A stretch of 33,870 nt of DNA from NCBI GenBank assembly GCA_005790605.1, contig SXUI01000029.1, positions 1-33,870 on the forward strand, in the 5' to 3' direction. A program made the translations under genes and the position numbers. Positions 1 through 33,870 of the stretch are shown here, one piece after another; position 1 is the stretch's first letter; the number at the start of each line of letters is the position of its first letter. The notes beneath the pieces are model-generated. The model was not told the DNA's origin. It did no database searches and was given only the letters and a program-made list of their open reading frames with translations. Source of the stretch: Planctomycetia bacterium. GTDB taxonomy: Bacteria; Planctomycetota; Phycisphaerae; Phycisphaerales; SM1A02.

Positions 1-731
1 GTCTCGCTGCCATCCTTGGCCGCGCGCTCGATCACCCGAAGCATCTCGCGCTGTTCTGTGTCGTGAATCTCATACAGGAGCAGCTGCGCGTTGCCGAGAA
101 TGCCCGCGAGCAGGTTGTTGAAGTCATGCGCCACACCGCCCGCGAGGCGTCCCACCGCCTCGACCTTTTGACTCTGTCGCAACTGCGCTTCAAGTTGTTC
201 GCGAACCACGAGCTGCTCTTCCAGCTGTCGATTGCGTTCGTCTAGCCGCCGCGCTGTTTCTCGCAATCGCGTGGCGAGCAACTTGAGATCTCCAAGCGTC
301 GCGTCGCGAGATTGCAACAGAATAAGTAAATCGCCGCGTGGGTCATGCGGCGGGAAGTCTTCAAATCCGATCCCGTGTAGCCCCAAATCCTCGATGCGCA
401 CAATCCACGGACCACCAACGAAGAGCAGTCGCTCGCGCCTTCCTTCCACCACCATTTGCCCGCGCAACATCAGATTTTCTTTAGCAAGCACGCGGAGAAT
501 GAAGATGTCGCCAATGCGGCTCCAGATTGAGTCGAAGTCGCGCCCTCCAAGAGGTCGGTCAACCTCGAAGTGCGCGTGAAAGTCATCTCCAACTCGGATC
601 TCTGGGACGAATGAACTCCACCTCGGGCCGAGCCCAGTCAAGCGCATCTCGCGGTCAACCTCGAAGCAGAACGGAAAGAGCTCCGCGAGTTCCGCGCGAC
701 TGAGCGCTGGTGCGGCTCCCTCTCGGCTCAC
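1..731 (-). CDS. HNOBA-domain sensor histidine kinase (partial, runs off left edge)
   Basis: Reading the minus strand from a GTG at 731 gives an open frame of 243 codons that leaves the window. Residues about 14-155 match the HNOBA domain (haem-NO-binding associated, PF07701), with [16 protein letters not shown] and the terminal FPPHDP..LLILLQ pattern. A charged helix (about 155-190) leads into a HisKA H-box, [15 protein letters not shown], where His202 is the predicted phosphorylated residue. The ATP-binding domain lies outside the window. The start overlaps the H-NOX stop in a GTGA, so the two are translationally coupled. By family knowledge, NO binding to the H-NOX partner changes kinase activity through the HNOBA domain. 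The H-box resembles kinases that often end in a receiver domain, so a hybrid kinase is possible. The response regulator is not visible. Confidence 0.9.
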
Positions 732-1279
732 GAAATGGGATTCCAACGAATGACGAAAGTGTCGTGCGCTGACGCTCCATCCACCCGCTTGTATGCAATC
801 TCCGCCTCAACCTTGAACCGGCTCGCGAGTCCCTTCAATAGGCCTACGACGAACGGAGCGAGACCCGCACGATGTGAGTGATAGTGCAACACAAGCGAGC
901 GGTCGCTCTCTTCGGCGACTTGAAAAGACGGTGGCTGCAAGTTCGGAAAGGAGAGTTTCACGCGTGTGTGCAGCGCATCGAGATTGCGAATGAACTCAAC
1001 GAAGGATCCACCCGCACTCTGCATGAGTCCGCCGTAACCGGCCTCGCCGGTGTACAGCACCCAGTACTTTCCGAATTCTTCGAGCACCGTCTCCGGCGGA
1101 AGATTAAGCACTTTGCAGGTCGATCCAACGAGGTTGTATGTCACCGAGTCGTCGTAATTCTCCATAGACATGAATGGCTCATCGGGAACCCCCGCATCCG
1201 TGCGGATCTTGCCCCACGTCTCATCGCCAAACCGACTGCGAATCAGACCTTCGACGGCTTTGTTAACGAGTCCGTACAT
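728..1279 (-). CDS. H-NOX haem nitric-oxide sensor protein
   Basis: A 183-residue protein of the usual length for a stand-alone bacterial H-NOX. It begins with the family signature [13 protein letters not shown]. The predicted proximal haem ligand is His104 (NLDALHTRV), and the haem-propionate clamp YxSxR is present as Y133-H-S135-H-R137. The position aligned with the distal oxygen-stabilising Tyr of thermophilic O2-binding members is Pro142, so this should be an NO-selective rather than an O2-binding sensor (inference from the family). It is cytoplasmic and its natural partner is the overlapping downstream HNOBA kinase. The ATG at 1279 has no clear Shine-Dalgarno sequence. The gene lies just beyond the rpsL-rpsG terminator, so it probably has its own promoter. 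Confidence 0.93.
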
Positions 1280-1315
1280 GGCATGCAGAATATCGACAAG
1301 CGCCAGCAGTCGTCC

Positions 1316-1353
1316 GCAAAAGCAACAAAGGCGATCACGCGTGGTGACCGCCT
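1316..1353 (-). terminator. Intrinsic terminator of the rpsL-rpsG transcript
   Basis: On the minus strand, AGGCGGTCAC pairs with GTGATCGCCT (one G-T pair) across the five-base loop CACGC, followed by the T-rich tail TTGTTGCTTTTG. It lies 63 bases past the rpsG stop and before H-NOX. The tail is interrupted, so termination may be partial. Confidence 0.65.
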
Positions 1354-1416
1354 CTGTGGGGAATCCGGTTCAATCTGGCTCGAATGTGCGATTACAAGCT
1401 TGAAATCGCTTCTCGG

Positions 1417-1911
1417 TCACCATGCAAAGTGCGCGAAGGCCTTGTTCGCATCCGCCATGCGGTGCGTGTTGTCCTTCGTCGTCACAGCCTTGCCTTCATG
1501 CTTGGCTGCATCCCAAAGTTCCTTCGCAAGGCGCATGTGCATGGGTCGACCGCGCTCACCGCGCGCGGCTTCAAGGAGCCAGCGGAATGCGAGCGACTGC
1601 TGTCGACGCTTGTTCAACTGCATGGGAACCTGATAGTTCGCGCCACCAACGCGCTTGCTGCGCACTTCGACGGCAGGGCGCACATTGTCGAGCGCCTGAT
1701 GGAACAGTTCGATGCTCGAACGAGGGAGATTCTCTGGCTTCTCCTTCTCGAGTTTCGCTTGAATCGCGTCAAGCGCGGCATACATAACGCGCTGCGCCGT
1801 CGCCTTCTCGCCGCCTTCCATGAGGCAGTTGATGAACTTGGAAAGCACGCGATCTTGAAAACGAGGATCGGGCTTCAGTTGCGACTCAGACGCGGTGTAT
1901 CGACGGGGCAT
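1417..1911 (-). CDS. rpsG: 30S ribosomal protein S7
   Basis: A 164-residue S7 starting MPRRYTASES. Family blocks visible are KFINCLMEGGEKATAQ, VRPAVEVRSKRVGGANYQVP, RWLLEAAR and the C-terminal THRMADANKAFAHF. S7 binds the 3' major domain of 16S rRNA and initiates assembly of the small-subunit head. The ATG at 1911 is chosen because AAAAAGGAG sits 7 bases upstream; the frame stays open further upstream but that part has no S7 similarity. It lies 148 bases downstream of rpsL, the usual S12-S7 order. What follows is a terminator and a sensor gene instead of fusA and tuf, so the classical str operon is broken here. Confidence 0.97.
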   Translation of the reverse strand: MPRRYTASESQLKPDPRFQDRVLSKFINCLMEGGEKATAQRVMYAALDAIQAKLEKEKPENLPRSSIELFHQALDNVRPAVEVRSKRVGGANYQVPMQLNKRRQQSLAFRWLLEAARGERGRPMHMRLAKELWDAAKHEGKAVTTKDNTHRMADANKAFAHFAW

Positions 1912-2059
1912 TGCTGACTCCTTTTTGCTACGGCTGCTTTCGCAACCCTGTTCACCGCAGGCTGGAGTATGGGCTCTCCCGAACTGACGCCTGCGATTAC
2001 TCGCTGTCGCTCGGACCATCCGAAACGACTTCAAACAAAAGATTTTTGACGATTCCTAC

Positions 2060-2449
2060 TTACTTCTTCTTTGCGGCTGCGGCCTTCTTCTTGACGCCGT
2101 AAAGCGAACGACCCTTCTTGCGGCCATCGACGCCGAGGCAGTCAAGCGCACCACGCACCACGTGGTACCGAACGCCGGGAAGATCTCGCACGCGGCCACC
2201 GCGGACGAGCACGATCGAGTGCTCTTGAAGGTTGTGACCTTCGCCGCCGATGTACGCAGTCACTTCGTTGCCATTCGTCAATCGAACGCGGCAAACCTTG
2301 CGAAGCGCAGAGTTTGGCTTCTTGGGTGTGACGGTACGAACTTGGAGGCAAACGCCACGACGCTGTGGACAGGCCTTGAGATCCCTGACCTTCGACTTGG
2401 AAGGTTGGTGAACGCGTGGTGAGCGGACTAGCTGGTTGATCGTCGGCAT
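2060..2449 (-). CDS. rpsL: 30S ribosomal protein S12
   Basis: A 129-residue S12 beginning [12 protein letters not shown]. The decoding-site loop [11 protein letters not shown] is intact, with the Lys whose substitution causes streptomycin resistance in other bacteria; the second conserved block, [15 protein letters not shown], is also intact. S12 sits at the A-site interface and monitors codon-anticodon pairing. The C-terminus ends in a Lys/Ala-rich tail ([10 protein letters not shown]). It is transcribed towards rpsG. rnhA lies 105 bases upstream on the same strand, with a possible promoter between them (2477-2505). No strong ribosome-binding site precedes the ATG. Confidence 0.98.
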
Positions 2450-2476
2450 AGCGGTAAAACCTGCGGGGGATCGAGA

Positions 2477-2505
2477 AGGATAGCGGGAACTTCGAACGCT
2501 TGCAA
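2477..2505 (-). promoter_or_regulatory. Candidate promoter for rpsL-rpsG
   Basis: On the minus strand TTGCAA (2505-2500) and TATCCT (2482-2477) are separated by 17 bases, each with four of six matches to the sigma-70 consensus. Transcription would start roughly 20 bases upstream of the rpsL ATG. This is a pattern match only. Confidence 0.35.
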
Positions 2506-2554
2506 AGGGTTGTATGCATCAACTTCCAAAGAAGTGAAAGCGACCCTATTCCGA

Positions 2555-3022
2555 TCAGCACGCGCCGGCTTGGATTGCCGCGACCGCCATAAGGTCGCAC
2601 TGCGTGTTCTGCGGGTGTTCGGCGTGCCCGCGGATCCACCGGCAGCGAATCGAATGCACCGCGCGCAGCGCATCGAGTTCTCGCCAAAGGTCGACATTGA
2701 GAAGAGCCCCCTGCTTCCGCTTCCAACCTCGCTTTTTCCACCCATCGAGCCACTCGTTCAGGCCATTGACGAGGTACTGGCTATCGCTGACTACCTCGAC
2801 TGAATGAGGTCCAATAAGCGATCGCAACCCAGCGACCGCCGCAAACAGTTCCATTCGATTGTTCGTCGTCTGCGCTTCAAATCCTGAGCCGGATGTTGAT
2901 TCCGACCCCCGTTCGAGGATCCAAGCCCAGCCGCCGGGACCAGGATTCCCTGAGCAAGCGCCATCGGTATAGAGCGTGACTCGTGCGGAACTTGGCGCGT
3001 GACTCGAAACGGGACTCGGCAT
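2555..3022 (-). CDS. rnhA: Ribonuclease HI
   Basis: RNase HI cleaves the RNA strand of RNA-DNA hybrids using two metal ions. Starting at the ATG at 3022 the product is 155 residues, the typical length. The catalytic carboxylates are all present: Asp20 in YTDGACSGNPGPGG, Glu58 in NNRMELFA, Asp80 in VVSDSQYLVNG, and Asp143 in QNTQCD. His133 is in the conserved RGHAEHP loop. A TTG further out (3055) would add 11 residues without family similarity, so it was not used. The gene is upstream of rpsL-rpsG on the same strand and divergent from rpmF-plsX. Read-through into rpsL is possible. Confidence 0.95.
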   Translation of the reverse strand: MPSPVSSHAPSSARVTLYTDGACSGNPGPGGWAWILERGSESTSGSGFEAQTTNNRMELFAAVAGLRSLIGPHSVEVVSDSQYLVNGLNEWLDGWKKRGWKRKQGALLNVDLWRELDALRAVHSIRCRWIRGHAEHPQNTQCDLMAVAAIQAGAC

Positions 3023-3101
3023 GATTTCGCTCAGATGGACTCGATCGGGCTCCAAACGCGCGTTCGGTCGACGCGTTCTCCTCGGCTTGAGCCTACATGG
3101 C

Positions 3102-3129
3102 TTGACATGGCGGAGGTTTTTCCTAGACT
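3102..3129 (+). promoter_or_regulatory. Sigma-70-type promoter for the rpmF-plsX-fab cluster
   Basis: A perfect -35 TTGACA (3102-3107) and a -10 TAGACT (3124-3129, four of six) are separated by 16 bases. Transcription from here would leave an untranslated leader of about 170 bases before rpmF. The leader holds a small hairpin (ACCCC..GGGGT near 3267) but no riboswitch that I recognise. It lies in the 285-bp gap shared with the divergent rnhA. Confidence 0.6.
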
Positions 3130-3307
3130 AGCCGCTCTTCGCACCGCTCGCCCAACGGCACTCGTTTGGCGGTCGGAGCACAAGTCGTTTCGAGCACAGG
3201 ACCTCGAATTGCCTTGGCATCTGCTGACTGCTTCCACAGCGGCGAGTCCCGATTGTAAAGGTCAACCCCACTCGCGGGGTGACTTCGACTGAAAGGTCTA
3301 GACAGCC

Positions 3308-3496
3308 ATGCTTCCAGCATTTAGGAAATCACCAGGACGAACTCGCCGCGGTCGCGCTCACCACGCCATCAAGAAGACGCACACCGTGCTCTGCCCAAAC
3401 TGCGGCACCGCGAAGCGCCCACACTGCGCATGCTCTGGATGCGGATATGTTCGCCCCGGTCTGCAAGTGAAGACTGGCAAGAGCCCTGAAGCCTAA
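3308..3496 (+). CDS. rpmF: 50S ribosomal protein L32
   Basis: A 62-residue basic protein with the L32 pattern: an Arg-rich N-terminus (PGRTRRGRAHHAIKK), then a zinc ribbon of two Cys pairs, CPNCG and CSGCG, separated by KRPHCA. An additional Cys precedes the second pair. L32 sits near the peptide exit side of the large subunit. rpmF next to plsX is a very common bacterial arrangement coupling ribosome and membrane synthesis. The usual upstream partner yceD (DUF177) is absent; rpmF is the first gene after the promoter. The N-terminus MLPAFRKSPG differs slightly from the common MAVPKRKTSK. Confidence 0.93.
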   Translation: MLPAFRKSPGRTRRGRAHHAIKKTHTVLCPNCGTAKRPHCACSGCGYVRPGLQVKTGKSPEA

Positions 3497-3610
3497 TCAG
3501 CAGCGAGTTCCGCATGCGCACCTGCATGATTCGCGAGCGGATACAGTCCGCGCGTTGCGTTGTGTTTCCCTGATGGCTCCTACCCACTAGCACCCGAGGT
3601 CTCGATCGAT

Positions 3611-4630
3611 ATGAGGATTGGTGTCGATGTGATGGGCGGCGACAACGCCCCAGACGAGATCCTGAAGGGCAGCTTCGCATCACTCGCGAAGTTGGAACCT
3701 GGTGATGCACTCGTCCTCTTGGGTGACGAACCAATCATTCGGGATGCGATGCGAGAGCGTCGGATTCAAGACCCTCGCATCGAGATTGTGCACTGCTCCG
3801 AAGTCATCGGGATGGATGAATCACCGGTCGAGGCAGTCCGATCAAAGCCTGATAGCTCCATCAATCGCGCGGCAAAGATGGCAGGTCCGCGGCACGAGCA
3901 GCGCTTAGATGCCTGGATCAGCGCGGGCAACACCGGCGCGTGCGTCGCAGCAAGTCAGCTGTACATGCGGCGACTCCCGAATGTCGTTCGACCTGGCATT
4001 GCCGTTGTCGTCCCGACATTCGCTGGCCCGATTGTCCTCATCGATGTCGGTGCCAACATTGATCCGAAGCCTGTGCATCTCGCGCAATACGGCGTGATGG
4101 GCGACGCATACGCGCGCGGCATTCTCGGCATCGGGAATCCACGCGTCGCAATCATGAATGTTGGCGGCGAAGAAGCGAAAGGTACGGACGGCATGAAGCT
4201 CGCTCGCGAGCTCCTCCGCAAATCCGACAATCTCAACTTCATTGGATTCGTCGAAGGCCGCGGCGTGTTTGATGGCGAAGCAGACGTCGTCGTGACGGAC
4301 GGTGTTGTTGGCAATGTCATGCTCAAACTCGCCGAGGGCTTGAGCGCCGGCATCTTCAAAGCCATCGCCCGAGAGGTGCTCGAAATCGATCCTGAACTCG
4401 CGGTGCGATTCGAGCCCGTCGTGAAAAGCATTTACTCCAAGCACGACTACCACGAGTACGGCGGTGCGCCACTCTTAGGTGTGAATGGATGCTGCCTCAT
4501 CGCCCACGGCTCAAGCATCGCGCGCACAATCATGAACGCCGTGCATCGCGCGCGTCAGTACGCCGCAAGTGGTCTCAATGAGATCATCAATCAACGGCTC
4601 GAATCGATTCAGGAACCTGCCGCCTCATGA
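3611..4630 (+). CDS. plsX: Phosphate acyltransferase PlsX
   Basis: PlsX converts acyl-ACP and phosphate into acyl-phosphate, the donor for PlsY in phosphatidic acid synthesis; it is a peripheral membrane enzyme. The product is 339 residues, normal for the family. Motifs seen are GVDVMGGDNAP at the N-terminus, SAGNTGA, IDVGANIDPKP, NVGGEEAKGTDG, GFVEGRGVFDGEADVVVTDG and the C-terminal GGAPLLGVNG. The ATG at 3611 is used because it begins the conserved MRIGVDVMGG; a TTG at 3560 would add 17 unrelated residues. Its stop overlaps the fabH start by four bases (ATGA), so the two are translationally coupled. Confidence 0.98.
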   Translation: MRIGVDVMGGDNAPDEILKGSFASLAKLEPGDALVLLGDEPIIRDAMRERRIQDPRIEIVHCSEVIGMDESPVEAVRSKPDSSINRAAKMAGPRHEQRLDAWISAGNTGACVAASQLYMRRLPNVVRPGIAVVVPTFAGPIVLIDVGANIDPKPVHLAQYGVMGDAYARGILGIGNPRVAIMNVGGEEAKGTDGMKLARELLRKSDNLNFIGFVEGRGVFDGEADVVVTDGVVGNVMLKLAEGLSAGIFKAIAREVLEIDPELAVRFEPVVKSIYSKHDYHEYGGAPLLGVNGCCLIAHGSSIARTIMNAVHRARQYAASGLNEIINQRLESIQEPAAS

Positions 4631-5631
4631 ACGCCAGCTCTCTGTGTGGCGTGCGCATTCTCGGCACGGGTTCGAGCGTGCCCGAGCGCCGACTCACGAA
4701 CGCTGATTTCGAAAAGATGCTTGACACGAGCGATGAGTGGATCACGCAGCGCACAGGCATTCGTGAACGACGGGTGCTTGACCTTGACAAAGCCAGCGGG
4801 CTCACCCTCGCGCGCGCGGCGCTGCAAAATGCGCTCGATGCTGCACAGGTGCCTGCGAAGGAGCTTGATCTCGTCATCTGCGCGACAGTGACCGCAGACA
4901 TGACCTGCCCTTCCACTTCGGCGCGGATCGCGTCGGATGTGGGTGCGGCTGGCGCGGCGGCGTTTGATGTGGGCGCCGCTTGCTCGGGATTTGTCTACGC
5001 GATCAATCTCGCGGATTCCATTGTTCGCTGCGGTCGCGCGCGAACCGTCGCAGTAGTCGGCGTGGATGCGATGACAAGCATCATCGACTACTCCGATCGC
5101 ACATGTTCCATTCTGTTTGGTGACGCCGCAGGCGCTGTGATTCTTCGCGCCGATGACAATCCTGCGATCGGATGCCTCTATCAACACATGGGCGCGGACG
5201 GAACGGGATGGGGCTCGCTCTACATCCCGCGCCAAGCGCGCGACATCCCGGCGGCAGACATCGAGAACAAGACGCGACTCGGCTGCCTGCGCATGAACGG
5301 CAAAGAGGTCTTCAAGTTTGCGGTCACCAAGTTCCGCGAAGTGATCGAAGACGCACTGCTCAAGACGAATCTCTCGCCTGATCAAGTCAGTCAGTTCGTG
5401 TGTCACCAGTCCAACATTCGGATCATCGATGCGGCGCGCGAGAAGCTTGGCCTCGATCCGTCACAGGTCTATGTGAACATCGACAAGTTTGGCAATTCCA
5501 GCGCGGGAAGCGTGCCGCTCTGCCTCGACCAACTCTGGCGCGCAGGGAAAATCACGCCAGGAAAACCGTTCGTGCTCGTCGCCTTCGGCGGCGGCTTGAC
5601 TTGGGCATCGTCCGTGTGGCGCATGCCTTAA
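4627..5631 (+). CDS. fabH: 3-oxoacyl-ACP synthase III (FabH)
   Basis: FabH starts fatty-acid synthesis by condensing an acyl-CoA, usually acetyl-CoA, with malonyl-ACP. The product has 334 residues. The catalytic triad is complete: Cys119 in VGAACSGF, His260 in CHQSNIRI and Asn290 in FGNSSAGSVPL. The N-terminal GTGSSVPE and DEWITQRTGIRER blocks and the C-terminal AFGGGLTWAS are typical. It overlaps plsX by four bases and is followed 40 bases later by fabD, all on one predicted transcript. Confidence 0.98.
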   Translation: MNASSLCGVRILGTGSSVPERRLTNADFEKMLDTSDEWITQRTGIRERRVLDLDKASGLTLARAALQNALDAAQVPAKELDLVICATVTADMTCPSTSARIASDVGAAGAAAFDVGAACSGFVYAINLADSIVRCGRARTVAVVGVDAMTSIIDYSDRTCSILFGDAAGAVILRADDNPAIGCLYQHMGADGTGWGSLYIPRQARDIPAADIENKTRLGCLRMNGKEVFKFAVTKFREVIEDALLKTNLSPDQVSQFVCHQSNIRIIDAAREKLGLDPSQVYVNIDKFGNSSAGSVPLCLDQLWRAGKITPGKPFVLVAFGGGLTWASSVWRMP

Positions 5632-5671
5632 GCGCGCGGGATTGTCCGCTCGGAGTTAAAGTTCGACGCTT

Positions 5672-6613
5672 ATGCAAACCGTTGTCCTCTGTCCCGGTCA
5701 AGGCGCGCAAGTCATCGGCATGGCGAAGTGGTGGTGCGAGTCAAACGCGCACGCGCGCTCGACATTCGAAACCGCTGACGCAATCTTCGAGCAAAGCGGA
5801 CATGCGACATCGCTTTCTACAATCGCCTGGAACGGGCCAGCAGAGCTATTGCATCGCACCGATGTCAGTCAGCCCGCGCTCTACACCGCCGGTATCGCCT
5901 GCGCACGAGCCTTGGGCAACGACGCCTTCGGATCGATGCTCGCGATCTCGGGTCTTTCCCTCGGCGAGTACACCGCGTTGCACCTCGCCGGTGCCTTCAG
6001 CTTTGAGGATGGGCTGCGACTGGTGATTGAGCGCGGCCGCTTGATGCAGGCGGCGGCAGAAGCGTCGAAGGGGGGAATGATTGCGCTCATCGGCGCTGAT
6101 GAGGCAAGCGCACAAGCGGTATGCGATGAAGCGAGCCAGGGAGAAGTGCTCGTCCCTGCGAACTACAACGCGCCCGGGCAGATCGTTCTGAGCGGCCACG
6201 CATCAGCGTGCGCGAGAGCGAATTCGATCGCGTCGGAGAAGGGACTTCGAGCCGCGGTCTTGACGGTCGCGGGAGCGTTTCACAGTCCCCTCATGCAGCC
6301 CGCGGCAGCAGGGATGGAGACAGCGTTGGCCAAGACGCAGTTCTCGCCCCTGAAGGGAGAAGTTTGGTCCAATGTGACGGCTCAACCGCACAATTCTGCC
6401 GATCTTGATCTCATTCGCAAGAGACTCGTGGAACAGCTTGTTTCCCCTGTACGATGGAGTCAGAGTTGCGCGAATCTCATCGCGTCCCTCAACTCGCGAA
6501 ACCTTCGCGAAGGTACGGTTTTCCACGAACTCGCCCCTGGCACCGTGCTGAGGGGACTCATGAAGCGCATTGATCGCGCGACCGAGGTACTAAGTCATGA
6601 TCAACCCGCATAA
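5672..6613 (+). CDS. fabD: Malonyl-CoA:ACP transacylase (FabD)
   Basis: FabD moves malonyl groups from CoA to ACP. The 313-residue product shows the N-terminal oxyanion motif PGQGAQ, the nucleophile Ser96 in GLSLGEY and the catalytic His204 in GAFHSPLM. It is cytoplasmic. The coding region overlaps the start of the following lipoprotein gene by 17 bases, which suggests co-translation. Confidence 0.97.
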   Translation: MQTVVLCPGQGAQVIGMAKWWCESNAHARSTFETADAIFEQSGHATSLSTIAWNGPAELLHRTDVSQPALYTAGIACARALGNDAFGSMLAISGLSLGEYTALHLAGAFSFEDGLRLVIERGRLMQAAAEASKGGMIALIGADEASAQAVCDEASQGEVLVPANYNAPGQIVLSGHASACARANSIASEKGLRAAVLTVAGAFHSPLMQPAAAGMETALAKTQFSPLKGEVWSNVTAQPHNSADLDLIRKRLVEQLVSPVRWSQSCANLIASLNSRNLREGTVFHELAPGTVLRGLMKRIDRATEVLSHDQPA

Positions 6614-7409
6614 CAATCTCTACAAGCAAGGCGCAGTCTCGCGTTCGTTGCGGCGCTCCGTGCTGATGACCGCTTCGATCGCGACGCTCGTCGTTGCATC
6701 GATTGGTGGCTGCAGTGATCCTCCGCCGCCTCCACCACCACCCATCGCGGTTGCTCCTCCGCCGCCACCTCCACCAGCGTTAACTCCGATCTCGGAGTTG
6801 ATGGCGCGCTACAACATCGATCCACGCGTGTCGCTTGCTGAGGACCGCGCACCGGATACCGATCCACAACGCATCGCTGTGCTGCAGTTCTTCGACGCGA
6901 TTGTTCGTGGCAATGTGAGCGCATTGACGCCGATGCTCTCGCCGCCTGATCAGTATCAGCTCGAGCAACTCGCCTCAACAAACGCTTTCGAAGAACTCGC
7001 GAAGTCCATCTCGAAGTGTGATGTTCGATGCGGCGCGCATGAGACCGACTTCTGCACGCTCGCCGTCTTTACGATCGGCGAAAACTTCCAGCCGCAACTT
7101 TGGGTCTATACCGTCGGTGACTCGTCAGCCGAGTTCGATTCCGTCGCAACACCGATCAAAGTGCTCGACAAGTTGAGCGGCTCTGATTGGATCACCGCGT
7201 GGTACAAGCTGCTCTCCGACGAGCAAGCACTCGCGCAGAAGCCAGATGAAGTCATCGAGGCGCCGTCGCAAGATCTCACGCAGGAAGCAACCGCTGAGAG
7301 TTCGTCGGCACCGGAAGCTGCGCCAGGCGTTCCTGGTGGAATGCCCGGAAAGCGCACTCCTGGAGCGCCAATCGGCGCACCGCGACCACCGGGTTTCGGA
7401 ACCAAGTGA
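6597..7409 (+). CDS. Proline-rich lipoprotein of unknown function
   Basis: I do not recognise a named family. The 270-residue product has a basic N-terminus, a hydrophobic stretch (about 22-36) and a lipobox ASIGGC with Cys39 as the predicted lipidated residue. A poly-proline linker (about 42-60, two runs of seven to eight Pro) leads into a folded-looking domain (about 62-215) containing four Cys (SKCDVRCG, DFCTLAV) and LQFFDAIVRGNV. The tail is low-complexity, rich in Pro, Gly and Ala. An ATG at 6666 would shorten the n-region but keep the lipobox. It overlaps fabD by 17 bases and ends just before a strong terminator, so it is the last gene of the rpmF-plsX-fabH-fabD transcript. A link to envelope synthesis is inferred from position only. 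Confidence 0.8.
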   Translation: MINPHNNLYKQGAVSRSLRRSVLMTASIATLVVASIGGCSDPPPPPPPPIAVAPPPPPPPALTPISELMARYNIDPRVSLAEDRAPDTDPQRIAVLQFFDAIVRGNVSALTPMLSPPDQYQLEQLASTNAFEELAKSISKCDVRCGAHETDFCTLAVFTIGENFQPQLWVYTVGDSSAEFDSVATPIKVLDKLSGSDWITAWYKLLSDEQALAQKPDEVIEAPSQDLTQEATAESSSAPEAAPGVPGGMPGKRTPGAPIGAPRPPGFGTK

Positions 7410-7460
7410 TCGAGCGAGTTGTCGCTGCGGCGACGGTTCGTGAACAAGTCTGTACTCCAA

Positions 7461-7487
7461 CGAGCCCGCCTTCGCGGGCTCGTTTTT
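7461..7487 (+). terminator. Strong intrinsic terminator after the fabD-lipoprotein unit
   Basis: A perfect nine-base-pair GC-rich stem (CGAGCCCGC / GCGGGCTCG) with loop CTTC is followed directly by TTTTT. It splits the fatty-acid cluster, so fabG and the genes after it probably need their own promoter within 7488-7588. Confidence 0.93.
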
Positions 7488-7588
7488 CATCAACCGCGTC
7501 TGAGCGACCAACGCCAATCCTGTACATTTCCTCGGTCTTGTCGATTGCACCTTCGCCCTCGCGGTGACTCAACTTCAAAGGGATTCCC

Positions 7589-8323
7589 ATTAACCAGCGC
7601 GTAGCTATCGTGACCGGAGCGAGCCGAGGCATCGGCCGCGCGATCGCCCTCAAACTTGCCCAAGACGGCAACCATGTCGTCCTCGTCGCCCGCTCTCAAG
7701 GTGGGCTTGAAACAGTTGCCGCAGAAATCACGGCGAGCGGCGGCTCCGCCGAATGCCATGCGTGCGACCTCGCGGATTGCACCGCGTACGCCGCCCTCGT
7801 CGAGCAGATCTCTGAGAAGCACGGTCGACTCGACATTCTTGTGAACAACGCTGGCATTACCAAGGATGGCCTTGCGATGCGGATGAGCGATGAGGACTTC
7901 GACGCTGTCATCAATGTGAACTTGAAGAGCGTCTTCGTTGGCTGTCGCGCAGCGCTCCGCCCCATGATGCGAGCAAGGTTTGGGCGCATCATCAACATCG
8001 GCAGCATCTCTGGGATCACCGGGAACGCCGGCCAAGCGAACTACGCTGCTGCAAAGGCGGCGCTTGCCGGGCTCAGCAAGACCCTCGCGAAAGAGATGGG
8101 CGCCAAGTCCATCACCTGCAATGTCGTTGCACCCGGCTTCATTGAGACAGATATGACCGAAGCGCTCGGCGAAAAGATCAAAGAGCAGATCCTTCCATCC
8201 ATCCCGCTTCGACGGCTTGGGAAGCCCGATGACATCGCTGCGACGGTCGCCTTCCTCGCAAGCGACAGCGCGGGTTATCTGACCGGACAGGTCATTGTTG
8301 TCGACGGAGGTCTTTCTTGCTGA
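7589..8323 (+). CDS. fabG: 3-oxoacyl-ACP reductase (FabG), apparent ATT start
   Basis: FabG reduces 3-oxoacyl-ACP with NADPH. Family motifs are the Rossmann TGASRGIG, NNAG, and the catalytic Ser139, Tyr152 and Lys156 (GSISG, NYAAAK). The first standard start in frame is a GTG at 7610, which would delete the first beta strand (QRVAIV) needed for the NADP fold. In-frame codons upstream encode N-Q-R-V-A-I-V-T-G, matching the family, and are bounded by a TGA at 7565. No ATG, GTG or TTG lies between them. An ATT at 7589 has AAAGGGA five bases upstream and gives 244 residues, the same length as E. coli FabG. I therefore place the start there. ATT initiation is inferred and a sequencing error cannot be excluded. 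The gene follows the terminator at 7461-7487. Confidence 0.9.
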   Translation: MNQRVAIVTGASRGIGRAIALKLAQDGNHVVLVARSQGGLETVAAEITASGGSAECHACDLADCTAYAALVEQISEKHGRLDILVNNAGITKDGLAMRMSDEDFDAVINVNLKSVFVGCRAALRPMMRARFGRIINIGSISGITGNAGQANYAAAKAALAGLSKTLAKEMGAKSITCNVVAPGFIETDMTEALGEKIKEQILPSIPLRRLGKPDDIAATVAFLASDSAGYLTGQVIVVDGGLSC

Positions 8324-8447
8324 ACGCGCGAGAGCGCCTCGGTTACGCTGCGTGTCCTGGTAACTGAAACACCCCGATTAACCCCCTTTCCACTATCATT
8401 TCTCCCCCGGCGACGCGGTGCGTTGCCCAAATTCAGAGGAGCTTTCC

Positions 8448-8705
8448 GTGACTGACGCTGAGATTGAGAAAAAGGTGATTGAACTCGTTGCCCAGAACCT
8501 GAACAAGGATGCTGAGCTCATCTCGAAGGAATCGAGTTTCACCAACGACCTCGACGCCGACAGCCTCGATATTGTCGAGCTGCTTATGGCGTTCGAAGAA
8601 GAATTCGAAACCAAGATCCCAGAAGAGCAGGCCGAGAAAATTCATACGGTTGGGCAAGCGATCGACTTCATCAAGTCGGCGATGCATGCCAAGACCGGCA
8701 ACTAA
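8448..8705 (+). CDS. acpP: Acyl carrier protein
   Basis: An 85-residue acidic helical protein. Ser39 in DLDADSLD is the predicted 4'-phosphopantetheine attachment site, followed by the recognition helix IVELLMAFEEEF. The GTG at 8448 is chosen because AGAGGAG lies six bases upstream; an upstream GTG at 8418 would add ten unlikely residues. It carries growing acyl chains for fabD, fabG and fabF, which flank it. The region 8324-8447 upstream has no coding signal. Confidence 0.95.
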   Translation: MTDAEIEKKVIELVAQNLNKDAELISKESSFTNDLDADSLDIVELLMAFEEEFETKIPEEQAEKIHTVGQAIDFIKSAMHAKTGN

Positions 8706-8759
8706 CGAAACGCATCCTGCGTGCCACCCTTTACCGCGCCCGCGCAACAGGGGTCCTCT

Positions 8760-9014
8760 GTGACCGAAACGGAGATCGAAGCCAAGGTTCTTCAGTTGGT
8801 CGCTGACCAGCTTGGTGTTCCACGCTCCGAGGTGACCCGCGAAAGCGAGTTCGACAAGCTCGGCGACAGCCTCGACAAGACCGAACTGATGATGGCGTTC
8901 GAAGACGCGTTTGATGTTTCGATCCCAGACGAGACCGCTGCGAGCGTGCAAACCATCAGCGATGCGATCGTGCTCATCCGAGAGTACATCCCAGCAAAGC
9001 AGGCTGAAGTTTGA
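8760..9014 (+). CDS. Second, divergent acyl carrier protein
   Basis: An 84-residue ACP homologue directly after acpP. The predicted phosphopantetheine Ser is in KLGDSLDKTELMMAFED. Against the usual LGADSLD the residue between Gly and Asp-Ser is missing, and an Asp-Lys-Thr follows the Ser. The GTG at 8760 is preceded by CAGGGG at suitable spacing; a GTG at 8721 would add 13 residues. It lies between acpP and fabF, so it could be paired with FabF or with a specialised acyl product. I cannot tell which from sequence. The hydrophobic and acidic pattern of helix II is kept, so it looks functional. Confidence 0.9.
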   Translation: MTETEIEAKVLQLVADQLGVPRSEVTRESEFDKLGDSLDKTELMMAFEDAFDVSIPDETAASVQTISDAIVLIREYIPAKQAEV

Positions 9015-9035
9015 GACTAGGCAAAGTTTGAGTCT

Positions 9036-10304
9036 ATGAACAGGTCCCCGCGAACCATCACGCTTCGGCGAGTCGTCGTTACAGGCATGGGTGCACTGAC
9101 GGACCTCGCGCTCACTGCCCCGAAGACTTGGGAGGCGATGAAGGAGGGCGCGAATGGCGTCGACACGATCACTGCATTCTCGATGCCTTCCGACTGGCCG
9201 GTTCGATTTGCGGGGCAATTGAAGGACTGGGATCCGGCGCCACTCATTGATTTCAAAGAACAGAAGCGCATGGATCGTTTCGCGATGATGGCGATTGCCG
9301 CGTCGGATGAAGCGGTTCGCGATTGCGGCTTCGACTTTGGAACAGGCGACCCATACCGCCACGGCGTGATGATCGGATCGGGCGTCGGCGGAATCCTCTC
9401 GACAGAAGAGTCTCACGGGAAACTCTTGCAAGGCGGCGTGCGGCGCGTCAGCCCATTCACCGTGCCGCGGCTGATGGTGAACGCAGGTGCAGGTCAGGTT
9501 TCGATTCGATTCAACCTCCGCGGACCAAATGCCGCCACCGCGACTGCGTGCGCTTCAAGCGGGCACGCGATCGGTGCGGCGTATCACGCGATTCAGCGCG
9601 GCGATGCAGATCTGATTTTGGCAGGTGGGAGCGAAGCCGCCGTCGGTCAGCTTTGCATCGGTACTTTCGCTGCAATGAAGGCACTCTCGACGCGCAACGA
9701 CGAACCGAAGCTCGCATCGCGGCCCTTCGACAAGGATCGAGATGGCTTCGTGCTCGCGGAAGGCGCGGCGGTCTTGGTTCTCGAAGACCTTGAACACGCG
9801 AACGCGCGTGGTGCGCGGATCTACGCGGAAGTAGTCGGATACGGCGTTTGTGGGGATGCGTATCACATCGCTGCGCCGGATGAACAGGGCTCAGGCGCGT
9901 TCATGGCGATGAAGTTTGCGCTTCGTGACGCCCAGTTGAACACGACGGATGTGGACTACATCAATGCGCACGGCACCTCAACCCCGCTCGGTGATGCTGC
10001 AGAAGTTGCCTCCGTCAAGCGGCTCTTCGGCGACCATGCGTACAAACTTTGCATGAGCAGCACGAAATCCATGACCGGACACGGGCTTGGCGCAGCTGGC
10101 GGCATCGAGAGCATCGCGTCGATCATGGCTGTTGTAGAAGGCGTAGCGCCTCCAACCATCAATCTTGACCACCCGGACGAAGGCTTCGATCTCAATTTCG
10201 CGGCCAAGACGGCGCAGGAGCGCCCCACGCGCATCGCGCTGAACAACACTTTCGGTTTCGGCGGCCACAATGTCAGCCTCTGTTTCGCTCGATTTGAGGG
10301 CTGA
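9036..10304 (+). CDS. fabF: 3-oxoacyl-ACP synthase II (FabF-type)
   Basis: The elongating condensing enzyme: it joins acyl-ACP to malonyl-ACP with loss of CO2. The product has 422 residues. The Cys-His-His triad is intact: Cys172 in TACASSGHAIG, His312 in NAHGTSTPLGD and His349 in KSMTGHGLGAAG. The C-terminal NNTFGFGGHN loop, which gates the site, is present. The N-terminus RRVVVTGMGALTDLA is close to the canonical form but has DLA where GxxTPLG is common, and the insert around residues 44-60 is slightly unusual. It starts 21 bases after the second ACP, and a short direct repeat AAGTTTGAG occurs twice around its start region. Confidence 0.96.
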   Translation: MNRSPRTITLRRVVVTGMGALTDLALTAPKTWEAMKEGANGVDTITAFSMPSDWPVRFAGQLKDWDPAPLIDFKEQKRMDRFAMMAIAASDEAVRDCGFDFGTGDPYRHGVMIGSGVGGILSTEESHGKLLQGGVRRVSPFTVPRLMVNAGAGQVSIRFNLRGPNAATATACASSGHAIGAAYHAIQRGDADLILAGGSEAAVGQLCIGTFAAMKALSTRNDEPKLASRPFDKDRDGFVLAEGAAVLVLEDLEHANARGARIYAEVVGYGVCGDAYHIAAPDEQGSGAFMAMKFALRDAQLNTTDVDYINAHGTSTPLGDAAEVASVKRLFGDHAYKLCMSSTKSMTGHGLGAAGGIESIASIMAVVEGVAPPTINLDHPDEGFDLNFAAKTAQERPTRIALNNTFGFGGHNVSLCFARFEG

Positions 10305-10307
10305 ACA

Positions 10308-10344
10308 CCCTGAAAGGGAGGCCACACAGCGAGCCTTTTCAGGG
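10308..10344. repeat. Imperfect hairpin after fabF
   Basis: CCCTGAAAGG (10308-10317) pairs with CCTTTTCAGGG (10334-10344) with one bulged base across a 16-base loop, four bases after the fabF stop. There is no T-tract, so it is not a classical terminator; it may protect the 3' end. The rest of 10345-10439 shows nothing I can name. Confidence 0.45.
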
Positions 10345-10439
10345 GGAACGCTGCAATCCTTGCCGCTTCGCGCGCGTATTCGCAACCTGCCGACGCTGCG
10401 TATGAACCTTCTGTTCGATTTCAGACGATAGACCTCCCT

Positions 10440-10706
10440 ATGGCGAACGATCTTTCCTGTGTGCTCCGGCTTGAAGTGCCGTTGATCGTGCAAATCGCCG
10501 AACGACAAATGACGCTCGCAGAAGTGACCGCGCTCGCGCCAGGCTCCATCATCGAACTCCCGAAGCATGTTGATCAGGAACTCGATGTGCTCGTGAACAA
10601 TCATCCCATCGGTCAAGGCAAGGCGGTCAAGGTCGGCGAGAACTTCGGCGTGCGAATCACGGATGTTGGCGATCGGGCCGAGCGCGTCGCTGCACTTGGC
10701 GGGTAA
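10440..10706 (+). CDS. Stand-alone SpoA (FliN-type) domain protein
   Basis: An 88-residue protein consisting only of a FliMN_C/SpoA domain: VPLIVQIAERQMTLAEV, LAPGSIIELPKHVDQ, LDVLVNNHPIGQGKAVKVGENFGVRI. In the flagellar switch this fold forms the FliN dimer at the bottom of the C-ring; related domains occur in type III secretion (YscQ/SctQ). Flagellar FliN proteins usually carry an N-terminal extension, which is missing here. No other flagellar or secretion gene is in the window, so it is an orphan in position. It could still serve the C-ring in trans. The start ATG at 10440 lacks an obvious ribosome-binding site. Confidence 0.82.
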   Translation: MANDLSCVLRLEVPLIVQIAERQMTLAEVTALAPGSIIELPKHVDQELDVLVNNHPIGQGKAVKVGENFGVRITDVGDRAERVAALGG

Positions 10707-10765
10707 GCGCAAGGCCCACGCGACACGCGTTCCCGCGCCGCCTGTAATCTCCCCCCGTCCCCGAT

Positions 10766-10787
10766 GAGTGATCACTGATGATCACTC
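10766..10787. promoter_or_regulatory. Perfect palindrome upstream of the GH15 gene (candidate operator)
   Basis: GAGTGATCA and TGATCACTC form a perfect 9-4-9 inverted repeat around CTGA, 33 bases upstream of the GH15 start codon. It resembles a dimeric regulator site. A TAATCT element (10744-10749) lies just upstream and could be a -10, placing the palindrome over the start of transcription. No cognate regulator is identifiable. Confidence 0.45.
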
Positions 10788-10820
10788 CGCTCATTCACTT
10801 GGCAGGAGGCCTTTAGAGCA

Positions 10821-12845
10821 ATGCCCCGCAACATTCCCGTTGGCAATGGCGAGATGCTCGTCGCGTTTGACGATCTGTATCGCATTCGCGATCTCTACTG
10901 GCCGCATGTCGGCATGCCGAATCACACCTGCGGACACTTGCAGCGGTTCGGAGTGTGGGCGGACGGACAGTTTGCGTGGATCGACAGCGACGGTTGGACG
11001 CGCGATCTTCGCTACAAGCCCGACACGATGGTGACCGAGGTTCGATTGCGACACGAGCGACTTGGACTTGAGCTGCTCTGCAATGATGTCGTCGACTACT
11101 GGAGCCCTGTGTTCCTGCGGAAGATCGTCGTCACCGATCTCTTCGGTCGTCCGCGCGATGTCCGTATCTTTCTGCACCACGACATCAGTGTGAATGAATC
11201 ACCCGTCGGCGACACAGTGCACTTTGATCCGCAGAGCGGCGGGCTCGTGCACTACAAGGAAGCGACCTACTTTCTACTCAATGGGTCAAGCGCACAGAAA
11301 TTCGGCATTGACTGGTGGGCAACCGGCGCGAAACGCATCGGTGATGCGGAAGGCACTTGGCGAGATGCGGAAGACGGATTGCTTTCGCGGCATCCGATTG
11401 CGCAGGGATCGGTGGACTCGACCATCGGGCTCTCGCTTGCCCTCGCGGGCTGGGGTTCTGGAAGCGTGTTCTATTGGCTTGCCGCAGGCAAGCACTACGA
11501 CGAGGTGCAAGAGCTCAACGAGAAGGTGCGTGCAAAGACTCCGCAGCGCATGATGGATCGCAGCGAGGCGTACTGGAGACTCTGGGCGCTCAAAGAACCA
11601 ATTGACTTTTCACCGCTCCCGGAACGCCTGCGGGATCTCTTCGTGCGAAGCGAGATCATTCTCCGCACGCAGATCGACAACGGTGGCGCAATCATCGCGG
11701 CCAACGATTACGACATCACGCACTTCGCGGGCGATACCTATTCGTATAGTTGGCCGCGCGATGGCGCGCTAGTCGCACACGCGCTCGACCTTGCGGGCCA
11801 CGGCGAACTCAGCCGGAACTTCTTCCGCTTCTGCGAGAAGACCATCACGAAAGATGGCTACTTCCTCCATAAGTACAACCCATCAGGTTCACTCGCCTCG
11901 AGTTGGCACCCGTCGATCATCGATGGCACGCGTGTCCTCCCGATTCAGCAGGACGAAACTGCGCTCGTCGTGTGGTCGCTTCGCAAGCACTTCCAGATCT
12001 TCCGCGACACCGAGTTCATCAAGAGTTCCTACAACACCCTCGTCGTTGAGCCGGCGAACTGGCTGATGAAGTATCGCGATCACAATGGATTGCCGCTGCC
12101 AAGTTGGGACTTGTGGGAGGAGCGCCGCGGCGTGCATCTCTTCACCGTCGCGACAACTATCGGTGCACTCAAGGCCGCAGCGGCGTTTTCTCAAGATATG
12201 GGGGCGTTCGATCGAGCGGCGGAGTACAACGAGGGCGCGGACCGCATGCGGGGCGCGATGATTCGACACATGTGGGAGCCGGAGCGGCAACGCTTCGCTC
12301 GCATGGCCACGCCTCTACAAGATGGAACCTACCGACTCGATATGACGCTCGACGCGAGCGCGTTCAGTCTCTTCGCGTTCGGCGCGCTTGCGCCCAACGA
12401 TCCGCGCGTTGTGAGCCAGATGACGCAAGTTCGCGATCGACTCTGGGTCCAAACGCCGATTGGCGGACTCGCGCGATACGAGCACGACTACTACCACCAA
12501 GTCGAGCATGTGAAACTCCAGGAAGTTCCCGGAAATCCATGGGTCATCTGCACACTATGGCACGCAGAGTGGCTCATCGAGCGTGCCGAAACGCTCGCGC
12601 AACTTGAAGAGGCGTTGCCATACTTCCACTGGACCGCGGATCGCGCGTTCCGATCCGGTGTCCTCGCAGAACAATTCGATCCCTACTCAGGCGCTGCGAT
12701 CTCGGTGAGCCCGCTCACTTGGAGTCATGCCACGGTGATGACCGCGCTCCTGAAGTACATCCTCAAACACGCACGACTCACGGGAAAACCATCCGGCACA
12801 CTCGCGGAACTCGCGCTGAATCGCACCGGGGATATCTCAGTCTAG
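10821..12845 (+). CDS. GH15-family glycoside hydrolase (glucoamylase/glucodextranase-like)
   Basis: A 674-residue protein with the bacterial two-part layout: an N-terminal beta-sandwich region (about 1-270) and an (alpha/alpha)6 barrel (about 270-660). The barrel carries TYSYSWPRDGA, DLWEERRG with Glu433 as predicted general acid, and LAEQFDPYSG with Glu617 as predicted base. GH15 enzymes release beta-glucose from alpha-glucan ends by inversion; relatives act on dextran or trehalose, so the substrate is open. No signal peptide is seen, so it is probably cytoplasmic. A GGCAGGAGG sequence lies 11 bases before the ATG, slightly far. It has no enzyme neighbour in glycogen metabolism here, although a ROK sugar kinase (16919-17902) lies 4 kb away. 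Confidence 0.93.
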   Translation: MPRNIPVGNGEMLVAFDDLYRIRDLYWPHVGMPNHTCGHLQRFGVWADGQFAWIDSDGWTRDLRYKPDTMVTEVRLRHERLGLELLCNDVVDYWSPVFLRKIVVTDLFGRPRDVRIFLHHDISVNESPVGDTVHFDPQSGGLVHYKEATYFLLNGSSAQKFGIDWWATGAKRIGDAEGTWRDAEDGLLSRHPIAQGSVDSTIGLSLALAGWGSGSVFYWLAAGKHYDEVQELNEKVRAKTPQRMMDRSEAYWRLWALKEPIDFSPLPERLRDLFVRSEIILRTQIDNGGAIIAANDYDITHFAGDTYSYSWPRDGALVAHALDLAGHGELSRNFFRFCEKTITKDGYFLHKYNPSGSLASSWHPSIIDGTRVLPIQQDETALVVWSLRKHFQIFRDTEFIKSSYNTLVVEPANWLMKYRDHNGLPLPSWDLWEERRGVHLFTVATTIGALKAAAAFSQDMGAFDRAAEYNEGADRMRGAMIRHMWEPERQRFARMATPLQDGTYRLDMTLDASAFSLFAFGALAPNDPRVVSQMTQVRDRLWVQTPIGGLARYEHDYYHQVEHVKLQEVPGNPWVICTLWHAEWLIERAETLAQLEEALPYFHWTADRAFRSGVLAEQFDPYSGAAISVSPLTWSHATVMTALLKYILKHARLTGKPSGTLAELALNRTGDISV

Positions 12846-12888
12846 TTCTTGCTCTTGCCTCAGCGCGAGGTTTGAGCGCTCGCGACTT

Positions 12889-12914
12889 GGAATCTGCGCC
12901 AAGCCGCAGATTCC
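12889..12914 (+). terminator. Hairpin downstream of the GH15 gene
   Basis: GGAATCTGCG and CGCAGATTCC form a perfect ten-base-pair stem with a six-base loop, 43 bases after the GH15 stop. The following sequence is TCGCTCGCTTTCG rather than a true T-tract. It may end the GH15 transcript or be the 5' edge of the structured repeat that follows. Confidence 0.45.
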
Positions 12915-12916
12915 TC

Positions 12917-13091
12917 GCTCGCTTTCGACTGCGCCGCCGCGAGTGAATCGCGATCGGCGCAATTCCAGCGCTGTTTGACGGACTGAGCCCGATCTCCGAC
13001 CGTCGCGATTCATTCGCGCGGGCGGAGTCCAAAGCGAGTGCAGCGTTTTTGCTGCTGGCTTTGCAGCAGCAAGAAACCTGACACGAGCGCT
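12917..13091 (+). repeat. Structured intergenic repeat, copy A
   Basis: Located between the convergent GH15 and Bax-inhibitor genes. The 3' part (13031-13091) is the conserved core: AAAGCGAGTGCAGCGTTTTT, a hairpin GCTGCTG..CAGCAGC, then AAGAAACCTG and ACGAGCGCT. The 5' part has long inverted arms, CGCGAGTGAATCGCGA (12938-12953) and TCGCGATTCATTCGCG (13003-13018), pairing at 15 of 16 positions. Both parts recur in inverted orientation at 27382-27556, and the core recurs twice at 28562-28739. No coding capacity is believable. Function is unknown; a REP-like element or a structured RNA are the main options. Confidence 0.8.
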
Positions 13092-13118
13092 CAAGCGACG
13101 CGCTCAAGGGATCCGCTC

Positions 13119-13943
13119 CTAATCGCGATTGCCAAACATCAGCGCGATGCGGAAGACGAGTTTGAGCGCCTCAAGAAAAACCCACGCGAGGGTGACAATC
13201 AATCCGAATGTGAGCAGCCACTCCATCGCCTTGGGCGCCCCGCTCTGCGCAGCTTGTTCTACTTGCTGCAGATCGACGAGAAGCCATAGTGCAGCGACGA
13301 CAAGCACAAGCGCGTTGATGCCAAGTCCGATCCATGCTGCGGATCCACCCTCCATCGCGCTTCCGAGCGAAAGGAATGGAATGCTCGCGCCGAAGAAGCT
13401 CATGATGAACGAGGCGAGGTAGGTGAGCGCGATGCCGAGCGTCACAACGCCGAGAATCGAAGTGAACCGCGGACCTGCACGAATGATGTTGAAGGTGTGC
13501 AGCGAAAGCATCGCGGCCATCGATGCGCCAGTCACGATGAATGCTTGAATCGCAACGCCTCCGCCAACCTCGATGCCCTGTGCTTTCAACACCGAGTCGA
13601 GAAGGTAGGCGAGCCCGCCCATCACGAATCCCTGCGTCATCGAGTAGATCGGCGTGCCAATCATCGCGAAGGCAGGCTTTGCCATGATCGCGAAGTAAAT
13701 CACCAGCGTGATCACCAACGCGATGATGTTGACCATCATCAGCGATCCAGGATTGGCTGCCGTGACTGAGTACCCAACCGCACCCGTGGCGAGCGCGAGG
13801 AGTGTGCAGAAACCAGTCTTCGCCATCACACCAGCGATGGAGACCGTCGTCGTTCGAGCGGCTCCGCGCATCTCTTGCGCGCCAAAGACGCGATTGAGTG
13901 ACGAGTCAGAGAGGACAGGGTTGGTGGATTGCAAGATCGACAT
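13119..13943 (-). CDS. Bax inhibitor-1-like integral membrane protein
   Basis: A 274-residue protein with about seven hydrophobic helices after a short soluble N-terminus (MSILQSTNPVL..NRVFG). It fits the bacterial Bax1-I/YccA-like group of about 250-280 residues, with segments such as MMVNIIALVITLVIYF, GTPIYSMTQGFVMGG, LHTFNIIRAGPRF and a C-terminal WLLTFGLIVTLAWVFLEALK. Members sit in the inner membrane; Ca2+ leak or protease (FtsH) modulation has been shown for relatives, but the role here is open. The ATG at 13943 has GAGG seven bases upstream; the upstream-extended frame is not supported. It is transcribed towards GH15 and ends 28 bases from repeat copy A. Confidence 0.85.
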   Translation of the reverse strand: MSILQSTNPVLSDSSLNRVFGAQEMRGAARTTTVSIAGVMAKTGFCTLLALATGAVGYSVTAANPGSLMMVNIIALVITLVIYFAIMAKPAFAMIGTPIYSMTQGFVMGGLAYLLDSVLKAQGIEVGGGVAIQAFIVTGASMAAMLSLHTFNIIRAGPRFTSILGVVTLGIALTYLASFIMSFFGASIPFLSLGSAMEGGSAAWIGLGINALVLVVAALWLLVDLQQVEQAAQSGAPKAMEWLLTFGLIVTLAWVFLEALKLVFRIALMFGNRD

Positions 13944-14007
13944 GGAATTCCTCTTCCTAGCAAACTCTTGACGAGCTTCGTGCCAACGAAACTGCGGTGA
14001 AAGCAAC

Positions 14008-14038
14008 TGCCGCACGCTCGTCCAACGAGCGTGCGGCA
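14008..14038 (-). terminator. Long perfect hairpin after phoH (probable terminator)
   Basis: A perfect 14-base-pair stem (TGCCGCACGCTCGT / ACGAGCGTGCGGCA) with a three-base loop lies 40 bases past the phoH stop. On the minus strand it is followed by GTTGCTTTC, a weak T-rich tail. It separates phoH from the Bax-inhibitor gene, so the latter likely has its own promoter. Confidence 0.6.
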
Positions 14039-14078
14039 CGGATGATAGGCAACTTTGAAAAACAATTCTCGCGCGCGG

Positions 14079-15587
14079 CTACAAGACTTCCGCAGCAAGG
14101 CTCGCAAGGTTCGATCGCTCGGTCTTCGACAGCGAAACATGCCCCGCGACACGCTGGCCCTTCATGCGCTCGATGCAATGGCTGAGCCCGTTCGACAGCC
14201 CATCGAGATATGGGTTGTCAATCTGGCAGACATCTCCGCAGAGCACGATCTTGGTGCCCTCGCCCACGCGCGACACGATCGTCTTGACCTCATGCGGCGA
14301 GAGATTCTGCGCTTCATCAACAATCATGAATTGGTGCGGAATCGAACGACCGCGAATGTAGGTGAGTGGCTCAAGGATGATCTTCCCACTCGCCATGAGT
14401 TGATCAAGCCGCTGCTCCGTCGTGCGGCTCTCGACTTCTGAGACATGTGCTCCTCGCGTGGACAGCAGGTATGAGATGTTGTCGAAAATCGGCTGCATCC
14501 ACATCGACAACTTCTCGTCCTTGTCGCCGGGGAGGTATCCAATGTCACGGCCGAGCGGCATGATCGGGCGCGCCGTGAGCATCTTGTCGAAGCGCTCCTC
14601 GCGCAGCGTCTTGTGCAAGCCACTCGCGAGCGCGATGAGCGTCTTGCCGGTTCCCGCAGGTCCGGTGAGTGTGACGATTTTCACTTCGTCATCGAGCAGC
14701 AACTCCATCGCCATCGTCTGTTGCACATTGCGCGCCATGATCCCGTAGATCGGCTTGCGCGGTCCGGTGACAGGGATCACATGACCCGTATCGGCGAGCA
14801 TGCGACCAAGTCCAGTGTGGCTCTCGTCTAGTTCGTCGATGAGCAAGAGGAACTGATTCGCAGTTGGTTCGACCTTCAATCGATGCAGACCGTCGGGTGT
14901 CGTTCCCTCGAATGCTTCGAATCGCGTCACGAGGAGCTGTCGTTCGTCGTACAGCTCGTCGATCAAATCGCCCGGCACGCGAACCGTGAGGTACCCAGAG
15001 TGCAGGTAGTCCGCGGAGACTCGATCGGCTTCGAAATCTTCCGCCGGAATGCCAAGCGCGTCACACTTCACACGCGCGGCGATGTCCTTCGAGATGAAAA
15101 TCGTCCGCTTGCCACTCGCGTGCAGCGCAGCCGCGATCGAGAGAATTCGATTGTCGTTGATCGCGAGGTCAAGCGTAAAACTTGGCGACTTGAACGTGTC
15201 GCTTCGATCGATGCGAATCGACCCGCCCTGCTCATTCCAACGCACACCGGAAAACAACGCGCCTTGCTCGCGAAGTCGGTCGAGCGCGCGAATGGTCTGC
15301 CGAGCGTTGCGCCCAGTTTCATCGTTGTTCTTCTTGAAAGTGTCGAGCTCCTCGATGACCGTGAGCGGAATCACCACTTCATGCTCCGCAAACTTGAAGA
15401 TCGAGTTCGGGTTGTGCAACAACACATTCGTGTCGAGCACGAAATGTTTTCGAACCCCTGATGGTGTCTGTTCCGCGCTTTCTGCGCTCAAGGTGTGCGG
15501 CGTTGCCGTTTCGAGGGAACCATTGGTTTCCCCACCGGTGCCGAGAACGGATTCGACACTCGCGCTACCACTTGTACCTGCGTCCAT
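14079..15587 (-). CDS. PhoH2-type PIN-domain/ATPase fusion
   Basis: A 502-residue two-domain protein. The N-terminal PIN nuclease domain (about 45-180) has the acidic motif FVLDTNVLLHNP and the later Asp-rich segment FTLDLAINDNRIL. The C-terminal PhoH ATPase (about 275-500) has Walker A TGPAGTGKT, the TARPIMPLGRDIGYLPG block, Walker B FMIVDEAQN and SRVGEGTKIVLCGD. Relatives (YlaK, mycobacterial PhoH2) are RNA helicase/RNases that unwind and cut RNA. The ATG at 15587 follows CGAGGA at seven bases and is preferred; an ATG at 15605 and more distal starts are possible. The N-terminal 40 residues are Ser/Thr/Gly-rich linker. It lies 179 bases downstream of the Nif3-like gene, and that gap holds only a small CCCCTT..AAGGGG hairpin (15694-15707). 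Confidence 0.94.
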   Translation of the reverse strand: MDAGTSGSASVESVLGTGGETNGSLETATPHTLSAESAEQTPSGVRKHFVLDTNVLLHNPNSIFKFAEHEVVIPLTVIEELDTFKKNNDETGRNARQTIRALDRLREQGALFSGVRWNEQGGSIRIDRSDTFKSPSFTLDLAINDNRILSIAAALHASGKRTIFISKDIAARVKCDALGIPAEDFEADRVSADYLHSGYLTVRVPGDLIDELYDERQLLVTRFEAFEGTTPDGLHRLKVEPTANQFLLLIDELDESHTGLGRMLADTGHVIPVTGPRKPIYGIMARNVQQTMAMELLLDDEVKIVTLTGPAGTGKTLIALASGLHKTLREERFDKMLTARPIMPLGRDIGYLPGDKDEKLSMWMQPIFDNISYLLSTRGAHVSEVESRTTEQRLDQLMASGKIILEPLTYIRGRSIPHQFMIVDEAQNLSPHEVKTIVSRVGEGTKIVLCGDVCQIDNPYLDGLSNGLSHCIERMKGQRVAGHVSLSKTERSNLASLAAEVL

Positions 15588-15766
15588 GCGGGTCCTCGCT
15601 GCCATTGGCGATCTGGCTCGTATGTTGTCTGACAAAGGAAGAGTCGTGAGACAAACCCTAGCTTGCCTATGGGGATAGTCCGTCACACCGCAACCCCTTT
15701 CAAGGGGAACCTTGGCTTTCTCGCCAAAAGTCCACGAAATCTTTACGCACCACTGAAACGAGCGGT

Positions 15767-16909
15767 TCACACGGAATGGAGGACTTCTTGGTCAGCCGCA
15801 GAAACGAAGACTTCAAGCGAAATCCCCCGTCCCGCGCCTGCGGCCCGGAGCCGGTCGGCATACCGCGGGAGATATCCGCGCTCGGTATTGGTGTGACCCG
15901 CGAGCAGAACTTCCACGCCGCGTTCCCGCGCGGCGATGACTTCATGATGTGACATTTCTCCCGTCAGGAAAAGTGTCGCGCCCGAGCTCACGACTGCATC
16001 GAGCATTGAGCCGCCACTCCCGGCGCACACTGCGACGCGCCGATGCTCGGTGTCGGATTGACCTATTCGCGAACTGCGCTGAATTGAAGCAACCCGAAGG
16101 TACGCCTTCGCGCGCGCAGCAAGCTCTGCGCCGCTCGCCGTCGACGCGAGGTCCATCACGCGACCTACGCCTTGAGTCGCATCAACTCGTGCCTCCATTC
16201 GCGTGACATCGAAGAGCGGTTCCTCGTAGGGATGTGCAATTCGGAGAGCTGCGAGCACTGGCGCGAGTGCGCCGCGGGCGCATGGCATCTCGAGCCGCAC
16301 TTCTGATACGCGCTCAAGTTTTCCTCGCGCACCGATCGCTGGGTTTGTCGATGCGCCTGGAAGAAATGTCCCAACTCCCATCGCTCCAAACGAACACTCA
16401 CTGTAGTCACCGACATGACCCGCCCCGCTCGCGGACATCGCTTCGCGCACCCGATCAACTGCATCGACTGGCACGAATACGACCACACGATACTCCTGCG
16501 TCTGTTCGACCCCCGCTGCGTGCTGCAACGGCGCGACCGTGCCCGCACCCAAGCCAGCGATGAGCCAATCGTTCACACCATCACGCACGCCATCAAGCGC
16601 CGTGTGGGGCGAGTAGACAGCGATCCCATTGCGCACGGCCGCCATCGCGACGCGTGACTGCCATGTCGACCCGTCGAGTCGCTCCATCGGCTTGAACAAC
16701 AATGGGTGATACGACACGCAGAGATCCGCGCCACCCTTCGCCGCGTCCTCAAGGACTTCGGGTAAGAGATCAATCGCGAGGCAGATGCGGCGAATTGGTC
16801 GGCCGTCACCCGCCACATGAAGCCCGACTTTGTCCCACGGTTGGGCAAGCGAAAGTGGAGCGAGCGATTCGAGGGCGGAGAGGATATGAGCAAGAGATTG
16901 CGACTGCAT
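15767..16909 (-). CDS. Nif3-like dinuclear metal centre protein
   Basis: A 380-residue member of the Nif3/YbgI/YqfO family, often annotated as GTP cyclohydrolase 1 type 2 homologue. Metal-binding motifs are spread over both halves: SYHPLLFKP and SPHTALD in the N-terminal half, TGEMSHHEV and AGHTNTERGYL in the C-terminal half. The length and a central insert (about 135-245, including RIAHPYEEPLFDV) match the long YqfO type with a PII-like middle domain. The cellular function of the family is not settled. It starts nine bases after the ROK kinase stop, so the two are probably co-transcribed. Confidence 0.93.
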   Translation of the reverse strand: MQSQSLAHILSALESLAPLSLAQPWDKVGLHVAGDGRPIRRICLAIDLLPEVLEDAAKGGADLCVSYHPLLFKPMERLDGSTWQSRVAMAAVRNGIAVYSPHTALDGVRDGVNDWLIAGLGAGTVAPLQHAAGVEQTQEYRVVVFVPVDAVDRVREAMSASGAGHVGDYSECSFGAMGVGTFLPGASTNPAIGARGKLERVSEVRLEMPCARGALAPVLAALRIAHPYEEPLFDVTRMEARVDATQGVGRVMDLASTASGAELAARAKAYLRVASIQRSSRIGQSDTEHRRVAVCAGSGGSMLDAVVSSGATLFLTGEMSHHEVIAARERGVEVLLAGHTNTERGYLPRYADRLRAAGAGRGISLEVFVSAADQEVLHSV

Positions 16910-16918
16910 CCGTGCACC

Positions 16919-17902
16919 TCAACTCGCAGCGATCAACATGCCTGCGCCAAGAACGCCTGCGAGATCGTTCAAGTCACTTCCACGAACCTCACACGCACGG
17001 CAGACGCTCGGAAACACAACGCGCTCGAATTGCTTTCGCACTCGCGTGAGATACGGTTTCCCAAGGGCCTCCGCAAGTCCGCCGCCGATGATGACCGTAT
17101 CGATCGCGAGCACCGTGACGATGTTGGCGATCGCAAGTCCGAGCAGCTCTGCACTCTGATTCACGACCTTCAAGGTGAGTTCGTCGTCGCGTTCATACGC
17201 CTTGGCGATCATCGCGCTGCTGATCGACCCTTCATCATCGCCCTTGCCATCCGCGAGGCGCTCACGGAGCAACGTGTGCAGCACAGAGTCGGGATACATC
17301 GGTAGCAGTCGACGCAGAGCGTTCACGACACCGGTGCGAGAGCAGATGTCCTCGACCGTCATGAAGCCAGGCTGTCCACCCGGAAAGAGCACGACATGAC
17401 CGACCTCACCTGCTGTGTGAAACGGTCCACGCCAGAGCTTTCCGCCGAGCATCAAGCCACCGCCAACGCCCGTGCCAACCCACACCGCGAGCACATTTTT
17501 CTTTCCGCGCGCCGCGCCAAGTTGCGCTTCCCCCCACACCGCGACATTCACATCATTGTCAAGCGCGACCGGCAGTCGAAACTCCTTCTCCAAAATCTCG
17601 CGCAGCGGCACATTTTCCCAACTAAGGTTGCCAGCCTTGATCACGACTCCCTCAGACACATCGACCGCGCTTGGAGCGCCGATGCCAACACCCACAAGTG
17701 CGGATGCTTCGCGCTTCGCGTCGTCCATCGCGCGCCACACCGCTTCGACGATTCGCTTGATCACGACGTCCCGTCCCTCGCTCGCCTTCGTCTTCCGTTT
17801 GCATCGACCGACGATGTTCCCCTCGCTGTCGAGGATCCCGACCGAGATATTGGTGCCTCCGAGGTCGACGCCAGCGACAACCTTGTCCTTCGCAATCTTC
17901 AT
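16919..17902 (-). CDS. ROK-family sugar kinase (glucokinase-like)
   Basis: A 327-residue ROK kinase. The ATP phosphate-binding motif GVDLGGTNISVGIL, the sugar and catalytic segment ALDNDVNVAVWGEA (Asp in NDVN as predicted base) and the GTGVGGGLMLGG and HTAGEVGH motifs are present. The usual ROK zinc motif CxCGxxGCxE after GEVGH is not recognisable: the region reads FPGGQPGFMTVEDICSRTG and keeps only one Cys. A likely reaction is phosphorylation of glucose or a related hexose. The ATG at 17902 begins the conserved part; a longer frame adds 42 residues without family similarity. It precedes the Nif3-like gene in one unit and is divergent from gatCA across 140 bp. Confidence 0.93.
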   Translation of the reverse strand: MKIAKDKVVAGVDLGGTNISVGILDSEGNIVGRCKRKTKASEGRDVVIKRIVEAVWRAMDDAKREASALVGVGIGAPSAVDVSEGVVIKAGNLSWENVPLREILEKEFRLPVALDNDVNVAVWGEAQLGAARGKKNVLAVWVGTGVGGGLMLGGKLWRGPFHTAGEVGHVVLFPGGQPGFMTVEDICSRTGVVNALRRLLPMYPDSVLHTLLRERLADGKGDDEGSISSAMIAKAYERDDELTLKVVNQSAELLGLAIANIVTVLAIDTVIIGGGLAEALGKPYLTRVRKQFERVVFPSVCRACEVRGSDLNDLAGVLGAGMLIAAS

Positions 17903-18042
17903 GGTCGCAAGTGTACTCAAGCCAACCCGATCATCGATCGATCGAACGCGCGTTTCCCCGCGCAAGGAGCACTCCTCTGCACGCAGACTTTTGATATCTT
18001 CGATACCTTCGTCGCTCGCCCGCCACACCAGTCTGCATTGCC

Positions 18043-18351
18043 ATGAGTGAACAAGACCTCTCCATCAAAGATGTCCGGCACATCGCCAAGTTGTCGCGAC
18101 TTGCGCCAGATGACGCTGCGATCGAATCGCTGCGTTCCTCACTCTCCTCGATCCTCGGGCACATCGCGAAACTTTCGACCGTCGATGTCGCGGGTGTTGA
18201 ACCGATGGCGCACCCTCTCGCCATATCAAATCGCCTCGACGCAGATGAATCTGGCGCGACTTTGCCGATCGAAATGGTGCTGCTCAACGCGCCTGCGAAA
18301 GTCGATCGATTCTTAGCGGTCCCCAAGGTCCTCGACGAGGGCGGCGCGTGA
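18043..18351 (+). CDS. gatC: Asp/Glu-tRNA amidotransferase subunit C
   Basis: A 102-residue GatC with the family pattern VRHIAKLSRLAPDD, LSSILGHIAKLSTVDVAGVEPMAHP and the C-terminal NAPAKVDRFLAVPKVL. GatC wraps around GatA and stabilises the GatCAB complex, which converts misacylated Glu-tRNA(Gln) or Asp-tRNA(Asn). The stop overlaps the GTG of gatA by three to four bases. gatB is not in the window. Confidence 0.96.
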   Translation: MSEQDLSIKDVRHIAKLSRLAPDDAAIESLRSSLSSILGHIAKLSTVDVAGVEPMAHPLAISNRLDADESGATLPIEMVLLNAPAKVDRFLAVPKVLDEGGA

Positions 18352-19820
18352 ATCCCAAACCACACGACTGCGTTGGGCTCCGCGCGATCGCTGCGCAAGT
18401 TCGCACTGGCGCAGTGACTGCGAGTGCCCGCGTCGCCAACTGTCTTGCGCGCATTGAAGCGCACGAATCAGAGATCCACGCCTTCAATCAAGTGTTTGCG
18501 GCCGAAGCGCGAGCGGCAGCAGCGCGCATCGACGCATGCGTTGCGCGGGGAGAGAATCCAGGCGCACTTGCGGGCGTGATCCTCGCGATCAAAGACAACA
18601 TCGCCACAACGCTCGGTCGCACGACTTGCTCCTCTCGATTCCTCGAGAACTACCGTTCGCCTTTCGACGCAACGGTCATTCAACGACTGCTCGCAGCAGG
18701 CGCCATTCTCATCGGCAAGACCAATCTCGATGAGTTCGCGATGGGCTCGAGCACGGAGAACAGCGCGTTTGGAACGACGCGCAATCCATGGGATCGCACG
18801 CGCGTTCCAGGCGGAAGTTCCGGTGGAAGCGCCGCAGCAGTAAGCGCGGGATTCTGCGATGCCGCACTAGGTTCCGACACCGGCGGATCCATTCGACAAC
18901 CCGCGAGCCTGTGCGGATGTGTTGGATTCAAGCCGACCTACGGGCGGGTTTCGCGGTACGGCCTCGTCGCCTTCGGATCGAGCCTCGATCAGATCGGACC
19001 ATTTGCACGCGATGTCCGCGGATGCGCCGAGCTCTTCGAGGCGTTCTGCGGCAGCGACCAACTCGATTCCACGACGGCGCCTCTTGAAGTGCCGGACTGT
19101 CTCACGCAACTTGACGAACCGCTGCGCGGTTTACGCGTCGGTGTCCCACGCGAGTATCGAAGCGAGGCGAATGCGCCGAGTGTCGCGCGTGTGCTTGAAG
19201 ACGCGGTCGCGGCGTACAAGTCTCTCGGCGCGACAATCGTCGATGTCGAACTTCCACTGACTGACGTTGGCATCTCAACCTACTATGTGATCGCGCCCGC
19301 GGAAGCATCAAGCAACCTCGCGCGCTTCGACGGTATCCGTTACGGCAAACGCGCAGAGATTTCTGCCGGAGAGGGACTCGAAGAACTCTACGCAAAGAGT
19401 CGAAGTGAAGGCTTCGGCCCCGAGGTGCTGCGCCGCATCATGCTTGGCACCTATGTGTTGAGCTCTGGCTACTACGACGCGTACTACAACCGTGCGCTCC
19501 AAGTGCGCCGGAGGATCCGCGAGGAGTTCGATCGCGCCTTCGCGCAGTGCGATGTTCTTCTTGGACCAACTTCGCCGATGCCCGCATTCGAAATCGGCGG
19601 CAAGACAGATCCTTGGGCGATGTACCTCTGCGATGTCTATACGGTGAACACAAACATCGCTGGTATTCCAGGGATTTCGCTCAATGCGGGCTACGCCGAG
19701 GAACGCGGCGCTCTCCTTCCAATCGGCATGCAGTTGCAAGGACCCGCGTTCAGCGAAGCGCTCCTGCTTCGCGCCGCACGCATGCTTGAGTCAGCGCGTC
19801 CGCCGAAGTACCCGTCCTGA
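18348..19820 (+). CDS. gatA: Glutamyl-tRNA(Gln) amidotransferase subunit A
   Basis: The amidase subunit that releases ammonia from glutamine for tRNA-bound Glu or Asp. The 490-residue product has the Ser-cisSer-Lys triad: Lys82 in AIKDNI, Ser157 in PGGSSGGS and Ser181 in SDTGGSIRQP. Other family blocks are KTNLDEFAMGSSTENSAFG and GFKPTYGRVSRYGL. The start is a GTG at 18348 overlapping the gatC stop (GTGA), so translation is coupled. Its last 30 bases overlap the 3' end of mutY on the other strand. Confidence 0.97.
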   Translation: MNPKPHDCVGLRAIAAQVRTGAVTASARVANCLARIEAHESEIHAFNQVFAAEARAAAARIDACVARGENPGALAGVILAIKDNIATTLGRTTCSSRFLENYRSPFDATVIQRLLAAGAILIGKTNLDEFAMGSSTENSAFGTTRNPWDRTRVPGGSSGGSAAAVSAGFCDAALGSDTGGSIRQPASLCGCVGFKPTYGRVSRYGLVAFGSSLDQIGPFARDVRGCAELFEAFCGSDQLDSTTAPLEVPDCLTQLDEPLRGLRVGVPREYRSEANAPSVARVLEDAVAAYKSLGATIVDVELPLTDVGISTYYVIAPAEASSNLARFDGIRYGKRAEISAGEGLEELYAKSRSEGFGPEVLRRIMLGTYVLSSGYYDAYYNRALQVRRRIREEFDRAFAQCDVLLGPTSPMPAFEIGGKTDPWAMYLCDVYTVNTNIAGIPGISLNAGYAEERGALLPIGMQLQGPAFSEALLLRAARMLESARPPKYPS

Positions 19821-20963
19821 TGGCTTGCTTGGAGCCAACGAAGAAAGCAATGCTCGCAATGGGCTCGACACCGCAACTCGCTGAGCGTCCTTCCACAGGA
19901 TGAACTTTCGTGTTACGCCGTCGGATGGCGCGGGAAACTTCGATGGGAGGCGCGAACTCTCAAAGATCCGAAACTCGACCGTGCGATGCGTCGTCTGAAA
20001 ATCAAATCGCGAAGTTGCGTGCAATTCATCACGCTCAAGTCCGAGTGAACGGGCGACCGATGCTCGCGCCATCGACTTCGCACTCTCGACGGTGGGAGGT
20101 TGCCACATGGAACTCCACAGCCCCGTCGCGGCCCGCTGCTCAAGCAGAACGCCACGCGAATCTCGGGACAGAACGACGGACATGTAGACGCGCGAACGAA
20201 TCGACTGTCGTTTCGGTAACGGAATCGTGTCGGCGGTGCCCTCGCGGCGAGCGCGACACATCTTTCGAAGCGGGCACGCTTCGCAACTCGGCGCGCGTGG
20301 TGTGCAGATCGTTCCTCCCAACTCCATCAACGCTTCATTCGACACTCCGGGCTTGAGGCTGCATTGCGCCAACCGCGTCGCCTCATCCCAACACCAACGC
20401 AGAGCTCCAGAGTCGGTCGCGCTCTTCGCGATGCCACCAATGCGGAGAAACACGCGTGCGACATTCGCGTCGACGATCGGCTCGCGCTCCCCGCTCACGA
20501 TGGACGCAACCGCTCCTGCCGTGTAACGACCGACTCCTGGCAGTGACTCCAGCGAAGCGCGAGAAGTTGGCGTCGACCCGCTGTGCTCTTGCACAATCTT
20601 CATCGCAGCAGCGCGAAGCATCCGCACACGGCGGTAGTAACCGAGTCCTTCCCAAGCAGCGAGTGCCGTGACCTCACTGCCTTGCGCGAGGCGCTGTGGC
20701 GTCGGGAACCTTGCCATGAATCGTGGCCAGCGCTCCACGACCCTTCCAAGTTGCGTCTGCTGCAACATGAACTCGCTCACGAGCGCACCCCAAGGCGTGC
20801 GGTCGCTTCGCCACGGCAACACACGCGCATGCTCGGCAAACCATGGAATAAGCAACTTTGCAACCCGCGCGACCGGAAGTGAAGCGCAAGGCTCCCTTTC
20901 ACGGCCTCCAAGCGTGACGGAAGCACCGTCTTTCTGCCGTGAGGATGTGCGTTTCAAGCTCAA
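19791..20963 (-). CDS. mutY: A/G-specific adenine glycosylase (MutY)
   Basis: MutY removes adenine mispaired with 8-oxoguanine. The catalytic domain shows LPWRSDRTPWGALVSEFMLQ (catalytic Glu in SEFM), the helix-hairpin-helix LPGVGRYTAGAVAS, the catalytic Asp in IVDANVARV, and the [4Fe-4S] ligands CTPRAPSCEACPLRKMC in the C-x6-C-x2-C-x5-C spacing. A NUDIX-like 8-oxoG recognition domain follows (GVLLEQRAATGLWSSMWQPP). The start is uncertain: no ATG lies before the catalytic core. The TTG at 20963 gives 390 residues; a GTG at 21062 would reach into the divergent gene's promoter, and TTGs at 20957 and 20855 are also possible. The 3' end overlaps gatA by 30 bases. Confidence 0.93.
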   Translation of the reverse strand: MSLKRTSSRQKDGASVTLGGREREPCASLPVARVAKLLIPWFAEHARVLPWRSDRTPWGALVSEFMLQQTQLGRVVERWPRFMARFPTPQRLAQGSEVTALAAWEGLGYYRRVRMLRAAAMKIVQEHSGSTPTSRASLESLPGVGRYTAGAVASIVSGEREPIVDANVARVFLRIGGIAKSATDSGALRWCWDEATRLAQCSLKPGVSNEALMELGGTICTPRAPSCEACPLRKMCRARREGTADTIPLPKRQSIRSRVYMSVVLSRDSRGVLLEQRAATGLWSSMWQPPTVESAKSMARASVARSLGLERDELHATSRFDFQTTHRTVEFRIFESSRLPSKFPAPSDGVTRKFILWKDAQRVAVSSPLRALLSSLAPSKPSGRVLRRTR

Positions 20964-20979
20964 GGCAGCAGCATCCCAT

Positions 20980-21009
20980 ACCCCGACTTCCCTTGCGACA
21001 AGTTGGGGT
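20980..21009. promoter_or_regulatory. Inverted repeat between mutY and the HTH/membrane gene
   Basis: ACCCCGACTT (20980-20989) and AAGTTGGGGT (21000-21009) pair over ten positions with one G-T, around a ten-base centre. It lies 55 bases upstream of the HTH gene and could be an operator for it, possibly autoregulatory. A TTGCGA sits inside it. Confidence 0.3.
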
Positions 21010-21063
21010 GTCGGGTAGCGTATCCCCCCTCGGAAGGCAAGCCGCCGACCGCTGGAGATCACT

Positions 21064-21900
21064 ATGTCAAAGATGTTCTACACACTGTCTGAGGCCGCAC
21101 AGAAACTTGGAAAGTCCGAGGCGACTGTGCTCTCGATGTCGGAGAAGGGTCTCATTCAGAAGAACATGCATGAAGGCCAGGTGAAGTTCCGCGTCGAGCA
21201 GATCGACCTCCTCGCTGGCGATGAGCCCGCGCTCGGAAACAGCGGCGCCCCCATCGGGCTCGCCGACACCGGAAGCGGCGCACCGATCAATGTTTCGCCA
21301 TCGAAGCCATCGAGTTCACTCCTTGAAGAGTCCGCGATCGGCCTCGCCGACAGCGCGGGCGCGAGCGGTGCCGGCAAGCGCAGCCTCGCCAACGACGACA
21401 GCGGCATCAGCATCTTCGCCGGTGGGAAGTCTGGCTCCCAAGGTGGCGGCGAACTCGGACTTGAGGCCGTGGGTAGCGGATCTGGTCTCCTTGATCTCAC
21501 GCGCGAGAGCGAAGAAACCGCACTCGGTGCGGAACTCATCGAGGGCGTGTACGGCAGCGACGGCGCGAACGATCTTCCACCTCCAGGTGCGAGCGGGATC
21601 TTCGAGCCAGTTGGTGGCGGCGGAAGCTTCAGTGGTGCCGGCAATCAGGGCGGATCACCCTTCCCCGTCGCAGTGGAGATTTACGACGGCGGTTGGAGCG
21701 GCGTGGGCATCGGCCTCATGGCAGCTGCAGTGATCGCGCTCGTGTGCGTGGCGGTTTCGGCCATCGCGCTGACCACAGGCGGCAGCTCGCAATTGGCGAC
21801 TTTCTTCGCCGAAGGCATGCTCGTGTGGGTCGGTGGACTCGCGGGCGTCACCGCTGTGTTCGGCGTCCTCGGGTTTTTCCTCGGACGCGCAACCGAGTGA
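21064..21900 (+). CDS. Membrane-anchored protein with N-terminal MerR/excisionase-type HTH
   Basis: A 278-residue protein. Residues about 4-52 form a winged-helix HTH_17-like domain (FYTLSEAAQKLGKSEATVLS..EKGLIQK..VKFRVEQID). A long Gly/Ser-rich disordered middle (about 55-205) contains two short conserved-looking strings, DDSGISIFAGG and SGLLDLTRESEETALGAELI. Two hydrophobic helices close the protein (about 217-240 and 247-273). From memory, planctomycetes carry such HTH-linker-membrane proteins with the same strings; the function is not known to me. An HTH held at the membrane might bind DNA or act as a protein-protein adapter. It is upstream of psd by 64 bases on the same strand, so the two may be co-transcribed. 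Confidence 0.85.
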   Translation: MSKMFYTLSEAAQKLGKSEATVLSMSEKGLIQKNMHEGQVKFRVEQIDLLAGDEPALGNSGAPIGLADTGSGAPINVSPSKPSSSLLEESAIGLADSAGASGAGKRSLANDDSGISIFAGGKSGSQGGGELGLEAVGSGSGLLDLTRESEETALGAELIEGVYGSDGANDLPPPGASGIFEPVGGGGSFSGAGNQGGSPFPVAVEIYDGGWSGVGIGLMAAAVIALVCVAVSAIALTTGGSSQLATFFAEGMLVWVGGLAGVTAVFGVLGFFLGRATE

Positions 21901-21964
21901 TTGAACTCGCGCGCCTTGCATCAGCTCCGCAAGGCTCCCCCGGTTTTCGCACGCAAGGACCTTG

Positions 21965-22624
21965 ATGCTGCTGACGCGATACGGATTCCGCGAATGGTTC
22001 ATCATCACAGTCATCGCAGCGGCGATTGTGGCCATTGCCATCTACTTCGATCTCTTCTGGATAGCGTTCGGAACTGGTGCGGCGTGGACAGCGCCGGCTT
22101 CCTTCTTCCGTGATCCGCTCTTCCGCAAGCCTGCAACGGGCATTCCGACCGATCTCGTGAGCCCTGCGGATGGACAAGTCAGCGCAATCGTGGAAGTGGA
22201 ATCGCACCCCGCAACCGCCGGATTGCCGGCAACGATCGTGCGCATCTACCTCTCCGTCTTGAATGTCCATATCAATCGATCGCCATGCGCGTGTACTGTC
22301 GAAGGCCTCGATCACACGCCGGGCAAGTATCTCGATGTACGGATCGAAGAGAGCGCCGCAGTGAACGAACACCTTCTCATGCGGTGCAAGACAGCGAACG
22401 GCGTTCACTTTGGAGTGAAGCAGATTGCCGGCAAAATCGCGCGCATGATCGTGAATCCTCAGAAGCGCGGCAACGCACTCGCGCGCGGCGAGCGCTACGG
22501 CATGATCAAGTTTGGCTCAACCACCGAACTCATCTTTCCGCGCGCCAACATTCAGTCCATCGAGGTTTCGAAGGGCGAGCGGGTCACAGGCGGCGTGACG
22601 GTCATCCTCCGTGCGCGCGCGTGA
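21965..22624 (+). CDS. psd: Phosphatidylserine decarboxylase
   Basis: A 219-residue short-form PSD. The N-terminus has two membrane-associating hydrophobic stretches (about 10-45). Motifs are SPADGQV, IYLSVLNVHINRSPCACTV and the self-cleavage site KFGSTTEL, where Ser185 becomes the pyruvoyl group after cleavage between Gly and Ser. The enzyme makes phosphatidylethanolamine from phosphatidylserine at the inner membrane. The ATG at 21965 has AAGGA five bases upstream; a TTG immediately before is less likely. The neighbouring pssA, often adjacent to this short form, is not here. It converges with the next gene with a nine-base gap. Confidence 0.95.
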   Translation: MLLTRYGFREWFIITVIAAAIVAIAIYFDLFWIAFGTGAAWTAPASFFRDPLFRKPATGIPTDLVSPADGQVSAIVEVESHPATAGLPATIVRIYLSVLNVHINRSPCACTVEGLDHTPGKYLDVRIEESAAVNEHLLMRCKTANGVHFGVKQIAGKIARMIVNPQKRGNALARGERYGMIKFGSTTELIFPRANIQSIEVSKGERVTGGVTVILRARA

Positions 22625-22633
22625 CGATCAATC

Positions 22634-23734
22634 TCACACTTCGTCGTCGTCGGCCGCCAATGCGGGGAAAGTGAATGTACTTCGATGGTGAATGCGAATG
22701 ATGCGATGCATTTGTTCGGCGAACACCGGTCGGAGTGAGTCCAGGAGGGTCGCGAGATCTTCGCGGAATGCCTCGCTGCTATGGCGGAAGAAGTAGAACA
22801 CGGCCATGCATTCACCGGCAAAGTGCGCGGGAAACGCGATGAGTTCAGACTCTTCGAGGACGCTTGCTTCCACTCCGAGCGCCTTCACGAAGTCGGCTGT
22901 GTCAGAGAATCGGAAGAGGTCGTCACTCGCAGCAAGACGATCGCAGACCTCATTCGAGAGCCGATGCAAGAGCGGTTCTGCCGTCGCGCGCGGGCAATCG
23001 TAATTCACATACGCGCCAAGTCCCCATTGGGATGGCTTCGATCCAGGAAGAAAGACTGCGGCATTCGTCGCGCCCGTCTTCGTCAACATGTACTCAAGCG
23101 CGGTTCGAAGAAGATCCTCTGGATCAAGCTCCTGTGAAATCAGTCCGCGGAACTCTCCCGCTGCTTTCACTTGATCCAGCGGCGTCGTCACAGGCTCAGC
23201 ATCCTGATTCGTGACTTGCACGATGGACTTCTCTGTCTCGTTTGTTGATGCTCGCGACGATGCCAAGTCTTGCAAGCGTGCATGGCGCGAGTTTCGCTCG
23301 CGCTCGAGGCACGCTGCTGCAATCGCGCTGCGCAATCGTCGTGGCGCCTCTTCGCTCTCAAGATCAATCCAATCGCGGTAGCCCTCGCGCATCGCCGTCA
23401 AGAGCGCTGCACTGCGAGCGCGCGGACCCGCGATGACGAGATGCGTGCCTGGAGAAAGTCGGCGAACGCGACTTGCAAGTGACTCGCGGCGACGAGCGTG
23501 CAATTCAACACTCACGACCACGACTTCTGCCGCCGTTGACGCCAATTGCATGAGGGCTGTTGCTTCACCTTCCACGAAAGAAATGTGAAACTCGCCCACC
23601 GGAAGCGTGCCCTCAAGCGCGAGGCGAGTGCCCTCACCAAAGCCCACGCACAACACGGTGGTCTTCAGTTGCGAACCGCTCGATGCGGGTTCGCCTGTTG
23701 GGTTGAATCCATGATCAAAATGCTGCGCGTCCAT
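22634..23734 (-). CDS. Degenerate receiver plus GAF domain protein
   Basis: A 366-residue protein I cannot name. Residues about 25-145 look like a receiver fold (TTVLCVGFGEGTRLAL.., AEVVVVSVELHARR.., HLVIAGPRARSAALLTAMREGYRDWIDL), but the acidic pair of the first loop and the phosphoacceptor Asp are absent (VVVVSVEL), so it is probably not phosphorylated. A linker follows, then a GAF-like domain (about 200-345) with LDPEDLLRTALEYMLTKTGA and NAAVFLPG. The tail is acidic (ADDDEV). No output domain is visible. The ATG at 23734 is favoured by GAGGAGGAG upstream; an ATG at 23755 is possible. A signalling adapter is the most likely role (inference). Confidence 0.8.
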   Translation of the reverse strand: MDAQHFDHGFNPTGEPASSGSQLKTTVLCVGFGEGTRLALEGTLPVGEFHISFVEGEATALMQLASTAAEVVVVSVELHARRRESLASRVRRLSPGTHLVIAGPRARSAALLTAMREGYRDWIDLESEEAPRRLRSAIAAACLERERNSRHARLQDLASSRASTNETEKSIVQVTNQDAEPVTTPLDQVKAAGEFRGLISQELDPEDLLRTALEYMLTKTGATNAAVFLPGSKPSQWGLGAYVNYDCPRATAEPLLHRLSNEVCDRLAASDDLFRFSDTADFVKALGVEASVLEESELIAFPAHFAGECMAVFYFFRHSSEAFREDLATLLDSLRPVFAEQMHRIIRIHHRSTFTFPALAADDDEV

Positions 23735-23888
23735 GCGCTCCTCCTCAACCTTCATCTCCCCCTCGTGAGGCGCGGAACGACGTGCTACGAGTGGGCTCTC
23801 GCAGTGGATTCGGCATGGAAAGGCGCGACTTTTACCCGTACTTGCGATTCTGAGGCCCAATCGCCGATTTCAGTTCACTCTGTGAGGA

Positions 23889-24602
23889 TTAGCGGCTCCG
23901 AGATTCCCAGATCGTGACCGCTTCTGGCTCCCTGGGATAGATCGGAAGCAGTGACATCGGATCGATGAGTTCTGAACACGCCATCCGTTCGCGCACAACC
24001 GCGAGTAACGCAGGTCCGTCGGCGCAGAGTGGCTCCGATACAAGCCCGAGCCGTCTCGCTTCCTCAAGCAAAGTCGCGTCGATGTGCTCGTCGTGCATGA
24101 GCCCGACGGCAGTAGTGTGTCCATCGGCATGCATCGCCGCCGCCATTTCCGAGAGCACGTCGACGCCGCCAACGCGCGGATCTTGCACGCATCTCCATCG
24201 CGCATCACGGTAGACACATGGCGCGAGCCACGCAGTCCCCTTCTTGCACGCAAGCGCGACGAGAGCTTCGGCGCGACCTGTTTTCTGCCGAAGCGCCTCC
24301 GCTTCAATCCACGCGGATGGAAGTGCAATCACTCCGATGCCGAGAGCCGTTGCGATGCCCTTCGCCGCCGCGACGGAAACGCGAATGCCAGTGAAACTCC
24401 CCGGGCCAACTGCGACAGCAACGGCATCGAGTTCGGACTTGCCAACACCACTTTCGAGCAAGAGCGCATCAAGTTCAGCGAAGAGGAAGTCATCGCCGTG
24501 CGTGGCTTGACCGGCAAACGCGCGGACATAGTTCTCTTCGCCATCCGCAAGCGCGACACACGCTCGGCGCTGGGTGAGATCGAGGGCAAGAAGCACGGCC
24601 AT
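23889..24602 (-). CDS. tsaB: tRNA t6A synthesis protein TsaB
   Basis: A 237-residue TsaB: N-terminal LLALDLTQRRACVALADG and the family motif VAVGPGSFTGIRVSVAAAKG. TsaB is the inactive Kae1-like partner of TsaD in the threonylcarbamoyl transfer to A37 of ANN-decoding tRNAs. It starts three bases after the metallophosphoesterase stop, with a GAGGAG ribosome-binding site inside that gene's end. tsaC, tsaD and tsaE are not in the window. The rest of the protein is less conserved, as is typical. Confidence 0.93.
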   Translation of the reverse strand: MAVLLALDLTQRRACVALADGEENYVRAFAGQATHGDDFLFAELDALLLESGVGKSELDAVAVAVGPGSFTGIRVSVAAAKGIATALGIGVIALPSAWIEAEALRQKTGRAEALVALACKKGTAWLAPCVYRDARWRCVQDPRVGGVDVLSEMAAAMHADGHTTAVGLMHDEHIDATLLEEARRLGLVSEPLCADGPALLAVVRERMACSELIDPMSLLPIYPREPEAVTIWESRSR

Positions 24603-24605
24603 CGC

Positions 24606-25511
24606 TCAATGCTCCTCAATTCGTAGGAACGACGCGATCGGCAGTGCGCGCTCGATCGTCTCGTCGGCACTCCCGACGCTTGCAGCAAGATCGATTGGAA
24701 GCACGCGCCCCTGCGCGTGATCGGTCGCAAGGGTCACCAAGTCTCGAAATGGCGCGCTCGCCCCATCCGGCACATGCATATGCCCGATGACGAAGAGCTT
24801 CGCTCCCCACTCCGCCGCCAAGCGGTGAAGCGAATCGATCGAGTGCCCGCGGCCCCAAGTCATGAGAAACGCGGCGCCAAATGGTCCTTCGTAATCAGCC
24901 TCGACGAGGTCACGCTCCACGACGCTGAAATCGAAGTGATCGAGGTGCGCTTCGCCGGGAAGCGAGTGCGAGAAAAACAGTCCTCCCTCAGTTCGAACCG
25001 CAATCGGCATCGCCGCGATGAATGCGTGAAGCGCCTCTTCGACGGCAGAGGCGTCATCTCCAAAGACCCACTCAAGGCCAGCGCTGAACTTCGCAGTTTG
25101 GTCCCCGCCACCTTTACTTACGCCATGCCCGCGATACTGCGAGAGCTCATGATTGGCAAGGACTGGATGCACTTGATCGGGATACGCGAGCACTAATTCG
25201 GCCACGCGCCCGAGCATTTGAAAGGACATGTCAAGGCCGTTCACCAATCGATCGCCATGGATGAGTTCATGAAGGACGACATGGTGATCAGGGTTTCGAT
25301 CGAGCCGAGCGAGATCGCAAACCGCTTCGAAATGTGGCAAGTTGTCGTGCAGGTCACCCGTCAGGAGCAACCGACCTGTCGCCGGGAGCGCAATGCAAGA
25401 TTGCTTGCGCCAACGACCCGCGCGAAGCCTTCCTGTTGCCTCCTCAAGCAGCGCACAGATCGCCTCAGCGTTTCGCATCCACGCGCGCCGTCGCCCGTCG
25501 ATCGCGCTCAT
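24606..25511 (-). CDS. Calcineurin-like metallophosphoesterase
   Basis: A 301-residue enzyme with the ordered metal-binding motifs of the family: GDLHDN (about 52), HELIHGDRL (about 81), a variant of GNHE reading LANHEL (about 117), FFSHS (about 180) and GHMHVP (about 245). The substrate cannot be read from sequence; Ser/Thr phosphatases, nucleotidases and diadenosine hydrolases share this fold. No signal peptide is present. Its start overlaps the DUF1573 gene stop by four bases (ATGA), and tsaB follows after three bases, so the three form an operon. Confidence 0.88.
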   Translation of the reverse strand: MSAIDGRRRAWMRNAEAICALLEEATGRLRAGRWRKQSCIALPATGRLLLTGDLHDNLPHFEAVCDLARLDRNPDHHVVLHELIHGDRLVNGLDMSFQMLGRVAELVLAYPDQVHPVLANHELSQYRGHGVSKGGGDQTAKFSAGLEWVFGDDASAVEEALHAFIAAMPIAVRTEGGLFFSHSLPGEAHLDHFDFSVVERDLVEADYEGPFGAAFLMTWGRGHSIDSLHRLAAEWGAKLFVIGHMHVPDGASAPFRDLVTLATDHAQGRVLPIDLAASVGSADETIERALPIASFLRIEEH

Positions 25512-26572
25512 TTCGTGGCGCTTTCCGTTGCGAGCAGCGTGAATGGAACCCGCCCACTGCCGGTTGCGGTCGTGATTTCGAGTTCGCCTTCGATCGGACC
25601 AACCGCAGCGGCGATCGGCTCGAGTTTCACAGTGAGTGTCGCACCGTCCGTTCCATGGGGTGTCGCTGAAACAAGCGTCGCGACAACCGACGGCGTGAGC
25701 GATCGCACCGATTGAACTTCGCGGAATCGCGCATTCGTCACCTGCCCGCGCATCGGCGGGTTGTAGTGCTCAAGGTCTATCGTCACGACAGCAGCCTTGC
25801 CGACGGATGCGAATTCGGCGTCAACGAGTTGGTCCTTCACGATCCAGAATCGAGCATGCCGAGCGGCATCTGCCTTTGATCCGGTGCACTCATCGCGCAC
25901 GCGAAGAGGAATCGACGGACACGTCGGATGATCGGTAAACACGAACCACCAGAGCGGCATTTGCTCACACGATTTCCCGGAAAGATCCCACAGCAGCGTG
26001 TACTCAGCGCGAGGCTCATCGGCTTTGGGGTCGAAGCCCAAGTAAGCGGGGTCCTTTCCACCCGATCGGAGGATGCGAAATGGCTTTCCATCTTTCGATC
26101 GCAGCTTGACAACGCCTCGCACATTCTCCTTGAGCGCGTCGCAGTACGGCGGCTCCGCAATCACCGGAAACTGCACATCACCCTTGATTGCTGCCGTCAC
26201 TGGAGGAACCTGACCCTCGAAGAGGATCGTGACCTTTGCCTCCTTCTCACCCGGCGCGCGCGGTGCTTTCAGTGAAGCATCAAGTCCAAGCGTTCCACCC
26301 GGAGCGATGACCTTCCCGGAAACATCTGAGATGTCGGTGCACTTGCAGTTGGGGAGCGCGGCCTTCACCGTCAACGACTGATTGGTGAGATTGCGAATCA
26401 CGAAGTGTGCAGGATGAAGTGACGCGGGCTCGATCGCTCCAAGTTCCACGACTGCGGGTTCGACGACAGCGGCCGCGCGCGCGGAGCTTGCAGGACCTTG
26501 CTGAGCATGCAGGGGTGCCGCAGCGGCAAGAACGAGTACACAGAGTGAAGAAAGAGAGACTCGCGAAAGCAT
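25508..26572 (-). CDS. Secreted DUF1573-domain protein
   Basis: A 354-residue protein with a signal peptide (LSSLCVLVLAAAAPLHA, predicted cut before QQG). Residues about 38-140 fit DUF1573, an Ig-like (HYDIN-type) fold: VVELGAIEPASLHPAHFVIR, then LPNCKCTDISD with its CxC, and VTILFEGQVPPVTAAIKGDV. A second, less conserved part has four further Cys (PPYCDA, SCEQMP, TCPSIP, DECTG). Such proteins are frequent in planctomycetes and Bacteroidetes; the function is unknown. The ATG at 26572 begins the signal peptide; a longer open frame upstream is antisense to terC and was rejected. It leads an operon with the metallophosphoesterase and tsaB. Confidence 0.88.
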   Translation of the reverse strand: MLSRVSLSSLCVLVLAAAAPLHAQQGPASSARAAAVVEPAVVELGAIEPASLHPAHFVIRNLTNQSLTVKAALPNCKCTDISDVSGKVIAPGGTLGLDASLKAPRAPGEKEAKVTILFEGQVPPVTAAIKGDVQFPVIAEPPYCDALKENVRGVVKLRSKDGKPFRILRSGGKDPAYLGFDPKADEPRAEYTLLWDLSGKSCEQMPLWWFVFTDHPTCPSIPLRVRDECTGSKADAARHARFWIVKDQLVDAEFASVGKAAVVTIDLEHYNPPMRGQVTNARFREVQSVRSLTPSVVATLVSATPHGTDGATLTVKLEPIAAAVGPIEGELEITTATGSGRVPFTLLATESATK

Positions 26573-26650
26573 GCCTAGAGTGTACGCTTCCCCCCACTCG
26601 CGGCTGCGCGCAGATCTTTCTCCGTTCGCGCCGCACTCCAGTCGACCACT

Positions 26651-27391
26651 ATGGACATCGCCACACTCTTCTCGACAGAGAACATTCTCGCCCTCGCCAC
26701 GTTGACCATGCTCGAGATCGTGCTCGGCGTCGACAATGTCGTCTTCATCGCAGTCTTGAGCGGTCGACTGCCGGAATCTAAGCAAAAGAGCGCACGCCGC
26801 CTCGGCCTCATCGCCGCAATGGGCATGCGCATCCTGCTTCTTCTCTCGATCACATGGGTGATGAGCCTGAAAGAAGAACTGCTCGCCTTCAACGCGTATG
26901 GACACGATCTCAGCTTCTCCGCCAAGGACCTTATCCTGATCGGCGGCGGCGCGCTCCTGATCGTCAAGGCAGTCCGCGAGATTCACCATCTCGTGGCTGC
27001 AACCGATGAGCAACATGCCGGCGCAAAGCACGCTTCGTTCACAGCCGTGATTATTCAGATCACGATCATGGACATCATCTTTTCGCTCGACTCCGTGATC
27101 ACCGCGGTCGGCATGGCTGAAAGCGTGAGCATCATGGTCATCGCAGTCGTACTCAGTGTCGCGGTCATGATGGTCGCGGCTGAACCGATTTCAGCGTTCG
27201 TGCAGCGCCGCCGTTCACTCAAGATGTTGGCGCTCACTTTCCTTGTGCTCATCGGCACCATGCTCGTCGCAGATGGATTCGGCCAACATGTGTCGAAGGG
27301 CTACATCTACTTCGCGATGGCCTTCGGACTCGGTGTCGAGTGCCTGAACATCGCGGGCGACAAGATCCGCGCGAGAGTCTCGCGCTCGTGA
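26651..27391 (+). CDS. TerC-family integral membrane protein
   Basis: A 246-residue TerC/YkoY/YgdQ-type protein with about seven membrane helices. Signature segments with membrane-embedded acidic residues are seen: LEIVLGVDNVVFIAVLSGRL and MDIIFSLDSVITAVGM. Family members export or metallate with Mn2+ (Alx, MeeF/YkoY) or are linked to tellurite resistance. The upstream gap of 78 bases is too short for a yybP-ykoY riboswitch and shows none. The C-terminal Ser-Arg-Ser codons and the stop lie inside structured repeat copy B. It is divergent from the DUF1573 operon. Confidence 0.93.
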   Translation: MDIATLFSTENILALATLTMLEIVLGVDNVVFIAVLSGRLPESKQKSARRLGLIAAMGMRILLLLSITWVMSLKEELLAFNAYGHDLSFSAKDLILIGGGALLIVKAVREIHHLVAATDEQHAGAKHASFTAVIIQITIMDIIFSLDSVITAVGMAESVSIMVIAVVLSVAVMMVAAEPISAFVQRRRSLKMLALTFLVLIGTMLVADGFGQHVSKGYIYFAMAFGLGVECLNIAGDKIRARVSRS

Positions 27392-27556
27392 CAGGTTTCT
27401 TGCCACGCCAAGGCGCGTGTCAAAAGCACTGCACTCGCTTTGGAGACCGCTAGGGCGAATGAATCGAGACCAGCGCAGAGCTGGCTCAGTGCGGTAAAAG
27501 GCGCTGGAATGGCGCCGGTCGCGATTCACTCGCGGCCGCGCAGATCGGAGCGAGCC
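27382..27556 (-). repeat. Structured intergenic repeat, copy B (inverted)
   Basis: Read on the minus strand this matches copy A over the whole element: GCTCGCT, GCCGCGAGTGAATCGCGA, ATTCCAGCGC, ACTGAGCC, CGATTCATTCGC, then the core AAAGCGAGTGCAG, TTTTGACACGC..GCGTGGCAAG, AAACCTG and CACGAGCGC. The distal stem differs in sequence from copies A, C and D but still pairs. It lies between the convergent terC and toxin genes and overlaps the last ten bases of terC. The remainder up to 27639 shows no signal. Confidence 0.8.
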
Positions 27557-27639
27557 AGGCGGCGACTGCCCGGCTGACAATCGCGACGAAACGCATCGCA
27601 AGTCGCGAGCGCTCAATCTTCGCGCGAACGCCCAAACGT

Positions 27640-28149
27640 CTAACGATGAGCAGCCAAGCCTCGCGCGACCGCCATGGGCAGGTACATGTGGAGGCGATCA
27701 TCCGTGAGAGACTCGAATCCATACTTCGCGTAAAACGCGCGCGCTCGATCGTCTTTGGCGTCGACTTCGATCGCGGCCGATGCAATTGTCTCCGACGCGA
27801 TCACCGCGACTCTCAACGCCTCAACGAGAAGCGCGCCGCCTAGCCCCTGTCGGCGGAACTTTAAGTCCACAGCGAGTCGGCCGATCAATGTGGTGGGAAG
27901 CGGCATTTTCGCTGGCACGCCCCGTCGATCAAGAAGAACGCTCACAGTCAAGCAACTCGCCGCGAGCGTGAAGTAACCGGCAATCGTGCCATCCCCCGCT
28001 GCAAGCACATATCCCCGCGTGAGGCTCTTCTTACTGTGCTGGCCAAGTTTCGTCTTCAGGTAGTCATTGAGACTCGGCACCCCACAGTCAAATCTGCCTC
28101 GATCGTGCTTGGTTTTTTCGAAGAGCGCGAATCGGAGCGCGCTAGCCAC
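27640..28149 (-). CDS. GNAT-family acetyltransferase toxin (TacT-like)
   Basis: A 169-residue GNAT protein. The N-terminal block FDCGVPSLNDYLKTKLGQHS and the acetyl-CoA loop RRQGLGGALL are typical of the TacT/AtaT-like toxins paired with DUF1778 antitoxins; AFYAKYGFESL carries the usual C-terminal Tyr. Such toxins acetylate the amino group of aminoacyl-tRNAs and stop translation. It overlaps the upstream antitoxin by eight bases. No obvious inactivating change is seen. The pair lies between structured repeat copies B and C/D. Confidence 0.92.
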   Translation of the reverse strand: MASALRFALFEKTKHDRGRFDCGVPSLNDYLKTKLGQHSKKSLTRGYVLAAGDGTIAGYFTLAASCLTVSVLLDRRGVPAKMPLPTTLIGRLAVDLKFRRQGLGGALLVEALRVAVIASETIASAAIEVDAKDDRARAFYAKYGFESLTDDRLHMYLPMAVARGLAAHR

Positions 28150-28417
28150 GAGTGACTTCTCGATGACGAGTTGCGGCCTTTCGGAGGGCGGCGGTTGGAC
28201 GCGTGGGATTGCTCAACATCTCAAGCAACGCTGCGCTGTCGCGCTCACTTAGCGCCCGCGCTTGAATGCGGTCGAGCGTCTCGTCCGCAGCCGACTCCAA
28301 AGTGCCGTTGATAAAGCTCGTTACGGTCATGCCGCGGAGCGCCGCGGCCCGCGAAATCTTTGACTTCAGTGGTTCGGGCTGTCGAATGGTGAGTTTGCTG
28401 TATCGGATCGCGCGCAT
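28142..28417 (-). CDS. DUF1778 (TacA-like) ribbon-helix-helix antitoxin
   Basis: A 91-residue protein. The N-terminal half is a ribbon-helix-helix (KLTIRQPEPLKSKISRAA, LRGMTVTSFING) for DNA binding and dimerisation. The C-terminal half (RDSAALLEMLSNPTRPTAAL) is the extended tail that wraps the GNAT toxin in this family. The ATG at 28417 is used because it follows the palindrome and -10 at a short distance; an upstream start (28492) would read through the promoter. The gene precedes and overlaps the toxin gene, the typical order. Confidence 0.92.
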   Translation of the reverse strand: MRAIRYSKLTIRQPEPLKSKISRAAALRGMTVTSFINGTLESAADETLDRIQARALSERDSAALLEMLSNPTRPTAALRKAATRHREVTRG

Positions 28418-28433
28418 GAAGTACCCCAAGAAC

Positions 28434-28455
28434 AGTATACGGCATAATGCCGTAT
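28434..28455 (-). promoter_or_regulatory. Toxin-antitoxin promoter and operator
   Basis: On the minus strand a perfect palindrome ATACGGCA-TTA-TGCCGTAT (28455-28437) overlaps a near-consensus -10 TATACT (28439-28434), 16 bases before the antitoxin ATG. By analogy with TacA systems, the antitoxin or its complex would bind here and repress its own transcription. Confidence 0.7.
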
Positions 28456-28538
28456 CTCCAGCCGACAGATTCCAAACTTCTGACGACAACAATGGTTCTC
28501 AGCCAATGGAGAACCGAGCCCGCTCTGCGGCGGCGCCG

Positions 28539-28795
28539 ATTCACTCGCCCCAGCGCATTCGAAAGCGAGTGCAGCGTTTTTGCCTCGTTGCGAGGCAAGA
28601 AACCTGCCGCGAGCGCTTAAACAGATGCCCACGAACTGAGCCCGACATGCGCTGGTGGAGATTCACTCGCCCCAGCGCATTCGAAAGCGAGTGCAGCGTT
28701 TTTGCCTCGTTGCGAGGCAAGAAACCTGCCACGAGCGCTTAAACAGATGCCCACGGACTGAGCCCGACATGCGCTGGTGGAGATTCACTCGGCCC
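28539..28795 (+). repeat. Structured intergenic repeat, tandem copies C and D (122-bp period)
   Basis: Two nearly identical 122-base units (28539-28660, 28661-28782) and the first bases of a third. Each unit contains the core (28562-28617, 28684-28739): AAAGCGAGTGCAGCGTTTTT, stem GCCTCG-TTG-CGAGGC, AAGAAACCTGCC, CGAGCGCTT. Between cores, ATGCGCTGG (28647-28655) pairs perfectly with CCAGCGCAT (28672-28680). Only a few substitutions separate the units, so the duplication is recent. A small hairpin GGTTCTC..GAGAACC (28494-28515) precedes the array. It lies between the antitoxin gene and the dehydrogenase terminator. Minus-strand open frames across it are artefacts of the repeat. Confidence 0.9.
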
Positions 28796-28812
28796 GCCAA
28801 AGCCCAAACGAC

Positions 28813-28839
28813 GCGAGCCGGTGATGAACACCGGCTCGC
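28813..28839 (-). terminator. Probable terminator of the dehydrogenase gene
   Basis: A perfect 11-base-pair stem (GCGAGCCGGTG / CACCGGCTCGC) with a five-base loop lies 30 bases after the dehydrogenase stop. The tail on the minus strand, GTCGTTTGGGCTTT, is only moderately T-rich. Confidence 0.65.
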
Positions 28840-28868
28840 GCGGAAGCACTCTCACCTTATTCGACTGA

Positions 28869-30293
28869 TCACGCCGACCATGCGTTCAGCATCGCGGCCA
28901 AGTCAGCCGCGTCGACGCTGCCGCTCGAATCGAGATCACCGACACCCGAACCGCCCCAATTGTTGAGGAGCATCGCGAGGTCCGCGCCGTTCACAAGGCC
29001 ATTGCAGTCGAGATCCGCGGGCGCACATGGTGGCGCACAGACAACCTCACCAGCAGCGGGAATGATCTTGAAGATCTGACCGGTGCCGCCGCCCGAGCCG
29101 TGATCGACGACATAGATCTCGCCCTCAGCGTCTTCGCCGAACGCAACGATCTGATTCACTGCGAATCCATCGACCGACGTAAGCAACTCGGTGTTGCGAA
29201 CCGTGTGCTCGGTCACGGCGCCGCCGACGACGTAGCGCATCGACCAAAGATTGTTGGTTGAGTAGTCCGCGTAGAAGTAGATGCCATTCATGTCAGGCAT
29301 CGCGCAACCGCGATAGACATAACCACCCGTGATGCAGTATCCGCCGTTCGTACCGGCCGCGTGTGCATGCGTGCGAATTGGTGCGGTCAGCGTTGCCCCA
29401 TTGCAGGTGCAACCAGTGAGACCCGTGCACGAAGTTCCTTCGGTGCAGCGCCAACCAAAATTGCGCCCGAGCACGCTCGTGCCTGACACCCAATCCACTT
29501 CCTCCACGGCGTTCTGACCAACATCGCCGATGACGATGTCGCCGGTGAGACGATCGAATGACCAACGCCATGGATTGCGAAGCCCAATCGCAGCGATCTG
29601 ATCGAGGCCTGCCGTCGCGCCGTAGTAGGGATTCGACTTCGGGTTCGTGTACATCGGGCTCGTCCCAGTCACCGCCGGCGCGATACGAAGGAGCTTGCCC
29701 AAGTATGCGTTCACATTCTGCGCGTTGGCTGCAGGATCGTTTGCGCTTCCACCATCACCCGTTCCGATGTAGAGGTATCCATCGGGACCAAAGTGAATGT
29801 CGCCACCGTTGTGGTTCGTGTAGGGGTCCGACCAGGAGATGACGGTCGCGCCGGTACCGATGTCCGCGAGATTTGGATTCGTCGCATTTCGGTTGTAGCG
29901 ACGAACGACATTGGTGTACGCCGGAGACGCGCCACCCGTGTAGTACACAAAGAAGACACCGTTGTTCGTGTAGTCAGGATGGAATGCCATCCCGAGCAGG
30001 CCTTGCTCATCGTTCGTCGAAGTTCCGTTGGTCACGAGCGCGGCATCAATGTCTAAGAACGGAGTTGCAAGGAGCGTGTTCGTCGCCTTGTCAAAGATCC
30101 GGATCGCGCCGCGCTTCTCAAGAATGAAGAGGCGGTTGTTGTCGCCAGGAGCACATCCAACCCAAGTTGGAAAACTCACACCAGTGAGCACGCGCTTGGT
30201 CTTGAGCGGAGTTCCGCCTGCGAGTGCTGGTGACGCGACAAGCGCGGAAGAACTGAGAACTGCTGCGAGACAAAGAGTGAGTGCGTTCCGCAT
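28869..30293 (-). CDS. Secreted PQQ-dependent sugar dehydrogenase-like protein with dockerin-like repeats
   Basis: A 474-residue protein. A signal peptide (LTLCLAAVLSSSALVASPALA, cut before GG) is followed by a six-bladed beta-propeller of the glucose/sorbosone dehydrogenase family (about 25-400) with FPTWVGCAPGDNNRLFILEK, QGLLGMAFHPDYTNNG and HNGGDIHFGPDGYLYIGTGD, where PQQ and Ca2+ bind in relatives. The C-terminus has two dockerin-type Ca-binding loops, DLDCNGLVNGADLAMLLNNW and DLDSSGSVDAADLAAMLNAW, preceded by a Cys-Pro linker. Such tails are frequent in Phycisphaerae secreted proteins and are thought to mediate attachment. The start at 30293 begins the signal peptide. The sugar oxidised cannot be told. 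The upstream gap 30294-30505 holds only a weak promoter-like TTGGGC-17-GATACT. Confidence 0.92.
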   Translation of the reverse strand: MRNALTLCLAAVLSSSALVASPALAGGTPLKTKRVLTGVSFPTWVGCAPGDNNRLFILEKRGAIRIFDKATNTLLATPFLDIDAALVTNGTSTNDEQGLLGMAFHPDYTNNGVFFVYYTGGASPAYTNVVRRYNRNATNPNLADIGTGATVISWSDPYTNHNGGDIHFGPDGYLYIGTGDGGSANDPAANAQNVNAYLGKLLRIAPAVTGTSPMYTNPKSNPYYGATAGLDQIAAIGLRNPWRWSFDRLTGDIVIGDVGQNAVEEVDWVSGTSVLGRNFGWRCTEGTSCTGLTGCTCNGATLTAPIRTHAHAAGTNGGYCITGGYVYRGCAMPDMNGIYFYADYSTNNLWSMRYVVGGAVTEHTVRNTELLTSVDGFAVNQIVAFGEDAEGEIYVVDHGSGGGTGQIFKIIPAAGEVVCAPPCAPADLDCNGLVNGADLAMLLNNWGGSGVGDLDSSGSVDAADLAAMLNAWSA

Positions 30294-30505
30294 GGGAGTA
30301 TTCCAACAATCAGATGCGTGCCCCTGCCTCACGGCGAAGTGCACGGCCTAAGAACGAGTATCCGAAGCGCTCAAGAGTAGCCCAAAGATCGCCATTTCCA
30401 ATCGAAAACTCGCGCATTGGTCCGAGAGATACGGCTTTGCAGGCGCAGAAGTTCCGCTTCCTGCCCTCTGAAACCTAAGACGCCTGCTTCGCTGCCGCGA
30501 TCGAA

Positions 30506-32623
30506 CTATTGGCGATTGAGTGGATCGACTGAAGCACGAAGCGCAACAAGCGCGTTTTCAAACTTTGCAAGCGCATCTTGCAATCGCGTCACAGCGCGCT
30601 CGAGCCTTGCGCCATCACGATCCTCTATCGCTTCCGAAACCTCTGGGAGCACACTCGTCCCATATCCCGTGAATCGATCCGTAGCGGCGTACAGATTCGA
30701 ATACCAAGGGCGCCCTGCGAGTCCGCCGCCAGCTCTAAAAGCATCCCGGCACGACCTCAGCGCCGCTCGGGTCGAGACAGTCAGGTCTGCTGTCGCACTC
30801 GCGACCCGTACCGCCTCGTCAGTTGCACTCGCAAGCGCACCCAAGCTATCGATGCGGAGCGCAAGCGCTGTGAGCGCATCAATCGGTAGCGCTGCGTCTT
30901 GCGCCTTGCGCGCAGCCGCAAGGAGTCGCTCGGCGAGCAACGCAATCGTGCGCTCCGCGTCAAACCCCGCAACGCTTGCGTCACTCATGCGACCGACGAA
31001 TGCGTTGGTCAGGCGCGTCACGAGTTCAGCCGCGCGGTAGTCACTCCCCACAGTCGATTGATACCACGCGACCGTGTCGTAGTTTGAGTGGTAACTGTTT
31101 CCTGCACTTCCATGCGAACTGATCGAAACGCTCGGCACAAGTGCGCGACACCAAAACGCAACATGATCGCTCCCACCGCCAAGTTCGCCGATCGAACGCG
31201 CCGACGAATCCGCTGACACTCGCGGAAGTAAGTCAAGCGCCGTGCCATCACCATCGGGCGCCGGCACCGCTGATGCTGCGCGAAGCAGTTCAGCGTGCAG
31301 CCACGGCGACGCAGCGAACGATGGCTTCAGTCCCATCGCAGCCATGTCAAGATTGATGTACGCCACACACCGCGCGCTCAGTTCGCGCTCCATACCCTCG
31401 ACCCACTCGGTGGAACCGAAAATGCCATATTCCTCGGCGCCCCATGCAGCAAACACAATCGTGCGATCACTTCGCACGCCGTTCTTTGACAGCAATCCGA
31501 AGTCTCTCGCACTCTCCATTAAACAGATCGTTCCAGCAAGTGGGTCTGCGGCGCCAAAGCACCACGCATCATGGTGACAACCGATGACGACAAACTCCTC
31601 GGGAATGGACTTGCCAGCAAGTCGTCCAATCACATTCGCAGTCGATTGCACAAGCCGCTCTTGCTCGATCTTCAAGTGAAGTCGCACGCCCTGCACCGGT
31701 TCGGTTGACTCCATCGCGTCACTCGTCAATCGATACTCGCACGGAAGCCCACCAATCCACGCAGTCGGAGCGATCTCGCCCTTCATTCGCGAGAGAATCT
31801 CTCGCGCTGCGGCGTAGCCGATTGGCTGCACGGGAATCTTTGGGAGCATGTCGTCGGTTGGCGCACGAACAACACCCGGAACTGACTTGCGTCCGGGCGT
31901 GCCGGGATCTCCGGGGTACGGCAGCGTCAAGAGCGAACCACGCTGAATGCACGCATCGTTGGCCCAACCACCACCATCTGGCCAGACGCTTCCCTTTCCT
32001 GAACCGGCGTCGGCGGGGTCCGTGAAAATCACGAGCGCGGCGCACTCTGCATCCTGCGCAAACTTGGCTTTGTATCCGCGAAAGTTTCCACCATATCGCG
32101 CAAGCGCGATCTTGCCCTTGGTCTCGACACCGAGCGACTTCAGTTGCGCAAAGTCTTCGCGTGTTCCGTAGTTCACATACACAACCGATGACTCAACATC
32201 GCCCGATCCACTCCACGCGTTCCAACCAAGATTGAGATCGGGATGCGCAGTCTGCGGATCGACCGCGAGGTTCGGTTCGGTAATGGCGAGCGCCATCACG
32301 CCCCGTCGCGGCGCGAGCGTTGGGTCTGTGCTCTGCGGAAACTCCGCATCGACAATCTCCAACAATGACGCCTTCGGACGCGGGAGCAAGAGTTCAAGTC
32401 GATCGATCTCAACCTCAAGACCAAAGTCGACGAACGACTTTGCGATGTTCTCAATCACATGCGCATCACCGACTGACCCTGCCACATGTGGCTCGCTCGC
32501 AAGCATCGTGTGAAACTTCGCGAGTTCCGTGCGTGAGACCGCCTCCACTGATTTGGCGACGAGTGGATCCGCGGACACCTGCGCAAGAAGTAGGACGCTA
32601 AGACTCGAGGTAATCAAGATCAC
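30506..32623 (-). CDS. M28-family glutamate carboxypeptidase II-like peptidase
   Basis: A 705-residue protein starting with a GTG and a short signal peptide (LITSSLSVLLLAQVSA). Domain order matches glutamate carboxypeptidase II (PSMA): an N-terminal part with a protease-associated insert (about 135-300), the dizinc peptidase (about 325-545) and a TfR-type dimerisation helix bundle (about 570-700). Zinc ligands are His350 (GCHHDAW), bridging Asp360 (ADPLAG), Glu398 and Asp426 (INLDM), with catalytic Glu397 (GAEEYG); the final His is in SYHSNYDT. The intervals from the first His (10, 47, 48 and 76 residues) are the same as in human PSMA as I recall it. Probably a periplasmic aminopeptidase or carboxypeptidase for acidic peptides. 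It overlaps the upstream MFS gene by 26 bases, so the two are co-expressed, perhaps to import the released products. Confidence 0.93.
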   Translation of the reverse strand: MILITSSLSVLLLAQVSADPLVAKSVEAVSRTELAKFHTMLASEPHVAGSVGDAHVIENIAKSFVDFGLEVEIDRLELLLPRPKASLLEIVDAEFPQSTDPTLAPRRGVMALAITEPNLAVDPQTAHPDLNLGWNAWSGSGDVESSVVYVNYGTREDFAQLKSLGVETKGKIALARYGGNFRGYKAKFAQDAECAALVIFTDPADAGSGKGSVWPDGGGWANDACIQRGSLLTLPYPGDPGTPGRKSVPGVVRAPTDDMLPKIPVQPIGYAAAREILSRMKGEIAPTAWIGGLPCEYRLTSDAMESTEPVQGVRLHLKIEQERLVQSTANVIGRLAGKSIPEEFVVIGCHHDAWCFGAADPLAGTICLMESARDFGLLSKNGVRSDRTIVFAAWGAEEYGIFGSTEWVEGMERELSARCVAYINLDMAAMGLKPSFAASPWLHAELLRAASAVPAPDGDGTALDLLPRVSADSSARSIGELGGGSDHVAFWCRALVPSVSISSHGSAGNSYHSNYDTVAWYQSTVGSDYRAAELVTRLTNAFVGRMSDASVAGFDAERTIALLAERLLAAARKAQDAALPIDALTALALRIDSLGALASATDEAVRVASATADLTVSTRAALRSCRDAFRAGGGLAGRPWYSNLYAATDRFTGYGTSVLPEVSEAIEDRDGARLERAVTRLQDALAKFENALVALRASVDPLNRQ

Positions 32624-33869
32624 GATCGAATGTCTCCTTCAAACAGGTCATCGCGCAGATGCCCACAACACAGCACCCTAAACCAAGCCACATCGTCGCG
32701 GATGCCGTGCCCAAGGACGGCGTGAGCCAGAACCAAATCCAAGTCACTGGCACAGCAGTGGCGCGAATGAAGTTGGGCGCGCTCGTCGCCGCAGTCGCGC
32801 GCAGGTTCGTTCCAAACTGCTCGCCCGCCATCGTGATGATGACCGCCCAGAATCCCGTCGCCGCGCCAACTCCGGCCATCATCCAATAGAAACGCACCTC
32901 ACTTACTGCTTCGGCGTTGATGAAGAGCACAATCGAGGCTGCGAGAATGCACTGAAACGAAATGATCGCGTAACGGCGGCTGCGCAGGTACTGACTCCAC
33001 AGTCCGCACACGATGTCGCCAACCACAACGCCGCTATAGGAAAACATAATCACCTTCGCAGGCGAGATCGGAGTTGGGTACTCGAGAGCGACGCCGATCT
33101 CTGGAGCGAAAATGAACATGACGCCGCCGACGAACCAGATGGGAAGTCCGCCGAGTACGACGCATGCAAATCGCGCGAGTCGTTTCGGAGGCCAAAGAAG
33201 TTGCAGCGGGTTCCCCAGCGATACACCCGTCGACTTGCGCGCGAGGTGAAAGAGCCCAGACTCTACGACGCCGATGCGCAGAATCAACAGCAACAGACCG
33301 AGCAATCCGCCGATGAGGTAACACTGGTACCACTCGAAAAATTGTGCCGCGATACCCGCGGCAACCGCGCCGCAGAGCCCGACTGCTGCGACGAGTGTCG
33401 TCGCGAGGCCACGGCGCGCGGTCGGCAAGAGTTCACTCACAAGCGTCACGCCTGCGCCAAGTTCACCAGCAAGTCCAAAGCCCGCCACGAATCGCAAGAC
33501 TTCGTAGTGCCACACTTCAGTGATGAACGCATTCAGGAGATTGGCAATCGAGTAGACCAAGATCGAGCCAAAAAGCACCTTCAGGCGCCCGAACTTATCG
33601 CCGAGCATGCCGAAGACAAGGCCGCCACAAAGCATCCCAATGAGTTGAAGGTCGAGGAGATGCTTTCCGAGCGACTTGAGTTCAGCCGCTTCGGTAATGC
33701 CGAGCGATTTCAAGCTCGGAATGCGAAGGATCGAGAAGAGCACGATGTCGAAGAGATCGACGAAGTATCCAAGCGCAGCGACGATGATCGCGAGCGTGGC
33801 ACCGCGCGATGGTCGCGTCGATGCGGCCGCATGTGGTGATGGGAGCTGCTTGTCCGCGCCTGCATCCAA
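32598..33869 (-). CDS. MFS transporter (possibly continuing beyond right edge)
   Basis: A protein of at least 423 residues with about twelve membrane helices. The loop 2-3 MFS signature GMLGDKFGRLKVL is clear, and RFVAGFGLAGELGAGVTLVSELLPTARRG fits the helix 4-5 region of metabolite:H+ symporters and sugar or carboxylate transporters. The only start inside the window is a TTG two bases from the edge and no ATG occurs before helix 1, so the true start may lie outside. The substrate is unknown. It overlaps the M28 peptidase start by 26 bases, suggesting uptake of peptidase products or a related solute. Confidence 0.88.
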   Translation of the reverse strand: MDAGADKQLPSPHAAASTRPSRGATLAIIVAALGYFVDLFDIVLFSILRIPSLKSLGITEAAELKSLGKHLLDLQLIGMLCGGLVFGMLGDKFGRLKVLFGSILVYSIANLLNAFITEVWHYEVLRFVAGFGLAGELGAGVTLVSELLPTARRGLATTLVAAVGLCGAVAAGIAAQFFEWYQCYLIGGLLGLLLLILRIGVVESGLFHLARKSTGVSLGNPLQLLWPPKRLARFACVVLGGLPIWFVGGVMFIFAPEIGVALEYPTPISPAKVIMFSYSGVVVGDIVCGLWSQYLRSRRYAIISFQCILAASIVLFINAEAVSEVRFYWMMAGVGAATGFWAVIITMAGEQFGTNLRATAATSAPNFIRATAVPVTWIWFWLTPSLGTASATMWLGLGCCVVGICAMTCLKETFDRDLDYLES

Positions 33870-33870
33870 C

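Follow-up and report, generated by a model that had tools for sequence, protein, structure and literature searches.

Conserved AUH codon as the probable start of fabG in a family of planctomycetes, with a possible role in attenuating FabG synthesis

The textbook gene with an AUH start codon is infC, which encodes IF3; pcnB, a second gene of this kind, encodes poly(A) polymerase. In E. coli infC starts at ATT and in Streptomyces at ATC, and it is autoregulated by IF3 (PMC5472188). The same source describes Streptomyces sigR, whose GTC start is repressed by IF3, with SigR held below its partner; this start is conserved in the clade, 32 of 34 genes having GTC and 2 GTT (PMC5472188). The AUU start of E. 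coli pcnB limits expression (Binns and Masters 2002, cited in PMC1780047). Conserved AUH codons with strong Shine-Dalgarno (SD) sequences are described for ccpN (AUA; S. aureus and B. subtilis) and cvfC1 (AUU; S. aureus), and in S. aureus reporters conserved AUH codons gave about 10% of the AUG level in poor medium, ccpN reaching up to 30% in rich medium (PMC13009471). In a reconstituted system IF3 promoted strong third-base pairs, and weak pairs, AUU/CAU among those tested, gave little product (PMC10158994). Few natural AUH starts outside infC are documented in the literature covered.

The fabG gene described here lies in a stretch of 33,870 nucleotides, the window. It shares with infC a conserved AUH codon preceded by an SD sequence, an arrangement that infC also shows within the genome and the order of the window. 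The difference is that infC feeds back on itself through IF3, whereas fabG codes for a fatty-acid enzyme, so that any control by IF3 would run one way. Like sigR as described, fabG is a gene other than that of IF3 with a clade-conserved non-canonical start, and is first of a pair whose partner is, or would be, in excess. Unlike fabG, sigR has GTC and encodes a sigma factor; IF3 control and over-production with canonical starts were measured in the published work, whereas the case for fabG is built on sequence. ccpN and cvfC1 resemble fabG in their conserved AUH starts with SD sequences, and differ in encoding a metabolic repressor and a small protein of Firmicutes, in having been shown experimentally and, for ccpN, in a reported effect of medium. 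The parallel with pcnB is an AUU codon that limits expression of an enzyme gene; that work, as cited, includes no clade-wide comparison, whereas fabG was compared across its clade. Two further named cases are published in which sequence evidence by itself led to the proposal of an AUU start that would give back a protein of full length; as described, these too come with no clade-wide comparison. No earlier description of an AUH-started fabG was found in the open-licence PMC literature. On the comparisons that follow, fabG would be added to the few weak non-canonical starts known so far; for neither this gene nor this lineage did we find an earlier case.

Table 1. Positions of fabG, its start region and the neighbouring genes in the window
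Feature	Coordinates	Strand	Basis or remark
fabH	4627..5631	+	TIGR00747, 341.6 bits (cut-off 292.1)
fabD-like malonyltransferase gene	5672..6613	+	TIGR00128, 237.8 bits, below cut-off 260.9
Hypothetical gene	6597-7409		Between the fabD-like gene and fabG
Inverted repeat ACGAGCCCGC-CTTC-GCGGGCTCGT, then T	7460..7486	+	Probable terminator of upstream gene; by eye
In-frame TGA closing the fabG frame upstream	7565..7567	+	Sequence
SD-like AAAGGGA	7577..7583	+	5 bases 5′ of the fabG ATT
Start codon ATT (mostly ATC in the window's family)	7589..7591	+	Recurrence of ATH at this register
fabG, 3-oxoacyl-ACP reductase	7589..8323	+	244 codons + stop, begun at ATT
GTG, first in-frame canonical codon of fabG	7610..7612	+	Within beta-1 (RVAI-V-TG), not start
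acpP, next gene downstream of fabG	8418..8705	+	TIGR00517, 99.1 bits (cut-off 70.45), for 8448-8702
Second acyl-carrier-protein-like gene, between acpP and fabF	8721..9014	+	Assigned by eye
fabF	9036..10304	+	TIGR03150, 580.2 bits (cut-off 493.75)

The sequence-only reading had proposed that fabG begins at ATT 7589, and the positions that it gave for this codon, for TGA 7565, for AAAGGGA and for GTG 7610 are all correct. The codons following the TGA are CTC AAC TTC AAA GGG ATT CCC ATT AAC CAG CGC GTA GCT ATC GTG, with no ATG, GTG or TTG in frame between TGA 7565 and GTG 7610. The length of 244 residues from the ATT was confirmed, and the product scores 329.3 bits against NCBIfam TIGR01830, above the curated threshold of 297.75, with a match from residue 6. 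The listed solved FabG chains align with the window's FabG from query residue 1-6 onward. AAAGGGA is a weaker SD than that of the family majority; it fails a strict list of SD cores and passes only a relaxed list in which AAGG and GGGA are allowed. In G003, the sister genome, the homologous codon is ATC, and canonical starts are likewise absent.

All 41 relatives of the window in an initial search matched the FabG protein. In the larger family sample 181 genomes were searched with this protein, 162 matched at E<=1e-70, and the start region was read in 153; the nine matched genomes left unread are G061, G077, G078, G079, G151, G156, G175, G184 and G189, and loci L031, L032, L038 and L355-L358 are repeats of other loci. 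The homologous first position was taken three codons 5′ of the R in RVAIVTG. The codon at this position is ATC in 94 genomes, ATT in one (the window) and ATA in one, so that 96 of 153 genomes, in 30 genera, carry AUH. Related genomes had been named beforehand as the place to look for a recurrent ATT or for an ATG. AUH with an SD sequence does recur; the codon usually found, however, is ATC, of which the window's ATT is a variant, while ATG occupies the exact register in 13 genomes (genera g54 and g22). The remaining 44 have neither at this position. Initiation at ATT 7589 is thus strongly supported by comparison, and the presence of AUH at this register in G003 and in 96 of the family genomes indicates that the ATT is neither chance nor a sequencing slip. 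The window does come from a draft assembly of 80 contigs, which would speak for an assembly or sequencing error; recurrence across 30 genera excludes that explanation, to which we give practically no weight.

AUH starts were also scored at other registers in eight further genomes, as ATC in G016 and G118 and as ATT in G010, G174, G062, G063, G070 and G072. An SD core lies 7-8 nt upstream in seven of these eight genes, G118 having none. The family totals (n = 153) are therefore 104 AUH genes, 45 canonical genes and 4 with no assigned state.

Outside the family the picture is different. The order provided 16 genomes, of which 15 were read (G026, with only a partial distant match, was excluded), and 21 were read among 52 other genomes of the class. 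A canonical fabG start near the conserved R was found in 14 of the 15 order genomes and all 21 class genomes, or 35 of 36. The fifteenth order genome, G038 (L028), has CCCACC-like repeats before fabG and no clear start of any kind. In an independent set, made up of the best 80 matches among named FabG loci and spanning a wide range of bacteria, 79 have a canonical codon within 14 codons. The nearest other hits in this set bear the names Phycisphaeraceae and Phycisphaerae, which suggests that the window's family is Phycisphaerales-like. The sole exception among them, L219 (CAMAXY010000033.1), reads aag aag gag tat gtc ATC gaa aag. This is the fabG start of the window's family, and the record title, Singulisphaera sp. 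GP187, looks misassigned.

The placing of SD sequences was compared between the AUH codon and other sites. In 80 of the 96 genes the AUH codon is preceded by a strict SD core at a spacing of 5-9 nt (7 or 8 nt in 64 of the 80), whereas shuffling the leaders 200 times gave a mean of 9.2 genes (sd 2.5, maximum 16). The core was present at a control site 60 nt upstream in 5 of 92 genes, and ahead of the start in 13 of 13 genes with ATG in this register. The 16 AUH genes that lack a strict core include those of the window, G003, G096 and G097. When AAGG, GGGA and AGGG are allowed as well, eight of the 16 pass, namely the window, G003 and six others, two of which (G021 and G023) have the relaxed SD at 13 nt only; the remaining eight have none. 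Median SD pairing energies were −7.65 kcal/mol for the 104 AUH genes, −7.0 for the 45 canonical genes of the family and −6.5 for 35 genes outside it, a small difference calculated with kinship ignored. The slightly stronger pairing of the AUH genes fits a weak codon that is compensated.

These data also bear on the alternative that translation begins upstream, either at an in-frame canonical codon giving a longer FabG, or by frameshift from the out-of-frame GTG 7564 (MTQLQRDSH), whose reading frame overlaps the ATT in the window. A canonical codon does occur somewhere upstream in frame in 47 of the 96 AUH genes, and a start there may hold for single genomes such as G196. However, in 48 of the 96, spread over 21 genera, the open frame contains no ATG, GTG or TTG between the preceding stop and the AUH codon, which excludes an upstream start for those 48; in the one remaining gene, that of G106, the open frame reaches the end of its stretch. 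The space before the AUH codon can be very short. The stop is followed by two codons and then ATC in G096 (without an SD core), by one codon and then ATC in G114 (SD AAGGAG), and directly by ATC ATC in G089 (SD AGAGGG). Where an upstream canonical codon exists (n = 47), the nearest one has an SD in 2 genes, whereas the AUH codon has one in 42. The upstream stretch evolves as non-coding sequence, as set out below, and in G003 the overlapping frame has no stop at the corresponding place. An upstream or frameshifted start is therefore very improbable as a general explanation.

The AUH codon marks a sharp boundary in substitution pattern. In 325 within-genus pairs, aligned without gaps over 63 nt upstream and 120 nt downstream (neither the pairs nor the genomes being phylogenetically independent), mismatch by codon position was 0.56/0.55/0.54 upstream, i.e. 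non-coding, and 0.08/0.05/0.46 downstream, i.e. coding. Mismatch in the start codon itself was 0/0/0.05, as against 0.11-0.40 at the third base of codons 2-8. ATC serves as codon 1 in 94 of 96 genes, where 76.6 (sd 3.35) would be expected from each gene's Ile usage, kinship again being ignored. By this pattern of sequence change, the AUH codon of fabG is a start codon under selection.

The same boundary argues against a start at GTG 7610, the first canonical codon in frame and the point at which a mechanical list of open reading frames begins fabG. The seven codons before this GTG evolve as coding, and starting there would drop the beta-1 residues RVAI, which align with solved FabG chains. Among the AUH genes, the next canonical codon downstream lies within 7 codons in 26 of 96; the other 70 have none so near, and the median distance is 29 codons, past the TGxxxGIG motif. 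Most of the genes would thus lose their nucleotide-binding motif with a downstream start, which we consider as improbable as an upstream one.

The AUH state is nevertheless not fixed within the family. In genus g8 G173 has ATG in register with the ATT of G010 and G174, and in genus g14 the ATG of G170 is in register with the ATC of G016. The fabG tree, on which G068, G046, G057, G007 and G038 have no assigned state and whose topology is partly supported, needs about 15 changes between AUH and canonical starts. With 49 of the 153 family members not scored as AUH, this number of changes indicates that the trait is not indispensable. Such frequent switching, together with good SD pairing in both the AUH and the canonical group, would be expected if selection on the start had relaxed and the codon had drifted, AUC being used, working about as well as other starts in this clade and attenuating nothing. 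Against drift stands the constancy of codon 1, whose third base hardly varies. The other evidence against it comes from the rest of the genome, from infC and from the initiator tRNA.

A screen for AUH starts covered 293.9 kb, made up of C76 (1-160000) and C60 (1-100000) of the window's genome together with the window itself, set against stretches of three congeners. Four of 114 genes with homologues were flagged, and only fabG lacked a canonical codon within two codons; the three other flagged genes were rejected as AUH starts, each having a canonical codon one or two codons from the candidate. Because flagging requires an SD on both sides with the register unshifted, and an SD accompanied the first shared canonical codon in only 31 of the 114 genes, the screen sets a weak bound and would miss many cases. 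Within its limited sensitivity fabG is the only convincing AUH start, and AUH starts do not seem to be in general use in this genome. A frame in the window itself (25511-27190, minus strand) was rejected as a second AUH gene; it is low in complexity, rich in His and Asp, and was taken as antisense to another gene.

The gene for IF3 was found in 39 of 41 genomes, and its start resembles that of fabG in layout. For infC in the family and order, 28 of 30 loci (L159-L188) could be anchored. AUH (AUC, AUU or AUA) was present in 26 and CUG in one (G014), or 27 of the 28 readable genes, with an SD mostly 8 nt upstream; no AUH start was found in infC of G008, the remaining one of the 28. In 15 of the 28 no canonical codon lies between the stop and the conserved Asn. 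In the window's genome infC starts with ATC at L185:1444 (contig C1), after AAGGAACGGACTT. The AUH pattern of infC, known elsewhere, is thereby extended to these planctomycetes.

The window's genome gave 37 tRNA matches, none with a GAU anticodon, so that a special initiator tRNA of that kind was not seen. That genome has two Met tRNAs (CAU), neither of them initiator-like, so that the initiator tRNA is apparently missing from the draft. In relatives the initiator tRNA is ordinary: its anticodon is CAU, and its stem contains three G-C pairs. A tRNA-Met(CAU) at L205:1500-1576 of the window's genome, seen also in L324, L326, L341 and L343, carries the initiator's CATAACCCGGAGGTCG stretch; it has a paired acceptor stem and lacks the GGG of the initiator anticodon stem, and it may be an elongator or a tRNA-Ile with CAU. 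An ordinary initiator tRNA in the relatives and the presence of infC speak, with the screen and the constancy of codon 1, against drift, which we regard as unlikely.

The gene stands in a fab cluster (fabH, fabD-like, fabG, acpP and fabF), near acpP and fabF. The inverted repeat and T run upstream suggest that fabG probably opens a transcript; a pattern scan did not list this repeat, and found no match to a sigma-70-type promoter. The fabG leader gave no match of weight in Rfam (two at E 0.74 and 0.83, far below the gathering scores), and folding of the start region was no better than that of shuffled sequences (z 0.44). Of 43 AUH loci examined, 40 have an acp homologue following fabG. A different operon layout found no support as the cause of the AUH start, since the median fabG-acp gaps of AUH and canonical genes, 159.5 and 151, are alike. 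In the window the real start of acpP is probably the GTG at 8448. Beside AUH-started fabG genes, acpP has GTG at or beside the aligned start in 39 of 40 loci and TTG in G127; ATG is common outside the family. With AUH in fabG and GTG in acpP, two adjoining genes both have weaker starts.

We propose, with a probability of roughly 0.8, that the conserved AUH codon is the start of fabG, placed by its SD sequence and read by the CAU initiator tRNA, and that it attenuates FabG synthesis, possibly with an IF3-dependent component. For its position, its conservation and the exclusion of other starts this proposal draws on sequence comparison, and for attenuation and IF3 control on analogy with the systems described above. 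The throttling of fatty-acid synthesis and the response to IF3 that the sequence-only reading had suggested gain plausibility from the AUH codon and SD of infC in these genomes, from the ordinary CAU initiator tRNA of relatives and from the published cases in other bacteria. The ordinary initiator fMet tRNA would read AUH with a third-base mismatch, which IF3 would disfavour. Initiation would then be inefficient and sensitive to IF3, as in infC, pcnB, sigR and ccpN, and the codon would act as a fixed attenuator of FabG synthesis. ACP, the product of acpP, is generally required in large amounts, and a weak fabG start may allow one mRNA to yield little FabG and much ACP. More tentatively, fabG and infC might be paired through a weak AUH start common to both, with the level or activity of IF3 setting the supply of FabG; this extension is doubtful. 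If it held, IF3 would serve as a proxy for initiation capacity, membrane-lipid synthesis would be tied to translation, and a single codon would form a translational link between growth and fatty-acid synthesis. An AUH codon on a core-metabolism enzyme in 30 genera, alternating with ATG in sisters, would amount to a natural experiment on attenuation by weak starts. Gene callers limited to ATG, GTG and TTG would tend to truncate, extend or miss fabG in these genomes.

Some individual genes may be read differently from the majority. A canonical codon lies 4-12 codons before the R in 15 of the 96 AUH genes. The true start in G196 may well be an ATG four codons before the ATC, which has no SD. G023, with GTG directly before the ATC, and G015 and G090, with TTG, may also start at the canonical codon. 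In the opposite sense, fabG of G068 (ATT after GGAG, in an open frame with no canonical codon) would probably count as AUH. In genus g35 the codon is ACG in G046 (L109) and ACA in G057 (L098), and ATG in the sister G043 (L307), with the same AAGGA upstream; G046 and G057 start either at ACG and ACA or at an in-frame TTG just before the SD.
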